From: Candidatus Bathycorpusculum sp.
Lineage (GTDB): Archaea; Thermoproteota; Bathyarchaeia; Bathyarchaeales; Bathycorpusculaceae
Assembly (NCBI GenBank): GCA_009778385.1
Contig: WRJX01000103.1
Span: 1-64,000 of the forward strand
Direction: 5' to 3'
Length of the DNA stretch: 64,000 nucleotides
Positions 1 through 64,000 of the stretch are shown here, piece after piece. Every line of letters starts with the position of its first letter. The stretch's first letter is position 1. A program made the translations under genes and the position numbers. Under the pieces are notes generated by a model that made no database searches, was not told where the DNA came from, and worked only from the letters and a program-made list of their open reading frames with translations.

Positions 1-358
1 GTTGAGGTAATAGTCGTAATATATGCCTGTTGATTCTAACTTGTTTTCAGCAAGATATTGCATCATGGGTGAATATGTTTTTTCAATGTTTCTATACCGT
101 GCCTTTGTGCATTGCTGTAATTGCTTTGCCTTCGCAGGTTTTGCTCATGTAGATTTCACCTTGTTCGGGTAAAGGTTCGCTAGCAAGTGCTCCTAATTCA
201 ATGTCAAACTTTATAAAATCTTCGCTGCCGTTGGTGTATTTACAATACGGCGTGCCTACTATTTGTTTACCACATTTAGTCACATAAGCCATAAGCTTTG
301 GGTAGCTTTCTATCATGATTTCAGCCATTTTAGTAAATTCTACAGCCTCAAATTTCAT
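1..358 (-). pseudogene. GyrI-like effector-binding domain protein, frameshifted and cut by the window edge
   Basis: Reading leftwards from 358, an 88-residue ORF stops at a TAG just after AITAMHKGT. In GyrI-like/AraC effector-binding domains (small-molecule sensor fold) this is where the conserved H-x-G-P-Y segment continues. The expected continuation, YRNIEKTYSPMMQYL followed by GIYYDYYLN, is present in the neighbouring frame and runs off the left edge. A single frameshift near 95-105 therefore breaks one gene. The N-terminal part is also short: the usual first beta strand and xRHxGPY motif are missing, and an in-frame TAA lies upstream of the ATG. I read it as a decaying gene or a sequence error; the family assignment is by eye. 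Confidence 0.6.
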
Positions 359-472
359 TGCTACTGCAATTTCAGCCTCTGTTAATTATTTCAATATTCA
401 TTTAAATCTATCACATTCATGTTTTCTTCAAATAGCCAGATATTAGTAGCATATTTAAGAGTAGACTTTTCT

Positions 473-940
473 TTATTTCATTCGGGTTTTTTGGCAGAAT
501 TCTTTAGGGGTCATGACTTTATTTTTTAGGTTTGGTAGTCGTTCGAAGTGTTCTTTGTTTTCGGTTAGCAAAATATCACAGTTTTCTAAAAGAAAGGAAG
601 CGGCAATTGCTACATCTTGATATTCTATGGGTTGTCCCTTTGCAATCAAGTATGCGTTGAGTTCAGCTACAAGTTTAGCTGCTTCTCCGTTTAGGGATGT
701 CCAACGGAATTGGTTAAGTATTTTTTCAGCCTTTTTTACTGCTATGCTGTGGTCTTTTCGTAGGTATGAGCCTGTTAGAATTTCAGAGACACTTACCGTG
801 CTTATGTATGCACTGTTGGTGCTGGTTAACTGTTTGCATAGTTCAATTACGTCTTGTTTTCCCCGGTCTACATCAACGATTATGGAGGTATCAATAAACA
901 CTCTTAGAGGTTCGTCTGGTTTTTGCTTTTTTTGTGACAT
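473..940 (-). CDS. VapC-type PIN-domain toxin
   Basis: This 155-residue protein has the PIN ribonuclease pattern. VFIDTSIIVDV carries the first acidic residue (D17), SVSEIL the conserved Glu (E53), and YQDVAIAA the third acid (D109). The fourth site, usually LLTxDxxHF, reads LLTENKEHF, so the usual Asp is replaced by Glu/Asn. PIN toxins are Mg-dependent RNases that cleave tRNA or rRNA. Its ATG overlaps the stop of the upstream antitoxin gene by one base (TAATG), the classic coupled arrangement of a type II toxin-antitoxin operon. Family assignment is firm; the RNA target cannot be told from sequence. Confidence 0.88.
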   Translation of the reverse strand: MSQKKQKPDEPLRVFIDTSIIVDVDRGKQDVIELCKQLTSTNSAYISTVSVSEILTGSYLRKDHSIAVKKAEKILNQFRWTSLNGEAAKLVAELNAYLIAKGQPIEYQDVAIAASFLLENCDILLTENKEHFERLPNLKNKVMTPKEFCQKTRMK

Positions 941-1191
941 TATGGAATCAAGCCAAGTCGTTTGAATCTTTGTGTGGAATCAGAGCGTATGGAGGTGATT
1001 ATTTTTTCAAAGTCTTCAGGTAAAAAGTCTGTGCAGTCTTTCCATACTTCTGAGTCTGCTTTCTCAATTACTATTTTGTTACCTTCTACAACTTTCATAT
1101 TTACCCTATCGCCTTCAGCTATTCCTACTATTTCTCGTATCTCTTTAGGTATGGTGACCTGTGAATGTCGCGTTACAGTTACTGAGGCCAT
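940..1191 (-). CDS. AbrB/SpoVT-type antitoxin (VapB-like)
   Basis: This is an 83-residue protein. Residues 1-45 form a swapped-hairpin AbrB DNA-binding domain, recognisable from VTRHSQVTIPKEIRE, GIAEGDRV and KIVIEKA. The C-terminal 35 residues are the part that normally wraps the toxin. It lies directly upstream of the PIN toxin with a 1-nt overlap, so the two form a vapBC-like operon transcribed leftwards. Such antitoxins usually repress their own promoter, which here would lie around 1200-1260, where AT-rich TATA-like sequence is present. Confidence 0.87.
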   Translation of the reverse strand: MASVTVTRHSQVTIPKEIREIVGIAEGDRVNMKVVEGNKIVIEKADSEVWKDCTDFLPEDFEKIITSIRSDSTQRFKRLGLIP

Positions 1192-1761
1192 AATTCAAAT
1201 CACTGTGTATTACTAATATTTTTACTAATATAAAAATTACTATAAAACCACAATAATGTGGAATGACCTGTAGGTTCTCTGTCACCGCCTTCACTGGTTC
1301 AAGACCACACAACTCAAGAAATGCACTTTTGCAATTATTTCAGCCACAGTGACGACTCTGAAATAACGCACATTTAGAATAGAGCAGTAACTTGCTAAAA
1401 GAATTATTAACCGATCTGCTAACAACTTTTGTGCTGATTGTGGATTTATGGAAAAAATTACATAGTTTTGGATCAAACTGGCTTCTACATACGCAATTGT
1501 GGGGAAGGGGTTGTCCTGGGGATATCGGATTTTGAAATGCAAAGAAACAGACTGCACAAGAAGACAGAAAATAGCTTTAGAAACCTTAGCTGCCACATTT
1601 TTGGGTAATACATTTTTGAACCTTTGGATGCATTTTTTTTGAGGGTGTACTGGCCTTCATTCTATTGTAAGCCCTCTTAAAGAAACTAATTTAAGACCGA
1701 TGTGGTAGTACATTTTGGAACATGTGTATGAATAATCCCGTAGTATTAGGAGGCTACCGCG
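1192..1761. other. Intergenic region between vapBC and the P-type ATPase
   Basis: This 570-bp spacer holds the leftward promoter of the antitoxin (AT-rich, around 1205-1250) and the rightward promoter of the ATPase. A 101-residue minus-strand ORF (1291-1596) lies in it but has no recognisable domain. On the plus strand a stretch beginning CADCGFMEK is interrupted by stops and could be a worn transposase or zinc-ribbon remnant, but I cannot support that. I see no RNA gene. Confidence 0.4.
1749..1753 (+). promoter_or_regulatory. Shine-Dalgarno GGAGG facing a TTA codon
   Basis: A strong GGAGG lies eight bases upstream of TTA at 1762, the first position at which the ATPase frame could sensibly begin. 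An in-frame TAG directly precedes the GGAGG. No ATG, GTG or TTG exists in the frame until the TTG at 1993, which is inside conserved N-terminal sequence. The site therefore marks the intended start even though the codon is not canonical. Confidence 0.55.
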
Positions 1762-4700
1762 TTAAACAAGCAAAACTTTGCCGATTCGGAAAGTCAAGAA
1801 AACAACGTTACAACAGCGCAGCCTCCGCTGTCATCAGACGAAATTTTAGGTAGTCCCGTAGAGGAGTTATTCACTCGTTTAGGTTCTTCACTTAATGGTC
1901 TAAGTCCTGAAGAAGCCGAAAGACGTCTTGACGTTTATGGTAGAAATGAGATAGCAAAAAAACATAGGCGCTCAATAATAGGCAATTTCTTATTGCGCTT
2001 CAAAAGCCCTCTTGTAATCATTTTATTGGTTGCCGGATTAGTCTCTGGCTATCTAGGCGAAATACCTAACATGGTAATTATTTTCACGATTGTTTTAATA
2101 AGTGTTATTTTAGATTTTTATCAGGAAAACAAGGCTGAAAATGCGGCAGAAATGCTTAAAGAAGCCGTAACAACAACAGCTACTGTAGTTCGAGGTGGCG
2201 TAAAACAGGAAATTAAGCTTCATGATGTTGTACCGGGCGACATAATTCATCTTTCAGCCGGCGACATAACCCCTGCGGATGCCCGTATAATTTCAGCAAA
2301 AGACCTTTTCATTAATCAATCTGCTTTAACAGGGGAATCTTTTCCTGTAGAGAAAACCCCTGCAGTAATGAAAGCTAAATTCTCAGTTACTGAATGGAAT
2401 AATTATCTTTTCATGGGAACATCCGTTGTCAGTGGCACCGCATCCGCTTTAGTTGTTAGAACAGGCAGCTCAACAGAATATGGAAAAATCGCCAAAAAAC
2501 TGGTCGAGAAAGCACCTGAAACCGAGTTCGAAAAAGGTATCAAACATTTTGGCTTCTTTATCATGAAGATAACAATACTTATGGTAATCTTTGCCTTCAT
2601 GATTAACGCTTTGCTTCAACCAAATGCTGAAGGTATATTACAGGCACTACTTTTTGCTGTGGCACTTGCGGTCGGCTTAACTCCTGAATTATTGCCCATG
2701 ATTGTCACTATCAACCTTTCTCGCGGCGCTATTGTAATGTCTAAGAAGGGTGTCATCGTTAAACGTTTAGCTGCTATTGATAACTTTGGCAGTATGAACG
2801 TTTTATGCACTGATAAGACTGGAACACTTACAGAAAACAAGATTACCCTTGTATTGCATGTAAATCCAGAAGGTAATGATGATGACAAAGTATTGCTGTA
2901 TAGCTATTTTAACAGTTTCTACCAGACTGGCTTAAAAAGCCCGATGGATGAAGCTATTCTTGTTCACGAAAAAATTGACACAACTGGGTATCAAAAAATC
3001 GATGAAGTTCCATTCGATTTTGTTCGCAGACGTGTAAGCGTAGTCGTGGAAAGCGATCGTCAAAGATACTTTATCAGCAAAGGTGCCCCTGAAGGAATAC
3101 TTAAAGTCTCTTCTTTTTGCGAAATAGATGGTTTTCCCGTAGACTTAACTGAGGAATTGCGACAAAAGGCTGAAAAGAAATATTATGATTTAAGTTCTGA
3201 AGGTTTTAGAGTATTAGGCGTAGCCTACAAAAAACTAAAAGAAGAAAAAACTGTCTACTCCATTAACGACGAATGTGACATGGTATTTATGGGTTTTATG
3301 GCTTTTCTTGACCCACCTAAAGAAACCGCCAAAGAATCCATAAGATTGCTTACTCAATCTGGTATAGAACTGAAAATCTTAACTGGTGATAACGAGCAAG
3401 TTACACGTAAAACATGTGAGTCGCTTGGGTTTGAAATTAAAGGTATAGCGTTAGGCGACGAAATAAATCAAATGTCTGATGAAGCTCTATCTCGTATTGT
3501 TGAAGAAGATAATGTTTTTGCCCGAGTTACTCCCATACAGAAAGACCGCATCATCAATCTGCTGAAAAGCAATGGTCACGTGGTTGGCTTCATGGGCGAT
3601 GGCATTAATGATGCTCCCTCTTTGAAATCTTGTGATGTAGGCATATCAGTTAACAACGCTGTAGACGTTGCAAAAGAATCAGCTGACATCATCCTCCTCA
3701 AAAACGACCTTACAGTTCTAGCTGAAGGAGTGCTAGAGGGCAGAAAAACATTCGGTAACACCATGAAATACATCATGATGGGCGTAAGTAGCAACTTTGG
3801 TAACATGTTTAGCGTCTTAGGGGCTATAGTGATTCTGTCATTTTTTGTGTACTTCTCAAATTCTGGTGCACAATACCCCTACTTAGCCAAGTATTTCATA
3901 CCAATGTTGCCCATTCAAATTCTTTTAAATAATTTGCTTTATGACTTTTCTCAGTCAACAATTACAACAGATAATGTTGACTCTGAATATATCGAGAAAC
4001 CTAAACGTTGGGATATCAACTATATCAAAAGCTTTATGGTTTCACTTGGTCCAGTCAGTTCATTATTTGACTTCTTGACATTCTTCATAATGATATTCTT
4101 ATTCCTGCCCTATGTATCAGCTGACCAGCAGCCGTTACTGTTCCAAACTGCTTGGTTTGTAGAATCCATAGTAACGCAAACGGTTATCATTTTTGCTATA
4201 CGCACACGACACTCACCGTTCTGGAAGAGCAAACCCGGCAAGTACTTAGTCCTTAGTAGCATCTTAATCATCGCATTAGCAGTGCTTATTCCTTTCACAA
4301 GCTTTGGTGAAACTTACTTCCGGTTCGTTCCGTTACCACTAGAATTCTTTGCTATACTCGCTGGTTTAGTGTTAGCTTATGTAGCGCTTGCAGAAGTAGT
4401 TAAACGCTGGTTCCATAAACGTAATTCCTACTACGTTGAGCAAATATTAGTGCCTAAGAAACGTGGCTTATACCTAAGCAGGCGCGCCAGACTAGTCCAA
4501 GACATCATAGCAGTGATCTGCCTACGAGCTGAAGACGAAATCTCCCTTGGCTCCTTAATCGAGGATCTGACAAGAAGCCTCAAGTACCCAATTAACCACC
4601 ATGAGGTAACCCAAAACCTAAATCACCTACACCGAGCAGGATTAATTAGCATTGACTGGGATACACGCACAATTCAACGCCAGAGCACAATTAGAGACTA

Positions 4701-4851
4701 CGTTACAGAGTACGTAGAAACACGGGCTATATGGTCAATGGTTAACAAGGATTGGACACGTATAAACAAGACGATCCTTGATCGTTATGGCGAAGTTAAC
4801 GCAGAATACGCTACACTGCTTAGCAACAAAAACAAAAAGAAAGCTTCCTAA
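1762..4851 (+). CDS. MgtA-like P-type ATPase with extra C-terminal domain
   Basis: About 1,029 residues if translation begins at the SD-preceded TTA; the ORF track starts at TTG 1993. That later start would lose the cation-ATPase N-terminal domain (SPVEELFTRLGSSLNGLSPEEA), which is clearly encoded upstream. P-type landmarks are TGES (about residue 190), the phosphorylation site DKTGT (D351), TGDN and GDGIND (about 612). SYFNSFYQTGLKSPMD and NNLLYDFSQ match the Mg-importing MgtA/MgtB group more than Ca or H pumps. Membrane helices are arranged as 2+2+6. After the last helix come about 140 additional soluble residues (from about 890), including a stretch (YPINHHEVTQNLNHLHRAG) that looks like a winged-helix-like fold. 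No operon partner is seen. Mg specificity is inferred. Confidence 0.85.
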   Translation, partial: LNKQNFADSESQENNVTTAQPPLSSDEILGSPVEELFTRLGSSLNGLSPEEAERRLDVYGRNEIAKKHRRSIIGNFLLRFKSPLVIILLVAGLVSGYLGEIPNMVIIFTIVLISVILDFYQENKAENAAEMLKEAVTTTATVVRGGVKQEIKLHDVVPGDIIHLSAGDITPADARIISAKDLFINQSALTGESFPVEKTPAVMKAKFSVTEWNNYLFMGTSVVSGTASALVVRTGSSTEYGKIAKKLVEKAPETEFEKGIKHFGFFIMKITILMVIFAFMINALLQPNAEGILQALLFAVALAVGLTPELLPMIVTINLSRGAIVMSKKGVIVKRLAAIDNFGSMNVLCTDKTGTLTENKITLVLHVNPEGNDDDKVLLYSYFNSFYQTGLKSPMDEAILVHEKIDTTGYQKIDEVPFDFVRRRVSVVVESDRQRYFISKGAPEGILKVSSFCEIDGFPVDLTEELRQKAEKKYYDLSSEGFRVLGVAYKKLKEEKTVYSINDECDMVFMGFMAFLDPPKETAKESIRLLTQSGIELKILTGDNEQVTRKTCESLGFEIKGIALGDEINQMSDEALSRIVEEDNVFARVTPIQKDRIINLLKSNGHVVGFMGDGINDAPSLKSCDVGISVNNAVDVAKESADIILLKNDLTVLAEGVLEGRKTFGNTMKYIMMGVSSNFGNMFSVLGAIVILSFFVYFSNSGAQYPYLAKYFIPMLPIQILLNNLLYDFSQSTITTDNVDSEYIEKPKRWDINYIKSFMVSLGPVSSLFDFLTFFIMIFLFLPYVSADQQPLLFQTAWFVESIVTQTVIIFAIRTRHSPFWKSKPGKYLVLSSILIIALAVLIPFTSFGETYFRFVPLPLEFFAILAGLVLAYVALAEVVKRWFHKRNSYYVEQILVPKKRGLYLSRRARLVQDIIAVICLRAEDEISLGSLIEDLTRSLKYPINHHEVTQNLNHLHRAGLISIDWDTRTIQRQSTIRDYVTEYVETRAIWSMVNKDWTRINKTILDRYGEVNAEYATLLSNKNKKKAS

Positions 4852-5096
4852 AGAGCAATTTAATGAACTATGCCAATTATATTGTTAACGCCAATAACAA
4901 TTATGCTGGCACATGCTTTTTGTTACTGTCTCTTTTGGCAACAGAGTTGCTTTATGATCTGCTTATCTTGCATTTCAACTATTGAGGGTGTTGTGTTGTT
5001 TAAAGTGTAGGATTTTGCTAAAAAATTGTTGATATAAAAAACGTTAGATGAATTGCGTTATTATGTTGAATTATCATTTAGTTGTTGAGATAGTGG

Positions 5097-5678
5097 CTAT
5101 TCTTTATCTTTTTTGTTTTTTCTGTTTTCTTCTTTCTCCATTTGAGTTAATTGCTTATTAATTTGCGCTAAGTCTTCCTGTAATCTTTTAGTAATCTCCT
5201 CAATGCGGGCCCGTTTATTTTCAAGTACCTTTTTTGTATCTTCAGGTTTGTATCTGCCTTCGTCAAGGAATAAAGAGAAGGGTGTTTTGGGCAGGGGGGC
5301 ATTGTTAACTTCTACGTCCAGTACATCTTTCATATATTCTTTTAAGAGGTCTGCCATTGTGTTGAATAGACGGTTTTCTTTTGCTAAAGTATGTTCGAGA
5401 ACTTTTTTGCCTTCAGGAGTGATGGAGTAAATTTTTCTTTTTCTTTTTGTACCGCAGTCCCATTCTCCTTTGATGTATTCCGAGTTTTCAAGGTCTTGCA
5501 GTATGGGGTAGATTCCGCCTGCTGTTGGTTTCCAAAAGCCGCTGGTTCTTTCATCTACGGCTTTCATCATTTCATATCCGTGGTGCGGTTTTTTGTTTAA
5601 TAGTATTAAAACTGCGATTCTGATGTAGCCTTTTTGTGTTTCTTTTAGCCAGCCAGTGGCTTTCTCTTCTGCGTGCAT
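5097..5678 (-). CDS. PadR-family transcriptional regulator
   Basis: A 193-residue protein. Residues 15-95 form a PadR winged helix: AVLILLNKKPHHGYEMMKAV is helix 1-2, SGFWKPTAGGIYPILQDLE is the recognition region, and KRKIYSITPEGKK is the wing. A charged C-terminal coiled-coil tail (IEEITKRLQEDLAQINKQ) probably dimerises it. It is divergent from the ABC transporter at 5783 with a 104-bp shared promoter region. The usual logic of such pairs is that PadR represses the exporter until a toxic compound is bound; this is inference from context. Confidence 0.9.
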   Translation of the reverse strand: MHAEEKATGWLKETQKGYIRIAVLILLNKKPHHGYEMMKAVDERTSGFWKPTAGGIYPILQDLENSEYIKGEWDCGTKRKRKIYSITPEGKKVLEHTLAKENRLFNTMADLLKEYMKDVLDVEVNNAPLPKTPFSLFLDEGRYKPEDTKKVLENKRARIEEITKRLQEDLAQINKQLTQMEKEENRKNKKDKE

Positions 5679-5716
5679 TTTCTTTTTTCACTTGATATGT
5701 GTTTTATATTAGATAC

Positions 5717-5750
5717 TTACGTAATATTTATATTTTGACGCAATATATTG
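5717..5750. promoter_or_regulatory. Palindromes in the PadR/ABC divergent promoter
   Basis: Between the divergent starts lie two exact palindromes, TTACGTAA (5717-5724) and CAATATATTG (5741-5750), embedded in AT-rich sequence that also supplies TATA-like elements for both directions. Dimeric PadR proteins bind such dyads, so this is the likely operator. Direct evidence is the symmetry only. Confidence 0.45.
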
Positions 5751-5782
5751 TGCCCATCATTATTTATGCAAGGTGTTAAACA

Positions 5783-6802
5783 TTGGAAAATAATAACATG
5801 ATCGAGGTAAAGAACCTTACTAAAGTGTTCGGAAAGTTCACTGCGGTCGATAACATCTCTTTCACTGTAAAAAAAGGCGAAATCTTTGGCCTTCTAGGAC
5901 CTAACGGTGCCGGTAAAAGCACAACGTTACGTATGCTCTCAACACTAGCAAGACCAACAGGCGGCGTTGCAACAATTGGCGGTTGTGACATAGTAAAAAA
6001 TGACACAAAAGTTCGTAATCTACTTGGCGTTGTCTCTGAAAAAATGATTATTTATGAACGGTTAACTGCAAAAGAAAATCTTTGGTTTTTTGGTTGCCTT
6101 TTTGGTATTCCAAAAGAGAAACTCCATAAACGAATCGATGAACTTTTAGATCTTGTTAATCTAACTCAATTTAAAGACAAACAAGTAGGCACATTCTCTA
6201 CCGGTATGAGACAAAGAATGAATGTTATTCGTGCCTTACTAAATGAACCTCAAGTACTATTTTTAGATGAACCAACATTAGGTTTAGACCCACAATCATC
6301 CGTTGAAATTCGTGAATTTATTAAAAAATTAAACCAAGAAAAAGGAACTACAATAATCATCACAACACACATGATGCTTGACGCTGACTTGCTCTGTGAC
6401 CGCATAGCTATTGTCGACCACGGAAAGATCATCGCTCTTGACTCTTCGGTGAACCTCAAAAAAGCAACAGTTGGTGCAAACACCTCAATTATTAATCTTG
6501 GAATCACAAATCTGAACCTTGACATGATAGAAAAAATTAAAACTCTTCCTTGTGTTGGCGCTGTAACTCAAGAGGGAGAAACAAAACTCCGTATAACCGT
6601 TCACGGTGAAGACGCTTTTGACCAAATCATTGACCAAGTGCGCACTTTAAACGGAAAAATTAGTTCAATTGAGAACCTGCAACCTACACTTGAAGACGTT
6701 TTCCTACACATGACTGGACGAAATGTACGCGACAGCGTTGAATCCAAAGTTCTGGTCCATACTAGACGCATGGCAAAAATGCCTGTACAGAGAGGAAGAT
6801 AA
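5783..6802 (+). CDS. ABC transporter ATP-binding protein
   Basis: A 339-residue ATPase of the DrrA/NatA exporter class. Walker A GPNGAGKST is at about 39-47, the signature is FSTGMRQRM, and Walker B is VLFLDEPTLGLDP followed by the switch His in TTHMM. The C-terminal 100 residues match the domain typical of drug- and antibiotic-export ATPases (LEDVFLHMTGR). The start chosen is TTG at 5783; ATG 5798 is an alternative only five codons later. The permease gene follows after 2 nt, so they are co-translated. It powers the permease from the cytoplasmic side. The substrate is unknown. Confidence 0.92.
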   Translation: MENNNMIEVKNLTKVFGKFTAVDNISFTVKKGEIFGLLGPNGAGKSTTLRMLSTLARPTGGVATIGGCDIVKNDTKVRNLLGVVSEKMIIYERLTAKENLWFFGCLFGIPKEKLHKRIDELLDLVNLTQFKDKQVGTFSTGMRQRMNVIRALLNEPQVLFLDEPTLGLDPQSSVEIREFIKKLNQEKGTTIIITTHMMLDADLLCDRIAIVDHGKIIALDSSVNLKKATVGANTSIINLGITNLNLDMIEKIKTLPCVGAVTQEGETKLRITVHGEDAFDQIIDQVRTLNGKISSIENLQPTLEDVFLHMTGRNVRDSVESKVLVHTRRMAKMPVQRGR

Positions 6803-6804
6803 AC

Positions 6805-8001
6805 ATGGGCGCAAAAAGAATATTAGAAACAAGTTTTCGAATAGCTTGGAAAGACCTTAAAGAGCTTTCAAGAAATAAACTAGGTTTACTGATGCTGATT
6901 CTTATGCCCTTATTAATGATGGCTATGGTCGGCTTCATCTATCCAAGTGGCAGCTCAATTGACATGAGTAACCTCAAAGTTCAAGTTGTCAACTTAGACA
7001 CTGGCTTTATGGACATGTCAGTAAGTGGTGATTTTGCTTCAGCAGTAAACCAAATTAACTCTGCTTCTGTAAACCTGGCTTTTTCTGATGGTACAACATT
7101 AGATGTCCTAGTTGATAGTATACAGCGAGGAGAAATAGATGCTGGTATAGTAATTCCTGAAAACTTTACATATTGCGTATTAAATAAACAGCAAGCGAAC
7201 ATAACAATCATCAGCGATACCTCAAACCCACAAGTAAGCCAACAAGTCAGCGGTGTATTGGCAAACATAATAGAGTCAATGAGTAAACAAGTTGCACAAT
7301 CAAACCTAGCTGCACAATTAAACATCACGTCAGCTCAAGCAGCCTCGTATATGGCGCCATATAACGTAAGCAGCCAAGGTGTTGTTGAAGGCAGTTCAAG
7401 TTACTTCGATTTTATCGCTCCAGGGTTAATGATGATGACTGTAATGATGAGCGTTATGACTGGTTTACCCGGTGCTATTACTCATGAAAGAGAAATAGGC
7501 ACATTAGACGGCGTAATGGTTGCACCCATTAACAGGTTATCAATTATTCTTGGAAAAACACTTGCACAGCTAACCAGAGGACTTATGCAAGGCCTTATAA
7601 TCTTAATATTAGCTACGGCACTTTTCGGAGTTACCATACACGGCAACATACTGTTAGTAATAGGATTACTGTTACTTGGTGTTTTTAGTTTCGTAGGTTT
7701 AGGCGTAGCCTTAACATCACTTGCAAAAGACCAAGAATCAGCCTCAATGATGCTAATGGCAATAATGTTCCCTATGATGTTCCTAAGCGGTATCTTCTTC
7801 CCAGTAAAAATGATGCCTGGCTTTATGCAAACAATCAGCAGCTTTCTACCCTTAACATATGCTTCTGATGCTCTACGAAAAGTCATGGTATTGGGCTCAG
7901 GCATACCACAGATAGCAACAAGCCTCGCAATACTGATAGTGTTCGGCATCGTTATGCTAGCAATTGCAGTTCCATTATTCCGTAGAATGATGACCCGTTA
8001 A
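6805..8001 (+). CDS. ABC-2 type transporter permease
   Basis: A 398-residue membrane protein. One helix near residues 28-47 is followed by about 150 residues outside the membrane and then five to six helices from about 205 to the end, the standard ABC-2 export permease plan. The signature-like SGIFFPVKMMP before the last helices is typical of the family. The gene begins 2 nt after the ATPase gene, so the two form one exporter operon opposite padR. It probably exports a hydrophobic compound or drug; nothing shows which. Confidence 0.9.
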   Translation: MGAKRILETSFRIAWKDLKELSRNKLGLLMLILMPLLMMAMVGFIYPSGSSIDMSNLKVQVVNLDTGFMDMSVSGDFASAVNQINSASVNLAFSDGTTLDVLVDSIQRGEIDAGIVIPENFTYCVLNKQQANITIISDTSNPQVSQQVSGVLANIIESMSKQVAQSNLAAQLNITSAQAASYMAPYNVSSQGVVEGSSSYFDFIAPGLMMMTVMMSVMTGLPGAITHEREIGTLDGVMVAPINRLSIILGKTLAQLTRGLMQGLIILILATALFGVTIHGNILLVIGLLLLGVFSFVGLGVALTSLAKDQESASMMLMAIMFPMMFLSGIFFPVKMMPGFMQTISSFLPLTYASDALRKVMVLGSGIPQIATSLAILIVFGIVMLAIAVPLFRRMMTR

Positions 8002-8126
8002 AACCACAAAAACTTGAGGCAATCGCCTCTTTCTCTTTTTTAATCTGAACTCGAATTATTAACCCTATAAAATTCATTTGTCCATTTTGTCTTAAAAAAG
8101 AAGTCCAAAACATGTTAAAATAAAAC

Positions 8127-8342
8127 TCACCTTTGTGCTTTGGCTGCTTCTTTTTGTATGTTAAGCAACTGACTTGCAATACTTGTCAATAAAACTATGA
8201 TTAAAGCTAAAGCTATGATCCCAATTTTCAATGTCCAATTAAAATCAAAATAGAAAACTGCCAACATTGAAACAATCATTAACACAACAACCAGTAATTC
8301 TTGAACAGCTCCAAAACCTTTTAACGAATTACCAAAACTCAA
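8127..8342 (-). CDS. Small two-helix membrane protein, unknown
   Basis: A 71-residue ORF with two strong hydrophobic segments (ELLVVVLMIVSMLAVFYF and IGIIALALIIVLLTSIAS), a polar hinge and a basic, soluble tail ending KEAAKAQR. Composition and topology look like a genuine small membrane protein, not a chance ORF. It is not recognisable by family. It is convergent with the ABC permease gene and divergent from smc. The plan resembles the other two-helix protein at 46354, but I see no clear sequence relation. Confidence 0.5.
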   Translation of the reverse strand: MSFGNSLKGFGAVQELLVVVLMIVSMLAVFYFDFNWTLKIGIIALALIIVLLTSIASQLLNIQKEAAKAQR

Positions 8343-8684
8343 CCTATTTCACCTGTTCTATTTGTAAAATTTGCTTACTCTACACAAGTATTTAGATGTT
8401 TAATTTTTTTTGACTAAAGTTTGCTAGTTACAATCAATGAAAAGCGTTTCTATAATTGTTAAGGTGCTCTTAGAGTTTGGTTTTGATTTACTGCTCTATG
8501 TAATAAATGTCATGTAAAAGAAAAACTTACCTACACAAACAAAGTGTTTATGAGAAGCATTAGTAAGGAATAAGTATACATGGTTCCTATTTGTATAAAC
8601 GTAGTAACCTACGTATAAGCTTTTATACATACGGTATGACATGTTTAATTAAAAAGCGTTGTCAAATGAGGATAAAGGACTGAA
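8343..8684. promoter_or_regulatory. smc upstream region with palindrome and TATA box
   Basis: This 342-bp AT-rich spacer contains a 6-bp perfect inverted repeat, ACGTAG-TAAC-CTACGT (8599-8614). Immediately downstream is a TATA-like TTTTATAC (8621-8628). A ribosome binding site AAAGGA (8674-8679) sits five bases before the TTG start of smc. The palindrome sits where a regulator would overlap the TFB/TBP site. Nothing else is recognised in the spacer. Confidence 0.45.
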
Positions 8685-11600
8685 TTGCCGCACATTAAAA
8701 GAATTGAATTAAAAGGCTTCAAGTCTTTTGGACCACAAACAGTAAAAGTAAATCTGGAAAAAGGTTTCACAGCAATCACTGGTCCAAACGGTAGCGGCAA
8801 AACCAACATTATGGATGCTCTCTTATTCTCACTTGGAGAATTAAGCACAAGAAGAATGAGAGCTGATAACGCTTCGAGGCTAATTTTCCATGGCTCCGAA
8901 AAAGGTGGACTAGAAAAATCAAAAATGGCAAAAGTAGTCGTCCAATTTGACAATACAGACGGCTTAATGCCCGTAGACACATCCACAGTTACCATTTCAA
9001 GAGAAGTTTACCGCAATGGCCAAAGCGTTTACAGATTAAACGGCAGAAGAATGAGTCGTTCACACATAATCGAAACCCTCTCAATGGCCGCTATCAGCAG
9101 CATGAGCCAAAACATCATTCCACAAGGCCAAATTACCCGCTTAACAGAAATCAGCCCACTGGACCGCCGAAAAATCATAGAAGAACTTATCGGCATAGGC
9201 CAGTATGACGCTGAAAAAGCCGAGGCAGAAGAAAAACTGCGTTCCGCTGATATCAGCATCCGCACAGCTATGGGCAGAATTGATGAAGTTCAAAAACGCC
9301 TCGATGACTTAGAACGTGAACGTAATCAGCTCTCGCGGTACAATTTTATCCAAGAAGAAACTAAAAAATTCCAAGCGATAAAAATTTCAAACGAAATCAC
9401 ACAACTAAACGGGAAGCTTCAGGAATCTGCTACTAACCTAGAGAAAGTACAAGCTCGTGTTGACAAACTTAAGGGTCAACGTGACCTGCGTAGAACCAAA
9501 CGTCATGAAATTGAAGGCGAATGGCGTAAACTCAGTGGAGAGACTCTTGAAGAAGGCGGCAGCCAAATTCTCAAAGTTCAAATCGACATTGGCGAATTAA
9601 AATCACGTTTAACCGAGTTAACAACGCAAATCAGCTCCAGTCAAGCAAGCCTTGAAAGTATAAAGCGTGTTGCTCAAAATAATCAAGTTAGCCATGGTTC
9701 AATTCAAAACGAAATAAAAGATAATCGTTTAAAAATTCGTGCTTTCAAAACAGAATATGAAAAACTCAAAGCACAAATTACAGAAAAAGAAGCCATACAT
9801 GAAGCGTTAGCTCAAGAATCTATTCAGCTTTGGGAAGGCCTTGGCGATAATAGCCAGAAAGTTCGTGGCGTAGAACTACAGATTGAAAACCACACCAAAC
9901 GGCTAGCGTATCTTCGCTCTGAGTACACTAAAGATAAATCTGCTATGCGAATTTGTGCTGGACGCCTCAAAAACCTCACTGTACGGAAAGAAAAGTTTCT
10001 TGTCAACCTTGCTGAATTGGAAAAGTCTCTTGTTGAGCTTGAACAAGTACAAAGAGACCAAAAAGTTCAGATAAAAAATCTTGAAAACACAATTGATCGT
10101 AAAACCACTCAAAAAGAACTTGTTCAAAAAGAAATCGCTGATGCTGAACGTATTGCACGATCCGCTAAAGATGCGGTAATAGAGTTTGCAACCCAAAAAG
10201 ACCTTGCCGCAACTATAGCACAAGAAGAAAAGGCCCTCCGTAGCATTGAAGAAATGGGTGATGTGGGTGCAATTAATGGTATTCACGGTAGACTTCGTGG
10301 TCTAATTAAAATTGACAAAAATTACAAGAAAGCTGTTGAAGCAGCCGCTACTGGTTGGCTTGATGCGTTGGTGGTAAAGGATGTTGATGCAGCTTTTATG
10401 TGCGCCGAGACCTTACGCCGCATGAAATTGGGAAGAATCAAAATCATACCATTACAGGGAACTATCCCACAGAAATCAAAACCTGCACCAATGCGTGAAG
10501 GTGCAGTTGGTCAACTTGCAACATTTATTAAGTATGATAAAAAGTTCGAGTTTGCAGTTGATTATGTTTTTGGTGATACCGTAGTTGTTTCAAATGATAA
10601 AACCGGTTTTGCGCTTTCAAATGATGGTTACCGTTCCGTAACAGTTAATGGTGACTTGTATGAACCGGGTGCTTTCGAAAGTGGTTTCTACCGTTCACCA
10701 ATTGACTTCTCCACAATTATTCCCAGTGAAAATGCCCTAAAAAGTCTAGATGAAGCAGTTAAGGCCCTTCAGACTCACCTAACACAAAGAGGCTCAGACA
10801 TAACAAACATTGATGAAGAAATCGAACGTGCCAAAATCGAGATGACTCGTCTTGACGAATTTATCACCACATTAGATAGAGAAGTTGTCAGGATTAGGCG
10901 TAGTGTTAAACGTACCCAAATTAACGTTAGGCATACTGAAAAGTTTGGTGGAAAACTGGAACGTGAAATCGCCTCTTACAAGGGTCGTATGAGTTTATAC
11001 ATGTCTGAACGTAACACCATCAAAAAATCTCTACAGAAAAATCATATTGACCTTGCAGAACTGCGTCAAAAAACTAACGTTAGTCATATTCAAGATCTTG
11101 AAGTGCAACGAGAACGCGTTGGTGAAGAAGCAAACAGCTTAAGACAGCAATTAGGCTCTCTGCAAACTGAAATTTCCACGCGACAATCCCAATTTGACAA
11201 CGTTTTACGTGTAGGCTACCAAAATGTCAAAATCCAAGTATCTAAAGTTGAACAGCAGCAGAGGAAGCTTGAAAAAGAAATTGCTGAAGCCCTACAGCAA
11301 CGGGATAGTTTAAAGAAGGAAATTGACGATTTAGAGAAAAGTCGTGTTGAGCTTTCTAACGCAGTTCTCTCTGCACGTGAAGAGTCCAAAAAATTCACTA
11401 CTCAAATTGATGACATCGATACTGAACTGCGCTCTTTGGATACTGAGTATGAGCAGGCGGATCTGCTTCTTAACCAGTTAACATTGGCAATTCAAACCAG
11501 TAACCTGCGTCATCAAACTCTGCAAAACCAACTTAAACAATACGGGTTCGAACAAGAATTTGAAGTTAACCCAAAACAGGTTGAAGACGCCGACACAACA

Positions 11601-12254
11601 ATTCGTATGATGCAGTTTGAACTCGAACGTATAGGGGCCGTTAATCAACTTGCCCTTTCACATTATGATGATCAAATTGCACGCTATCGTGAACTCTCAG
11701 TACGTTTAAACGAGTTAGAACGTGAAAAACAGGCTATCGTTGCATTTATGGATGAAATTGACGCAAAGAAACGTAAAGTCTTCATGACAGCATTTGATAA
11801 AATTAACAACAGCCTCACGGGGTACTTTGACAAACTATCTGGTGGTGGAACTGCCACTCTAAAGCTGGAAAACTCTGATGACCCATTTGCTGGTGGCATA
11901 GATATGATCGTCCAGTTTCCAAACAAACCAGCAATTGTCGTCAGCGGGGCTAGTGGTGGCGAACGCTCATGCTCAGCCGTTGCTTTCATTTTCAGCCTTA
12001 AAGAGTTCTCACCAGCATCCTTCTATATCCTTGACGAGGCTGATGCTCACTTAGATGCTTTTCACACAACCAAACTCGCCGAGTTACTTCTTGAAGAAGC
12101 AGCCCGAACACAATTTATCGTCATCAGCTTACGCCCTGAAATGGTCAACAAAGCCCAAAAAGTCTACGGCGTCTATGAACGCAATGGCATTTCAAATGTT
12201 GTAACCGCCAAATTCCCGCCCGAAACACCAACAAGAGGAGAGTTATCCAAGTAA
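8685..12254 (+). CDS. smc: Chromosome segregation protein SMC
   Basis: 1,189 residues, the normal SMC length. Walker A GPNGSGKTN lies at about 33-41, followed by the first long coiled coil. The hinge domain is at about 510-680 (GAINGIHGRLRGLI, AATGWLDALVV), then the returning coil. The ABC signature VSGASGGERS is near residue 1090 and Walker B FYILDEADAHLD near 1115. SMC dimers compact and individualise chromosomes, working with ScpA and ScpB. The start is TTG at 8685 with AAAGGA upstream and gives the canonical MPHIKRIELKGFKSFG start. The stop overlaps the ATG of scpA (TAATG). No defects seen. Confidence 0.98.
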   Translation: MPHIKRIELKGFKSFGPQTVKVNLEKGFTAITGPNGSGKTNIMDALLFSLGELSTRRMRADNASRLIFHGSEKGGLEKSKMAKVVVQFDNTDGLMPVDTSTVTISREVYRNGQSVYRLNGRRMSRSHIIETLSMAAISSMSQNIIPQGQITRLTEISPLDRRKIIEELIGIGQYDAEKAEAEEKLRSADISIRTAMGRIDEVQKRLDDLERERNQLSRYNFIQEETKKFQAIKISNEITQLNGKLQESATNLEKVQARVDKLKGQRDLRRTKRHEIEGEWRKLSGETLEEGGSQILKVQIDIGELKSRLTELTTQISSSQASLESIKRVAQNNQVSHGSIQNEIKDNRLKIRAFKTEYEKLKAQITEKEAIHEALAQESIQLWEGLGDNSQKVRGVELQIENHTKRLAYLRSEYTKDKSAMRICAGRLKNLTVRKEKFLVNLAELEKSLVELEQVQRDQKVQIKNLENTIDRKTTQKELVQKEIADAERIARSAKDAVIEFATQKDLAATIAQEEKALRSIEEMGDVGAINGIHGRLRGLIKIDKNYKKAVEAAATGWLDALVVKDVDAAFMCAETLRRMKLGRIKIIPLQGTIPQKSKPAPMREGAVGQLATFIKYDKKFEFAVDYVFGDTVVVSNDKTGFALSNDGYRSVTVNGDLYEPGAFESGFYRSPIDFSTIIPSENALKSLDEAVKALQTHLTQRGSDITNIDEEIERAKIEMTRLDEFITTLDREVVRIRRSVKRTQINVRHTEKFGGKLEREIASYKGRMSLYMSERNTIKKSLQKNHIDLAELRQKTNVSHIQDLEVQRERVGEEANSLRQQLGSLQTEISTRQSQFDNVLRVGYQNVKIQVSKVEQQQRKLEKEIAEALQQRDSLKKEIDDLEKSRVELSNAVLSAREESKKFTTQIDDIDTELRSLDTEYEQADLLLNQLTLAIQTSNLRHQTLQNQLKQYGFEQEFEVNPKQVEDADTTIRMMQFELERIGAVNQLALSHYDDQIARYRELSVRLNELEREKQAIVAFMDEIDAKKRKVFMTAFDKINNSLTGYFDKLSGGGTATLKLENSDDPFAGGIDMIVQFPNKPAIVVSGASGGERSCSAVAFIFSLKEFSPASFYILDEADAHLDAFHTTKLAELLLEEAARTQFIVISLRPEMVNKAQKVYGVYERNGISNVVTAKFPPETPTRGELSK

Positions 12255-12985
12255 TGGCATCCACAATACCATCCCAAACTACCCCATCCCGCAGACCTTT
12301 CTACCTACGTCCACCTTGGAACATCCTATTTGAACTAAGCAAACTCGAAAAACTTGGCACCCCTTGGAGCATTAACATTGCCTACCTGCTGCGATCATTC
12401 CTTACCGAAATGGATCACACAGGCAAGGTAGACTTTCGCGCTTCAGGTGTCGCATTAGACTCCTCCGCGTTAATTTATCTTATGAAATCCAAGTTACTTT
12501 TAACTCTAAATGAGCCGCCTCCACCATCAGCACCAAAACTTCCACCAGACTTCGTTCCACCACCACTATTTCTACCCCTTCGTCACGAATTAACATCAAC
12601 AACTATCCAACATCTCTTAGACGTCTTAGACGAAGTTCTAAAAGGCGAAAAGCTCTCCCGATTAGACCGTGCGGTGGTTCAAACGCCAGTTTTACCTGCA
12701 GTTTCAGATTTACTTCCACAATTCGACAGATTTATTGCTGAATTGGAAAATCAAGTTGACCAGCTTTACGCTTTATTGATTGAAAAAGTACATGGTCAAG
12801 GTATTATTGACTTTTCAACACTAATTAAAGGTGCCACCCGTATAGAAGCATTAAGAATATTCATTTACCTACTTTTTCTTGCGCAAGACGGTTTAGTAAG
12901 TTTGTGGCAAAATGAAGAAACAGACGAATTATACATAGCAGTGGGGAACCTAAAAGTTGGAAAAGCCAGACAACCAATTAAGTGA
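12254..12985 (+). CDS. scpA: Segregation and condensation protein A (kleisin)
   Basis: A 243-residue kleisin. The N-terminal PPWNILFELSKLEKLGTPWSINIAYLL segment is the helical part that contacts the SMC neck. A proline-rich linker (EPPPPSAPKLPPDFVPPP) follows, and the C-terminal winged helix (IDFSTLIKGATRIEALRIFIYLLFLAQDGLVSLW) binds the SMC head. It begins within the smc stop codon (1-nt overlap) and overlaps scpB by 29 nt, so the three genes are translationally coupled. ScpA closes the SMC ring. Confidence 0.93.
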   Translation: MASTIPSQTTPSRRPFYLRPPWNILFELSKLEKLGTPWSINIAYLLRSFLTEMDHTGKVDFRASGVALDSSALIYLMKSKLLLTLNEPPPPSAPKLPPDFVPPPLFLPLRHELTSTTIQHLLDVLDEVLKGEKLSRLDRAVVQTPVLPAVSDLLPQFDRFIAELENQVDQLYALLIEKVHGQGIIDFSTLIKGATRIEALRIFIYLLFLAQDGLVSLWQNEETDELYIAVGNLKVGKARQPIK

Positions 12986-13712
12986 AACTCAAACAGAAAC
13001 AGCTAATCAGCCAACATTAGTCAAACCTACAGAGGTGGAGCAGCAAACTGCATCCACGGAGCAGTTAGCGTCAACTGTTATGCAATCTGAATCCATCTCT
13101 GAGTTAGGCGATCCGTCACAAACAGACCCAGATGATGCCGAAGATACAAAAGAAGTCAATGCAGCCCAAGCTGCAGAGAAGCTAAAACAAAACTTGGCAC
13201 TTATCGAGGCAGCTTTATACGTTGCGGGGCGGCCCTTGGATATAAACGAGTTATGTCAAGTCGTTAACAGTCGTTCTAAGAAAAGAGTGAAAAAATACAC
13301 AGAACTTGTCATGCAAGAATATGCTACAAGAAACTCGCCAATGGAAATTTTGGCTTTGAAAGATGAACGATATGTTTTACAGGTTAAAGCTGAATTTACT
13401 CCCCTCATTAAGAAGCTGGTTAATCGTCCTCTGCTTTCTTCTGGCCCACTTAAGACATTATCTTACATCGCATTTAGACAGCCCATTACACAGAAGCGTG
13501 TTATTGATGTTAGAGGTCAACATGCTTATGGTCACATAAAACTATTACAAGACATGAGGTTAATTGTATCAGAACGTATGGGGCGTTCAATAGCGCTTAA
13601 AACTACTGATTATTTTGCAGACTACTTCGGATTAACGCAGGATACTTCAGCTATGAAACGTGAATTAAGACGCATTTTCGGTGATGCATTAAAGGAAGTA
13701 GGGCAACCTTAA
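12957..13712 (+). CDS. scpB: Segregation and condensation protein B
   Basis: 251 residues. The first 75 are low-complexity and acidic/glutamine-rich (TEVEQQTASTEQ). From about residue 77 the ScpB double winged-helix begins: ALIEAALYVAGRPLDINELCQVV, then LLSSGPLKTLSYIAFRQPITQKRVIDVRG. The latter is the usual LSxGALETLAxIAYxQPIT motif. ScpB binds ScpA and stabilises the condensin. The TTG at 12957 is the start given by the track; a later start would remove only the disordered leader. Last gene of the smc operon. Confidence 0.92.
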   Translation: MEKPDNQLSETQTETANQPTLVKPTEVEQQTASTEQLASTVMQSESISELGDPSQTDPDDAEDTKEVNAAQAAEKLKQNLALIEAALYVAGRPLDINELCQVVNSRSKKRVKKYTELVMQEYATRNSPMEILALKDERYVLQVKAEFTPLIKKLVNRPLLSSGPLKTLSYIAFRQPITQKRVIDVRGQHAYGHIKLLQDMRLIVSERMGRSIALKTTDYFADYFGLTQDTSAMKRELRRIFGDALKEVGQP

Positions 13713-13776
13713 ACGGATATGTTTATATGGAAATTAACAGTTTTAGTGACTACGCGAATTAAAAGGAATGTAGAAT

Positions 13777-14172
13777 ATGTCTACTCATAGCAGTTTACGC
13801 AAAAGGAAACTAACAGGCGGCAAAAAACGAGTTTACCGTACAAAAAAGAAGTACGAAGCAGCTGGGTATCCAGCTGAAACAGTTCTAGGCGAACCAAAGC
13901 GCAAGAGCACACGAGGTTTAGGTGGTAACATAAAAGTTAAAGCTCTAACAGAAAAATTCGCCTCAGTAACTGATCAAAAGACTGGACAAACTCAAAAAGT
14001 AGAAATTGTCAGCGTAATTCGGAACGGTGCAAACGTTGACTATAACCGTAGAGGTGTCATCACTAAGGGTGCAGAAATTGATACAACTCTTGGTCATGCA
14101 AAAGTAACCAGTCGACCCGGTGCAGACGGTATTATAAACGCTGTTTTGATTGCCGGAAAAGAAAAACAATAA
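13777..14172 (+). CDS. rps8e: Small-subunit ribosomal protein S8e
   Basis: 131 residues with the archaeal/eukaryal S8e pattern: basic N-terminus (SLRKRKLTGGKKRVYRTKKKYEAAGYPAETVLGE), central RGLGGNIKVKAL and the C-terminal ITKGAEIDTTLGHAKVTSRPGADG. It is an rRNA-binding protein of the 30S body and is absent from bacteria, so it is a good domain-level marker. Its stop faces that of SRP19 across 52 bp of almost pure A/T that probably terminates both. It probably has its own promoter, within the 64-bp gap after scpB. Confidence 0.96.
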   Translation: MSTHSSLRKRKLTGGKKRVYRTKKKYEAAGYPAETVLGEPKRKSTRGLGGNIKVKALTEKFASVTDQKTGQTQKVEIVSVIRNGANVDYNRRGVITKGAEIDTTLGHAKVTSRPGADGIINAVLIAGKEKQ

Positions 14173-14224
14173 TTTTTTTAATATTTTTATTTTCTATTAA
14201 AAGAAAAATAATATTTTTTAATAT
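14173..14224. terminator. Bidirectional A/T terminator between S8e and SRP19
   Basis: The 52 bases separating the two convergent stops are almost entirely A and T, with T-runs on both strands (T7-T8 rightward, A-runs giving T-runs leftward) and an imperfect dyad around TTTTCTATTAAAAG. Oligo-T tracts terminate archaeal transcription, so this spacer can stop both transcripts. Confidence 0.6.
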
Positions 14225-14560
14225 TTATTTTTTATAAGGATGATGGTGCAACTGTTTTTGTTGCTCTGCTTGCTGTTGAATTTTTATCTTTGCAAGTTGT
14301 GCTGCAAGCTTTAGAATAATTTGCTCTTTTGGCTCATTTTTCTCTACTGTGAGCATGCCCATTTTTGACCAAGGTGTTTTAGGATAGCCAGCGGTTGGGT
14401 TAATGTCGTTTTGTAAGCCAAGATTATCAGCGGCCTCTTTGATTTCTAAAATTTTAGGGCTAATGACTGCCATATTTTTGGGAACACGTCTGCCTTCACT
14501 TTTACTTTTTGCAACATCAAAGTAAACCGGCCAAATTATTGCGTTATCAGATTTTCGCAT
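14225..14560 (-). CDS. srp19: Signal recognition particle protein SRP19
   Basis: 111 residues matching archaeal SRP19: NAIIWPVYFDVAKSKSEGRRVPKNMAV is the RNA-binding first half, and AADNLGLQNDINPTAGYPKTPWSKMGMLTVE the second. SRP19 clamps helices 6 and 8 of 7S RNA so that SRP54 can bind and target membrane proteins. The C-terminal tail is unusually Gln/His-rich (QQQAEQQKQLHHHPYKK), probably disordered. It lies 14 bp downstream of gltX, probably in its operon. The partner 7S RNA was not found in this window. Confidence 0.93.
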   Translation of the reverse strand: MRKSDNAIIWPVYFDVAKSKSEGRRVPKNMAVISPKILEIKEAADNLGLQNDINPTAGYPKTPWSKMGMLTVEKNEPKEQIILKLAAQLAKIKIQQQAEQQKQLHHHPYKK

Positions 14561-14574
14561 TCTATTCTTTCTCC

Positions 14575-16359
14575 TTATTTATGTGCATAGTAAGCTACCA
14601 TTTTCTGGTTAACTTCATTCACGCGTGTAAACCCAAACCGTTCAAACTGTATAATCACATCTGGCTTTAATTTTTTGCTTTCATTTTCAGCAAACCCCGT
14701 CACTGTTTGAGCGTTTTGTAATATGACTTCACAGAAAAACTCTGTACCTTTTGGAATCCATTGAATAAGTTGAGCCTTGATTTTTCTTACATCTTCATAG
14801 TTTTCGCTGAAATATTTGGCTTCAACAGCCATCAGTTTAGATTCAACAGCATCGATGGTTGCTTGTTTGTCAACTTTTGTGATTTCTACGTTGAAGAGTT
14901 CCATGAGCCTAATTATTTTGCCTTGTTCTATGTTCATTGCGTCTTTTTTAGGAATCCAAAAACTTGTTGGTGTACCGTCTTTGTTTGGTGTGATTGTGTA
15001 TTCTCGGAAACCGCTCTCTGGTTTTTCAGGATGCAATGGCAATTTTGAAGTGAACCCTTTGGGTATCCCGTTAACTTTAAGCTCAATAGGATCTGGCACA
15101 AAAAAGTATCTGTTACTTGAGGCATCTAAAATTTTACGGTTATATGCATATAGATTCTCCCAGCTTAACGTTACATCATTAGGTTTTATTCCAACATCAA
15201 TAATCATTTTTTTGATGGCTTCAGGGGTGATTCCACGCTTACGCAAAGCAGCAAAGGTGCCAAGACGTGGGTCATCAAATCCTGCGTATGTTCCATCTTT
15301 AACGCCTGCAATAATTTTAGATTTACTCAAAAACGCATCTGTGATTTTAAGTCTGCCGTAATGAATTGCTTCAGGATATTCCCATCCAAGGGCTTGATAC
15401 ATGTATTTTTGACGTATCATATTTGTGTAGTGTTCTTTGCCCCGGATAATATGTGTCATGCCCATTAAGTGGTCATCTATACCTGCCGCCAAATTGTAAA
15501 GTGGCCAAAGAATATATTTGCTACCTACACGAGGATGCGGATACTTTTTAGTATCTACAATACGTAACGCTGGCCAATCGCGGACCGCTGGGTTGGGATG
15601 ATCAAGCTCTGTTTTTACACGTACAACTGCTTGTCCCTCATTGTAACCGCCGTTTACCATTTTGTGCCAACGTTCAAGCTGCTCTGTGAGAGACAAGTCG
15701 CGGCATGGACAGGCTTGTCTTGATAAGGATATTTTATGAAAAACTTCCTGTTTACATTCACAAACATAAGCTGCACCTGCTGCAACTAGTTTTTCTACGT
15801 ACTCATAGTAAATTGGAAGTCTGTCACTTTGGATATATTCTTCATCTACATGCACACCGAGCCATTTGAGATCTTTGCGTATGCTCTCATAAAATTCTAA
15901 GGCGGGTTTTTTGATTTTAGGATCAGTGTCTTCAAAGCGAAGAATAAATTTACCATTATGCATGCGTGCGTATTCATGACTAAGTATAATTGCTCTAGCA
16001 CTGCCAAGATGTAGTACGCAATCAGGGTTAGGCGAAAATCTTGTAACAATCTGCTTAAACTTGTTTGCATTAGGCAATGTGGGAAGTTTTTTTTCTTCAA
16101 CTTTTTCTTTCTTTTGAGTTTCAGGCCAATTTTGCTCCACAATAGACCTCTGCTCAGATAGTGAGTAGCTGTTAACCTCATTAACTACGCTATTAATTAC
16201 CACAGAAAGCTCCTTAACGCATGATCGCAAATCCTGTCTTTCTCCAAGAACCTTTCCAACCATTGCGCCTGCCTGCGCTTTACCATCATGCGAAATCGCG
16301 TTAAGCAACGCTGCCTTTCGTATTAACTCTCTAAGGTCTTTATCTTGTTCAAGTGCCAA
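14575..16359 (-). CDS. gltX: Glutamyl-tRNA synthetase, archaeal type
   Basis: 594 residues, class I. The HIGH motif is present as HLGS (117-120, in NPDCVLHLGSARAIIL) and KMSKS as LSKSK in ITDAFLSKSKIIAG. The C-terminal half is the beta-barrel anticodon domain of archaeal/eukaryal GlxRS (CEVILQNAQTVTGFAENESKKLKPDVIIQFERFGFTRV, read in parts), not the bacterial helical cage. It charges tRNA-Glu and, where GatDE is present as here, presumably also tRNA-Gln with glutamate. It sits between SRP19 and the prenyl synthase gene with only 22 bp on the isoprenoid side, so it may share transcripts with that block. Confidence 0.97.
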   Translation of the reverse strand: MALEQDKDLRELIRKAALLNAISHDGKAQAGAMVGKVLGERQDLRSCVKELSVVINSVVNEVNSYSLSEQRSIVEQNWPETQKKEKVEEKKLPTLPNANKFKQIVTRFSPNPDCVLHLGSARAIILSHEYARMHNGKFILRFEDTDPKIKKPALEFYESIRKDLKWLGVHVDEEYIQSDRLPIYYEYVEKLVAAGAAYVCECKQEVFHKISLSRQACPCRDLSLTEQLERWHKMVNGGYNEGQAVVRVKTELDHPNPAVRDWPALRIVDTKKYPHPRVGSKYILWPLYNLAAGIDDHLMGMTHIIRGKEHYTNMIRQKYMYQALGWEYPEAIHYGRLKITDAFLSKSKIIAGVKDGTYAGFDDPRLGTFAALRKRGITPEAIKKMIIDVGIKPNDVTLSWENLYAYNRKILDASSNRYFFVPDPIELKVNGIPKGFTSKLPLHPEKPESGFREYTITPNKDGTPTSFWIPKKDAMNIEQGKIIRLMELFNVEITKVDKQATIDAVESKLMAVEAKYFSENYEDVRKIKAQLIQWIPKGTEFFCEVILQNAQTVTGFAENESKKLKPDVIIQFERFGFTRVNEVNQKMVAYYAHK

Positions 16360-16381
16360 ATTTCTTACGCTCGCTGAAGTG

Positions 16382-17452
16382 TTACATGTTGCGTTTAATC
16401 AAGAATTCGGAGAACGCTTTTAATTTTTCCTTAGCCTCTGGCGTAGGCAGTAGACGATCTACTTCATTCCAACTGTCAGCCACAATTTTTTCTGCCATAT
16501 GCATAGTATGTTCGATAGCGTGGTATTTTTGCATAAGCGCAATTGCTTCGTCACGGAGTTTCTGATCGTTGGTGTGCATGTTAAGAATTTCAATAAGACG
16601 CTTTTTATCTGCTTCATTTGCGTTTTTAAGCGTATAGATAACCATTAACGTACGTTTACCCTCTGTAATATCTTGGCCAACACCACCTTTCTTTTTAGCA
16701 AACTCTTGACCCGTCAAATCTAAAACGTCATCCTGCATCTGAAACGCAACACCTATACTTTCAGCAAATTTGCCAAGCTTATCAACAAGCGATTTTTCTA
16801 CACCTGAAAAAACTGCCGCCATTTTTGCTGCCATACGCGCTAAGGTACCTGTTTTGTATGCACACATCTGCAGGTAATCATATTCACTAATATTGTCAGC
16901 GTTTGCTAAACTACGGTGCCACGTAATATCCATGGCTTGACCCATGCTAAGATTAATCATTTCCTGCACATAAACCTCATAAACGCCACAAAGTATCTCT
17001 GCAGGCAAATTAACTTCTTTACCCATTAAGGCTAACAAGGGCATATAGTACATGGCGTTACCAACGTTAACGGCAATATCTAACCCATACAGTTTGTAGG
17101 TGCATGGTTTTCCTCGTCGTAACTCCGAGGTGTCTTCAATGTCATCGATGACAAGGGTGCCGTTGTGGATAACTTCAGGGATAACTGAAAAGTCTACACA
17201 GTAATCTTCTTTTTTGCCTAACGCTTCACAGATGAGCAGAAACAAGGCTGGCCGCCAACGTTTTCCACCCCTATCTAGTATATCCCAAGTTGGATCAGCT
17301 ATGGCTTTATCTAAAGTTTCCAAGTTATAACTATAAGCTGGTGGAGTAACTTGGAAAAGTATCGAATCTTTAGCGAATTTGCGTGGAATGTACTTTTCAA
17401 TAGCTTTATCAATTAACGGTGCTTTTTCTTCAAGAAATTTTCCGATATCCAA
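16382..17452 (-). CDS. idsA: Long-chain (geranylgeranyl-type) prenyl diphosphate synthase
   Basis: 356 residues, all-helical trans-prenyltransferase. GGKRWRP (62-68) binds the substrate diphosphate. The first Asp-rich motif is DDIED (103-107) and the second DDVLD (241-245), both complete. It condenses DMAPP with IPP units to C15-C20 or longer chains, the alkyl source of archaeal ether lipids. Exact chain length cannot be fixed by eye. It starts 4 nt after the IDI-2 stop, so the gene order idi2-idsA puts isomerase and chain synthesis in one transcript. It is the last isoprenoid gene of the block. Confidence 0.94.
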   Translation of the reverse strand: MDIGKFLEEKAPLIDKAIEKYIPRKFAKDSILFQVTPPAYSYNLETLDKAIADPTWDILDRGGKRWRPALFLLICEALGKKEDYCVDFSVIPEVIHNGTLVIDDIEDTSELRRGKPCTYKLYGLDIAVNVGNAMYYMPLLALMGKEVNLPAEILCGVYEVYVQEMINLSMGQAMDITWHRSLANADNISEYDYLQMCAYKTGTLARMAAKMAAVFSGVEKSLVDKLGKFAESIGVAFQMQDDVLDLTGQEFAKKKGGVGQDITEGKRTLMVIYTLKNANEADKKRLIEILNMHTNDQKLRDEAIALMQKYHAIEHTMHMAEKIVADSWNEVDRLLPTPEAKEKLKAFSEFLIKRNM

Positions 17453-17455
17453 GCG

Positions 17456-18541
17456 TTAACATACTCCTCTACGTGCATATCCTTCTATGTTGAAACCTCT
17501 TATTTTTAACCACTCCGCAGTTTCACGGCATATAACCAATGGAGTTTTAGCTAAATCTGCAACATTTTCTGCGCCAACAAGAAACAGGACGTTTTTCAAC
17601 TCATCTATTAAGCCTAAGAGCAGTTGTTCTGTTTCTTTGCTGCCTTTAACAGCTGTTTCCAGCGCAGGTTGAGTTATGCTTGCCAAATTAGCACCCAATG
17701 CTAATGCCTTTGCAATGTCTGTTCCAGTGCGGACGCCACCTGAAGCAATTACTGGTAACTTTGTAGACTGTACAACCTCCACGATACTTGCCGCAGTTGG
17801 AATGCCCCAGTCCCAAAATGCTTCACCTAATGTTTTTTCTCCTCGATAGTATTCTACCGCAGCGAAACTTGTTCCACCCACACCGCCAACATCAATGGCT
17901 TTTACACCTGCCTCTTTGAGCACTTTAGCGTCTTCAGCTGAGATACCTGCACCTGTTTCTTTTATGATTACCGGCTTGTCTAATTCACCTGCAACTTCAC
18001 CGACTTTTGCTAAGACACCTTTAAAGTTAGTTTGTCCTTCTGGCTGAACGGCTTCTTGCAGTGCGTTAAGGTGGATTGCAACTGCATCTGCGTCTATCAT
18101 TTCGATGACTTTTCGGGCTTCTTTTATTCCATAACCATGGACAAGCTGAACGCCTCCGATGTTAGCAATCAAAAAAGCATTTGGTGCAGCTTTACGTGCG
18201 ACCGTATAGGTCTTTTCAAGTGTATAGTTTTCGATGGCTGCCCTTTGGCTCCCCAAACCCATGCCTAAACCAAGTTTTTCAACAGCCTCTGCGATGTTCT
18301 GGTTAATTCTGATAGCTTCTTCTGTACCGCCGGTCATGGCACCAACAATTAAGGGTGCAGAAAAAGTTTTATTTAAAAAGGAAGTTGAAAGGTTTATGTC
18401 CTTTCGGTTAACTTCTGGCAGGGCACGGTGTACAAACCGTATGTCCTCAAACCCTGCTGTCACGGTTTTTGCTTGTGCTTTCTTTTCAAGGCAGATTCTA
18501 ATATGTTCTGCCTTTCTTTTCTCAGTTTTCTCTGCAGCCAT
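17456..18541 (-). CDS. fni: Isopentenyl-diphosphate isomerase, type 2 (FMN)
   Basis: 361 residues with the TIM-barrel IDI-2 pattern. RKAEHIRICLEK is the N-terminal substrate arm, SAPLIVGAMTGGT and GLGSQRAAIE line the FMN site, and HLNALQEAVQPEGQTNF is the conserved HLN.xQE..xPEG signature. VGGVGGTSFAAVE and ASGGVRTGTDIAKALALGA bind the FMN phosphate. It interconverts IPP and DMAPP using reduced FMN. It sits 1 nt after the kinase gene (IPK), which produces its substrate, so the three genes ipk-fni-idsA act consecutively. Confidence 0.96.
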   Translation of the reverse strand: MAAEKTEKRKAEHIRICLEKKAQAKTVTAGFEDIRFVHRALPEVNRKDINLSTSFLNKTFSAPLIVGAMTGGTEEAIRINQNIAEAVEKLGLGMGLGSQRAAIENYTLEKTYTVARKAAPNAFLIANIGGVQLVHGYGIKEARKVIEMIDADAVAIHLNALQEAVQPEGQTNFKGVLAKVGEVAGELDKPVIIKETGAGISAEDAKVLKEAGVKAIDVGGVGGTSFAAVEYYRGEKTLGEAFWDWGIPTAASIVEVVQSTKLPVIASGGVRTGTDIAKALALGANLASITQPALETAVKGSKETEQLLLGLIDELKNVLFLVGAENVADLAKTPLVICRETAEWLKIRGFNIEGYARRGVC

Positions 18542-18542
18542 C

Positions 18543-19346
18543 TTACGTCTTCTCTATTACAGTGCCTAACACACTTTGACCTGTTAAGGCTCTGTAAATA
18601 GATAAGCTTTTTGTGGCTCCAGTAACCGTGACGGGTATGCCTGCTTCAACGGCTGGGATAAGTTCAGCGATTTTTCCTGCCATACCGCCTGTAACGTCGG
18701 TTCCAGCTGCTTTTCCAAGTTTAGGCTGCAACGCTTTGAGTTCTGTAAGGTTTAAATGCTTTATTGGTTTGGCTTCTGGGTTTGTTTTTGGATCTGCTTC
18801 AAATATGCCGTCAGTGTCAACGCCAACAACGATTTTTTCAGCATTATACTTTAGTGCAAGATACGTAACAAGTTGGTCGCCGCTAAGAATGGTAAAGCCA
18901 AGTTTTTCATCCATAACTGCATCGCCATACAGTACTGGTGTAAAGATTAATTTACTCATGGCTTTAAGGGCTGTTTCGTCAAAGGTTTTGACTTTGCCAT
19001 TTTCTGTTACCATACAATTTGCTGGTGCAACACTAACTGCTGGAATTTCATGCCAAATAAGTGCATCCATAACTAGACCGTTAAGGACAGTCATCATGTG
19101 GTGGGTTTCAGCGTAACCAAACTTTTGTGTAGGGTCTTCTTTGTATCCGTCTTTTATGCCATACTTTGCAGCTGTTGGGTGACCAAAGCTGCCGCCCCCG
19201 TGAACTATAATTAAATTGTCAAGGTCGGCACGTTTGATTTCTTCAGCTAAACGGTTGATTATCTCGTTTTTCGGAATTGCCTCCGTGGTTTTATCAGTGA
19301 TTGCTGAGCCACCAAGTTTAAGGATGATAGGTCGTGCATCGTTCAT
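18543..19346 (-). CDS. ipk: Isopentenyl phosphate kinase
   Basis: 267 residues of the amino-acid-kinase fold. KLGGSAIT (10-17) binds ATP phosphates and HGGGSFGH (49-56) contains the His that distinguishes isopentenyl phosphate kinases from other family members and contacts the phosphate. DGIFEADPKTNPEA and DVTGGMAGKI complete the nucleotide site. It phosphorylates isopentenyl phosphate to IPP, the step needed when decarboxylation precedes the second phosphorylation, exactly the route encoded further upstream. First gene of ipk-fni-idsA; its promoter lies in the 298-bp spacer at 19347-19644. Confidence 0.95.
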   Translation of the reverse strand: MNDARPIILKLGGSAITDKTTEAIPKNEIINRLAEEIKRADLDNLIIVHGGGSFGHPTAAKYGIKDGYKEDPTQKFGYAETHHMMTVLNGLVMDALIWHEIPAVSVAPANCMVTENGKVKTFDETALKAMSKLIFTPVLYGDAVMDEKLGFTILSGDQLVTYLALKYNAEKIVVGVDTDGIFEADPKTNPEAKPIKHLNLTELKALQPKLGKAAGTDVTGGMAGKIAELIPAVEAGIPVTVTGATKSLSIYRALTGQSVLGTVIEKT

Positions 19347-19644
19347 TTGTAATCATTACCGTCTAATCTAAATTCAATACACTTAATTAATTTTACAGTA
19401 GCTACAGCCTAAGCGCTATGCATCTACGTTCTATTTGCCCTTGTTTTTTGTATACACCTGCCTTATTCTTGTCTTTAACATGTCGGTGTCATGCCTCTAA
19501 CATGTTAAATTATTTATTTTATAGCGAATAGATATGCCCCTACAGACTTCTGCATATAATCCATAGTTGAAGGGACTGGTTAAAAGTAAATCTATATTGT
19601 TTTAACAATCAACTAAATTTTTCAATAAGCCTAAAAAAGAAAAA
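19347..19644. other. Spacer inside the mevalonate block
   Basis: About 300 bp separates the ipk operon from the dehydratase small-subunit gene. It must contain the leftward promoter of ipk (AT-rich around 19370-19400). A pair of CATGTTAAA/ACATGTCGG-like words around 19480-19510 is not clearly structured. I see no gene here. Confidence 0.4.
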
Positions 19645-20031
19645 TTAGAAAAGATTTACGTTCTCATTTTCAATGATGATTTTATTGCCTGTCTTGATTT
19701 TTGTTACGTCCACTTTGTCTACGAATGGAATTTCGCTAATAATGGCACCGACTGCAACGATGGTTTCAGTTTCCTTGTTTATCATGCCTATGGGTGCGGT
19801 GCCATTTTTCTTCATACGGTATAATGTGTAGCTACCAACGGTACTGCCTTTGCCCTGCGGAAATACGAGAATTTTACCTTTGATGTTTACTCCTTCTAAT
19901 TCATGACCTTTTTCAAGTACAATACCTGTGTTAGGATCAACGCCGCCATAGAAACTAATTGGCATACTAGTGACGAGTGCTTCGCCTTCGACTTTTCCTT
20001 TGTAGATTATTCTTCCTTTTAATTGTTCCAT
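19645..20031 (-). CDS. Phosphomevalonate dehydratase small subunit (aconitase X swivel domain)
   Basis: 128 residues of the AcnX small-subunit family (formerly DUF126): GRIIYKGKVEGEALVTSMPISFYGGVDPNTG, LEGVNIKGKILVFPQGKGSTVGSYTLYRMKKNGTAP and a C-terminal IPFVDKVDVTKIKTG. This swivelling beta/alpha domain closes over the large subunit's iron-sulfur site. The pair dehydrates mevalonate 5-phosphate to trans-anhydromevalonate 5-phosphate in the archaeal mevalonate pathway (established in Aeropyrum pernix). The ATG overlaps the end of the large-subunit gene by 13 nt, so the subunits are translated together. The pathway context supports this function over other AcnX roles such as hydroxyproline metabolism. 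Confidence 0.92.
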   Translation of the reverse strand: MEQLKGRIIYKGKVEGEALVTSMPISFYGGVDPNTGIVLEKGHELEGVNIKGKILVFPQGKGSTVGSYTLYRMKKNGTAPIGMINKETETIVAVGAIISEIPFVDKVDVTKIKTGNKIIIENENVNLF

Positions 20032-21218
20032 TTTCCACTCACCGCTGCTTCAATACATTCTTTCATGCTGCCCATCTTGGTTTTCATAAGATTCTGTCTT
20101 GAATAGAAGCAACCCTTAGCTGATGTGGTTGCTAACGCTTTAAATCTGCCTTTCAGTGGAGCAACTGCCATGCAGGTATCACATGCAAATTTGCCCCCCG
20201 CTGCCTCAATAATTGCCGTGTAGCCACGTTTATCTGCAAGATGCTTAACTGTTCTAGATGTTGCAACCCATAACTCTGTGTTTTCTTTAACTTTTTTACC
20301 CTGAATTAAGTCTGCGATTTCTTGAATTTCTTTAATTGAACAATGGGGACAACCGACACAGACAAAATCAATTTCATCAGCATTATCATTGATGTTGTCA
20401 TAAGCGTTTTTAATGTCACCAGTTTCAATTGTCACTGTTTCTTTGGGCTGGATTTGCAGATCTGCACCCGGTGTTATGCCTTTTATGTAGAATAAGGGTT
20501 TAGTACCGTAAGTGACTGTTGAGGCGCAAAAGCTTTTAAGTTCATCAAGATGTGCTGCCTTTATACCTGTTATATATGGAATTTTGTTTTCAGCTTTCTT
20601 GCCTATCGCGTAACCTAATGCTCCCCAGTCAGACAATTTGGAAAGTTCTGCTTCAACTTGAACATGCACCTCTGGAATACGGTTTTCGTCAAGATGCAAA
20701 CCATAGCAGGGAGTTTTGCCGACAAACGCTGCCGCCAAAGCTGATGGCCCACCTTCCCTGTTTGTGCGTGCGCCCAAAACAGAGTTAGCAAACGTTACTG
20801 CACTACTTTCTGACCATGCAATATGTTCACCATACAGGGGAAGATTGCCAATGAGGTAGGGTGTACAGGTACAGCTAACAAGTATGCCCATGCGTTGAAA
20901 AGCATCAATAACAAGATTCTGTTTTTCTGCAAATTCTGCAGTGATGCCAAGTTGCTGCCAGTTTTCAAGATCCATACCTGCAGGGTTAAGTGTAGTTAAA
21001 ACCTTGACTTTGCCATCTTTTGATAGTGAATCTAAAAATTCCAGTCCAGCATCACCCAAATTATGATAAGAAACACCTGAAACTTGGACACTGCCAACAT
21101 CAATTAAGTTCTTTGCACCAAAAATTTCGCCAAGAGCAACTAGGATTTCCATGCTTTTACGTACAGCATAGCCTTCCTTGCCGTCTAGCATTGCTTGTTC
21201 TTGCTTAGTTAACTCCAT
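20019..21218 (-). CDS. Phosphomevalonate dehydratase large subunit (aconitase X)
   Basis: 399 residues of the AcnX large-subunit family. Cysteines available for the Fe-S cluster are CTCTP (C116, C118), CVGCPHC (C287, C290, C293), CDTC (C346, C349) and C370. ATSRTVKHLADKRGY and FYSRQN carry basic residues that can hold the substrate phosphate. Together with the overlapping small subunit it removes water from mevalonate 5-phosphate. The UbiD-type decarboxylase gene lies 11 bp upstream and would use its product. Some AcnX proteins act on hydroxyproline derivatives, but neighbours mvk, decarboxylase and ipk make the mevalonate role by far the best reading. Confidence 0.94.
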   Translation of the reverse strand: MELTKQEQAMLDGKEGYAVRKSMEILVALGEIFGAKNLIDVGSVQVSGVSYHNLGDAGLEFLDSLSKDGKVKVLTTLNPAGMDLENWQQLGITAEFAEKQNLVIDAFQRMGILVSCTCTPYLIGNLPLYGEHIAWSESSAVTFANSVLGARTNREGGPSALAAAFVGKTPCYGLHLDENRIPEVHVQVEAELSKLSDWGALGYAIGKKAENKIPYITGIKAAHLDELKSFCASTVTYGTKPLFYIKGITPGADLQIQPKETVTIETGDIKNAYDNINDNADEIDFVCVGCPHCSIKEIQEIADLIQGKKVKENTELWVATSRTVKHLADKRGYTAIIEAAGGKFACDTCMAVAPLKGRFKALATTSAKGCFYSRQNLMKTKMGSMKECIEAAVSGKWNN

Positions 21219-21229
21219 AACTAATCACG

Positions 21230-22549
21230 TTACATGTACTTGTTTAAGTCAATTTTGATGTAGTCTTCTTTTTTGAAGCCCTTACCCGTAGTTACAATTG
21301 GAATTGTTGCATCAACACCGGCTTTAGCGGTTGTAGCTTTTTTACCTTCAGAGAGATCACCTGAAGGGTCAAGGCTTGAACCCGACTGATTTGATAGCAC
21401 TATTAGATTTTTGTCAGCTTGGAACCGAGTGGCAATTGCCCATTCAACATCATGAGGATCGTAAATGTTAATGTCCTCATCTACAACAACCACGTGCTTT
21501 AAGGATTTATGTCCTTCAAAAGCGGCAAGAATAGCTTTCCTCCCATCATCTGCGTGAGTCTTGTGAATTTGCACTACTGCGTGTAACCAACTACAGCCCC
21601 CTGGGGTAATGTAGACATCTCTGCATTGGCACACTTTGTTAACTTCATTGTAAATTGTGGGTTCTTTAGGCATACCCATCAAAAATTTGTGTTCGTTCTT
21701 ACCTGCTAAGATGGTTTGATAGATCGGGTTCTTGCGGTGAGTTACACATTTAATTTCGATTACCGGTTGTTGACGTACCCGGTCAACTACGCCTGTTAAA
21801 TCAAGAAATGGTCCCTCAGTGGCTTTTTCCCTGGTGATTCTTCCCTCAAAAACAAATTCTGCTTCTGCTGGAACTTCAAGATCAACAGTTTTGCATTTGA
21901 CAATGTCTGTTCTTTCAAGAGCGTTAGCCATGCCTAATTCATCAACGCCTGTTGGAAGCGAAGTGGCTGCTGCAAGAAGCACCGCAGTTGAGTTGCCTAC
22001 ACATATGGCTATGTCAAGCTCTCCATCTGATGCTTTTTTTAATGCGCTGTCAGTTCCACGGTTTTCGACTATACGGGCGATAAAATGATTTTTATCTTTA
22101 AGCATGAGGCGATGGAAGCACATGTTTCGGTGACCTGTTTGAGGGTCTTTAATGATAGAAACCGCTGAGGCAATATATTTTCCGCCGTCTTTATCTGTAT
22201 AATGCATAATTGGCAGTTTAGTTAAGTCAACGTCTGAGCCTATGTGTACAACTTCTTGGCAAACCGCGTTTTCTACAAGTTTTGGCTCAACCGGTTTTTC
22301 AATAGCTAAGGAAAGCTTCGGTAATAATTGCTCTTTTGTTATACCCAGTGAACGGCAAATCAGCTCTTTAGAAGAAACCAAACCTGAAACAACTGGAACA
22401 GTGGATTCTTTGATGTTCTCAAAAAAGACTGGTTTCTCACTTAACGCATTGATTATGCCTGCCAGCTCATACTCTGTGGAGACTGGTTTTGTAATCTTTG
22501 TTAATTCACCACTTTTTTGAAGTGACTCAATGAAAGTTCTTAAACCCAA
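21230..22549 (-). CDS. UbiD-family anhydromevalonate phosphate decarboxylase
   Basis: 439 residues, full-length UbiD fold. LRTFIESLQKSGELTKI is the N-terminal flavin-side domain. YIASAVSIIKDPQTGHRNMCFHRLML, then EGPFLDLTGVVD (containing the conserved E..P.....G catalytic region), and DVEWAIATRFQADKNL form the catalytic face. UbiD enzymes use prenylated FMN, made by UbiX, and no ubiX lies in this window. By context it converts trans-anhydromevalonate phosphate to isopentenyl phosphate, directly upstream of the dehydratase genes and in the same direction. UbiD paralogues also serve ubiquinone or aromatic acids, but the operon argues against that. Confidence 0.92.
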   Translation of the reverse strand: MGLRTFIESLQKSGELTKITKPVSTEYELAGIINALSEKPVFFENIKESTVPVVSGLVSSKELICRSLGITKEQLLPKLSLAIEKPVEPKLVENAVCQEVVHIGSDVDLTKLPIMHYTDKDGGKYIASAVSIIKDPQTGHRNMCFHRLMLKDKNHFIARIVENRGTDSALKKASDGELDIAICVGNSTAVLLAAATSLPTGVDELGMANALERTDIVKCKTVDLEVPAEAEFVFEGRITREKATEGPFLDLTGVVDRVRQQPVIEIKCVTHRKNPIYQTILAGKNEHKFLMGMPKEPTIYNEVNKVCQCRDVYITPGGCSWLHAVVQIHKTHADDGRKAILAAFEGHKSLKHVVVVDEDINIYDPHDVEWAIATRFQADKNLIVLSNQSGSSLDPSGDLSEGKKATTAKAGVDATIPIVTTGKGFKKEDYIKIDLNKYM

Positions 22550-22731
22550 ATTCTTTCGCCTTGAAAATAAAAATATCCAGTAGTTCCCGTTTATAGCTTT
22601 TGGAGAACTATCATGTTTTCAGTTTTTAGGTAGTGGATATGCCAGGTTAACTATATGAAATAAAAAGCAATGAACTTTCAAGAAAACCAAGTACAATAAA
22701 AAGAAAGAAGCTTCTGCTTCTTTTGTCTAAC

Positions 22732-23673
22732 TTAGTGGGTTATAGCACCGATTTTGGTAGCTAAGAATTCTAGGCCTTCTGTCTTAAATGCGTTGGCAAC
22801 TTTTTCTTGCAGCTCTTTGCTTGGGGTTAATGCAACCATACATCCTCCGCCTCCGCCGCCCGTAAGTTTAGCTCCGATGGCGCCCTGTTTACGTGCTATA
22901 TCGACAAGGTGATCAAGTTCTATGCTTGAAACGCCTATTTCTTGCAGAATTTTGTGATTTTCGTTCATGAGTTCGCCAACTTCTTTTAGGTTGCCTGCCT
23001 CAAGTGCCTTGCACCCTGCAGCTGCAAGGGCTTCTGCTTGATTGAACAGAGGGTCGTATTTGGTTGGGTTAGCTTTTTTGCGTTCAGCAACGCCTTCTAC
23101 CATGGCTTTGGTGTTGGCTACTTTACCTGTGCTGCCAATTACAATTTCAATTGGCTCTTGAATTTTTAGACGTTCAATGTGATCTTGTCCGCCTGCAGGG
23201 TTTTTCTTAAACAACATTAAACCGCCATACGTTGCTGCAGTATTATCTATGCCACTTGGATTGCCTGCATATGCGATTTCTGCTTCGTAAGCTATTTGAT
23301 TGATTCTTTCGTTAGAAAGACTTAGGTTAAATTCTTCATTGATGGCTCGCGCAATAGCAACACTGCTAGCTGCTGACGCGCCTAAGCCGCTAAAACCGGG
23401 TAGGCTTCCACCTATCCAGATATCAAGGGGCGTTTTAGGGTCGAGCTCCATGGCTTTTAGCATGCGCTCAATGGATTCAATTTGTTGGAGTCGTTTTTCT
23501 TCGCTATACCCCTTTGCGGTTTTACGTTCATCTTTAATTATAAGACCGTTTTTGGCTTTTGTTACTATGGCGTCTGTTGATGAGTCAATTGCTGAAACTA
23601 TTCCAGGCACTCCGTGGACTACGAAGTGTTCACCGAATAAGATTACTTTTCCGTAACCTGAACCTTTACCCAT
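22732..23673 (-). CDS. mvk: Mevalonate kinase
   Basis: 313 residues of the GHMP kinase family: VILFGEHFVVHGVPGI (motif 1), GSLPGFSGLGASAASSVAIARA (motif 2, ATP loop; read in parts), YAGNPSGIDNTAATYGG (mevalonate-kinase substrate segment) and KLTGGGGGGCMVAL (motif 3). It phosphorylates mevalonate at the 5-hydroxyl. The downstream decarboxylase and dehydratase genes follow on the same strand after a 182-bp gap that may hold a second promoter. No phosphomevalonate kinase or diphosphomevalonate decarboxylase gene is present, as expected for the archaeal route. Confidence 0.96.
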   Translation of the reverse strand: MGKGSGYGKVILFGEHFVVHGVPGIVSAIDSSTDAIVTKAKNGLIIKDERKTAKGYSEEKRLQQIESIERMLKAMELDPKTPLDIWIGGSLPGFSGLGASAASSVAIARAINEEFNLSLSNERINQIAYEAEIAYAGNPSGIDNTAATYGGLMLFKKNPAGGQDHIERLKIQEPIEIVIGSTGKVANTKAMVEGVAERKKANPTKYDPLFNQAEALAAAGCKALEAGNLKEVGELMNENHKILQEIGVSSIELDHLVDIARKQGAIGAKLTGGGGGGCMVALTPSKELQEKVANAFKTEGLEFLATKIGAITH

Positions 23674-23977
23674 TGTAAATTTTCACCTTTAAATGAAGCT
23701 ATTGAATTGTTTAGATAAAAACGTTCTTTATACATTACTTTCAAAAAACGTTTCATCTGCTTGATTTGACCTAATCTATATCGACTGATCTAGTTTGATG
23801 CCGTCTACTTTAGTTTTGATAGTGTATTTGCTACTTTAATTTATGTCAAGTTCACAACGTTGTTTAAGAGCGGTACTCTTAGATGGAAATGTTTCTCACT
23901 GCCTATATTTGGAGTATAAACCAGTTTTTGGAATCAAAAAACTTAAACAATACCCTGTAGACATTATCGGTGCTGGT

Positions 23978-24099
23978 GGCGGGGTATCCGAGCCAGGTCT
24001 AAATAGGTGGCCAGATACCAATTGCACCTAAGATATGGAGGAGGACTTAAGATCCTCTGGCGAAGGCCTTCGTGGGTTCAAGTCCCACCCCCGCCACCA
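23978..24099 (+). tRNA. tRNA-Leu(UAA) with an insertion in the D-loop, CCA encoded
   Basis: Acceptor GGCGGGG (23978-23984) pairs with CCCCGCC (24089-24095), discriminator A, encoded CCA at 24097-24099. Anticodon arm GAGGA-CTTAAGA-TCCTC (24041-24057) gives UAA, leucine. A long variable arm (24058-24071) fits a class II tRNA-Leu, and the T arm GTGGG-TTCAAGT-CCCAC is perfect. The D stem is TCC (23987-23989) with GGA (24037-24039). Between them are 47 nt instead of about 13-15. Removing about 33 nt leaves a normal tRNA of about 86 nt. Confidence 0.9.
24004..24036 (+). other. Probable tRNA intron in the D-loop
   Basis: The extra sequence folds on itself: TAGGTG (24004-24009) pairs with CACCTA (24025-24030) around a 15-nt loop, leaving a purine-rich AAGAT-like segment on the 3' side. 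Archaeal tRNA introns are excised at bulge-helix-bulge structures and can occur outside the anticodon loop. A strict 3-4-3 bulge-helix-bulge is not obvious to me, so the exact splice points are uncertain by a few bases. Confidence 0.6.
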
Positions 24100-24136
24100 C
24101 TTATAAGTAAAATCTTTATCATTAACCGATCAAAAT

Positions 24137-25335
24137 ATGAATATGATAAGTATGAACAAAGTCGTTTCTGTTATGTTGATTTTATTTTTTATAAATGGAT
24201 TATTCATAACAGTATTTAGTTCTGTTTCTGCCTCAGATTTAATTGAGGGTTCTTGGAATGTAAAAGCTCCAATGCAGCAGGCAAGACTTGTTTTTGGGTT
24301 GTTGTGGTGGACGGCAAAATTTATGCTATTGGAGGTGTCTCAGATGGAGTAGGTATTATGGGTACTAATGAGTGGTATGATCCTGTAACTGATATATGGG
24401 TTACTTTAACCTCTATGCCTACACCCAGAGCGGGTTTTGCTATTGTTGAGTATCAAAACAAAATCTACTGCATAGGTGGCTATGCTGCTGATAAGGTTCT
24501 TCTGGATGTGAATGAGGTTTATGATATAGTTTCTGATAGTTGGCGCACTAAAACGCCTCTACCAGTCAATGAGTTATATATACAGGCACATGTTGTGGAT
24601 GGAAAAATTTATGTCATAACTCAACAGGTTTTGTATGCGTACGATCCCATTGAGGATTTTTGGACAAGTAAAACCAGTATACCTACTCATGGAATTCATG
24701 GATATTCAGCTGTTGTGGATAACAAGATAATAATTATTGACCAAGTTGCACAAGCCTCTTATCTTGATTATAGCGAGGTTCGCTTTATTGCCACGATGAA
24801 AATCATGATTTATGACCCAAAGATTGACGTATGGAGCGAAGGGCAAACAAGTCCTGAATATCACAGTCTGGAGGTAAATATGATGATGCCTCTTGTTGCT
24901 GGAGCTACAACTGGTGCCTATGCGCCTAAAAAAATCTACATCCTCCTCAGCGCCAGTATTTATGTTTATGACCCTGTAGAGGGTACTTGGACAACTGACA
25001 CAGGTCCATCTACGTACGTCTTAGGTTATGGCGTAGCTGTTGTTGATGACATTCTGTATATATTTGGAGGCATGCACCACCCTCATGTTGAAAATATTCA
25101 ATATGTTCCAATTGGTCATAAAAACGCTGTTCCTACACCTGAACCATCTAATTCCCCTACGTCTCATGTTACCTCTGAACCTGCCAATCCTACTGCTACG
25201 TCTGAACCTCCTGATGTTCCTGAGCCTACCTTAACCTACATTATTGTAGCAGTATTAGCTGTAATAATTGTAACGTTTGCTATGGGCTCATTTTTCTATT
25301 TCAAGAAAGAAAAAGGTTTTTTAGTGATAAACTGA
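24137..25335 (+). pseudogene. Kelch-repeat surface protein, frameshifted
   Basis: A signal peptide (VVSVMLILFFINGLFITVFSSVSA) and the first Kelch strand (SWNVKAPMQQARLVFG) are in one frame. The continuation (VVVVDGKIYAIGG) is in another, joined at a GGG run at 24296-24298. Adding one G gives an uninterrupted Kelch blade. At least five blades follow (EWYDPVTDIWVTLTSMPTPR, EVYDIVSDSWRTKTPLP, and so on), then a Pro/Thr/Ser-rich stalk and a C-terminal membrane helix (YIIVAVLAVIIVTFAMGSFFYF) with a basic tail. The design is an anchored extracellular beta-propeller. It could be a decayed gene, a sequence error, or a switchable tract. Confidence 0.8.
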
Positions 25336-25769
25336 CATACATGACGAATATATAAAACTACTTTGACCAAGTATCTCCCTATTTGCATAAGTATTAGCAG
25401 CATTATGGGCAGCCTGTGAAAGTTAATTCATCTCTACCAGTTATATCCAAAACTGTATGTGTATGTTAAAGCGTATCCTAACATTTAATGTATCAATATA
25501 ATTAATCCAACCATTGATTGTACCGATAAGAGGTGTGACAAAACTAACCAAAGCAAAAAATGCCCACACCCAATCTTATTCTGTTTTACCCCTCATATCA
25601 GTACCATGATATATTTTGCCTTCAGTTATGGCGCCGTTTGCGTTTACACTATCATAGATACAATAACCATCAGTGTACCCATTCATGACGTTAGCAGTCT
25701 TTCACTATTTCTCTGGTTAACTCATTTGCCATTTTATCCATATTTTCCATAATACCTTTCTTTATTCGT
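25336..25769 (-). other. Spacer with degenerate small ORFs
   Basis: On the minus strand, a short reading frame starts at 25750 (MENMDKMANELTREIVKD) and breaks. The next frame continues as MNGYTDGYCIYDSVNANG to a TAA, and after this stop a hydrophobic stretch (WAFFALVSFVTPLIGTING) continues. Together these look like the remains of one small membrane-associated gene with a frameshift and a stop. No family is recognised, and chance ORFs are possible. The AT-rich part near 25340-25370 follows the Kelch gene stop. Confidence 0.3.
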
Positions 25770-26701
25770 TTATGCTCTGCTATTCTGCTTTATCTTTAAT
25801 GGTGTAAATAATGTGAGGAGTGTGTCTGTGAGGAGGTTGTTTGGACGGAGGTTGGTTTTTCTTTTTCCGTATTGATACGCAATAATTACTAAGGGGATTG
25901 TAAGGATACATACGGTAGCAAGAATAGTGATTATTAAGTTAGTTGTCCAAGGGGGTTGTGATGGGGGATTGTATGGATCTGAAGTTGAGGGTATATCTGA
26001 GGGTGAGTTTGTGTTTGATGTTGGTGATGTATTAGGATTTGAAGTTGATGGCGCAACTGACGATGGTTGAACGTTAGGTTTGGAGGTGCCCGGTTCATCT
26101 ATAGGTGGTATTTTTACTGAAAATTCAGTATATGCGCTTCCTTCACCTTCATAAACTGCCTCAAAGTATTGGGGGCGTGTACCTACATTAAAGTATCCTG
26201 TTACTGCTTGAACACGAAAATCTAATACTGTGTTTTCTCGCGTAAAATATATGTCTGGAAGCGCAATTTCGGCTCCATTATATGTAAAAGTTATAACTGT
26301 ATAGTTAGAGTTTGATTGATACACTGTGCGTTTGGGCGTGGTAGCAAAATTCGGCGAGTTTTTTGTATCTTTTATGAAAACACAGTAGTATATGTTGATG
26401 AGGTTATCGTTTTCGTCGGTGTAGGATGTGAAAGGTTGGTTTTTAATTGTTAGTTCTATTGTTCCATTTTGTACCCAGCAGCCGGGTTCGCTATATGTAT
26501 AACTTCGCCAGTAAAAGGATCAGTAATAATTAATGGCGGAGACCAAACAGGGTCATTATTTATCACCACCGAAGCAATCTCAGGTTCAGACTTAGGATTA
26601 GTAGGCGCCGTAACAGGTGCCACACAAGACTCAACCAACAACGCCACTGAAGCAACTAAAATAAAGAGTAACATGAACGCAATTTTTTTGGTGTTTTTCA
26701 T
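25770..26701 (-). pseudogene. Anchored surface protein, frameshifted
   Basis: Two ORFs (26456-26701 and 25770-26324) are parts of one gene. The first gives a signal/anchor segment (IAFMLLFILVASVALLVESC, possibly a lipobox Cys) and reads up to IHIANP. The frame then changes near a CCC/GGG run (26473-26486), and the other frame continues WVQNGTIELTIKNQPF, then INIYYCVFIKDTKNSPNF, into the second ORF. A Ser/Pro/Thr/Asn-rich stalk and a C-terminal helix (LIITILATVCILTIPLVIIAY) with a basic tail follow. It is co-directional with and overlaps the 26701-28128 gene. Function unknown; probably extracellular beta-sandwich. Confidence 0.7.
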
Positions 26702-28128
26702 TATTCTTGGTTCCAGTAGTATATATGATCATATTTTTCCATAGCAGGGTAGTTTGGATCTTCGAAAACTATGTCTAGTTTTAGTCCATATTGGTTTATT
26801 TTGTTTTCAAGTTGGTTCCAGATTTCCTGTGAAGTGCTGTTTGTTTTCCATATGCCCCATATGATGTCGTTTGGGTTTCGCATGCCCCAGCCGTAGTTTT
26901 GTGGTAATATTAGTGCTGCTTCTGCTTTTATGCCGCCATGGGTTACTTTGGGGTTTTGAACTACATCGTTCCAGAAGCGTTCTAAGGCTTTAAAGTGCTC
27001 CTCTTGTAATGTACCATAGGGCCCCGTCATGTCTGGTGCGTAGTTAAAGATTATCACATATTCAGCACCTGCTTCATAGGATATTTTCATTTGTTCAAAC
27101 GTTTCATTTCCATCAGCAAGGTATGGTGCTTGGTTGTATTTCCAAGTAATGATGGTGCCCCAACTTTTACCTTGAAGATTTGCTGCACCTCTTAATAGTC
27201 CAATTTCTTGAGTTATAGAGTTGTTACAGCCCAATTGAGTAAGTACAAGGTCATAACCACTTTGGTAATTCCACCAGTAAAGACCATAGTCAGATGTAAA
27301 GACCAAAATTGATTCTTCATTTAATTGCGTTTTGTTTATTTTTTCTAGTCTTTCCTGGTTCTTATTCATGAATGCTCTTGCAGCATCATCATAGTTTTGT
27401 ATAGGGTTTTGTCTTAAGACCTGCTCATAGGGTCGTATTTGTGATAGGTATTCTGTGCCATTTTCTATTGTGTAAAAATTGTTGGTTTCTGTTTCTAATA
27501 GTGTGACTGTTCTGTTAGGGTAATACGTAATGAATTTGGCATCATCTAAAACAGTGATTTCACCATTAGGTCTATAATGTATCTGGGTTCCATTATCATT
27601 AAAGATGATTTCTCCTTCAGCAGTTTTTTTGATTATATCTGTTTTGAAACTAGTATCTCCATTTTGAATAACTGCCTCTTCAAAGACAACATCTATATCC
27701 AGCATTTCCCCTCCAGGCTCATCCTCGTAATATATCCCGATAAAACGTTCTCCCCATCTTTCTTTTGCAGCATTAGCCCATTCATTTATTCCACTCCCCA
27801 TATCAGCGCTATAATAAACTGCCTTACTGTTATAAACTGCAAAATTCAAGCTTGAGGCAATTGCATAATCACCTATTTCATTTACCTCTGTAGCATTCTG
27901 TAAAGTTCCAGACTGTATAATGAAAAGATTCGTGTAATCTTTTACTTCATCGATGAGTTCTTTTGCCTCTTGAACTGAATTGCCACAGTATGTAACACCG
28001 ACATAGAACCCCTCGTTATAAAACTGGTTTGTTCCTTTGTTAAGCAGAGCATAACTTGTGATTGTTATTAACCCAATTATTAACAACAATATTGCAACTG
28101 CTACTATGAGCAGCTTTGTTTGTTTCAT
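26701..28128 (-). CDS. Membrane-anchored extracytoplasmic protein, possible hydrolase-like barrel
   Basis: 475 residues. An N-terminal helix (LIVAVAILLLIIGLITITSYALL) anchors a large outer domain. GFYVGVTYCGNSVQEAKELID, FIGIYYEDEPGGEMLD and EYVIIFNYAPDM recur at spacings reminiscent of alternating strands and helices in a TIM barrel. EDEP looks like a carboxylate-bearing strand end, as in glycoside hydrolases. I do not recognise a defined family, so catalysis is a guess. Its stop overlaps the ATG of the following surface-protein gene (TAATG), implying a two-gene unit for the cell envelope. Confidence 0.6.
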   Translation of the reverse strand: MKQTKLLIVAVAILLLIIGLITITSYALLNKGTNQFYNEGFYVGVTYCGNSVQEAKELIDEVKDYTNLFIIQSGTLQNATEVNEIGDYAIASSLNFAVYNSKAVYYSADMGSGINEWANAAKERWGERFIGIYYEDEPGGEMLDIDVVFEEAVIQNGDTSFKTDIIKKTAEGEIIFNDNGTQIHYRPNGEITVLDDAKFITYYPNRTVTLLETETNNFYTIENGTEYLSQIRPYEQVLRQNPIQNYDDAARAFMNKNQERLEKINKTQLNEESILVFTSDYGLYWWNYQSGYDLVLTQLGCNNSITQEIGLLRGAANLQGKSWGTIITWKYNQAPYLADGNETFEQMKISYEAGAEYVIIFNYAPDMTGPYGTLQEEHFKALERFWNDVVQNPKVTHGGIKAEAALILPQNYGWGMRNPNDIIWGIWKTNSTSQEIWNQLENKINQYGLKLDIVFEDPNYPAMEKYDHIYYWNQE

Positions 28129-28339
28129 TGATTTGCCTCTTCTTGTGTACGTACCCTCGAGTTATATAGAATTTTTCCCAGTTATCCCCTAACCGGTGTA
28201 CTTCTCCTGTTTTGCTCCAAAAATCATCATAAGCACTACTTGTATTATTGAACAGTATTCTATTTGTAAAATAATTTTACATGATTCTATTTTAAGCGTA
28301 CACTGAAAGAGCCTACTAAAAAAGTTGGAAAAAGAAAGG

Positions 28340-30235
28340 TTAGAGTTTTTGTTTTAAAATTTTGCTGACAAGTTCCGGGGTGGCTTTACCACGAACTTCC
28401 TTCATTACCACACCCATTAACATGCCAAACGCGCCTTTTCCATTCTTTTCGATTGTGGGTTTGCTAGCGGCTATGATGCGGTCAACAATGGGTTCTAATT
28501 CAGTTTCCGTAAACATCTTCAAGCCCAAGGTGGTTATTGCGTCCTGAACGGTTTTGTCTTCATTTTTTGTGAGCCAACTGAAAACTTCTGCTGCTGCTTC
28601 TTTAGCAAGTGTGCCTAAACCGACAGCGGTAAACAATGCTTTGATTTGGTATTCACTTATATTTTCGACTGCGATACCGTCGCGTTTGAGCGATTTCACA
28701 GTTTCAGTGAGAAACGCTGCAACAGTGGAAGCTGCCACACCCGTTTCTTTAACTATATCTTCAAACAGCATGGCACATTCAGAGTCGATGATTTGTTTTG
28801 ATAGCTTCTCATTTAATGTGTACTGTTTCATTAAACGTGCGAGTTTCTTTTCGGCTGGTTCTGGCAAATTGGCACAGATGTCTTTGATAAGCTCCGCAGT
28901 GATTGTTTGAGCGGGAATGTCAGTTTCAGGGTACATTCTAGCTGCACCGGGTCGTGGGCGCATGTAACGTGTTGTGCCGTCATCTTTGGCTGTTCGAGTT
29001 TCAGCAGGTACGCCAATGAGGGCCTCTTGAGCGCGATCCACTACTGCTTTAAGTGCATCTTGAGTGTTTTCAGCTACATCGGCAACAAACACAACGCCAT
29101 CGCCTTCATTTGCGCTGACGGCTTTACATACAGCTGTAATTTCTTCGGGAGTTATACCGTAATTAGGCATTTCATCAGTGTGAAATATTCCTCCAACTCT
29201 ACCCCAGAATTTAGCGCGATCAGAAAGCTCAGAGCCGACACGGAAATTGGGCATTAATTCTTTGCCTAAAAGTCCTGCAAATCCTGCAAGTTTAACGGCT
29301 AAAACTTTCTGGTTCTTGTCAACTGCTTTTCGGATAACCTTTGATTTAGATTCTTTAAATATGTCTGTTACATCAACGAAGTTTGGTTTTAATGCTTCTT
29401 TAGTTATGCCGCGTTTATGAAGTTCTTCTTTTACACTTAGTAGCCCAAGTTGGCGTTGTACTTCATATTCGATTACAGTTGAGATTAGTTCAAGTTCCTG
29501 TACACCTTTGATTTCAATTAGAGCCCCATTTGGGATTGATACGTTAAGATCTTGGCGGATGACGCCAAGGCCACGCATGACTTTACCTGTGTCACGTAGA
29601 ATTCTGCCAATTGCTAAGGCAACCTGTTGAGCTTCAAGTGGCGAGTAAATTACTGGTGCCGTGGTAACTTCAATTAGCGGAATTCCAAGGCGATCAATGC
29701 GGTAACGAATAGTTTTACCCTCATCTTCAGTGCCTATTTTACGTGCAGCATCCTCTTCAAGACTTGCTGCTTGCATGGGAATAACTTTTTCACCAACTTT
29801 TATCCAGCCATCTAAAGCAATAATGCTAGTACGCTGAAAACCCGTTGTGTTTGAGCCATCGATGACTGTTTTGCGCATAATGTGTACTTCATCAACGGGT
29901 TGCATATTCATCATAAGTGACGCGGTGAGGACAACTTTTAACGCGTCCATGTTTAATGCGTGCGGTGGCTCCTCATCCATTTCAACAAGACATGCGTTTT
30001 TATGGTTTGCTTCATAGAGGATTTTGACCCCCTTTTGGAACTCAAAAAATGCTGCAGGATCAACCTGTCCAAGCTCGCTTTGCGTTGGACGGAGGCGGCG
30101 TAAAAAGGTTATTTCTGGTTCTTCTTTAAAGAGTTCAGGTTGACAACTGCAGAACAATTTTGAACCCACATTAAGTTGCTGGTGAATTTCTAAGCCAACT
30201 TTTAAACCGATTTTAGTGTAATCAATAGTTGTCAT
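28340..30235 (-). CDS. gatE: Glu-tRNA(Gln) amidotransferase subunit E
   Basis: About 631 residues from ATG 30235 (MTTIDYTKIGLKVGLEIHQQL); the ORF track's extra 19 residues overlap gatD and are not conserved-looking. The GatB-like kinase/amidase cradle carries VGLEIHQQL, EMDEEPPHALN and a TTGFQRTSIIALDG segment. The AspRS-like insertion and a C-terminal YqeY helical tail (GKGAFGMLMGVVMKEVRGKATPELV, read in parts) bind tRNA-Gln. With GatD it converts Glu-tRNA(Gln) to Gln-tRNA(Gln). Only 1 nt separates it from the gatD stop, so the subunits are co-translated. Consistent with the absence of GlnRS in archaea. Confidence 0.96.
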   Translation of the reverse strand: MTTIDYTKIGLKVGLEIHQQLNVGSKLFCSCQPELFKEEPEITFLRRLRPTQSELGQVDPAAFFEFQKGVKILYEANHKNACLVEMDEEPPHALNMDALKVVLTASLMMNMQPVDEVHIMRKTVIDGSNTTGFQRTSIIALDGWIKVGEKVIPMQAASLEEDAARKIGTEDEGKTIRYRIDRLGIPLIEVTTAPVIYSPLEAQQVALAIGRILRDTGKVMRGLGVIRQDLNVSIPNGALIEIKGVQELELISTVIEYEVQRQLGLLSVKEELHKRGITKEALKPNFVDVTDIFKESKSKVIRKAVDKNQKVLAVKLAGFAGLLGKELMPNFRVGSELSDRAKFWGRVGGIFHTDEMPNYGITPEEITAVCKAVSANEGDGVVFVADVAENTQDALKAVVDRAQEALIGVPAETRTAKDDGTTRYMRPRPGAARMYPETDIPAQTITAELIKDICANLPEPAEKKLARLMKQYTLNEKLSKQIIDSECAMLFEDIVKETGVAASTVAAFLTETVKSLKRDGIAVENISEYQIKALFTAVGLGTLAKEAAAEVFSWLTKNEDKTVQDAITTLGLKMFTETELEPIVDRIIAASKPTIEKNGKGAFGMLMGVVMKEVRGKATPELVSKILKQKL

Positions 30236-30236
30236 T

Positions 30237-31583
30237 TTATTGTGCTCCATAAACGGTTTTTTCTTGAGGAAGTGTACGTGATACAAATTCACCGGTGATG
30301 TTAGTTTTTAGCAGCTGTTTTGCTTCTTCAGGGTCGCTGGTTTGCCCAAGTGCCCACATGAGTTTAACAAGTCCCGTCTCAGGAAACATGTCATCAAGGG
30401 GGACAACACCTAAACTTAGCAGATCACGACCTGTATCGTAAACGTTCATGTTAACCCGACCCCAAATACACTGAGAAGCAAGTGCTATAACTACGCCTTT
30501 AGCTATGGCGTTTTTGATAGCTTCAAAACAGAACATGCTAACGTGCCCTAAACCTGAGCCTTCAAGTAAAACACCCTTAAAACCTTGATTAACATAAAAG
30601 TCAATAACTGCAGGATCCATACCTGGATAGAATTTGACGAGTGCAACTTTTTCACAGAAATCGGGTTTCAAAACTAACTGCTTTGAAGTGTCTCGGCGCT
30701 TATAATCACTGTTTTGCATGGTGATTTTTTGATTTAAAACTTTGGCGATTGGAAAACCGTTGATGGATTTGAATGTGTCTCGACGACTTGTGTGGCACTT
30801 ACGGACTTTAACGCCTCTGTGCACAACAATGGCGGAGTCAGAGACTGTTTCATGCATGGCTAAACCCACTTCAGCAAATGGGGCTTCACCAGCGGCTTTG
30901 ACTGCGCCGATTAGATTGGTTGCCGCATCGCTACTGGGGCGGTCAGATGAACGCTGGGCTCCAACAAGAATTACTGGAACTGGCAGGTTCTGCAATGCAA
31001 AACTTAACGCGGCTGAAGTGTATCCCATGGTGTCTGTGCCGTGGGCAATCACTATACCGTCTACACCTTGGTTTATATGTTCAGCAACTTTTTGGGCAAG
31101 TTCCTTCCAGTTTTTCGGTGTCAAGTTCTCGCTATAAATACTAAAAACAATTTCAGTGTCAACACGGGCAATTTCTGAAAGCTCTGGCACAACACCATAA
31201 AGGTCGCTTGCAGATATGGCAGAACGAACTGCCCCTGTTCTATAGTCAACACGACTTGCGATGGTTCCACCAGTACTCATGATTATCACGTGAGGCAAAG
31301 CAGAGTTTTGTTTAGGAAGCGGTGATGATGCAAACGTAGGTTTAGTACCAACACCGACTTTTTCTACATTAACTCCTTCAGAAGCACCTATGCCAATGTT
31401 ATAACCACTTTTCATTTTTATGATAATATTTGTTGCATCTCCCAGCTCACCGCGGGGGATTAGGATACCTTCATAGGTTTTACCTCTACTGGTAATGCGA
31501 ATGATATCTCCGACTTGACAGTCGGCATCTCGAAGCAAGCGTAATGCCCTGCCCTTGTAACCTGAATTTTCCAGTTCACTCAT
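30237..31583 (-). CDS. gatD: Glu-tRNA(Gln) amidotransferase subunit D
   Basis: 448 residues. A small N-terminal beta-barrel (GDIIRITSRGKTYEGILIPR) is followed by an L-asparaginase-like amidase: IIMSTGGTIASRVDYRTGAV (first nucleophile Thr in GGTIAS), AHGTDTMGYTSAALSF (second Thr and Asp), VLVGAQRSSDRPSSDAATNL. It hydrolyses glutamine and passes ammonia to GatE. First gene of gatDE; its promoter lies in the divergent region with ino1, which contains a perfect inverted repeat at 31615-31640. Confidence 0.96.
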   Translation of the reverse strand: MSELENSGYKGRALRLLRDADCQVGDIIRITSRGKTYEGILIPRGELGDATNIIIKMKSGYNIGIGASEGVNVEKVGVGTKPTFASSPLPKQNSALPHVIIMSTGGTIASRVDYRTGAVRSAISASDLYGVVPELSEIARVDTEIVFSIYSENLTPKNWKELAQKVAEHINQGVDGIVIAHGTDTMGYTSAALSFALQNLPVPVILVGAQRSSDRPSSDAATNLIGAVKAAGEAPFAEVGLAMHETVSDSAIVVHRGVKVRKCHTSRRDTFKSINGFPIAKVLNQKITMQNSDYKRRDTSKQLVLKPDFCEKVALVKFYPGMDPAVIDFYVNQGFKGVLLEGSGLGHVSMFCFEAIKNAIAKGVVIALASQCIWGRVNMNVYDTGRDLLSLGVVPLDDMFPETGLVKLMWALGQTSDPEEAKQLLKTNITGEFVSRTLPQEKTVYGAQ

Positions 31584-31614
31584 GCCTAAATCTCTCTATC
31601 AAACAGTAATGTAC

Positions 31615-31640
31615 CATACGTTCTAACTCCAAAACGTATG
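31615..31640. repeat. Inverted repeat upstream of gatD
   Basis: CATACGTT (31615-31622) and AACGTATG (31633-31640) are exact inverted copies separated by 10 bases, centred about 45 bp upstream of the gatD start. The spacing suits a dimeric repressor or a small hairpin. I see no known regulator motif. Confidence 0.4.
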
Positions 31641-31805
31641 AATCATTATGTACCTAACACATACAAAACTAAAAGCTTTTTTAAACTACATTAAATAGAG
31701 AACCAAAATTTTTTTTACCTTCTTTGATTAAACGCTGAATTGGCAACTTAGTAATGTAGAAACCTGTGAATATGGTCTGTTTGATGCTTTTCTTAATCAT
31801 TGAAA

Positions 31806-31871
31806 ACCCTATTTCCTACTTAGATTCTTATAGGGTAGCCCTTATTGTGGCATATCTTTTTTATAAGGGCT
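31806..31871 (+). promoter_or_regulatory. Two adjacent hairpins in front of the inositol-phosphate synthase
   Basis: ACCCTAT (31806-31812)/ATAGGGT (31830-31836) and AGCCCTTAT (31837-31845)/ATAAGGGCT (31863-31871) are two perfect inverted repeats lying end to end, finishing 35 bp before the GTG start. The TTTTTTATAAGG inside the second could be the TATA box, in which case these are operator dyads; otherwise they would be leader hairpins. The rest of the 323-bp spacer (31584-31906) is AT-rich without a gene. Confidence 0.45.
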
Positions 31872-31906
31872 GACATAAATATGAAAGTTAAGCAGGTGCC
31901 AAAGAA

Positions 31907-32962
31907 GTGCCAAAAGTTAAAGTTGCATTAATCGGTGTTGGAAACTGTGCTTCAGCTTTCCTTCAAGGTTTAAGTTATTACGGAAAAGCCGTAAAGCCCG
32001 AAGAGTTTGTTGGTTTACGAAACCCAACATTGGCAGGTTATGCCCCAAACGACATAACGGTCGTCGCAGCTTTTGATGTAGACGAACGTAAAGTTGGGTT
32101 AGACCTCTCAGAAGCAATTTACGCTAAACCAAACAATGCTCCCCAAATTTCCCAAGTGTCAAAAACAGGTGTTACAGTAAGCAAGGGGCCGCTCCTTGAC
32201 GGAGTTGGAGAGTCAACAAAACATATAGTTCAAGCAAGCAACAAAGCTGATGTTGATGTAGCCAAAACCCTCAAGGAATCAGGTGCTGAAATGGTTCTAA
32301 ACTTACTTCCAAGTGGAGCAGTTAAAGCAACTGAATACTATGCAAAACAAGCAATCGCAGCCGGGTGTGCATTCATCAACGCGACACCAAACTTTATTGC
32401 AAGTGACCCCTCATGGGCAAAACAGTTCAAAGAAGCAAACTTACCTCTCATCGGCGATGATCTGGTAGATCAAGTTGGCTCAACTGCGTTGCACAGAACA
32501 TTGCTTAAACTGCTTTCTGATAGCGGAGTAAAAATCACTGAAACTTATCAGCTTGACGTTGGAGGTGGTGCAGAATCTGTTGATACTCTTGAACGTACCC
32601 GAGACACAAAACGTACAATCAAAACCGAATCCGTCGCTTCAGCCTTACCTTACAAAACCCAAATTGTTGCAGGGTCAACTGACTACGTAGATTTCCTAGA
32701 GAACAACCGTGACAGTTACTTCTACATTAACGGTGTTTATTTCTGCGACACTCCACTAAAGATTGACCTTAAATTCCAAACTGTTGACGCACCAAACGCG
32801 GGCAGTGTGCTTTTGGATATCGTACGTGCAGTTAAGGTAGCGTTAACTAAGAAGCAAACAGGTGCAATTGAAGTAATCTGTGCTTATGGATTTAAACGTC
32901 CACCAGAAATGACTTCAATAGAGATAGCTGAAGAAAAATTCAAACAATACACAAACATCTAA
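31907..32962 (+). CDS. ino1: Inositol-1-phosphate synthase
   Basis: 351 residues of the archaeal/actinobacterial inositol-phosphate synthase family: VKVALIGVGNCASAFLQGLSYY binds NAD. VVAAFDVDERKVG and NLLPSGAVKATEYYAKQAI, then PLIGDDLVDQVGSTALHRTLL and QLDVGGGAESVDTLERTRDTKR form the active site. It cyclises glucose 6-phosphate to L-myo-inositol 1-phosphate, headgroup precursor for archaetidylinositol or inositol solutes. The GTG at 31907 gives the expected start MPKVKVALIGVGN; an upstream ATG at 31881 is out of frame. It is divergent from gatD and followed convergently by PGI/PMI, which acts on the same sugar phosphates. Confidence 0.95.
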   Translation: MPKVKVALIGVGNCASAFLQGLSYYGKAVKPEEFVGLRNPTLAGYAPNDITVVAAFDVDERKVGLDLSEAIYAKPNNAPQISQVSKTGVTVSKGPLLDGVGESTKHIVQASNKADVDVAKTLKESGAEMVLNLLPSGAVKATEYYAKQAIAAGCAFINATPNFIASDPSWAKQFKEANLPLIGDDLVDQVGSTALHRTLLKLLSDSGVKITETYQLDVGGGAESVDTLERTRDTKRTIKTESVASALPYKTQIVAGSTDYVDFLENNRDSYFYINGVYFCDTPLKIDLKFQTVDAPNAGSVLLDIVRAVKVALTKKQTGAIEVICAYGFKRPPEMTSIEIAEEKFKQYTNI

Positions 32963-32985
32963 CTTTTTTAATTTTTAAAAACCTG

Positions 32986-34116
32986 TTAAGCAGGTGCTGC
33001 AATAGGGGTATTAATGAATTTTTCTAGTTCTTTAATTATTTGTTCTTTAACACCGTTCTTTTTTAGTGAATCTTTTAGTTTGTTGATTGTTTGAACTGGT
33101 GTAGGGTCAATTCCGTGTAGTATGGCCAAGTAGTTACTTAAAAAGTCAGCTACAGCGATGACTGAGAGCATTTTTGATAGGTCACTTTTACCTTGGCTCC
33201 AAACCTCATAAATACTCACTCCCGATGGTTCTATAAGTTTTTTTGTTATTTCAATACGGCTACGTATCTCTGTGTTTTCCTCTTTATCTCGGATAAAAAT
33301 TGCGATAAAACGTTCCTTTATGTTTTCATCTTTTTCATAGCCGACTATTTCGTTGTGATCAAGCTCAGGTAAGTTGTCCCATTTTGCCATCATTTTGGCG
33401 TTCTCATTAATCTGTTGCTTGAATCGTCTTGCAATACTGCTGTAAATGCCAAATCCGTAAATCACCGGGATGAAGCCTTCAATGTTTACTGCCAAAGTTT
33501 TCGTTAAGCTGTCCTTAACTGGCGTTTCAGCAGCGTTTTGCCTTTCAATTTCCTCTATAATTGGTAATGCTTCATCAAGCTCCATGGAAACCCCTGATGT
33601 TATGCCTATTTTCTCAAGAAATGTCAGTAAAGGCATTAGCATGTATGGTAAAGCTGCACGGGGCGGCATGCCTGCTGGAACCTGTAAGTATGGAATATTT
33701 AGGTGCTCCGCGATTTTCATAAGTGCACCACCGCTCGTTATACAGTAGATCATGCATTTTTTTTTGATTGCATCAAGAAGAGCGCTTAAGGTTTCCTCTG
33801 TGTCCCCTGTATAGCTGGTTATAAGAACCAAGGTTTTTTCGTTAGCATAAGCCGGTAACTGATATTCCCTGTTGACCTCTATGGGGCTGTGGATTTTGTC
33901 TCTTGCCCAATCTTTAAGTAATTCGCCGCCGATGGCTGAACCACCCATACCTGTGATGATGATGTTGCTGGGTTTAGGATACATAGTTATTATACCTGCA
34001 GCCAAATCAGCTGCTTCCTGATAATGCCTGCACATGTTAAGACAAAAATTTAGCATGCCTGCTTTATCTATCATCTTCATTTTTTCAGGATTCTCTAAAA
34101 GGCGTTCGCCCATCAC
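32986..34116 (-). CDS. Bifunctional phosphoglucose/phosphomannose isomerase
   Basis: 376 residues with a double SIS fold: IITGMGGSAIGGELLKDWA is the first sugar-phosphate loop and LVLITSYTGDTEETLSALLDA the second. VPAGMPPRAALPYMLMPLL is diagnostic of the archaeal PGI/PMI subfamily, and GIDPTPVQTINKLK sits near the C-terminal active-site Lys/His. It interconverts glucose-6-P, fructose-6-P and mannose-6-P. It therefore connects glycolysis with sugar supply for surface glycans encoded at the end of the window and with inositol phosphate synthesis next door. Preferred start is MMGERLLENPEKM at 34116. Confidence 0.93.
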   Translation of the reverse strand: MMGERLLENPEKMKMIDKAGMLNFCLNMCRHYQEAADLAAGIITMYPKPSNIIITGMGGSAIGGELLKDWARDKIHSPIEVNREYQLPAYANEKTLVLITSYTGDTEETLSALLDAIKKKCMIYCITSGGALMKIAEHLNIPYLQVPAGMPPRAALPYMLMPLLTFLEKIGITSGVSMELDEALPIIEEIERQNAAETPVKDSLTKTLAVNIEGFIPVIYGFGIYSSIARRFKQQINENAKMMAKWDNLPELDHNEIVGYEKDENIKERFIAIFIRDKEENTEIRSRIEITKKLIEPSGVSIYEVWSQGKSDLSKMLSVIAVADFLSNYLAILHGIDPTPVQTINKLKDSLKKNGVKEQIIKELEKFINTPIAAPA

Positions 34117-34200
34117 TTAAACCTCAATGGTACTTCCTATTTTTATATCTCTACACACCCTTTTAAGCTGAACGCAACCATATTATGCAGGAAGAAAAGT

Positions 34201-35055
34201 TTGGATAAAAGTAAACTTACAATTGCTATTCCAGCATCCGTAATTTCTGATACACCCCACCTGCGAGAAAAAACCTCTAAAATAGGGCTAATCGCCCGAG
34301 CAGCCGCAATTTTCAGAGTGCAGGAAATAATCATTTACCCTGACGACACACATGTAAATCAAACACGTGATCTAAATCTTATTGCAAAATTGTTAAACTA
34401 CATAGAAACCCCACAATACCTAAGAAAAAACCTCTATAAGATAGAGCCAGACCTGCAATATGCAGGAATTTTACCTCCCCTGCGTACACCTCATCACCCA
34501 ACCAGTGGTAAAAACCGTGACCTAAAAGTCGGCGAATACCGTGAAGGTATAATTTTAAATCAGTCAAAAGAAGGTTTAACAGTTGACATTGGAGTTCAAA
34601 GTACAGCGTTACTGCGTGAGAGACAGTTTTCTGTTGGTGAGCGTTTAACTGTTCAAGTTCTAAGGTGTGGCGATCGTATTGAGGTTCAAGCTGTTAACCG
34701 TGATGATGTTTCATCTTACTGGGGTTTTCGGGTTAAGGTTGCAGATGAAACATTTGGGCACATGTTGCAGACTGAACGGTTTGACTTGGTGATTTCAACT
34801 GCTCGTATTGCAAACCGCTTTGTTGATGTTGCTACCAAAATTACGGAACGTTGGAATAGGGCTGAACGAGTGTTGGTCGCATTTGGGGCTCCTTCACGTG
34901 GACTACATGAAATTGTTAAGGCTGAAGGTTTACGTATTGAGGATATTTCAGATTTTGTGGTTAACACCATTCCTGAACAGGGGACAGCTACTGTGCGAAC
35001 AGAAGAGGCGCTTCTAATTTCTTTAGCAATATTTAACGTATATTTCAGCCTATAA
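34201..35055 (+). CDS. SPOUT-type RNA methyltransferase (archaeal DUF171 family)
   Basis: 284 residues. The start KLTIAIPASVISDTPHLREKTSKIGLIARAAAIFRVQEIIIY and the end LVAFGAPSRGLHEI are the two halves of a SPOUT fold. Between them sits an OB-like insertion (GEYREGIILNQSKEGLTVDIGVQSTALL), the arrangement of the archaeal/eukaryotic SPOUT1-like family. GAPSRG is the AdoMet-binding trefoil knot loop. The RNA target is not known from sequence. The TTG at 34201 is the start. It is followed 44 bp later by an unrelated membrane protein. Confidence 0.85.
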   Translation: MDKSKLTIAIPASVISDTPHLREKTSKIGLIARAAAIFRVQEIIIYPDDTHVNQTRDLNLIAKLLNYIETPQYLRKNLYKIEPDLQYAGILPPLRTPHHPTSGKNRDLKVGEYREGIILNQSKEGLTVDIGVQSTALLRERQFSVGERLTVQVLRCGDRIEVQAVNRDDVSSYWGFRVKVADETFGHMLQTERFDLVISTARIANRFVDVATKITERWNRAERVLVAFGAPSRGLHEIVKAEGLRIEDISDFVVNTIPEQGTATVRTEEALLISLAIFNVYFSL

Positions 35056-35099
35056 ACCCTTTTTATCTTGATTTTTTCGTTTTTTGGGTAAACAAATAA

Positions 35100-36257
35100 A
35101 TGTTCCCTTTCATTACTCTGCTCTTTATGCCTACTATTGACATTGCTATGCCATTGGCTTTGCTGCTTGTTGTGACAGTATCATTTCTTTTATACAAACG
35201 AGCTGAAAAAAGACTTAAAACATCAGTTGAAACCCAAGAGTTCCAAACAAGGGATAAACTTATGATTGTTGGGGCTATACTTATTGTCCTTTCAACAATG
35301 ATTTTAACTTTCTTTCGCAATCCCGGAAACATGTTCGGAAACATTGTGTTATCAATATTTTTAGGCTCCTATACAATGCTACTGTTCACTTTCACTTATT
35401 TATTCTCAGACATCAGAAAACGAGGTGCCCAACTGTTCTCCATAGGATTTGGTATCGCCAGCTTAATTTTAGGTGTATCCAGTTTATTAGAACCGCTTCA
35501 GGATTCTGTCACAATATTTAGAGTAGGCGCGTTTTTTGGATTAACTGCTATATGTTTTGCAATTGTGTTTTATGAGCATAGTAAAACTGATGATGAAAAG
35601 AAAGCAAAATGGTATCTCTCAATACAACCACCAGCACTATTTTTGTTGATCTTCATGTTCTTCAATATACTTCATTTTGAGGGTACATTAAATATTTGGT
35701 TCCCTGCGTTGTTGGATGTATTTGGGGCAACATTTGCAATTCTGATTATTCTGTATCTTAGTTCACTATTTAGCTGGAAAACTGTTGGAATATTTGCTGT
35801 TATGTTAACCCTTCTAGATGTCATACTGGTTTTTAGTGGACCAATGGTTGCCGCGGCAGAAACATTCACTGGTTTAGGTCTTCCGGCTCTAATTTATTTA
35901 CCAAATATTCCGCTTGTACCCGTTGCTGATCCTGCTATGTACTTTAACATCTTAGGTTTTGCGCCTCGCGGGCTTGGTCTTGGTGACTTCTTTTTCACTG
36001 GAATATTGGCTATTCAAACATTCAACCGATTCGGCAAAAAATACGCTTATGCATCTATCATCTCTATGGTGTTGTCTTTTGGAATCTGGGAAGCCTTCTT
36101 GCCAGAAATTACGAAATTTTTTGACATAGACGGATTCCCCGCGACAGTATGCATCATCACAGGCTGGATACCCATAGTAATCATCGGTACCCTTCTGCAT
36201 AAAAAACAAAAAGAATCCCAACCTCTTCAAGTAGAGTCCTCTAACACTCCACTCTAA
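35100..36257 (+). CDS. Multi-pass membrane protein, unknown
   Basis: 385 residues with about ten hydrophobic helices (for example LFMPTIDIAMPLALLLVVTVSFLL, IVGAILIVLSTMILTFF and IVLSIFLGSYTMLLFTFTYLF). The loops are short and the C-terminus is hydrophilic (LLHKKQKESQPLQVESSNTPL). There is a polar pair in FAPRGLGLGDFFFTGILAIQTF, with Gly-Asp in a helix reminiscent of intramembrane enzymes or presenilin-like GxGD motifs. That resemblance alone does not prove a peptidase. ATG 35100 lies directly after an AT-rich, TATA-like stretch. No operon partners. Confidence 0.6.
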   Translation: MFPFITLLFMPTIDIAMPLALLLVVTVSFLLYKRAEKRLKTSVETQEFQTRDKLMIVGAILIVLSTMILTFFRNPGNMFGNIVLSIFLGSYTMLLFTFTYLFSDIRKRGAQLFSIGFGIASLILGVSSLLEPLQDSVTIFRVGAFFGLTAICFAIVFYEHSKTDDEKKAKWYLSIQPPALFLLIFMFFNILHFEGTLNIWFPALLDVFGATFAILIILYLSSLFSWKTVGIFAVMLTLLDVILVFSGPMVAAAETFTGLGLPALIYLPNIPLVPVADPAMYFNILGFAPRGLGLGDFFFTGILAIQTFNRFGKKYAYASIISMVLSFGIWEAFLPEITKFFDIDGFPATVCIITGWIPIVIIGTLLHKKQKESQPLQVESSNTPL

Positions 36258-36524
36258 ATTTTTCTATGATGAAACTGCCTTTCTGTTGTTAAATTGGCGT
36301 TTTTTCTTCTCCACATGGGATATTTAGGTATGGCACTGATAGGAGCTTGTTTATGCATGTATTTTACGCTAATCAGTAACATCTGTGCTGCGAAAGGTTA
36401 TTAAGGCATAGGGTTTTCATTTAAGCGGCAAGATACTGCAGGTCAACTGCAATTCAAGGTAATGACTAACTTTGTTGGTCAAACCTCTGAAAGGTTAAAA
36501 TAGTAGAATGAAGAGGTGAAAAGT

Positions 36525-36842
36525 ATGGAAAACATTTACGCAGCAATGCTCCTTCACAAGGCAGGTAAAGAAATCACTGAGGAATCAGTCACAAACGTTC
36601 TCAAAGCAGCAGGGATTAATGTAGACACAATCCAAATTAAAGCACTTATTGCATCACTCAGTGAAGTAAACATTGATGAAGCAATCAAAGCAGCACCAAC
36701 TATGATGGCAGCAGCACCAGTAGCAGCACCAGCAGGTGGCGAAGTTAAAGCGGCAGCACCAGTAGACGAGAAGAAGAAAGCTGAAGAAGAAAAAGCCAAA
36801 GAAGAAGCAGCTCTAGAAGGATTAGGCGCTTTATTCGGGTAA
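36525..36842 (+). CDS. rpl12: Large-subunit ribosomal stalk protein P1 (L12)
   Basis: About 105 residues. MENIYAAMLLHKAGKEITEESVTNVLKAAGI is the archaeal P1 dimerisation domain. An Ala-rich hinge and a charged stretch (DEKKKAEEEKAKEEAA) lead to LEGLGALFG, the conserved tail that recruits elongation factors. ATG 36525 is preferred over GTG 36516 because GAGGTG lies seven bases upstream. Usually P1 follows the L10 gene; here it stands alone, with a short hairpin (AACCT-CTGAA-AGGTT, about 36484) just upstream. Confidence 0.95.
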   Translation: MENIYAAMLLHKAGKEITEESVTNVLKAAGINVDTIQIKALIASLSEVNIDEAIKAAPTMMAAAPVAAPAGGEVKAAAPVDEKKKAEEEKAKEEAALEGLGALFG

Positions 36843-37032
36843 ATAACGCCTTAACTTTTATTTTTACAACCAAATTTTCCCCATTAATTATTTTGTCACT
36901 TAAAATTATGTTTCACAGTTCAGAACTTAATTTTTAATTTTTTAAAAATGAATTAGATAGCCTGCTTCTAAGCATATTTTTGTTTCTTTGCTTATTGTTG
37001 ACGTGTCAAGACTGCAAGAGTTTCTGGAAAGG

Positions 37033-37133
37033 TTTATTTTATGCAATAGCAATCTGATGTAAAAATACAGGCGGATAAACATGTCCGCAGGGATGTGGCC
37101 GAAAGGCTGAACCATAAACAAATAATACATTAG
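37033..37133 (+). promoter_or_regulatory. L15e promoter and structured leader
   Basis: A TATA-like TTTATTTTA at 37033-37041 would start transcription near 37065. The resulting leader contains GCGGA (37071-37075)/TCCGC (37084-37088) and a GGCC-GAAA-GGCU hairpin (37097-37108) with a GNRA tetraloop, then AGGTG before the ATG of L15e. Two compact hairpins in front of an r-protein gene suggest possible autogenous control, which is inference. The remaining spacer from 36843 is AT-rich, with no gene. Confidence 0.4.
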
Positions 37134-37145
37134 GTGAAAAACAAA

Positions 37146-37733
37146 ATGGCCTATAAATACATAGCAGATGAATGGGCAAAGCCCGAAGACTCCTTTGTGG
37201 CAGAACTAATGCGACAACGCTTAGTACTGTGGAGAAAACAACCAACTGTAACACGCATTGAACATCCAACAAGACTTGACCGAGCACGCAAACTAGGTTA
37301 CAAAGCAAAACAAGGCTTCGTAGTCGTCCGCACACGCGTAAGACGTGGTGGGCTACGCAAAATAAGACCAAGATCTGGTAGACGACCAAAACGTATGGGT
37401 GTCGCCAAATTTAAACCATCAAAAAGCATCAGATTAATTGCAGAGGAAAGAACTGCAAAGAAATTCCCTAACCTAGAAGTACTTAACAGTTACTGGGTTG
37501 GCGCAGATGGAAGAAGCAAATGGTTTGAAGTAATTCTAGTTGACCCTAACAGTCCAGTTATACAATCAGACAAAGACATAAACTGGATTACTGAACGTCA
37601 ACACACAAGCCGCGTCTTTAGAAGCATGACCAGCGCAGGCAAACACGTAAGAGGCTTACGCCATCGTGGACGCGGAGCAGAAAAAGTCAGACCAAGCCTC
37701 CGTAAAGGCGCAAGAAAGCATGGAGACCAATAA
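37146..37733 (+). CDS. rpl15e: Large-subunit ribosomal protein L15e
   Basis: About 195 residues of L15e: [57 protein letters not shown] and [29 protein letters not shown] are the conserved blocks (read in parts). ATG 37146 with AGGTG upstream is preferred over GTG 37134. It heads a run L15e-L13e-RNA-binding protein-Rpp30-Pop5, all rightward with minimal gaps, linking ribosome assembly with tRNA processing. Confidence 0.97.
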
Positions 37734-37736
37734 GCT

Positions 37737-37946
37737 ATGCACCATATAAAACCAACCATTAAAAAACCCGACGGCAAAACAAAAACTGGAAGAGGATTCA
37801 GCCCAAACGAGTTAGCAAAAGCAGGTATAACCATCCTGCAAGCTAAACAATTGGGTATACCCGTTGACTTTCGACGCAAAAGTGTACACGAAAGCAACAT
37901 TGAATCCTTAAAAGCACACACAACTGCCAATAAGACTGAAGCATAA
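37737..37946 (+). CDS. rpl13e: Large-subunit ribosomal protein L13e-like
   Basis: 69 residues. [52 protein letters not shown] is the archaeal L13e core (read in parts). L13e occurs in only some archaeal lineages, mainly TACK members, which helps place the organism. It begins 3 nt after the L15e stop and is followed after 49 bp by the RNA-binding protein, so it is part of the same operon. Confidence 0.85.
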
Positions 37947-37995
37947 ACATAGAAAAAAGCTAAATGCTAGAAGTCCAAAAGAAAATCGGTATCCA

Positions 37996-38442
37996 ATGTC
38001 CCAAAAACTGCCTATTGGCTATGTTGATTTAAGAGTCTTTGCTCACGCAACAGAAGACTCCGAAAAAGTCTTAACTGCACTGCGTAATCTATTGCCAATA
38101 GAATTAACGGAAACTGTTAATTTCGAAAAAAACAGTTTAACAGGACATCATGGAAACTCTATCACCCTTTTTACAACTCAACTTACAGAAAAAAAACTTC
38201 TTCCCGCTATACTTGAAAAAATCGGTCAAAACCTAAACGTTCTTGACAAGGAAGAATTAAACAACAACCTCAACCTTCACCTAGAAAGAACTAATCTGTA
38301 CCTACGTTTTGACAAGCAAGCGGCTTTTCTGGGCAAAATTAAATTTACACAAGACGATCCAATTCATTTTAAAATTCACTTCAAAAACAAAAGCCCTCAA
38401 GAAATATTGGAACTTCTCAAAAAATCTGGGGTGCTGCCATGA
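37996..38442 (+). CDS. RNA-binding protein, COG1325-like
   Basis: 148 residues: IGYVDLRVFAHATEDSEKVLTALRNLLP, LTGHHGNSITLFTTQLTEKK and LYLRFDKQAAFLGKIKFTQDDPIHFKIHF match the archaeal family annotated as predicted RNA-binding/exosome-associated protein related to ribosomal protein L5 folds. Its stop overlaps the Rpp30 ATG by 4 nt (ATGA). Position between ribosomal and RNase P genes is a recurrent archaeal arrangement. The biochemical role is not established from sequence. Confidence 0.8.
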   Translation: MSQKLPIGYVDLRVFAHATEDSEKVLTALRNLLPIELTETVNFEKNSLTGHHGNSITLFTTQLTEKKLLPAILEKIGQNLNVLDKEELNNNLNLHLERTNLYLRFDKQAAFLGKIKFTQDDPIHFKIHFKNKSPQEILELLKKSGVLP

Positions 38443-39173
38443 AGCGCTCCTTTGCAGACCTGCACCTAAAAATTGCCCCAAAAGAAACCCTAACCCTTCA
38501 ACGTGCAATACAACGGGCAGCAAAATTTGGTTACCGTTACCTTTCGGTTCCTTTTTCTTTTGAACCCTCAACAACAGAACTCGAAAACCTAAAAACTGCC
38601 TGCAAAGACGCCGGTATTGAACCTGTTTTAAGGGCTGATTTATATCCTAGAAACGAAAACGACCTTATGAATAGCCTGCGAAGATTAAGACGAAAGTTTG
38701 ACATAATCTGTGTTTTTTGCGATAGTAAGGACATTTCTCGTCAAGCCGCCAAAGATCGCCGTGTAGATTTGTTGAATTTTCCCAATCTTGATTATCGTAA
38801 ACGTTTTTTTGATCGCTCTGAAGCTGAGCTTGCCAGCAATAGCAACGCAGCTTTGGAAATAGATGTTAAACCATTGCTTGCTTTGGAAGGTCCAGCACGC
38901 ACCCGTTTTCTTTCTTGTTTGCGGCGTGAAGTTGCAATCGCCAAAGCTTTCGGTGTACCTTTGATTATTTCTAGTGGCGTGAGCGAAGAGCGTTTTATAC
39001 GTATGCCTCGTGACATGGCGAGTTTATCGTATTTGTTTGGTTTAGGTAACGTTGAGGCTTTGGATGCTGTTTCGTTTAACCCATTAGCGATTGTTTTGCG
39101 TAACCGTGAAAAACTCGGTAGCAGTTTTGTTGCACCAGGTGTCAGTATTGTTAAGGAGGGTAGTGACTCGTGA
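38439..39173 (+). CDS. rnp3: Ribonuclease P protein component 3 (Rpp30)
   Basis: 244 residues with the PHP-like TIM barrel of Rpp30: SFADLHLKIAPKETLTLQRAIQRAAKFGYRYLSV at the start, DIICVFCDSKDISRQAAKDRRVDLLNFPNLDYRKRFFDRSEAELA and PLIISSGVSEERFIRMPRDMASL. It binds the RNase P RNA as a complex with Pop5, whose gene overlaps the end (ATGA-type, 4 nt). Together they mature the 5' ends of tRNAs. The RNase P RNA itself was not found here. Confidence 0.93.
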   Translation: MKRSFADLHLKIAPKETLTLQRAIQRAAKFGYRYLSVPFSFEPSTTELENLKTACKDAGIEPVLRADLYPRNENDLMNSLRRLRRKFDIICVFCDSKDISRQAAKDRRVDLLNFPNLDYRKRFFDRSEAELASNSNAALEIDVKPLLALEGPARTRFLSCLRREVAIAKAFGVPLIISSGVSEERFIRMPRDMASLSYLFGLGNVEALDAVSFNPLAIVLRNREKLGSSFVAPGVSIVKEGSDS

Positions 39174-39481
39174 AGCGTGTGAAACGGCGTTATTTGGCAT
39201 TACAGTTGGAAATGGATGGCGTCCCCACTGAAAAAGAGTTGATGGACGCAGTTTGGGGCTCTGTTGATAGGCTTTACGGTGAAGTAGGTGCAAGTTTGAC
39301 GAGTATGGCTTTGATTAGTTTTGATGTTTCTTGTAATGTTGCAGTGATTCGTACATCACTTGAAACGTTAGCTTCTGTTCGGTCTTCTTTAGCTTGTATT
39401 ATAAGTGTTGCAGGTAAGGAAGCTTCTGTGCATGTTCTGGCGGTTTCGGGTACCATTAAGGCGTTGTTTGAAAAGTTTTAG
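39170..39481 (+). CDS. rnp2: Ribonuclease P protein component 2 (Pop5)
   Basis: 103 residues: RVKRRYLALQLEMDGVPTEKELMDAVWGSVDRLYGEVGASLTSMALISFD and CNVAVIRTSLETLASVRSSLACI are the Pop5 RRM-like fold (read in parts). It overlaps rnp3 by 4 nt and is the last gene of the run starting at L15e. The GTG at 39170 gives the expected basic start. Partner of Rpp30 in the catalytic domain of RNase P. Confidence 0.92.
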   Translation: MKRVKRRYLALQLEMDGVPTEKELMDAVWGSVDRLYGEVGASLTSMALISFDVSCNVAVIRTSLETLASVRSSLACIISVAGKEASVHVLAVSGTIKALFEKF

Positions 39482-39694
39482 TAATATTTAACTTTCTGTT
39501 TTTGCATATTTTTCTTAGTTATATGTAAATGTTTTGCTTGTTCTGTGACAATACAATTGAAAATTAAGTATTGTTGTGCCTTTCAACAGTATTACAAAAT
39601 ATGTGCAGTAATGTTTATCAATGGCACAGAAACAATAATTATCATTACATTATGCTGAAAAGAAGCATAAGAAGTAGACAGAGAGACGCGAAAA

Positions 39695-40906
39695 ATGGAG
39701 TTAAATCAATTTTATTTCAAATTACCCGAACTCAAAACAGAGCCAATAATAGACGACAGCACACTAAGAGACGGTATCCAAATGCCTGGCTTAGCCGTTG
39801 GACCAAAAGATGCAGCACACATAGCTAAACTACTAAGTGAAGTGGGCGTCGAAAGAATCGAAGTGTTCCATTATCAAGAACCAGATAAGCAGGCAGCAAA
39901 ACTTATCCTAAACCAAAAACTGGACATGAGAATTGCAGGTTGGTGTCGTGCAGTAAAAGAAGACATCGACAGTGCAGTAAGCCTTGGTTTCAACGAAGTA
40001 GGTATTTCTCATCCCGTCTCAGACATTCATTTCCAAGCAAAATGGCCTGAAAAAACTCGTGAGCAAATTCTTGCTAACCTTATCGATGTAACGGAATATG
40101 CTGCAAAAACCTGTGGTTTACGCACATTTGTTCATGGAGAAGATAGTACTCGTGCCGACTGGGATTTTGAATCTAAACTAATCAACAGCGTTGCTGATGC
40201 AGGTGCGGAATGCTACCGCGTTTGCGATACAGTAGGTATTGGTCTTTCAGATATTGACGCACCCCTACCAAGTGGTATCCCCGCAAAAGTTGTTGCAATT
40301 AAAAAAGAAACAAAAATTAAAGCAATTGAAATCCATGCGCATGATGATTTTGGTAATGCAGTTGGGAATACTATTGCTGCAATCAAAGCTTCTCAGGGCG
40401 TTTGGGATAAAGTCTATGCAAGCACTACATATCTTGGCATCGGTGAGCGTGCAGGTAACGCTGAAACAGAAAAAGTTCTACTGAATCTGTATTTGCACTG
40501 TGGTGTACGCAAGTTTGAAGGCAAAACAGAGAAGCTAAAACAAGTAGCCGACTATATCGGTCACGCAACAGGTTTCCACGTGCCACCTAACAAGGCAATC
40601 ATAGGTGATTATGGATTTGCTCACGAATCAGGTATTCATACCCACGGTGTCCTTAGTAACCCTTGGACTTATGAGCCATACCCGCCAGAACTTGTCGGTA
40701 ATCAACGCAGACTAACCATCGGAAAACAAAGTGGTAAAGGCATAGTTAAACACAAAATCGCTGAAATAGCAGGTGCTGAACCATCTGACCAAATCGTTGC
40801 CACAGTCGTAGATAAGGTCAAAGACATCTATGCAAACGGTAGACGTGCATCACTAAACGACGAAGAATTCAAAGAAATCCTTCACGACCTAAAAATCATC
40901 CAATAA
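39695..40906 (+). CDS. Homocitrate/2-isopropylmalate synthase-like DRE-TIM lyase
   Basis: 403 residues. DDSTLRDGIQMPG holds the DRE-TIM metal motif (canonical TLRDGEQ has Ile in place of Glu here). Downstream are GVERIEVFHYQEPDKQAA, VHGEDSTRADWDF, EIHAHDDFGNAVGNTIAAI (two His metal ligands) and GIGERAGNAETEKVLLNLYLHCG. The C-terminus is short and lacks the leucine-binding LeuA regulatory domain. It therefore looks more like NifV/AksA-type homocitrate synthases than IPMS. The reaction is an acetyl-CoA plus 2-oxoacid Claisen condensation; substrate choice cannot be settled. ATG 39695 follows a purine-rich GAGACGCGAAAA stretch. Confidence 0.82.
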   Translation: MELNQFYFKLPELKTEPIIDDSTLRDGIQMPGLAVGPKDAAHIAKLLSEVGVERIEVFHYQEPDKQAAKLILNQKLDMRIAGWCRAVKEDIDSAVSLGFNEVGISHPVSDIHFQAKWPEKTREQILANLIDVTEYAAKTCGLRTFVHGEDSTRADWDFESKLINSVADAGAECYRVCDTVGIGLSDIDAPLPSGIPAKVVAIKKETKIKAIEIHAHDDFGNAVGNTIAAIKASQGVWDKVYASTTYLGIGERAGNAETEKVLLNLYLHCGVRKFEGKTEKLKQVADYIGHATGFHVPPNKAIIGDYGFAHESGIHTHGVLSNPWTYEPYPPELVGNQRRLTIGKQSGKGIVKHKIAEIAGAEPSDQIVATVVDKVKDIYANGRRASLNDEEFKEILHDLKIIQ

Positions 40907-40907
40907 A

Positions 40908-40920
40908 CCCTTTTTTTGGG
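40908..40920 (+). terminator. T7 terminator after the synthase gene
   Basis: CCC-TTTTTTT-GGG directly follows the TAA of the synthase gene. An oligo-T tract is the usual archaeal stop signal; the flanking CCC/GGG may add a small stem. Confidence 0.5.
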
Positions 40921-41266
40921 CGTTATGATTTAGTCATAACTCCAATCAACAATTTTTTGGCATTTTCAGCTTGATTTTTAACAGTTATCATTAAGTTGAT
41001 ACTTTAGAGTACACTTTAGCATAATTTTCTATTAAAATCCTAAATCTTGAAAAGCGTAATTATATAGTCTTATAAAATGGTGGAGTAACGAAATTAAAGG
41101 TTTTTGAGTGTTTTTCAGCTGGATGAAACTGTAAAAACACAGTTACACTCTATACATTATTATAACTATGTTACAGTTAGCGTCAAACGTCAATTCACTA
41201 CACGAATTTCCACGCCCCACTACCACAACGTAGTTACACTTTCCCGGGAATTTAGGTTCATGGGCA

Positions 41267-41472
41267 GGTTCTCAAAACTTGGAGCCTTCAGCCAATGCCA
41301 ATCTTCAATTAAACCGTCACAAAAACAACACGTGGGTTGGTGACCCTTTAGAGCCCACAAAAGAAAAAGAGGTTGGCATGTCGGGCGTGTTGGGTGGTAC
41401 TTGCGGAAGTTTTTCTATATTATTCTTTTTTTCTTTTCGGAAAAAGTTCCGCAAGATAGGCCTGAAACGCCC
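41267..41472. ncRNA. Candidate structured RNA, unidentified
   Basis: In a 970-bp stretch without a convincing gene, several complementary segments nest. GGTTC (41267-41271)/GAGCC (41282-41286). ATGCCAATC (41295-41303)/GGTTGGCAT (41371-41379), 9 pairs with one G-U, enclosing GTGGG/CCCAC (41332-41358). GGGCGT (41383-41388)/ACGCCC (41467-41472), enclosing a 15-bp stem with one mismatch (41400-41414 with 41441-41455). A TATA-like ATTATATA lies near 41060. ORFs 41104 and 41279 across it are not protein-like. I could not match SRP RNA, RNase P RNA or C/D sRNA. Strand is unknown. Confidence 0.35.
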
Positions 41473-41626
41473 AAAAGGCCCGAGCGTGAAGAGGTGTAAC
41501 TGGAAGTGTTGTTTGTGTTCTAAGTTGGTATACATTCTATATGTGTTTCAGTTCAAATATTGTTTAAATGTTGTTGTTTTTTGCAGTTACAAATTATTAT
41601 ATTTCATTTTTGTAGTTGTAATCACG

Positions 41627-41782
41627 GTGAAAAATGATTTGAACGATTTAGCTGTTAAATCTTCAAAGTCTAAGAAAAAAGTAGAGACTGATGATAAACT
41701 AGATCAACTAGACTCGCATAGGTCTAAATATGAAGATGTTCTTGGTGGATCTGAATATATGTATTTGTTAATTGCAAAATAG
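41627..41782 (+). CDS. Small charged protein, possible leaderless gene
   Basis: Starting at GTG 41627 a 51-residue frame reads VKNDLNDLAVKSSKSKKKV (first residue translated as Met) and goes on to TDDKLDQLDSHRSKYEDVLGGSEYMYLLIAK, hydrophilic and helix-prone, with protein-like composition. A TATA-like TTATATTT at 41596-41603 lies about 27 bp before the GTG, the spacing for a leaderless archaeal mRNA. The ORF track gives the same frame a long, non-protein-like upstream extension that I discard. No family is recognised. Confidence 0.4.
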   Translation: MKNDLNDLAVKSSKSKKKVETDDKLDQLDSHRSKYEDVLGGSEYMYLLIAK

Positions 41783-41875
41783 TGTTTCTTTTTTTAATAT
41801 TTCGGGCTTTTTATGTGTTATTTAATGAATAAGTTTAAAGCTTTCTTTTTTATTTGAATGATTTGTTGAAAATAT

Positions 41876-42547
41876 ATGGTTAATTTTAGAAATGTTTTGA
41901 TCGCAGTTATAGCAGCAATCCTAGTTGGCTTGCTGCTTATGGGTATTGTGGGCCTTGCTTTACAGAATAATACACCTCAGAACCTATATCCCTCTGAGGT
42001 TCGCGAGTATCAAGGCGAAAACCTCTCTTCCATGGGCAATATGCGAAACAACGCCATAGCTGGAACCCAACACATCGACAATGAAACTTACCGTTTGAAT
42101 GTTACTGGGCTTCTAAACACTACTCTTAACATGTCTTATGATGAAGTACTCTCTAGCTTTCAGTGTTACCAAAAAGTTGTAACCTTACACTGTGTAGAAG
42201 GATGGTCTACAAAAATTCTTTGGGAAGGATTTCTTGTCCAAGATTTACTTGAACAAGCTGGTTTTGACCCCGATGCATCAACCGTGATTTTCTATGCTAA
42301 CGATGGCTATTCAACCGCTTTACCCATGTCTTACATAAAAGACAACAATATTCTAATAGCCTACAAAATGAACGATGTCATCTTACCGTCTGAACGTGGT
42401 TTCCCCTTCCAGTTGGTTGCAGAAAGTCAGTATGGCTATAAATGGATAAAATGGGTAACTACTATTGAAGTCTCAAATGATAGCAGCTATTTAGGTACTT
42501 GGGAAAGCAGAGGATATCGCAATAACGCCACTATTTCTAAGCCCTAA
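41876..42547 (+). CDS. Membrane-anchored sulfite-oxidase-fold (molybdopterin-binding) protein
   Basis: 223 residues. An N-terminal helix (LIAVIAAILVGLLLMGIVGLAL) anchors an Oxidored_molyb-type domain outside the cell. YRLNVTGLLNTTLNMSYDEVLSSF is its opening, VVTLHCVEGWSTKILWEGFLVQDLL includes the Cys that ligates Mo in this family (C in LHCVEGW), and FPFQLVAESQYGYKWIKWVTTIEVS closes it. No dimerisation domain follows. Whether it holds molybdenum or tungsten cofactor is unproven; no cofactor genes are nearby. The ATG comes directly after an AT-rich promoter-like stretch. Next gene is the flippase-like protein 55 bp on. Confidence 0.85.
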   Translation: MVNFRNVLIAVIAAILVGLLLMGIVGLALQNNTPQNLYPSEVREYQGENLSSMGNMRNNAIAGTQHIDNETYRLNVTGLLNTTLNMSYDEVLSSFQCYQKVVTLHCVEGWSTKILWEGFLVQDLLEQAGFDPDASTVIFYANDGYSTALPMSYIKDNNILIAYKMNDVILPSERGFPFQLVAESQYGYKWIKWVTTIEVSNDSSYLGTWESRGYRNNATISKP

Positions 42548-42602
42548 GCGTCTATAAGCTTAAAAGTCCATCTTTCCATTTTGGTTTAGGTTAGCAGGAC
42601 AC

Positions 42603-43658
42603 GTGATGATTCCAGAAAAAAAACAACTTCAAGTTAACAAGATTTTTCTACTTTTAGTTTTTGGTTTGGTTGCCTTCATAGTTTATTTTGTGTTTTTCGT
42701 AGACTTGGCAAGCTTTATTGAGACAATTTCGCAGACTAATCTTGCCATTTACGGCGCTTCTTTTGTTGTTTATGTTATTGGAATTTTCTTCTCCTCAATG
42801 GTTTGGCATAGTCTGTTAAATGCTTTAACTGTAAAAATGACTGTAAAAAATGCCTATCTTTTTACATGGGTCGGTTTATTCTTTGATGCCACCATTCCTC
42901 AACTTGGTTTATCAGGTGATGTAGCAAAAACGTATTTGTTTAGTAAATCTTCAAGTGAGGATGCTGGAAAAATAGGTGCATCTGTTATAGGCCAGAAACT
43001 TTTGGTCATGACCATCACAGTAGTTACTTTCAGTGTGGGCTTAGTTTTAGTGCTTTTTAATTATGCGTTGGATCCTTTGGCTGCGTTTTCAATTGTTCTT
43101 TTTTTGCTTCTAACAATTGTTTCCCTGTTTTTAATTTACTACCTTAGCATTAAACCCAAAGCTACCGAGGCTATACTGCGGTTTGTTACGCGTGTTGTCT
43201 TATTTTTCCGTAAAAATTGGGACTCTACTGCTTTTAACCAGCAAGTAACAGGGATGCTGGGTAATTTCCACGTCAGCATAAGCAAGTTAAAAGCTAAACC
43301 TCGTGCTTTGATAATGCCATCTGTTTATTCGATTTTGAGTTGGTTTTTTGATATTGGGGTGATGTTTTTGGTGTTTACGGCTTTGGGTTATCCTGCACCA
43401 GTAGATAGTATACTTATTGTTTACACGGTTTCAGGTGCATTACAGGCGGTTGGTCTTGGTATTTTTGGGGTTAACGAAATTGTTATGATTTCTACTTTTC
43501 GTGCACTTGGACTGCCTGACGGGCTTAGTGTTTCAGTTACTTTGCTTTCACGTGCAGTGACTTTGTGGTTTAGGTTAATCATGTCTTATGGAGCATTTCA
43601 ATGGACAAGTCTAAAATTGGCAAGACAGCAAGAACAATTGCCAATTAAACCCGCTTAA
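42603..43658 (+). CDS. Lysylphosphatidylglycerol-synthase TM-domain (UPF0104, flippase-like) protein
   Basis: 351 residues with eight or so hydrophobic helices (IFLLLVFGLVAFIVYFVFF, IYGASFVVYVIGIFFSSMVWHSLL and further). The family pattern GLFFDATIPQLGLSGDVAKTYLFSK, then GVNEIVMISTFRALGLPDGLSVSVTLLSRAVTLWFRL (read in parts), is that of archaeal UPF0104/AglD-like proteins. These are proposed to move or use lipid-linked substrates in the envelope. ATG 42606 is three bases later and equally possible. Substrate unknown. Confidence 0.83.
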   Translation: MMIPEKKQLQVNKIFLLLVFGLVAFIVYFVFFVDLASFIETISQTNLAIYGASFVVYVIGIFFSSMVWHSLLNALTVKMTVKNAYLFTWVGLFFDATIPQLGLSGDVAKTYLFSKSSSEDAGKIGASVIGQKLLVMTITVVTFSVGLVLVLFNYALDPLAAFSIVLFLLLTIVSLFLIYYLSIKPKATEAILRFVTRVVLFFRKNWDSTAFNQQVTGMLGNFHVSISKLKAKPRALIMPSVYSILSWFFDIGVMFLVFTALGYPAPVDSILIVYTVSGALQAVGLGIFGVNEIVMISTFRALGLPDGLSVSVTLLSRAVTLWFRLIMSYGAFQWTSLKLARQQEQLPIKPA

Positions 43659-43737
43659 AGAAGTGTTTGTGTATTTGATAAACCGTTTTTATGAAAAAGC
43701 TTTAATGTAAAATTCAACATTATTTTAAATATATAAT

Positions 43738-43989
43738 TTGGGGAAAATGAGTATGCCCACATCTTTTGTATTAATTAATACTGATATTGGTTCTGAATCT
43801 AACGTTTTAAATGACTTAAAACATGTTGAAGGCGTGGAAGAAGTATCTGCTGTTTACGGAGTTTATGATCTTGTAGCAAGGGTAAGAACAGATACAATGG
43901 ATAAGCTTAAAGAGATTGTAATCTGGCGCATCCGAAGACTTGACAAGGTGCGATCAACACTAACAATGGTAGTAGTTCAAGACCGCTAA
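43738..43989 (+). CDS. Stand-alone RAM (Lrp/AsnC effector) domain protein
   Basis: 83 residues: SFVLINTDIGSESNVLNDLKHVEGVEEVSAVYGVYDLVARVRTDTMDKLKEIVIWRIRRLDKVRSTLTMVV is the entire ligand-binding half of an Lrp/AsnC regulator (read in parts). There is no DNA-binding helix-turn-helix. Such domains form ring oligomers that sense amino acids. A second copy lies 495 bp downstream, and a 59-residue ORF sits between them. A strong inverted repeat follows the stop. Confidence 0.87.
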   Translation: MGKMSMPTSFVLINTDIGSESNVLNDLKHVEGVEEVSAVYGVYDLVARVRTDTMDKLKEIVIWRIRRLDKVRSTLTMVVVQDR

Positions 43990-43991
43990 AA

Positions 43992-44038
43992 CAAACATTT
44001 TTGAGAGCAACATTTTCAGGTTGTGGAAAAAATGTTTG
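43992..44038 (+). repeat. Long inverted repeat after the first RAM gene
   Basis: CAAACATTTTT (43992-44002) and AAAAATGTTTG (44028-44038) are perfect 11-bp inverted copies. An inner CAAC/GTTG (44009-44012 with 44020-44023) extends the hairpin. It begins 2 nt after the RAM stop codon, so it can stabilise or end that transcript. The rest of 44039-44290 is AT-rich without an evident gene. Confidence 0.55.
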
Positions 44039-44294
44039 CTATATTTATACAGCAATAACTTGGGTAGCCGTTATTTTTTTTTATGGAATTCGCTTTACAA
44101 GTGTTTCTGCAATGATACAGGGCTGTTGCATATGAAACGACAGAATGTCAGCACGCAAAATGGAGTTATGATAAGTCTGTGTTTTTAATATTTCAGTAGT
44201 TAATGTATAAGCGGTTGCTTGTAGGTGTATCGATACAGTCACATATTTTTAAATTTTTTAAACTTGATAAAGAAACTTTAAACAGTGAAAAAGT

Positions 44295-44474
44295 ATGGAG
44301 AACACAAAAAGTTTTTCCGATAAATTGATGGCAGTGGTGGATAGTAGTCTTATTGGCTGTACAAAGTTTTTAGCAACAGGTAACTGGCAGAGGTATGGGA
44401 TCCATCAGACTTTTTTCGGCCTTTTTACACACGAGAGAACATCCAGTTTTCTAATGTTATCGTTAAAAAGTTGA
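44295..44474 (+). CDS. Small ORF between the RAM genes, unknown
   Basis: Too short for the ORF track: ATG 44295 to TGA 44472 gives 59 residues beginning MENTKSFSDKLMAVVDSS, then LIGCTKFLATGNWQRYGIHQTFFGLF and HERTSSFLML. Aromatic and hydrophobic residues are distributed as in a real small protein. A TATA-like TTTAAAC lies about 20 bp upstream, suggesting a nearly leaderless start. The next RAM gene begins 10 bp after its stop, with GAAGGA between them, so the two may be coupled. No family recognised. Confidence 0.42.
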   Translation: MENTKSFSDKLMAVVDSSLIGCTKFLATGNWQRYGIHQTFFGLFTHERTSSFLMLSLKS

Positions 44475-44484
44475 AGGACGCGAA

Positions 44485-44742
44485 ATGTTGATGAGGGCAT
44501 ATATTCTTTTAACAACAGAAATAGGCGCCGAGAAACATGTGCTTAATTCTTTGAGAAAAATCAGTGGCGTTCAAGAAGCTCATTCGCTTTGGGGCGTTTA
44601 TAACATTATTGCAAATGTGCAAACACAAGACACAGAAACCCTAAAAACAATAATTACCACTTACATTGACAAAATTGGCAAAGTAAACTCTAAACTCACA
44701 ATGATTATTGACGAAAAAATGCCAAGATTAAACTTAGCCTGA
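44485..44742 (+). CDS. Second stand-alone RAM (Lrp/AsnC effector) domain protein
   Basis: 85 residues: AYILLTTEIGAEKHVLNSLRKISGVQEAHSLWGVYNIIANVQTQDTETLKTIITTYIDKIGKVNSKLTMII (read in parts) is again a full RAM domain without helix-turn-helix. It is clearly related to the 43738 protein (G-x-E-x-x-V-L, V-x-x-x-x-x-V-Y, K-V-x-S-x-L-T-M), so a duplication or paralogous pair. SD GAAGGA precedes ATG 44485. Possibly the two form mixed rings or act as amino-acid sensors for another factor. Confidence 0.85.
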   Translation: MLMRAYILLTTEIGAEKHVLNSLRKISGVQEAHSLWGVYNIIANVQTQDTETLKTIITTYIDKIGKVNSKLTMIIDEKMPRLNLA

Positions 44743-44883
44743 TTTTTGCAAATTATGTCTGCTTACCCATTTTCTGCATTTTGAAATATATTTTTGATGT
44801 TAAAACAACCTTTTTTTATTAATAAGCCCCAATCATCTATACACGAAGCATGTGGAGTTGGGTGTTTGACTGATACTTCCTTT

Positions 44884-46206
44884 ATGCACATTGGACTAGA
44901 TGATACTGATTCAACTAAAGGCGGTTGTACCACATATCTTGCCGCGGTTTTAATAGAGAAACTCGCCCAAATGCCTATACACTTCATCGATTACCCTGCC
45001 CTGATACGTCTTAACCCAAATGTGCCTTGGAAAACCCGTGGAAACGGGGCCCTCTGTCTGCGACTCCGACACCCCCCACATTTGGCGGACGATATCAAAC
45101 AGTTAGCCTTGAATCTTTGGGAACAGCACTCACATTTAAATAACAAAGGAACCAACCCAGGAATCGTATTCTACCAACATGAAAATATCCCTAAAGAGTT
45201 GACCGCGTTTTCTAGACGAGCGGAAACCAGTATAGTTACCTTAAAAGAAGCCATAAAGCTAATTCGTCAAGTTGGTGCAGAAGCGTTAGGATACAATACC
45301 TGCAGAGGTATCATTGGTGCCACAGCAGCCATAGGTGAAACTCTAAATGGCGACTACACTTACGAGTTAATTGCTTACCGCACAGTTGAAAATTGGGGTA
45401 CAAAACGCTGTGTTGATAAAGAATCTATATTTAACATGGATCAACTGTTGCAGCCAAAAGTTTTCAACAACGTAGACACCGAAAAGAACCGTGTTATAAT
45501 TACTCCACGTGGACCAGACCCTATTTTGTTTGGGATTCGGGGTGAATCAGCCGATGTGGTTAAGCAGGCATTTGGACTTGTTAAATCTTTGGAGCCTGTG
45601 GAGCGTTGGGTAATTTTCAGGTCAAACCAAGGCACTGATGTACATTTAAGGCGAGTTAACTCAATAGATAAATTGGAACGCTACAGCTCTGTGATTCTTC
45701 AATGTGTTGTTTCCAAAAATCCGCGGATTGTGCCTGTTAGGCATGTGATTTTTAGCATCAAAGATGCCTATGGTGAAATGGATTGCGCAGCATACGAGCC
45801 CACAGGTGACTTGCGTAAAATAGCTCGGGAACTTGTGGTTGGTGATTGTATAGAAGTTATGGGCGCTGTGCATAGGTCGACAAAAGATAAGCATTTGACA
45901 ATAAATCTTGAAAAAATCAATATTCTAAATCTTAATCAAAAAGTGGTGCAGCAAAACCCGTTTTGTCCGAACTGTCAAAAACGTCTAAAGTCTATGGGTA
46001 AACATCAAGGACTTAGATGTGAGCGGTGTGGAGAAAAATTTGTTACCCTTAAAAAGCAAGAAATTGCTTTGCCACGGACACTTAAACCGGGTTTATATTT
46101 GACCTCTGCTCGATCACAGCGGCATTTAACTAAACCTTTAAGACGGTTTGGACAGGAAAAGCAAGGCGAGTCAGTTGTACTTATCGAGGGTTGGCATTCG
46201 CCATAG
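44884..46206 (+). CDS. tiaS: tRNA(Ile2) 2-agmatinylcytidine synthetase TiaS
   Basis: About 440 residues from ATG 44884 (MHIGLDDTDSTKGGCTTYLAAVL); the ORF track's 30 earlier residues are not TiaS-like. A TTG at 44866 with GGAG upstream is another possible start. The N-terminal kinase-like TCKD domain carries the DDTDS phosphate loop. IRLNPNVPWKTRGNGALCLRL, a ferredoxin-like part, an OB fold (RHVIFSIKDAYGEMDCAAYEPTGDL) and a zinc ribbon (CPNCQ...CERCGEKF) follow. It attaches agmatine to C34 of tRNA-Ile(CAU) so that AUA is read as isoleucine. Archaea-specific. Confidence 0.94.
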   Translation: MHIGLDDTDSTKGGCTTYLAAVLIEKLAQMPIHFIDYPALIRLNPNVPWKTRGNGALCLRLRHPPHLADDIKQLALNLWEQHSHLNNKGTNPGIVFYQHENIPKELTAFSRRAETSIVTLKEAIKLIRQVGAEALGYNTCRGIIGATAAIGETLNGDYTYELIAYRTVENWGTKRCVDKESIFNMDQLLQPKVFNNVDTEKNRVIITPRGPDPILFGIRGESADVVKQAFGLVKSLEPVERWVIFRSNQGTDVHLRRVNSIDKLERYSSVILQCVVSKNPRIVPVRHVIFSIKDAYGEMDCAAYEPTGDLRKIARELVVGDCIEVMGAVHRSTKDKHLTINLEKINILNLNQKVVQQNPFCPNCQKRLKSMGKHQGLRCERCGEKFVTLKKQEIALPRTLKPGLYLTSARSQRHLTKPLRRFGQEKQGESVVLIEGWHSP

Positions 46207-46353
46207 TGCCTTAGTCAAAGTTAAATCTTGGAAAATAAAATATGTACGACTTTTTCGTCAAGCAAGACGGAAAGGTGTGGATAAAATGTGCTATTTAACT
46301 TAACTGCAATGAAACATGGCAAAAAAGATAATACAAAAATAAGATTTAGTCGG

Positions 46354-46599
46354 TTAAGACGCTAACTGAAGTTGAGCTTTAGATGTCTTACTTGTTTTTT
46401 CCGGTTCTTGTTTTATTTCCTTATTTAGCAAAATCAGGCCTAAAATTGCTATGCTTATTCCGATTATAAACGTGATTTCCAAGTTGGAGTGATCAAGGTA
46501 TTGATCAAGCATTATCCAAAGGCTTCGAAAAATTAGAATTGATGCTATAAGAACCACAAGCTCGCCAATTACAAGTTTTACTAATCGCATAACCAGCAA
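46354..46599 (-). CDS. Small two-helix membrane protein, unknown
   Basis: 81 residues with hydrophobic segments LVIGELVVLIASILIFRSLWIML and ITFIIGISIAILGLILL, a short acidic loop between them and a Lys/Glu-rich tail (EIKQEPEKTSKTSK). The topology resembles PsiE-like or channel-accessory small proteins, but no diagnostic motif is present. It is convergent with tiaS and divergent from alaS. A shorter start (MRLVKLVIGEL) is equally likely. Confidence 0.5.
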   Translation of the reverse strand: MLVMRLVKLVIGELVVLIASILIFRSLWIMLDQYLDHSNLEITFIIGISIAILGLILLNKEIKQEPEKTSKTSKAQLQLAS

Positions 46600-46768
46600 T
46601 ACTCATTTGTTCATAAAAAATTTACCTGTTGCCTGTTTGACGCTAAAGTAATCTATCAAACGGTGAACTTGAGCATCAATGCTGCTGCCTTGGGGGACAA
46701 TTCTTTAAATTTGTGAAAATTATACCTTTTTCAAATAATTTATTTACGGTGTAAAATGAGGCCGTCTT

Positions 46769-49570
46769 ATGGTTGAGAAAAGCTTTCCAGCAGAAGCATA
46801 TGAATTGCCTTTCTTTAAGCAGGAAGGGTTTATGCGTAAACGCTGTCCAAAATGTGGCGAATATTTCTGGACACAAGACCCTAGCATGGAGACATGTGGG
46901 GAATCAAGTTCTGACGAATGTGGCTACTATACATTCATTGGAAATCCGGCAACAACAAAACGTTTTACTCTACCTGAGATGCGTGAAGCATTTCTTTCAT
47001 TTTTTGAGCAGAATAATCACACACGTATCAAGCCCTATCCTGTTGTAGCTCGGTGGAGAAGTGACATTTACCTAACGCATGCTAGTATTATTGATTTCCA
47101 ACCATATGTAACTGAAGGTATTTCGCCGCCGCCGGCAAATCCTTTGGTTATTTCGCAGCCAAGCATTCGGTTAACTGATATTCCTAACACGGGGCCAACG
47201 TTTGGTAGACATTTAACCATATTTGAAATGGGTGGTGCCCACGCATTTAACTTGCCTGATAAGGAAGTTTACTGGAAAGATGATACAGTCCGTTATCATC
47301 ATCGTTTTGTAACTGAAGTTTTAGGTATAAAAAGTGAAGAAGTAATCTACAAAGAAGGTGTATGGGTTGGCGGTGGTAACGCAGGTCCCGATGTTGAATG
47401 TATAGTGCGGGGTTTAGAAGTTGGTACGCTAGTGTTTATGCAGTACAAGGTAGTTGGTGATGAATTTGTTGAGTTGCCTATCCGTACTGTTGACACTGGC
47501 TATGGTATTGATCGTTTTGCATGGATAAGTCAAGGTGTTCCTAGTTGTTTCCAAGCCATTTACGGTAATATGTTAAACAAAATCTATGATATGGCCGGTA
47601 TAACTGATGTTGATAATGGCTTTCTCTTGCAAATCGCCAAATATTCAGGTCTTGTTAATGTGGATAAAACTGCAAATCGCATGGTATTACGTAAGCGTGT
47701 TTCCCAATTAACCGGTATTGACCTTGAAACGCTGGAGCGCCATCTTATTCCGGTTGAGAATGCTTGGGCGATAACTGATCACACTAAAACCCTTTGCTTT
47801 ATGTTAAGTGAAGGTGTAGTGCCCTCTAATATTCAAGAAGGCTACCTAGCAAGACTACTTTTCCGTCGTGCATACCGTTTAATGCTTAACTTGAACATGA
47901 AACCTAGTAGTCTTTACGATATAATTGATTTGCAGGCTAATTATTGGTCAAAAGATTTTCCGCAAATTAAAGCGATGCAAACTGAAATCGTTGAAATGCT
48001 TAAAAATGAAGAGGAAAAGTTCCAAGACACTCTTAAACGTGGTGAAGGCATGGTTAAACGCATTGCTGACGATCTTAAAGCGAAGAGTACTGGTAAATTG
48101 TCAGAAATGACTTTAACTGAACTTTATGATTCCCATGGTCTACCTCCGGAAATTGTTAAGCAGGCAGCTGAAAAAGAAGGCATACAAGTTGAAGTTCCAG
48201 AAAACTTTTACTTCCTCATCGCTAATCGGCATATGAATGCTAACAAACCCGCTGAAGAGGAGCAAACTAAAACAGAAAGCGTGCTTAAAGAGACCGCAGA
48301 AACTCTGTCTCCAACCGAGCCACTTTACTATACTGATGCTTACATGAGAGAGTTTGAAGCAAAAATTCTCAAAGTTATCAACGAAAAATATGTTGTCTTA
48401 GATAGGACATGTTTTTATCCTGAAGGGGGTGGCCAACCTGCTGATGAAGGCTGGCTAAATTTCAATGGTGTTATGGTTGCAGTAGTGGATACACAGAAAA
48501 TCGGTAAAGTCATCATTCACAAAATCAATGTAAATGCGCCGTTCAAAGAAGGTGCAACCGTTAAAGGGTCCTTAAACTGGGACAAGCGTTACAGCCTGAT
48601 GAAAGCACACACTGTAACTCACCTTGTTAACGGTGCAGCGCGTCGAGTTTTAGGTGACCACGTTTGGCAGTCAGGTACACAGAAAGGGCTTGAAACTTCA
48701 CGTCTTGACATTTCGCATTATCGACGTTTAACCCCTGAAGAAATTCACAAAATTGAACTTCTCGCAAATCAAGCAATCATGGCAAACATGAAAATCGACA
48801 TTGTATGGTACCCCCGAAATGAAGCAGAATCACGTTATGGCTTTAGGCTTTATCAAGGAGGAGCTGTTCCTGGTAAAGACATTCGAGTCGTTAAAACCGG
48901 TGATTGGGATGTTGAAGCCTGTGCAGGAACTCACCTTAAAAGCACCATCGAAGTTGGCATGATAAAAATCGTTTACACTGAACGCGTCCAAGACGGCGTA
49001 GAGCGCTTAGGATACGCAGTTGGGCTTCAAGCGCTTAGAGAAATTCAAAAACAAGAAAACTTACTTTGGAACGTTGCAGCTACTCTCTGTGCACCAGTTG
49101 AGAAACTTGATAAAACCGTTGAAAAAGTTATGAAAGAATTCAAAGAAGTTCAGCAAGATAAGCGGCGCTTAATCAAGGAGCTTGCCGAAAAAGAAAGTCA
49201 AACAGCCAAAACACCTGAAGTTGCACAAGAAATTAATGGTATATTCATTGTTAAACGTGACTTTGGAGAAGTTATAGATGTAGATCGCATGGTAACCACT
49301 GGTAGCGAGATTATCAAACAAAATCCTGCAGCAGTGGCTGTCTTTTATGGTTCAGATGGCAAAACAGCACGAATCATGGTTATGGTAGGTGATAATGCCG
49401 TAACAAAAGGCGTTAACGCTGGTCAAATTATCAAACAATCTGCTCCTATCATTGGCGGAGGTGGAGGTGGAAGACCAAATTTTGCACAAGGTGGTGGAAC
49501 ATCTCCCGACAAACTACAAGATGCTATCAAAACAGCTGAAGACATAATCAAACAACAAATTAAGCCATAG
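46769..49570 (+). CDS. alaS: Alanyl-tRNA synthetase, archaeal type
   Basis: 933 residues. The archaeal N-terminal extension contains a Cys cluster (RKRCPKCGEYFWTQDPSMETCGE). The class II catalytic core follows (SFFEQNNHTRIKPYPVVARWRSDIYLTHASIIDFQP; IRTVDTGYGIDRFAWISQG). The editing domain carries HTVTH (in MKAHTVTHLVNGAARR) and the distal CAGTH, which together bind zinc and clear mischarged Ser/Gly-tRNA. The C-terminal C-Ala domain ends GGGGGGRPNFAQGGG, the DHH-associated RNA-binding signature. Complete, no defects. The ATG follows an AT-rich, promoter-like region. Confidence 0.97.
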   Translation: MVEKSFPAEAYELPFFKQEGFMRKRCPKCGEYFWTQDPSMETCGESSSDECGYYTFIGNPATTKRFTLPEMREAFLSFFEQNNHTRIKPYPVVARWRSDIYLTHASIIDFQPYVTEGISPPPANPLVISQPSIRLTDIPNTGPTFGRHLTIFEMGGAHAFNLPDKEVYWKDDTVRYHHRFVTEVLGIKSEEVIYKEGVWVGGGNAGPDVECIVRGLEVGTLVFMQYKVVGDEFVELPIRTVDTGYGIDRFAWISQGVPSCFQAIYGNMLNKIYDMAGITDVDNGFLLQIAKYSGLVNVDKTANRMVLRKRVSQLTGIDLETLERHLIPVENAWAITDHTKTLCFMLSEGVVPSNIQEGYLARLLFRRAYRLMLNLNMKPSSLYDIIDLQANYWSKDFPQIKAMQTEIVEMLKNEEEKFQDTLKRGEGMVKRIADDLKAKSTGKLSEMTLTELYDSHGLPPEIVKQAAEKEGIQVEVPENFYFLIANRHMNANKPAEEEQTKTESVLKETAETLSPTEPLYYTDAYMREFEAKILKVINEKYVVLDRTCFYPEGGGQPADEGWLNFNGVMVAVVDTQKIGKVIIHKINVNAPFKEGATVKGSLNWDKRYSLMKAHTVTHLVNGAARRVLGDHVWQSGTQKGLETSRLDISHYRRLTPEEIHKIELLANQAIMANMKIDIVWYPRNEAESRYGFRLYQGGAVPGKDIRVVKTGDWDVEACAGTHLKSTIEVGMIKIVYTERVQDGVERLGYAVGLQALREIQKQENLLWNVAATLCAPVEKLDKTVEKVMKEFKEVQQDKRRLIKELAEKESQTAKTPEVAQEINGIFIVKRDFGEVIDVDRMVTTGSEIIKQNPAAVAVFYGSDGKTARIMVMVGDNAVTKGVNAGQIIKQSAPIIGGGGGGRPNFAQGGGTSPDKLQDAIKTAEDIIKQQIKP

Positions 49571-49571
49571 T

Positions 49572-49592
49572 CTTTTTGGCTTTTTCTTTTTT
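49572..49592 (+). terminator. Oligo-T terminator after alaS
   Basis: Three T-runs (TTTTT, TTTTT, TTTTTT) follow directly on the alaS stop, the standard archaeal termination signal. Confidence 0.6.
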
Positions 49593-49671
49593 ATATACAA
49601 CAAAGTAAGCGTAGGTAAAAAGTAAAAACCTGTATTCAATAAGTCTTTAACTAGGGTATGTAAAATTTAAT

Positions 49672-49758
49672 GTGGTTGACTGTTTGAGATATGATAGTGA
49701 TTTAACTGATAAAGAATGGGACATAATTAAACCAGTATTTACTAATACCTATGCATAA
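49672..49758 (+). pseudogene. N-terminal remnant of an IS5-type transposase
   Basis: In frame VVDCLRYDSDLTDKEWDIIKPVF, followed by TNTYA and TAA. The DLTDKEWDIIKP motif is the start of the transposase family seen in IS5-like elements (YPSDLTDEEWxLIxPLLP). Only about 28 residues remain, no terminal repeats are visible, and the sequence then turns into the adhesin promoter. This is a scar of a past insertion. Confidence 0.65.
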
Positions 49759-49785
49759 TGTTTATCATGCGTCACGTTTATAGAT

Positions 49786-51282
49786 ATGACTGTAAGTGGC
49801 AGTCGTATGGGTATGAGTGATAATTCCAAGTTTGATTTGCCCTCTTTTCGTAGTAAACGAGCCTTGTTTTTTGTTTTTTTGCTGATTTGTGTTATTGTTT
49901 TTTCTGTATCATTTGTGTTGATACTGCGAAGTTCTGGTGATTCTTCTTTGGTTGATGTTACTCCACCTCTTTTGGAGGATACTCTGTCTGTCGAAACTGG
50001 CGTTCAACTAAAAAATGCTATCTACAATGCTGTAAATCCTACAGTTATAAGTCTTGATAGAGATATCGTCCTTACAGAGCAGATTAATATTTATGCTAAC
50101 AAAAACATTACCTTAACAAGTAGCAACAAAGTCAATCTTTTCAAATTGATCGGGGCAGATGAACATGACACTATTTATGTTGAGAATGGTGGAATGTTAA
50201 CTCTTAATGGCGTTATTGTTACCCATAATACTGGTGATAGCGGTAGAGGCGTAGCTGTTGAAGAAGGTGGTACACTAATTATGGTTGATGGTGTAATTTC
50301 TGATAATGTACCCTTCGCTAAAGGTGGTGGAGTATACAATAACGGTGGTGTTTTTACGATGTTTGGTGGTGTGATCTCTAATAACTATGTGGCCCCTTCG
50401 TATGGTTCTAGTTATGGTGGTGGTGTGTATAATAATGGTGTTTTTACGATGTTTGGTGGTGTGATCTCTAATAATACAGTTAGTGGTATGGGTGGTGGTG
50501 TGTATAATACTGGTATTTTTAGTGTACTTGGTGGCAGTGTTATTTCTGGCGGGTCTGCCATGTTTGGTGGTGGTGTATACAATGATTACTCAGGCGTTTT
50601 TAATATGTCTGGTAATAGTATGATTTCTAATAATTATGCTAGTTATGGTGGCGGTGGTGTGAGTGGTTATGGTGTTATTAGTATGTCTGGTAATAGCTTG
50701 ATTTACAATAACACAGCTGACAGTATGGGTGGTGGTGTGTTTAGCGGCTCTATTTTTAGGATGTCTGGTGGTGTAATTGCTAACAACTCTGTTGTTGGTA
50801 GGTGTGGTGGTGGGGTATATACCTGTGGTAACTTTAGTATGTCGGGTAGTAGTGTGCTCTCTAATAATACTGCTATTAGTGGTGTTGGTGCTGGTATATA
50901 CAACGACTGTTTTAGTGTTTTTAGTATGTCGGGTAATTGTGTGATTTCTAATAATGCTGCAAGTGGTGTTGGTGGTGGGGTATATAACAGTGGTAACTTT
51001 AGTATGTCGGGTAATTGTGTGATTTCTAATAATGCTGCAAGTAGTGGTGGGGGTGTATTTAACGATGGTTCTATACAGAATTATCCCGTTGGTGTTGATC
51101 CATATGTTGCTTACAGCACTTTTACTATGTCTGATGGTGTAATTTCTAATAATAGAGCAACAAATGTCGGTGGCGGTGTTTATGTTGGAATTTATGGTGT
51201 TTTTAACTCGTATGGTGGAACGATTTCTGATAACTTGGCATCAAATGATGGTCAGAATGTTTGGGATGTTAGTGCTAAATGA
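49786..51282 (+). CDS. Repetitive adhesin-like surface protein (beta-helix repeats)
   Basis: 498 residues. The N-terminal membrane segment (RALFFVFLLICVIVFSVSFVLIL) is followed by TGVQLKNAIYNAVNPTVISLDRDIVL, a start typical of right-handed beta-helix adhesins. Then about a dozen imperfect repeats of the type GGGVYNNGGVFTMFGGVISNN or GGGVYNSGNFSMSGNCVISNN follow. Such repeats stack into a parallel beta-helix outside the cell and are typical of host- or surface-associated archaea. Repeats are nearly identical at DNA level, so copy number can vary. No C-terminal anchor; the N-terminal helix must hold it. It lies immediately after the transposase remnant. Confidence 0.8.
   Translation: MTVSGSRMGMSDNSKFDLPSFRSKRALFFVFLLICVIVFSVSFVLILRSSGDSSLVDVTPPLLEDTLSVETGVQLKNAIYNAVNPTVISLDRDIVLTEQINIYANKNITLTSSNKVNLFKLIGADEHDTIYVENGGMLTLNGVIVTHNTGDSGRGVAVEEGGTLIMVDGVISDNVPFAKGGGVYNNGGVFTMFGGVISNNYVAPSYGSSYGGGVYNNGVFTMFGGVISNNTVSGMGGGVYNTGIFSVLGGSVISGGSAMFGGGVYNDYSGVFNMSGNSMISNNYASYGGGGVSGYGVISMSGNSLIYNNTADSMGGGVFSGSIFRMSGGVIANNSVVGRCGGGVYTCGNFSMSGSSVLSNNTAISGVGAGIYNDCFSVFSMSGNCVISNNAASGVGGGVYNSGNFSMSGNCVISNNAASSGGGVFNDGSIQNYPVGVDPYVAYSTFTMSDGVISNNRATNVGGGVYVGIYGVFNSYGGTISDNLASNDGQNVWDVSAK
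50921..51042 (+). repeat. Exact internal repeats of the adhesin gene
   Basis: A 44-bp segment starting TTAGTATGTCGGGTAATTG occurs identically at 50921-50964 and 50999-51042 (period 78 bp, 26 codons). A second exact pair of 38 bp starts GGTGTTTTTACGATG at 50347 and 50437 (period 90). The identity, including third codon positions, indicates recent duplication or gene conversion. Confidence 0.85.
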
Positions 51283-51869
51283 TAATGTTGTAGTTGAGAA
51301 CAAACAATTAACACTTATAGAAAACAAAGACCAAAACCTCTGTGCCAAGGCGCTGTTCAACATTTTTTGCTAAATCATCTATATGTCCAATCGTGTCCAG
51401 TTTAAAATACAATGTATGGGCGTAGAGTTTTATCAACTAGCCATCTTCCTCTATTCAATCTCCTTTTACACCCTACAACAAATTTGGGTCTATTTTTCTG
51501 CGAAAAAGTTGTTTCATGATACTTTAAAAGTTTGTTTTACGAGATTTATTAATGGAGAATAGTTTTGACAAATTGTATGGGATTTAAAAGTAGAGTTTGG
51601 CTGGTCAATCTGAGTTAGTTTTCTGCGAATGCTTGGAAAAAATTATTCAGGAAGAGAGAGGGGAGAAGGGGGGATAGTTGGATTCGCAGTTGCTAACTGT
51701 TGACCCGCCAAACAGGCGCGGACTCGCACAAAAATTAAGGTGTCAGGAAGCAATAAAAAAATTTGTGACAGTCAAGGCACAGTCACATGCGTAAGTTTTA
51801 TGCAATGGGTTTATTGTTTAGTTTTAAATATTAATTCAAACATAGATGCAGTAGTTTGCGGGCGATAAA
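51283..51869. other. Spacer between adhesin and ParB-like gene
   Basis: 587 bp without a supportable gene. It contains a purine-rich stretch (AGGAAGAGAGAGGGGAGAAG, about 51650), a GC-rich segment near 51700-51725 and a promoter-like AT-rich stretch at 51820-51845 serving the ParB-like gene. The 69-residue ORF at 51164 is a shadow of the adhesin gene. Confidence 0.4.
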
Positions 51870-52766
51870 ATGAGTTTACGTTTAAACCCTCAATATGAAA
51901 AAATGTTGCCAACGATGTCGCAAGAGGAATTTGAGCAGCTTAAAGAGTCTATTAGAACTGAAGGGCAGCATTATCCTGTTATTGTTAGTGAAAGTCTTGA
52001 GGTTCTTGATGGTCATCATCGTTTTCGTGCTTGCCTTGAGTTGGGTATTGAACCTGATTTTGAAGTTAAGCAGTTTGAGGATAAGTTGTTGGAGAAAAAA
52101 TTTGTAATTGAAGCTAATCTGCGGCGGCGGCATTTAAATAATTTTCAGCTTGTTGAACTTGCTGTGCCGCTTTTGGAAATTGAAAGAGCTTTGGCAAAGA
52201 AGCGGCAACCTCAAAGTGGTCAAAATGAACGTGATTTGAAGCCGGAATTAACCTCTGATGCTTCTTTTCCTGAGGTTGAATCTACTATGGGGAACGCTAC
52301 TGAAGTGGTTGCTAAAAAGGCTGGTGTGTCAACTAGGACGCTTGAGCGTGGTAAAAAAATTATTGAGAAAGCAAGCGAAGATGATAAACAGAAACTGCGC
52401 GAAGGTAAAACAAGCATCAGCAAAGTTTACCGCGAAATCACGCCGCCAAGATCTGTATTAAAAATGGAGCCTAACCCAGAAATTCCAGTATCCGATCCTG
52501 TGTTTCTTCATAACAAGGATGCCCTCAGAGCGATTCTTCAAAGCATGATTGAGCAAGATTTGTTCTGTCCAGAATGTGGAAGTAAACTCTTTCAATGTGG
52601 TCAATGTCACAAGTCGTTTAGCGAGCTTGTAAAAACTGAGACGATACTAAAACCAACTGTAAAACCGCAGCTTCAACTGCCAAAAACAGATGATACACAA
52701 ACAGAAGCAGATGGTGGTGAATCTCCTTCTGAAGATGATGACAGCTTCAAAGATGAATTCTTTTAA
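51870..52766 (+). CDS. Orphan ParB/Sulfiredoxin-fold protein with zinc ribbon
   Basis: 298 residues. Residues 1-95 form a ParB N-terminal nuclease-like fold (MSQEEFEQLKESIRTEGQHYPVIVSESLEVLDGHHRFRACLELGI), including the DGHHR box. A helix-turn-helix-like segment follows (ATEVVAKKAGVSTRTLERGKKII). Near 229-242 a Cys4 ribbon (FCPECGSKLFQCGQCHKSF) is present, which ParB partition proteins lack, and the tail is acidic (SEDDDSFKDEFF). No ParA gene is adjacent. Likely a DNA-binding regulator or a mobile-element protein. Confidence 0.78.
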   Translation: MSLRLNPQYEKMLPTMSQEEFEQLKESIRTEGQHYPVIVSESLEVLDGHHRFRACLELGIEPDFEVKQFEDKLLEKKFVIEANLRRRHLNNFQLVELAVPLLEIERALAKKRQPQSGQNERDLKPELTSDASFPEVESTMGNATEVVAKKAGVSTRTLERGKKIIEKASEDDKQKLREGKTSISKVYREITPPRSVLKMEPNPEIPVSDPVFLHNKDALRAILQSMIEQDLFCPECGSKLFQCGQCHKSFSELVKTETILKPTVKPQLQLPKTDDTQTEADGGESPSEDDDSFKDEFF

Positions 52767-52979
52767 CTTCTCATCCGCCATTTTTCATTCCTAAAATATA
52801 GCTGTAATAAATTAATTAGTGGTGACAACTATACGGGTGATAGTTTTTGTTACAAATGTTATTGTGTTAAATAAAAGCTGATTAAATATAGATTTATTGC
52901 AGTTTAGTTTTGTTTTTCCTTTTATTTTAAAGCAGGTTTGGCAAAAAAACTATATACTACATACAACCCTTCATAGCCA

Positions 52980-53672
52980 ATGTCACATAAAATATATCTT
53001 GCAATAATTGTGCTCGTAGTTTTGGTGGGCGCGTCAGTAGCTGCATTCTATATGCTTCAGCCATCACAGGAAGACACACCATCAACGTCAACAGTTAAGG
53101 CAGGGGTAAAAGTTGGAGACACCTTTACTTATAAAATGGTGGGAATTGCCGATCTTCATACTAGTGATGTAGAAATACCTGAAAACTTTATGGACGTAAA
53201 TAGGACAGACTTTTATCGTGTTGAAATAACCAGTGTTGACCTTCCAATTATTTCGTATACTGTAACTTGGCAATTTGAGAATGGAACTAAATACAGTGAT
53301 AATGGGATGATTAACATTGAAAATGGCGCTAACACTGGGGAATTCTGGGGAATTTACGCCGCTAATTTGACTGAAGGCAGTTTAGTTCGACCAGGTGATT
53401 CTAAAGGGGCAACCATTAATGCGACTGAGACAAGACAGTATCTTAACGGTGAGAGACAAACAAATATCCTGCGAATGCAGGGCGAATTATATGACGTTAC
53501 TGATGAAACTTTATCTAAATCATGCTTTGCATACACTTATGTTGACTTTGACAGTCAAACAGGAATACTAGTAGCACTTAAAGACATGAAAATTTACAAT
53601 TACCCAGAAATTATCTTAACCGTTGAATGGACACTAGTAGACTCAAACGTTCTACAAGTTCCTCAACAGTAA
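52980..53672 (+). CDS. Membrane-anchored extracellular protein, unknown
   Basis: 230 residues. The N-terminal helix (IYLAIIVLVVLVGASVAAFYML) is followed by a Thr/Ser linker and a beta-rich domain beginning VKAGVKVGDTFTYKMVGIADL. The motif GVKVGDTFTY recurs in archaeal secreted proteins that carry a beta-sandwich of unknown function. Asn-x-Ser/Thr sequons (NRTD, NATE, NLTE) are frequent, consistent with surface glycosylation. Own promoter in the AT-rich upstream spacer. Confidence 0.6.
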   Translation: MSHKIYLAIIVLVVLVGASVAAFYMLQPSQEDTPSTSTVKAGVKVGDTFTYKMVGIADLHTSDVEIPENFMDVNRTDFYRVEITSVDLPIISYTVTWQFENGTKYSDNGMINIENGANTGEFWGIYAANLTEGSLVRPGDSKGATINATETRQYLNGERQTNILRMQGELYDVTDETLSKSCFAYTYVDFDSQTGILVALKDMKIYNYPEIILTVEWTLVDSNVLQVPQQ

Positions 53673-53846
53673 ACCTCTTTTATGTATGTGTTTAACTCTT
53701 GATGAAAATACACTTTTAGTTGTCTCATTTTTCATTTTGGATTAAATTTTCGTGCTGATTTTGTCCATTGAACATGGTTGTATATACAGGCTTATGCATG
53801 TGTGTTTTAATGTAAGGCCGACCAAACCACGCGAACTAGACACATA

Positions 53847-55123
53847 CTAGTTTTTCAAGCAGCCCAATGGTACAACCCATACGCCATTATCCATTTGAAA
53901 AGCATACTCCATTGATGTGATTACCATTAAAAATGAGGGGTTATTCATTTTTTCAGTGTCCACCACTTTTTCAAGCTTTAACAAGGCTTCTGAAGCATCC
54001 TCAATTTCACCTGCGCCCATTTTGATTTCAACAGCACCCCAATGCCCATCCGCAAGCTGAATGATGCCATCAATCTCTAAACCATTTTTATCACGATAAT
54101 GATAAACATGCCCATCAATGCTCTCAGCATAAACCCTCAAATCCCTTATACACAGTGATTCAAAAAGCAAACCAAATGTTTCAAAATCTGATAACAGTTT
54201 TTTAGGTGTTGCCCTAAGCGCAGCGGTAGCTATCGAAGGGTCAACAAAATGTCTTTTAGCAGTTGTCCGAATCGCTGTTTTAGACCGGAGTTTAGCACTC
54301 CAAGCAGGCAAATCCTCTATAACAAAAATTTTCTTCAACGCATCAATATATTGAACAATTGTAACCTGCGAGAGTGTTTCATCATTCTCTGCCAAATCAT
54401 TCAATATAGTTGAAGTTCTTGCCTCTGTCGAAATATTTCTAGCCAAAGAGCGAAGCAGGGCTTTAACTCTGTCAGGATTTTTTTCAATTCCATCTGCCTT
54501 TGAAATGTCCTCGTTAGCAATCGCCTCTAAATAATCATTAGCAGTGGCTATCGCGATTTTTTCATTCTTTTCTCGTGCAACAGCAGGCCAACCACCCCGA
54601 TTTATCAAAAAGGCTAATTGCTCAATAGAAATACTGGATTTACTTTCCATATTTTCTTTACCGTTAAATAACATTCCAAGAGAAATATCGCCATTAGACT
54701 CCCCTGTTTCAAATAAAGACATTGTCCGTATTTTCATCCGTGCAATCCTGCCAGTCCCTGTGTGCATATCATCTGTTCTGGTTGGGATAACAGAACCTGT
54801 TAAGATAAATTGGCCATTTTGGTGACGTTTGTCAACAGCAAATCTAACGGCATTCCAAAGTTCTGGTGCCACTTGCCATTCATCTAGCAATCGCGGTGTT
54901 TCACCTTCTAATAATAAAGACGGCTTAGTCTTAGCCATTAGAATATTTGCTTTGAGGTATCTGGGTCTTGCATGTATAAAACGCTTTTCGCTTTTTTCTG
55001 AGCCGAACTTGTTTTACCACACCATTTCGGGCCTTCTATCAAAACGGCTCCCTTTGCTTGCAAAAGAAGAGATAGTTTTTCATCTGAAATGCGGACCAGA
55101 TAATTGCCATTCATCTTTGTCAC
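53847..55123 (-). pseudogene. AAA ATPase with DUF4143 domain, frameshifted
   Basis: Two ORFs (54938-55123 and 53847-54938) are one gene. The first gives the start and Walker A (GAVLIEGPKWCGKTSSA) down to MQDPDTSKQIF. It ends in TAA, whose last base begins the ATG of the second ORF, which continues AKTKPSLLLEGETPRLLDEWQ (Walker B region) and the C-terminal DUF4143 nuclease-like half (FETFGLLFESLCIRDLRVYAE...GLEIDGII...EIKMG). One extra base at TTCTA-ATG restores a single frame. Family members are AAA_14 ATPases, often near mobile or defence genes. The TAATG junction makes coupled synthesis of two pieces conceivable. Confidence 0.8.
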
Positions 55124-55166
55124 TTACATAGATTATAGTCTAACTTTTAACTTTGTCAATAGTTCG

Positions 55167-55208
55167 CTATAAACTTTGGCGAAGTTTTACTATAAACTTT
55201 GGCGAAGT
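55167..55208 (-). promoter_or_regulatory. Tandem 19-bp operator-like repeats before the ATPase gene
   Basis: CTATAAACTTTGGCGAAGT occurs exactly at 55167-55185 and 55190-55208 (period 23). The first copy is extended by TTCGC, giving a TTCGC/GCGAA dyad (55163-55183). They lie 44-85 bp upstream of the ATPase start and include TATAAA-like sequence on both strands. Two phased copies suggest a cooperative regulator. Confidence 0.65.
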
Positions 55209-55967
55209 CTATTAAAGCCAAGATGAAATGGGCGAGTGCCGCCTTACCCTATTGTTACGGCAGGTTTGTGCAAATCCTTTTCCTAAACTGTATGGGCTTT
55301 CTCTAAGCATCCAGTTTTCCCCTGTTGCTTTTCTGATAGGTTTCCGCTAAAAACTCTAATCTTTTTAGAATGAAGGCGGCATATTTGAGGTAGCAGAAGC
55401 TTAGCCAGAAAATATCGGTTAACTTTTGAGTTGTTTTATTATTTTTCGCATGATGAATTTGGGTGGAAACTAAAGTTAGGTAACTATATGTTTAGGCATG
55501 CATGTGGATGATGTTTTTGAAATGTTGGTTTCAATTTTGAGGGGTAGGTCGTATGGTTTTAGGGTGTGTTCTGAAATGTTGTTTATTGCTATTTGTTAAT
55601 TTGGGCGATTCAACCCTGTTCCTGCCAAAACTTAGTCTGTACATACCCGTGAATTTAGTGAGCACTTTTTCATAAATAGTTTTATGTTTTGAAATGTCCT
55701 ATGAGTTGAGTTGTTTTTTGCTCTTTTTGTAGTAAAATTTGTTGGTTTACTGACCTTTTTGTGTGTTTGTTCTTTTTTTATTGCTTTAATGATTTTGTGT
55801 GTTTGTTGGATTTGTTGGATTTTTTGTAGAGTCTGCTTTTATGTGTCTATTTTTTAGTACAGGGTGTTTAAAGGTAACATTCTTAAGGTACAGTTTACAG
55901 TTGTCATAACAATATCTTAAAGTGTGCTATGGAGTAGTAAGCACGTTTAATTATAGGCTGGAATGTA
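55209..55967. other. T-rich spacer, no gene seen
   Basis: About 760 bp with a GC-richer part at 55230-55330 and a strongly T-rich part from 55690 (repeated TTTGTTGGATTT words at 55800-55825). No ORF or RNA is supportable. The AT-rich end (TTTAATTATA, near 55947) is the promoter for the 55968 gene. Confidence 0.4.
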
Positions 55968-56567
55968 GTGAAGAAAACAGACATTCGTCGAAAAACTTTG
56001 GTTGCGCGGGAAGATTTGCTAAACCGTATGGGTGAAATTGCAAAAGAGCAAGGGTGTAGTTTGTTTGAGTTAGTTAACGATGTTTTCCAGCTGGCGATAG
56101 ATTCGGACGAATTAAATTTCAGTTTAAAGCGAGTAGTTGAAGAACGTAAACTTTTGGAAGCGGCTAAAGGCTCTGGTTTTATTCTAGGCTTGGAACGCTT
56201 ATGGTATGAAATGGCTGATACGGCCTATAAAAAAGACAAGCGTGTTGCCCTTAAAAACTGGTTTGACTCCGGGGTTTGGTTTGCAGCACGTTATATTACT
56301 AACGGAGTTAACTTTCCTTTTGATCAGTTCAAAAATGACTTGTCAGCTTTCACTTGGAATGCTCCTGAGTTTAAACTTGAAATGGTAGGCGACAAGGCCT
56401 CTGTAAGGGTAACAAGTCCCCGATTTACAGAGGCTTACACTTTTCTTTTTTTTTCATTTTTAGTTGGTGCACTGGAAAAATTTGGGTATCAACCTGTTAG
56501 TAAAGAGGTCTCTCGTGGCATAATTCGTTTAAGTGTTATGAGGAGTGATGTAAATGTTACCGCGTAA
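55968..56567 (+). CDS. Ribbon-helix-helix-like protein with conserved C-terminal domain, first of a pair
   Basis: 199 residues. The start RRKTLVAREDLLNRMGEIAKEQGCSLFELVNDVFQLAI looks like a ribbon-helix-helix DNA-binding fold. The remaining 140 residues (ERLWYEMADTAYKK, VALKNWFDSGVWFAARYI, YTFLFFSFLVGALEKFGYQPV) form a domain I do not recognise, perhaps V4R-like. The next gene shares the plan: RHH start, W-F-x-S-G-x-W, F-x-G-x-x-x-x-x-G-Y near the end. It overlaps that gene by 14 nt, so they are co-translated. GTG start at 55968. Inferred: heterodimeric sensor/regulator. Confidence 0.65.
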   Translation: MKKTDIRRKTLVAREDLLNRMGEIAKEQGCSLFELVNDVFQLAIDSDELNFSLKRVVEERKLLEAAKGSGFILGLERLWYEMADTAYKKDKRVALKNWFDSGVWFAARYITNGVNFPFDQFKNDLSAFTWNAPEFKLEMVGDKASVRVTSPRFTEAYTFLFFSFLVGALEKFGYQPVSKEVSRGIIRLSVMRSDVNVTA

Positions 56568-57129
56568 CGAAAAAAAACTAGTTTACGTTAATAGTGATTT
56601 GGTTGAAGCGGTTGCTAAAATATCAAAAAATCGCGGAGAAACAATTACCAAATTCGTAGAAGAAGCATTAACGCAAGCCTTAAAAGTTGCAACCGCTGGT
56701 TATGACCTTAAACAACTCGGGCAATTTTTTGAAGTAATGTATGCCCAAAAAATATTAGGCGGCGCATTTGTACCCCTAGATGTTTTAAACTTTTTAACTA
56801 CAGTAGCCTGTACCACTGATAAAGAAAACATTATAAACACATGGTTTGAAAGTGGAAAATGGCATGGAAAATACTTAAAAGAACGTTTCTACGATCCCCT
56901 CAAAGCATTAGAAGATTTTTTGGAAGCCAGTCGTTGGGACCTAAACGAGGTAGAGGTAAAACACTTCGGTGCAACAGCACGTGTACGTTGTGTCTCAACA
57001 GTTCTCTCCAACGATGCAACTCTGCTGCTTGCCAAATTTATTGAAGGTGTCATGCAAGGATTTGGTTACAAACTTCAAAAAAATGAACTCTTAAAAGGCA
57101 TGATAGTCCAAGAATTCATCGACGAATAA
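56554..57129 (+). CDS. Ribbon-helix-helix-like protein with conserved C-terminal domain, second of a pair
   Basis: 191 residues. KKLVYVNSDLVEAVAKISKNRGETITKFVEEALTQAL is the RHH-like start. Next come GQFFEVMYAQKILGGAFVP, then ENIINTWFESGKWHGKYLKERF and TLLLAKFIEGVMQGFGYKLQ, parallel in position to the first protein. Identity between the two is low outside W-F-[DE]-S-G-x-W and the C-terminal G-[FY]-G-Y, so the duplication is old. The reading frame overlap suggests stoichiometric production. Candidate partner for unknown DNA or ligand; the surface protein at 57325 lies just downstream. Confidence 0.65.
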   Translation: MLPRNEKKLVYVNSDLVEAVAKISKNRGETITKFVEEALTQALKVATAGYDLKQLGQFFEVMYAQKILGGAFVPLDVLNFLTTVACTTDKENIINTWFESGKWHGKYLKERFYDPLKALEDFLEASRWDLNEVEVKHFGATARVRCVSTVLSNDATLLLAKFIEGVMQGFGYKLQKNELLKGMIVQEFIDE

Positions 57130-57212
57130 AAACATATTTTTTCCATCCGCGTCTTCCTTGTATCAACAACTATGCTATATGGTTTTGTACACATTTACTT
57201 ACACGAGTAAAG

Positions 57213-57226
57213 GAAAGTGCACTTTC
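57213..57226. promoter_or_regulatory. 14-bp perfect palindrome upstream of the surface-protein gene
   Basis: GAAAGTGCACTTTC is a complete palindrome 33 bp upstream of the TATA box at 57260. This is a typical place for an archaeal activator, or for a repressor of the adjacent promoter. Confidence 0.5.
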
Positions 57227-57259
57227 AAGAACAAACACCCTTAACATGCTTGCATCAGC

Positions 57260-57267
57260 TATAAATA
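57260..57267 (+). promoter_or_regulatory. TATA box of the surface-protein gene
   Basis: TATAAATA matches the archaeal TATA consensus closely. It predicts a start near 57290 and a short purine-rich leader (AAAAAAGGAAGAATG) with an SD-like GGAAG before ATG 57325. Close match to consensus suggests strong expression. Confidence 0.65.
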
Positions 57268-57324
57268 CTCAAACAACGATTACTTGCTTACTAATATAAA
57301 AATGAAAAAAGGAAGAATGAATAA

Positions 57325-59838
57325 ATGAATACAAACAAAACAAGCATAAAGCTATTGGCAACCATTACAATAATGCTATTATTCGCATCAGCAATGGTAG
57401 CAGTGGTTCCATCAGCAAACGCGAGCATTACTATAGACGCAGGCGGTGTTTTTATAAACGGCGTTCCTGGCCTTACTGGTAGCCCTGGCGATATAGTTAC
57501 CGTTGAGGGTGAAGTCACAAATCCTGGCGCTGTAGTGTCAATTTACTGTGGCTCTACGGCCGCTGAAAACCGGTTGAATTCAACTCGGACAGGCAGTAAC
57601 GGTAAGTACAGTATTGACGCAGTCATTCCGCCTTCTCCTAAAGGCCCACTCGACATCTTTGTATTTGAAGAAATAGGCAATGTTCAAGGATCAGGCGCAT
57701 CTCAATCTGCCGTAATTAATATCAAAGAAAGAATTACTTTGCAACTATCTCAGGACGTTTGTGGTGCTACTGTAACAATAACTGGCACAGGTTTTACTAA
57801 CACAACCAACACTATAACATTTAACTTCGATGGTAACACTCTTACAACATCACCTTCAACTGTACGAGTAAACGCTAATGGTGGTTTCACTACAACTTTC
57901 ATTGTACCCGATGATCTACCAGATGCGACATATGATGTCGTAGCAACTGGTAGTGCGGGTTCGGACTCTGCCACGGCACAGTTTAAAGTTGGTCCAGTAA
58001 TTACTATTACTCCAAACCAAGGCGCAATAGGCACAGTTGTCATAATGGAAGGCCGCGGATTTTTACCAAACCAGGTTATAAACGGTATTACCGCTATTAC
58101 AATAATGAATAGTCTTAATCAAGCTGGTACGGTTAAAAACCTAACAAATATAGAAACTAACGATTTAGGCGAATTCAGAGCTGAAGTAATGATCACAGCT
58201 GCTACAACAACAGGGTCTGGATCTAATTTAAATCGTAATCAGACGATTACAGTGACACAAACTGCATCAAAGATTGCAAGTACAACCTTTATACTCACAA
58301 GCGGTACCACTGGTCAAGCTCGTGTATCGACTGATAAAATCGCAGGACAACCAACTACAAACGCAGGACCAGGTGACACAATTACTATCACTGGCACAAA
58401 CTTTGCGCAAGTCGCAGGCACAAATGTAACTCTCAAACTTGTCAAATCAGGTCAAGCCGATGTTGTACTAGAAAATGCTACAACTACTTCAACTGGCACA
58501 TTTAGTTCTACTTTCACAATTCCGGGAATCAACACAGGTGAATATACACTTGTAGCTAGAGATGAGTATGGTGTAACAGCACAAGTTCCATTCGGTGTTA
58601 CAATCCTCTACGTAGGGGCTTACGTCAATGGCATACCTGTTACAAACAATCTCAAAACAGGCATGGATGCATTAATTAAAGGTCTCGGCTTTGAAGTTTT
58701 TGGAGGCTACTACACAGCTAACATTACTATAGATGGTCAAATTCTTAGGAATGGACGAAATGTTGACTCTTCAGTTGTGACTACTAACGGTCTTCCTGCG
58801 GTCATAGGTGTTGACGGAAGCACTCTGGCACCAGGAACATATACATTAGCCATAAGAGCACTAGTAAACAGGCCGTCATCTGCAGGTCTGCCCATTACCG
58901 GAGAATTATACGTTGAAACACAAATAACAGTAACAGAAAGCGCTTCAGTAGCAGTAAAACCTGCTGCAACAGCTCAACGAGACTCATACATAAATGTCAC
59001 CGGTACATACTTCACACCTGGCCAAAGCGCTACTATTCGAATCCTTAACGCAACATCTCGCCTACAAGTTGCTTCCTATACTACCACTGTAGAACAGCCT
59101 GGTAACTTCAGTAGAAACAACATCTATCTCCCAGCAAACTTTGCACTTGGCGAATACATCGTTAACGTTACCGACAGCAAAGGTGTAACAGCTGAAACAT
59201 CTCTTACAGTAGCAAAAGTTAGCATAAATGTTACTCTTGGTTCAAACACATATACCCAAGGTGAGATTACCACATTCCAATTGACTAGCAACACAGCTCC
59301 AACTGGCTCAATTACAGTATCTGACTCTAGTGGTGCTCTAGTTACTAAAATAGAGCTCGAAGCAGCTAAGTGGATTCTCACAAGTTCTGGTAATTATGTT
59401 TACCAACAAAGCCAGGGTGGTGGTGTACCCTCAGGTGCATTAATGCAGATAGCATCAGACGCACGTACTGGCGCATGGACATGGAAAGCAGACATAAAAG
59501 ACGCAAATGAACCACAAACATACAGCGGCACATTCACAGTAAACGCAAAAGGCACAACTCCAACTGCAACTCCAACTGCAACTGCAACTGCAACTCCAAC
59601 TCCAACTCCACCTGTTTCAACTTCAACTCCAACTCCACCTACTGAATCTCCACCTGTTTCAACTTCAACTCCAACTCCACCTACTGAATCTCCAACTGCA
59701 GCTCCACCTACTGAAACTGAAACTACCAATGCTGGTCCTGGTATATCAACAGCAATGATTATTGCAATTGTTGCTTTGGTTGTTGCTGTGATAGCCGGCG
59801 TTGCTATATTCATGTTCCGCCGAAACATCGCTAACTAA
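57325..59838 (+). CDS. Large TIG/Ig-domain surface protein, candidate S-layer component
   Basis: 837 residues. Signal peptide (LLATITIMLLFASAMVAVVPSANA). Then at least six beta-sandwich units with TIG-like signatures (TVTITGTGFTNTTNTITF, VVIMEGRGFLPNQ, TITITGTNFAQVAGTNV, SYINVTGTYFTPGQ), each about 90-100 residues. A Thr/Pro stalk (TPTATPTATATATPTPTPP) and a C-terminal helix (AMIIAIVALVVAVIAGVAIFMF) with RRN tail follow. Many N-x-S/T sequons. Such proteins cover archaeal cells as S-layers or stalks. Strong TATA box, perfect upstream palindrome and following T-rich terminator fit high expression. S-layer identity is inference. Confidence 0.82.
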   Translation: MNTNKTSIKLLATITIMLLFASAMVAVVPSANASITIDAGGVFINGVPGLTGSPGDIVTVEGEVTNPGAVVSIYCGSTAAENRLNSTRTGSNGKYSIDAVIPPSPKGPLDIFVFEEIGNVQGSGASQSAVINIKERITLQLSQDVCGATVTITGTGFTNTTNTITFNFDGNTLTTSPSTVRVNANGGFTTTFIVPDDLPDATYDVVATGSAGSDSATAQFKVGPVITITPNQGAIGTVVIMEGRGFLPNQVINGITAITIMNSLNQAGTVKNLTNIETNDLGEFRAEVMITAATTTGSGSNLNRNQTITVTQTASKIASTTFILTSGTTGQARVSTDKIAGQPTTNAGPGDTITITGTNFAQVAGTNVTLKLVKSGQADVVLENATTTSTGTFSSTFTIPGINTGEYTLVARDEYGVTAQVPFGVTILYVGAYVNGIPVTNNLKTGMDALIKGLGFEVFGGYYTANITIDGQILRNGRNVDSSVVTTNGLPAVIGVDGSTLAPGTYTLAIRALVNRPSSAGLPITGELYVETQITVTESASVAVKPAATAQRDSYINVTGTYFTPGQSATIRILNATSRLQVASYTTTVEQPGNFSRNNIYLPANFALGEYIVNVTDSKGVTAETSLTVAKVSINVTLGSNTYTQGEITTFQLTSNTAPTGSITVSDSSGALVTKIELEAAKWILTSSGNYVYQQSQGGGVPSGALMQIASDARTGAWTWKADIKDANEPQTYSGTFTVNAKGTTPTATPTATATATPTPTPPVSTSTPTPPTESPPVSTSTPTPPTESPTAAPPTETETTNAGPGISTAMIIAIVALVVAVIAGVAIFMFRRNIAN
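59608..59691 (+). repeat. Tandem 42-bp duplication in the stalk
   Basis: A 42-bp unit beginning CCACCTGTTTCAACTTC occurs twice without gap (59608-59649, 59650-59691), coding for PPVSTSTPTPPTES twice. Adjacent CCAACT/GCAACT hexamers extend the low-complexity track from 59566. In-frame units allow stalk length changes. Confidence 0.85.
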
Positions 59839-60362
59839 GCAAAAAAAAAACAACACCCTTTTTCTTTTTTTTTGTTAACTCAACATTTTAGTATTTAACT
59901 AAATTCTATACAGGACTATACATTTTTCTTCAAGCCTTCTCTTTAACCGAGTTGTTACTTTCAAAAAATTTCTTTTTTCCATTGTCACTACAGTGTATAA
60001 TAATGAAATTTATGTAGAATAACACCCTTATGTGAAAGCTACATAACCAAAACATCAAAAAGTGAGCTAACTTTAATCTTGCCAGCATCCAACTGTACAT
60101 GAAAAAGTCAGTGATAAACCAATATAACCATCCCCTGAAGTTAAAATAAAAGAGTAGACGATTACTTTTCGTTGATATGGATTACTAAACTAATTCTTAT
60201 CAATCTAACATTTTTATTTTTACACTTTTACACTTTCAGCATAATTGTGACTGAATAAATGTAATAAAATGACTATCAAAAATAACTAATACAATATCTG
60301 AAAGGATTTTAAATTAACCATAATCCATAAACCTTGCCGTACTAACAGCATCTAACTTTAAA
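59839..60362. other. Terminator and promoter spacer
   Basis: T-rich tract TTTTTCTTTTTTTTT (59859-59873) terminates the surface-protein gene. Further on an 8-bp inverted repeat TTATGTAG/CTACATAA (60010-60017 with 60039-60046) is seen. The AT-rich end supplies the promoter for the flippase gene. I see no gene in these 524 bp. Confidence 0.5.
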
Positions 60363-62033
60363 GTGTCTGGAAAAATGAGTAAAGCAGCAGATTTAGCTAA
60401 AACCTCAACAAAGGCTGGATTCAATTATCTTTGGGGCTTGGTAATATCAACAGTTATCTCATCACTGGGTACTATTTTCATTGCTAACCTGCTAGGTTCA
60501 TACGCATATGGTCTGTATGGGATTGCACTTACAGTACCTAACTTGATTATACTTTTTCGGGATTGGGGCATAAATCTTGCCATGGTCCGTTACACTGCCC
60601 AATACCGTGCAGAAAATCGAGCAGCAGAAATAAGAAGTATATTCATCGCTGGAATTATATTCGAAATTACCTTAGGGCTTATTTTATCCTTGGTTTCTTT
60701 TCTTCTTTCAGGATACCTTGCAAGTAGCACTTATGCTCGCCCTGAGTTAGCTCCGCTGATTCAGATAGCTTCATTTTCAATATTGGCCGGTGGGATAGTC
60801 AATGTTGCAGCAGCTGTATTTACGGGAACCGAGGAAACAAGTTACAATAGTGTTATGTTAGTTTGTCAATCAGTTATCAAAACTTTTCTGATAATCTGTC
60901 TAGTTATAGCTGGTTTGGGAACTTCAGGTGCGATTATAGGTTTTACTATGTCTTCTATGATTGCAGGTTTAATTGGAATAACATTTACGATGATTTTGTA
61001 CCGCAAAATACCTAGAGACTTTTCTTATAAATTAGAAATTAAAGAATACACCAAAGAAATGCTCAAATATAGTATACCTCTTTCATTATTAACAATAGTC
61101 TCTGGTTTTCTTGCCCAATTTTACGCTATACTTCTTCCATACTTTTTAGCGGACACTTCGTTAATCGGAAACTATTATATTGCCTTAAACTTTGTAGTTT
61201 TAATTAGCTTCTTTGCTCTACCAATAACTAACATGCTTTTTCCAGCATTTTCAAAACTTGATATAAAGAAAGATAAACTAGCATTGAAAAATGTATTTCA
61301 ATTCTCTGTAAAATATTCTACATTGCTAGTTGTTCCAGTATCAGCTTTAGTAATGTGCCTATCAACTCAGGCAATTACAACACTTTTTAAAGATTCATAC
61401 AGTTCAGCGCCACTTTTCCTTGCACTATTAGCCATAAGCTACCTATTTAGTGCAACAGGAAACCTAAGCAATAGCAACATTATAAACAGCCAGGGACAAA
61501 CCAAGTTAAATCTGAAATTTACCTTGCTTACTGCTATGATTGGATTTCCAATGGGGTACTTTCTAATTATGTTTTATGGTGTTTTTGGCCTAATCTTTAC
61601 TACCATAGTTGCTCCCATTCCTAGCTTAGTCTTATCTTTGATTTGGATCAAAAAACATTATGACCTAACCATTGACTGGACTTCCTCAGTTAGAATTATT
61701 GCTTCTTCAGCAATAGCCGCCATATTAACATACTTACTAGTAAGTTTCATAGGTAATAGTGGTGTAACTAATTTGATCATTAACCACACGTATGCTCCAC
61801 TGATATTACTTCTGTCACGTTTTATAAGTGTTAGCAGCGCAATTGAATTAGCCATAGGTACCGTTTTTTACATGATTGTTCTACTTGGGAGTTTGATGCT
61901 AACAAAAACACTTTCTATAAACGATTTAAACAGTTTACGTGCGATGACAACAGAACTTGGACCAATAAGTAAAATAGTTCACATTATTCTAAACACAATG
62001 GAAAAAATCATGACGAAATTTAAATTAATTTAA
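60363..62033 (+). CDS. Polysaccharide flippase (Wzx/MATE-like, PST family)
   Basis: 556 residues with 12-14 hydrophobic helices. The start ADLAKTSTKAGFNYLWGLVISTVISSLGTIFIANLLGSYAYGLYGIALTVPNLI is typical of oligosaccharide flippases of the MATE-like superfamily (read in parts). Later motifs are DWGINLAMVRYTAQYR and YYIALNFVVLISFFALPITNMLFPAFSKL. It moves lipid-linked glycans outward across the membrane. GTG 60363 (MSGKMSKAAD) or ATG 60375 are possible starts. It opens the glycosylation cluster with two glycosyltransferase genes and a remnant following in the same direction. Confidence 0.92.
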   Translation: MSGKMSKAADLAKTSTKAGFNYLWGLVISTVISSLGTIFIANLLGSYAYGLYGIALTVPNLIILFRDWGINLAMVRYTAQYRAENRAAEIRSIFIAGIIFEITLGLILSLVSFLLSGYLASSTYARPELAPLIQIASFSILAGGIVNVAAAVFTGTEETSYNSVMLVCQSVIKTFLIICLVIAGLGTSGAIIGFTMSSMIAGLIGITFTMILYRKIPRDFSYKLEIKEYTKEMLKYSIPLSLLTIVSGFLAQFYAILLPYFLADTSLIGNYYIALNFVVLISFFALPITNMLFPAFSKLDIKKDKLALKNVFQFSVKYSTLLVVPVSALVMCLSTQAITTLFKDSYSSAPLFLALLAISYLFSATGNLSNSNIINSQGQTKLNLKFTLLTAMIGFPMGYFLIMFYGVFGLIFTTIVAPIPSLVLSLIWIKKHYDLTIDWTSSVRIIASSAIAAILTYLLVSFIGNSGVTNLIINHTYAPLILLLSRFISVSSAIELAIGTVFYMIVLLGSLMLTKTLSINDLNSLRAMTTELGPISKIVHIILNTMEKIMTKFKLI

Positions 62034-62112
62034 ATTAATAAAATATTTCAAATAATTTCTTTATCTTTCTTCTATTTTGCTGCCTTGAGGCTGCTATGTA
62101 TATCGGAGCTAA

Positions 62113-62381
62113 CAAACGCTTACTGAGCAGAATTTATTAGTTTATCCTATAATTCAACGCTACTCAACGGATCTTGTTCAGAATATGATTAATGACCTGC
62201 ATAGCGAAACCTATGAAATACAAATAAAACCAATCAAGCAGGCCTGGGGGATCAAAAGAGTTTGATGTTAAAGAGGTCCCAATGATTTTTGCTAACCGTA
62301 AAAGGCAAATCTAAGCTTGCTCACAATGGGATCAAGGCATTTTTATCTTATACATTTAACGTTTTAGTTTCAAAGAAGTAA
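62113..62381 (+). pseudogene. Remnant of a GT2 (dolichol-phosphate-sugar type) glycosyltransferase
   Basis: Three pieces of one protein in successive frames. From 62113: LVYPIIQRYSTDLVQNMIN, then YEIQIKPIKQAWGIKR. After a first frameshift: FDVKEVPMIFANRKR. After a second: GKSKLAHNGIKAFLSYTFNVLVSKK, ending at TAA 62379-62381. The order YEIQ..., VKEVP...F.NR..GKSKL is the C-terminal catalytic signature of polyprenyl-phosphate glycosyltransferases. The N-terminal nucleotide-binding half is missing. So a truncated, twice-shifted gene copy sits between flippase and the intact GT2 gene. Confidence 0.72.
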
Positions 62382-62474
62382 TTGCTAGGTTTTTATGTAA
62401 TGCTTTCCTTTACTTCTATACAGATTTATCTTAGCATTTTAAATAAAAAATAATTATTGGTCGATTAGAGTTTT

Positions 62475-63356
62475 ATGCTTGACCTTAAAACAGCGATTGG
62501 TGTGTGCGCCTTCAATGAGGAGTACAATATTCGCAGGCTCTTGGATCATCTTGCTGTTGAGCCTCTGCCTGATAACTGTAGTATACTTGTTGTCTGTTCA
62601 GGATGCACTGATAAAACAACTAATGTCGTAAAAGAATTCTCATGTGATAAAAGAATTCAGCCGATCGTTGAGGAGACCCGAAATGGAAAAGCAAACGCAC
62701 TAAACAAGATATTTCATGAAGTTAAAAATTCACACGATATCATAGTTTTAGTTAATGCTGATGCCTTACCTGAACCTGGAAGCATAGGCAAATTGATAGT
62801 TGCTCTTACCCAAAGTGATGACGGCGCCGTTTTTGCAAGACCTGTACCTTTTGAGAGTTCAGGTTTGAGTTATCGTATTGTTAAAGTGATTTGGCATATG
62901 CATCATTTAATTTCTCTAAAGAGCACTCCCAAACTTTCTGGAGAACTCTGCGCTATCCGAACAGTTTGTCTTCAGCCGATACCTGAAGAAATCGCTACTG
63001 ATGAACCATACATTGAACATGTAATTCGTCAACAGGGCTATAAAATTAGTTATCTGCCTGGGGCCATTGTAAGAATTCGTTGTCCAACTAATCTGTCTGA
63101 TTTAACAAAACAACGTAAACGCATCTGGATTGGCCATATGCAACTTAAACAGACTACTGGCTTTCATGTTTCCACCTCAAATTTTAAAAACATATTATAT
63201 GCACTTCCTGATCTCTCAGTAAGTGAGCTCCCCTTTGCCTTTTTAGGAGGAATTTTAGAGACAATTGCCTACTTTCAAGCTAAACTTGCTAAAAACAAAA
63301 AAATTCCCTACATATGGGAGCCGATAAAAAGCACAAAGATTTCAATAAGCACCTAA
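62475..63356 (+). CDS. Glycosyltransferase family 2
   Basis: 293 residues. GVCAFNEEYNIRRLLDHL is the GT-A start, ILVVCSGCTDKTTNVVKEF replaces the usual VDDGSxDxT loop, NGKANALNKIF follows, and VNADALPEPGSIGKL is the D-x-D-equivalent metal site. The C-terminus is mostly amphipathic, with a weakly hydrophobic segment (LPFAFLGGILETIAYFQAKLA) that may touch the membrane. It transfers sugars from nucleotide-sugar donors, presumably onto the lipid-linked surface glycan carried by the upstream flippase. The next glycosyltransferase starts 24 bp later. Donor and linkage unknown. Confidence 0.87.
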   Translation: MLDLKTAIGVCAFNEEYNIRRLLDHLAVEPLPDNCSILVVCSGCTDKTTNVVKEFSCDKRIQPIVEETRNGKANALNKIFHEVKNSHDIIVLVNADALPEPGSIGKLIVALTQSDDGAVFARPVPFESSGLSYRIVKVIWHMHHLISLKSTPKLSGELCAIRTVCLQPIPEEIATDEPYIEHVIRQQGYKISYLPGAIVRIRCPTNLSDLTKQRKRIWIGHMQLKQTTGFHVSTSNFKNILYALPDLSVSELPFAFLGGILETIAYFQAKLAKNKKIPYIWEPIKSTKISIST

Positions 63357-63380
63357 AACTTACAGTATGGCTTGAATAAC

Positions 63381-64000
63381 ATGTTAATCATACAGATTAC
63401 ACCACGTTATTACCCCGCACTTGGCGGAGTTGAAGTTTTCGTACAAAAAACCAGCGAATTACTATCAGCTAAAGGCCATGAAGTTATTGTTTACACAGTT
63501 GACAAATGCAACGGCTTACCTGCAGTTGAAAACATAAACGGTGTAACCGTAAAACGTTTTACAGCACTTTTCCAAGATCCCCTATATCTTCCTGAACCAA
63601 AGTTCTCCTCAAACTTACGCAAAGAACAAGCCGACATTATCCACGCACATAACATTCACACTTTTCCACCGCTAATTGCTGCAGTAAACAAACAACAAAA
63701 ACAACATTTAGTCCTACAACCTCATTATCACCGTTATGGACAAACACCTTTCAGAGACTCACTTTTCAGACTGTACCAAAAAACTTTCTATAGCTTACTG
63801 TTTTCAAAAACAAGCTTAATTATTACCAATTCCATGCATGAAACACAGACTTTACGTAAAGATTTTCCAAACACCAAAGGTGTAATTCTTCTCCCAGAAG
63901 GATTAGATACCAAGGAAACACAAAATGTCCTCTATACGCCTGTCTCACCTAAAAGGATACTTTTTGTTGGTACTCTAAAACATTATAAAAATGTACACAA
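63381..64000 (+). CDS. Glycosyltransferase family 4, N-terminal part (runs off the window)
   Basis: Not in the ORF track because it has no stop before the window ends. ATG 63381 gives MLIIQITPRYYPALGGVEVFV, a GT-B/GT4 start with the conserved P-x-x-GG-x-E/x-x-V loop. Then come KGHEVIVYTVD, ADIIHAHNIHTFPPLIAA, IITNSMHET and KRILFVGTLKHYKN, where the C-terminal donor domain begins. About 206 residues are visible of some 370 expected. It would act with the upstream GT2 on the same glycan. Confidence 0.9.
   Translation, partial: MLIIQITPRYYPALGGVEVFVQKTSELLSAKGHEVIVYTVDKCNGLPAVENINGVTVKRFTALFQDPLYLPEPKFSSNLRKEQADIIHAHNIHTFPPLIAAVNKQQKQHLVLQPHYHRYGQTPFRDSLFRLYQKTFYSLLFSKTSLIITNSMHETQTLRKDFPNTKGVILLPEGLDTKETQNVLYTPVSPKRILFVGTLKHYKNVH

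Follow-up and report, generated by a model that had tools for sequence, protein, structure and literature searches.

A chimeric mevalonate pathway block in Candidatus Bathycorpusculum, a genus lacking detectable UbiX

Organization of the locus

The window analysed here is a stretch of 64,000 nucleotides from the genome of a member of Candidatus Bathycorpusculum (2.18 Mb, 105 contigs, 97.7% complete). The genus belongs to the family Bathycorpusculaceae of the Bathyarchaeia (PMC10684969), and the Bathycorpusculum genomes examined appear to be draft MAGs throughout. It is an archaeon of gut and sediment type. The AcnX large subunit (AcnX-L) encoded in the window shares 89% identity with its counterparts in Candidatus Bathycorpusculum hydrogenotrophicum and B. 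termitum, and in the AcnX-L tree the B. hydrogenotrophicum sequence is nested among genomes of the window's own genus. Family codes used below (f1, f2, etc.) designate anonymous GTDB groups, f1 being the window's own family.

The first-pass annotation had placed seven genes on one strand between positions 16382 and 23673. All seven are intact on the minus strand, their coordinates proved exact and their assignments rest on Pfam and NCBIfam profiles, most scoring well in excess of the curated cut-offs (Table 1). The start codon of ubiD is TTG as read and the acnX-S and acnX-L genes overlap by 13 bases. The best NCBIfam match of the prenyl synthase is IdsA_Meth (208 bits, below cut-off) and its chain length is left unassigned since it passes no NCBIfam equivalog cut-off. 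Downstream of the block, an eS8 gene faces gltX and srp19. An ORF check of the two intergenic gaps identified no credible hidden gene. The presence of extra DNA in relatives at exactly these two ORF-free positions suggests that the block probably comprises three transcription units: mvk; ubiD-acnXL-acnXS; and ipk-idi2-prenyl synthase-gltX-srp19.

Table 1. Features of the mevalonate pathway block and its downstream neighbours
Feature	Position	Strand	Evidence and remarks
mvk, mevalonate kinase, foreign-type, first gene of the cassette	22732..23673	-	TIGR00549 244 bits (cut-off 163); MVK tree and AU test
Gap mvk/ubiD, 182 bases, no credible ORF	22550..22731	.	relatives carry insertions here
ubiD-type decarboxylase, predicted anhydromevalonate phosphate decarboxylase	21230..22549	-	PF01977 E 1.5e-62; TIGR00148 400 bits (cut-off 245)
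acnX large subunit, predicted phosphomevalonate dehydratase	20019..21218	-	PF04412 E 1e-154; alignment to 7cnr
acnX small subunit (swivel domain)	19645..20031	-	PF01989 E 7e-35; 7cnr chain B 141 bits
Gap, 298 bases, T-rich start, no credible ORF	19347..19644	.	relatives carry insertions here
ipk, native gene for isopentenyl phosphate kinase, vertically inherited	18543..19346	-	NF040647 245 bits (cut-off 120); IPK tree
idi2, type 2 isopentenyl-diphosphate isomerase	17456..18541	-	TIGR02151 420 bits (cut-off 281)
Polyprenyl (probably geranylgeranyl) diphosphate synthase	16382..17452	-	PF00348 E 3.7e-64, 217 bits
gltX, glutamyl-tRNA ligase	14575..16359	-	NF003169 749 bits; downstream neighbour conserved in native and chimeric operons
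srp19, conserved downstream neighbour	14225..14560	-	PF01922 E 2.1e-19

A modified mevalonate pathway

The block is predicted to encode the archaeal modified mevalonate pathway, which is itself already known. MVK would convert mevalonate to mevalonate 5-phosphate, which the Fe-S dehydratase AcnX-L/S would dehydrate to trans-anhydromevalonate 5-phosphate. The UbiD enzyme, with prenylated FMN, would decarboxylate this product to isopentenyl phosphate. IPK would then produce IPP and IDI2 DMAPP, and the prenyl synthase would carry out elongation. Taken together with the chimeric structure and the UbiX gap described below, this explanation of the locus appears very likely. The first-pass annotation had likewise called the archaeal route with no classical enzymes, and a GHMP kinase survey of the 97.7%-complete genome supports it: neither a classical phosphomevalonate kinase nor a diphosphomevalonate decarboxylase was found, since the remaining GHMP kinases are homoserine kinase, shikimate kinase, pantoate kinase and beta-RFAP synthase. 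Elsewhere in the genome, searches recovered a class II-like HMG-CoA reductase (contig C97, TIGR00532 473 bits) and no ubiX.

The two AcnX subunits (PF04412 and PF01989) are encoded by separate overlapping genes, as in AcnX type II. Alignment to 7cnr shows that the cluster cysteines C118, C290 and C349 of AcnX-L correspond to C110, C283 and C342 of the Thermococcus protein, and the ligand residues N53, N78, E137, S139, K368 and Y372 to N53, N79, E129, S131, K361 and Y365. The small subunit shares the KGSTVGS motif with 7cnr chain B. Two specificity positions differ: A47 of the Thermococcus large subunit is S47 in the window, and a Tyr follows SF in the small subunit where Thermococcus has Leu. 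These reference residues come from the mevalonate-phosphate-bound structure described in PMC8184944, where the Thermococcus AcnX was assigned by homology to the characterised Aeropyrum enzyme, its own preparation being inactive. The window protein scores 372 bits against this AcnX of the phosphomevalonate-dehydratase type and 231 bits against hydroxyproline dehydratase. A grouping with hydroxyproline enzymes, which would have argued against the first-pass assignment, is not observed: in a tree including one hydroxyproline enzyme, on a long branch, the window protein falls with archaeal AcnX.

The ubiD gene lies beside the acnX genes, an arrangement conserved in relatives, and encodes the sole UbiD of its genome. 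It retains N142, R147, E235, E245 and D250. Among these, R147, E245 and D250 form the Glu-Arg-Glu/Asp network and correspond to R173, E277 and E282 of Fdc1. Operon-bearing relatives that possess UbiX have the same residues at N142, R147, E245 and D250. Use of prenylated FMN by the window enzyme is predicted, the retained residues being consistent with such a dependence rather than proof of it.

The window thus resembles the Aeropyrum-type pathway in having MVK, a two-subunit AcnX dehydratase, a UbiD-type decarboxylase, IPK and IDI2. It differs in that its downstream genes all stand in one block and in that the genome lacks UbiX, a partner present in both Aeropyrum pernix and Thermococcus kodakarensis (PMC8184944).

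Gene order across archaea

Fourteen loci of families f1, f4 and f5 carry mvk-ubiD-acnXL-acnXS-ipk-idi2-prenyl synthase-gltX as one contiguous series, and the named Bathycorpusculum MAGs (L097, L101) show this order too. This recurrence indicates that the block is not due to chance. Variants occur: the prenyl synthase is divergent (31-33%) in three f4 loci (L070, L071, L074), three loci carry insertions within the block (L051, L054, L059) and three have no second half of the block nearby (L055, L068, L069).

The four-gene part mvk-ubiD-acnXL-acnXS is widespread beyond Bathyarchaeia and frequent on Asgard, DPANN, Thermoplasmatota and Hadarchaeota contigs. Some of these clusters also include ipk and idi2 (L112, L113, L125). 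The Asgard and DPANN clusters (L122, L128, L113, L125) resemble the window in gene order and have related sequences. However, they are not followed by the ipk-idi2-prenyl synthase-gltX-srp19 unit of Bathyarchaeia, and UbiX is present in most of their genomes tested. The first-pass annotation had considered so compact an arrangement unusual. This holds for the complete seven-gene block, found in some Bathyarchaeia families, but not for clustering as such, because archaeal mevalonate pathway genes are usually clustered (PMC11052028) and the four-gene part occurs elsewhere.

A chimeric operon

A second type of operon, mvk-ipk-idi2-prenyl synthase-gltX-srp19, carries no ubiD-acnX genes after mvk. 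It is found in genera g2, g7 and g9 of the window's own family and in f6, while two f2 loci extend from mvk through gltX with no srp19 match. In genomes of this native type, acnX and ubiD stand far from the operon. In G276, for example, mvk-ipk is located on C2 at 34-36 kb, and C1 carries acnX at 1045 kb and ubiD at 1291 kb. The native operon (L302-L307) and the window share the downstream genes and their order. However, the mvk of the window is of another type, and the native acnX and ubiD are located elsewhere.

The gene trees are in conflict. Window-type mvk, ubiD and acnX cluster with DPANN, Asgard and euryarchaeal versions while the window ipk groups with its sister genera (support 100/99). 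Placement of the order in a single clade was rejected by the AU test for AcnX-L (p-AU 4e-6), MVK (4e-84) and UbiD (1e-49), values that are somewhat flattering because the groups were named only once the trees had been seen. The corresponding likelihood differences are large (87, 168 and 286 units, respectively). For IPK, a single clade was not rejected (p 0.163).

The block is newly described here as chimeric, combining foreign genes with native ones, a feature that the first-pass annotation had missed. In the simplest account, the native operon would have exchanged its first gene, the native mvk, for a mvk-ubiD-acnXL-acnXS cassette of DPANN/Asgard/euryarchaeal affinity. The native acnX and ubiD, which lay at other sites, would have been lost, and ipk remained native. 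We infer both the donor and the direction of transfer from the sequences. The nearest relatives differ from gene to gene, those of UbiD being L111 (Aenigmatarchaeota) and f32 and that of MVK a Methanomicrobia MAG. As the neighbours of AcnX-L, UbiD and MVK thus disagree, several cassette sources, or old paralogy with differential loss, may apply. If taken to exclude any horizontal exchange, the latter reading would make all these mvk, ubiD and acnX versions ancient paralogues. The two AcnX found in some genomes (L065/L066; G293, G261) are in keeping with it. However, these second copies fall apart from the cassette version in the tree, and mvk was exchanged in place, adjoining a native ipk, so that paralogy of this kind is an unlikely explanation.

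Absence of UbiX

UbiD enzymes require prenylated FMN, and the decarboxylation step of the archaeal mevalonate pathway is thought to depend on it. To our knowledge, UbiX is the only known enzyme that makes this cofactor. Like the enzymes of UbiX-UbiD two-component systems, the window UbiD belongs to the UbiD fold family and has the R-E-E/D network, but its genome contains no detected UbiX partner. No UbiX above the family cut-off was found in any of the 32 genomes of the genus, nor with a permissive search in its near-complete members G178 (99%), G305 (99%) and G302 (97%). The genomes named B. hydrogenotrophicum and B. termitum likewise yielded none, nor did the 21 genomes of the f1 sample. Across the phylum, the same search recovered UbiX in 190 of 300 genomes. 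Among acnX-bearing genomes of the phylum sample that are at least 90% complete, 62 of 216 have no UbiX compared with about 7 expected from incompleteness, as counted by crossing the acnX and UbiX genome lists by hand. UbiX is missing in all 21 such genomes of f1, in 33 of 40 of the window's own order and in all 11 of f34.

Draft MAGs, including the present genome in its 105 contigs, might conceal a UbiX through assembly gaps or divergence. This is highly improbable in view of the uniform result in the 32 genomes of the genus, three of them 97-99% complete, and of the nature of the weak matches of 190-200 aa, which are adenylylsulfate-kinase-like P-loop proteins. The weak PF02441 matches in G000, G094, G136 and G325 (190-206 aa), which had resembled a divergent UbiX common to UbiX-less genomes, were rejected on these grounds.

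UbiD, mostly in single copy, is kept in all 31 genomes checked, 29 of which have no UbiX. UbiX is encoded directly beside ubiD and acnX in f10, f11 and f21/g33, and near them in f13. In f21/g87, a genus related to f21/g33, the order ubiD-acnXL-acnXS is found without UbiX and no conserved replacement gene was identified at the vacant position. Members of f4 possess UbiX together with the same operon and a UbiD 71-73% identical to that of the window. A changed enzyme chemistry in the window lineage is therefore unlikely.

The cofactor step thus represents a real unsolved gap in a known pathway, which the first-pass annotation had missed. No remark on this gap was found in a search of open-access papers.

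Possible sources of the cofactor

A genome devoid of UbiX must rely for prenylated FMN on an enzyme not yet recognised or on an external supply, unless its UbiD enzyme can work without it. The latter might be suggested by the loss of a metal-ligand-like glutamate (E235 in the window) in f34, f20, f24 and f18. However, the window and its genus retain all residues checked, and Hadarchaeum lacks this glutamate yet has UbiX, which leaves a UbiD independent of prenylated FMN improbable. Nor does loss of the glutamate serve as a marker of UbiX loss, since most UbiX-less lineages, like the window, retain it.

Synthesis by a non-UbiX enzyme that these genomes encode is a serious possibility, which we hold only tentatively. 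It accords with the number of lineages carrying acnX and ubiD without UbiX, near-complete genomes included, and with the retention of UbiD in every genome checked. Furthermore, within the window's own order, the lineages that have lost UbiX include both those with a native and those with a foreign UbiD, suggesting a genome-wide supply. However, no candidate has emerged. The genus has a single kind of UbiX-superfamily protein, AfpA, in the window's genome an AfpA-like protein on C100 (PF02441 search; 231 bits to TIGR02699, the AfpA profile). It was rejected as a UbiX, scoring 28 bits against TIGR00421 (cut-off 109) while exceeding the AfpA cut-off. It was also rejected as a substitute because it lies above that cut-off, is absent from several UbiX-less lineages and is found together with UbiX in f4. 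Several UbiX-less lineages contain no UbiX-superfamily protein whatever. In f21/g87, the position left vacant by UbiX holds no conserved extra gene and likewise offers no support.

Alternatively, the cofactor or a precursor may be scavenged from the community, which is possible but rather doubtful. The CoaBC flavoprotein domain is also missing in members of the genus and in several other UbiX-less lineages, a pattern that fits cofactor dependence. Thermofilum pendens depends on lipid extracts of other archaea, and one UbiX-less f34 genome is presumably of this species. However, no uptake system is known, and CoaBC is kept in UbiX-less relatives such as G001, G297, G136, G112 and G062.

Returning to synthesis by a non-UbiX enzyme, it may cautiously be proposed, as a conjecture short of a likely one, that Bathycorpusculum and several other UbiD-using archaeal lineages make prenylated FMN by means of an enzyme unrelated to UbiX, which would constitute a second way of synthesis.

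Implications

Isoprenoid synthesis is essential for archaeal membranes. The chimeric operon provides a clear case in which a core lipid pathway would have been swapped in place between distant archaea. The presence of the dehydratase and the decarboxylase without UbiX in the whole genus, in most of its order and in other lineages is a concrete gap. It implies that a new flavin prenyltransferase exists or, if not, that such archaea have a cofactor dependence, which may bear on the difficulty of culturing them.

Mevalonate genes in other lineages

With 473 bits to TIGR00532, the HMG-CoA reductase of the window's genome (L008, contig C97:1151-2434) resembles class II enzymes. Reductases related to it adjoin the mevalonate cluster in contigs of Lokiarchaeota and Diapherotrites (L117, L118, L121, L124 and L132). 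The complete chromosome L130 (CP070835.1) bears the label Bathyarchaeota, but its AcnX, UbiD and MVK cluster with Lokiarchaeota; this label is probably wrong.

Several Bathyarchaeia and their relatives carry an additional divergent AcnX pair besides the presumed mevalonate AcnX (loci L066, L067 and L079; also genomes G016, G024 and G130). The glutamate equivalent to E235, a residue resembling a metal ligand, is lost from the UbiD of families f34, f20, f24 and f18 (L250-L252, L260, L247-L249, L256).

A PF02441 search of Bathycorpusculum genomes (G000 and other members of the genus) gave no match to the CoaBC flavoprotein (decarboxylase) domain. Despite this, genes for pantoate kinase and for a CoaD-like protein do occur (L007). 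A protein of CoaBC size is found in genera g2 and g9 of the same family, f1.

Archaeal-type ubiD and acnX occur in Chloroflexota genomes (L115, Ornatilinea apprima; L140; L156; L158), and in L158, an Anaerolineae MAG, they lie in a row with mvk and ipk. The route using these two genes has nevertheless been termed archaea-only. UbiX is present in three of the Chloroflexota genomes tested (L115, L140, L156) and was not found in a further one, L146. Two of the Chloroflexota AcnX sequences are positioned inside an Asgard/DPANN clade.

RNA elements in the window

Neither ARAGORN nor Rfam at gathering level detected the tRNA-Leu(UAA)-like sequence, which possibly corresponds to a tRNA with a non-canonical intron. 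The ribosomal leader is of the eL15-Euryarchaeota type, yet the host genome belongs to Thermoproteota.

Positions of RNA elements
Element	Positions	Strand	Features
tRNA-Leu(UAA)-like sequence	23977-24100	+	encoded CCA; D-arm region disturbed or extended
eL15-Euryarchaeota ribosomal leader	37071-37118	+	45 bits; directly 5' of probable eL15 gene
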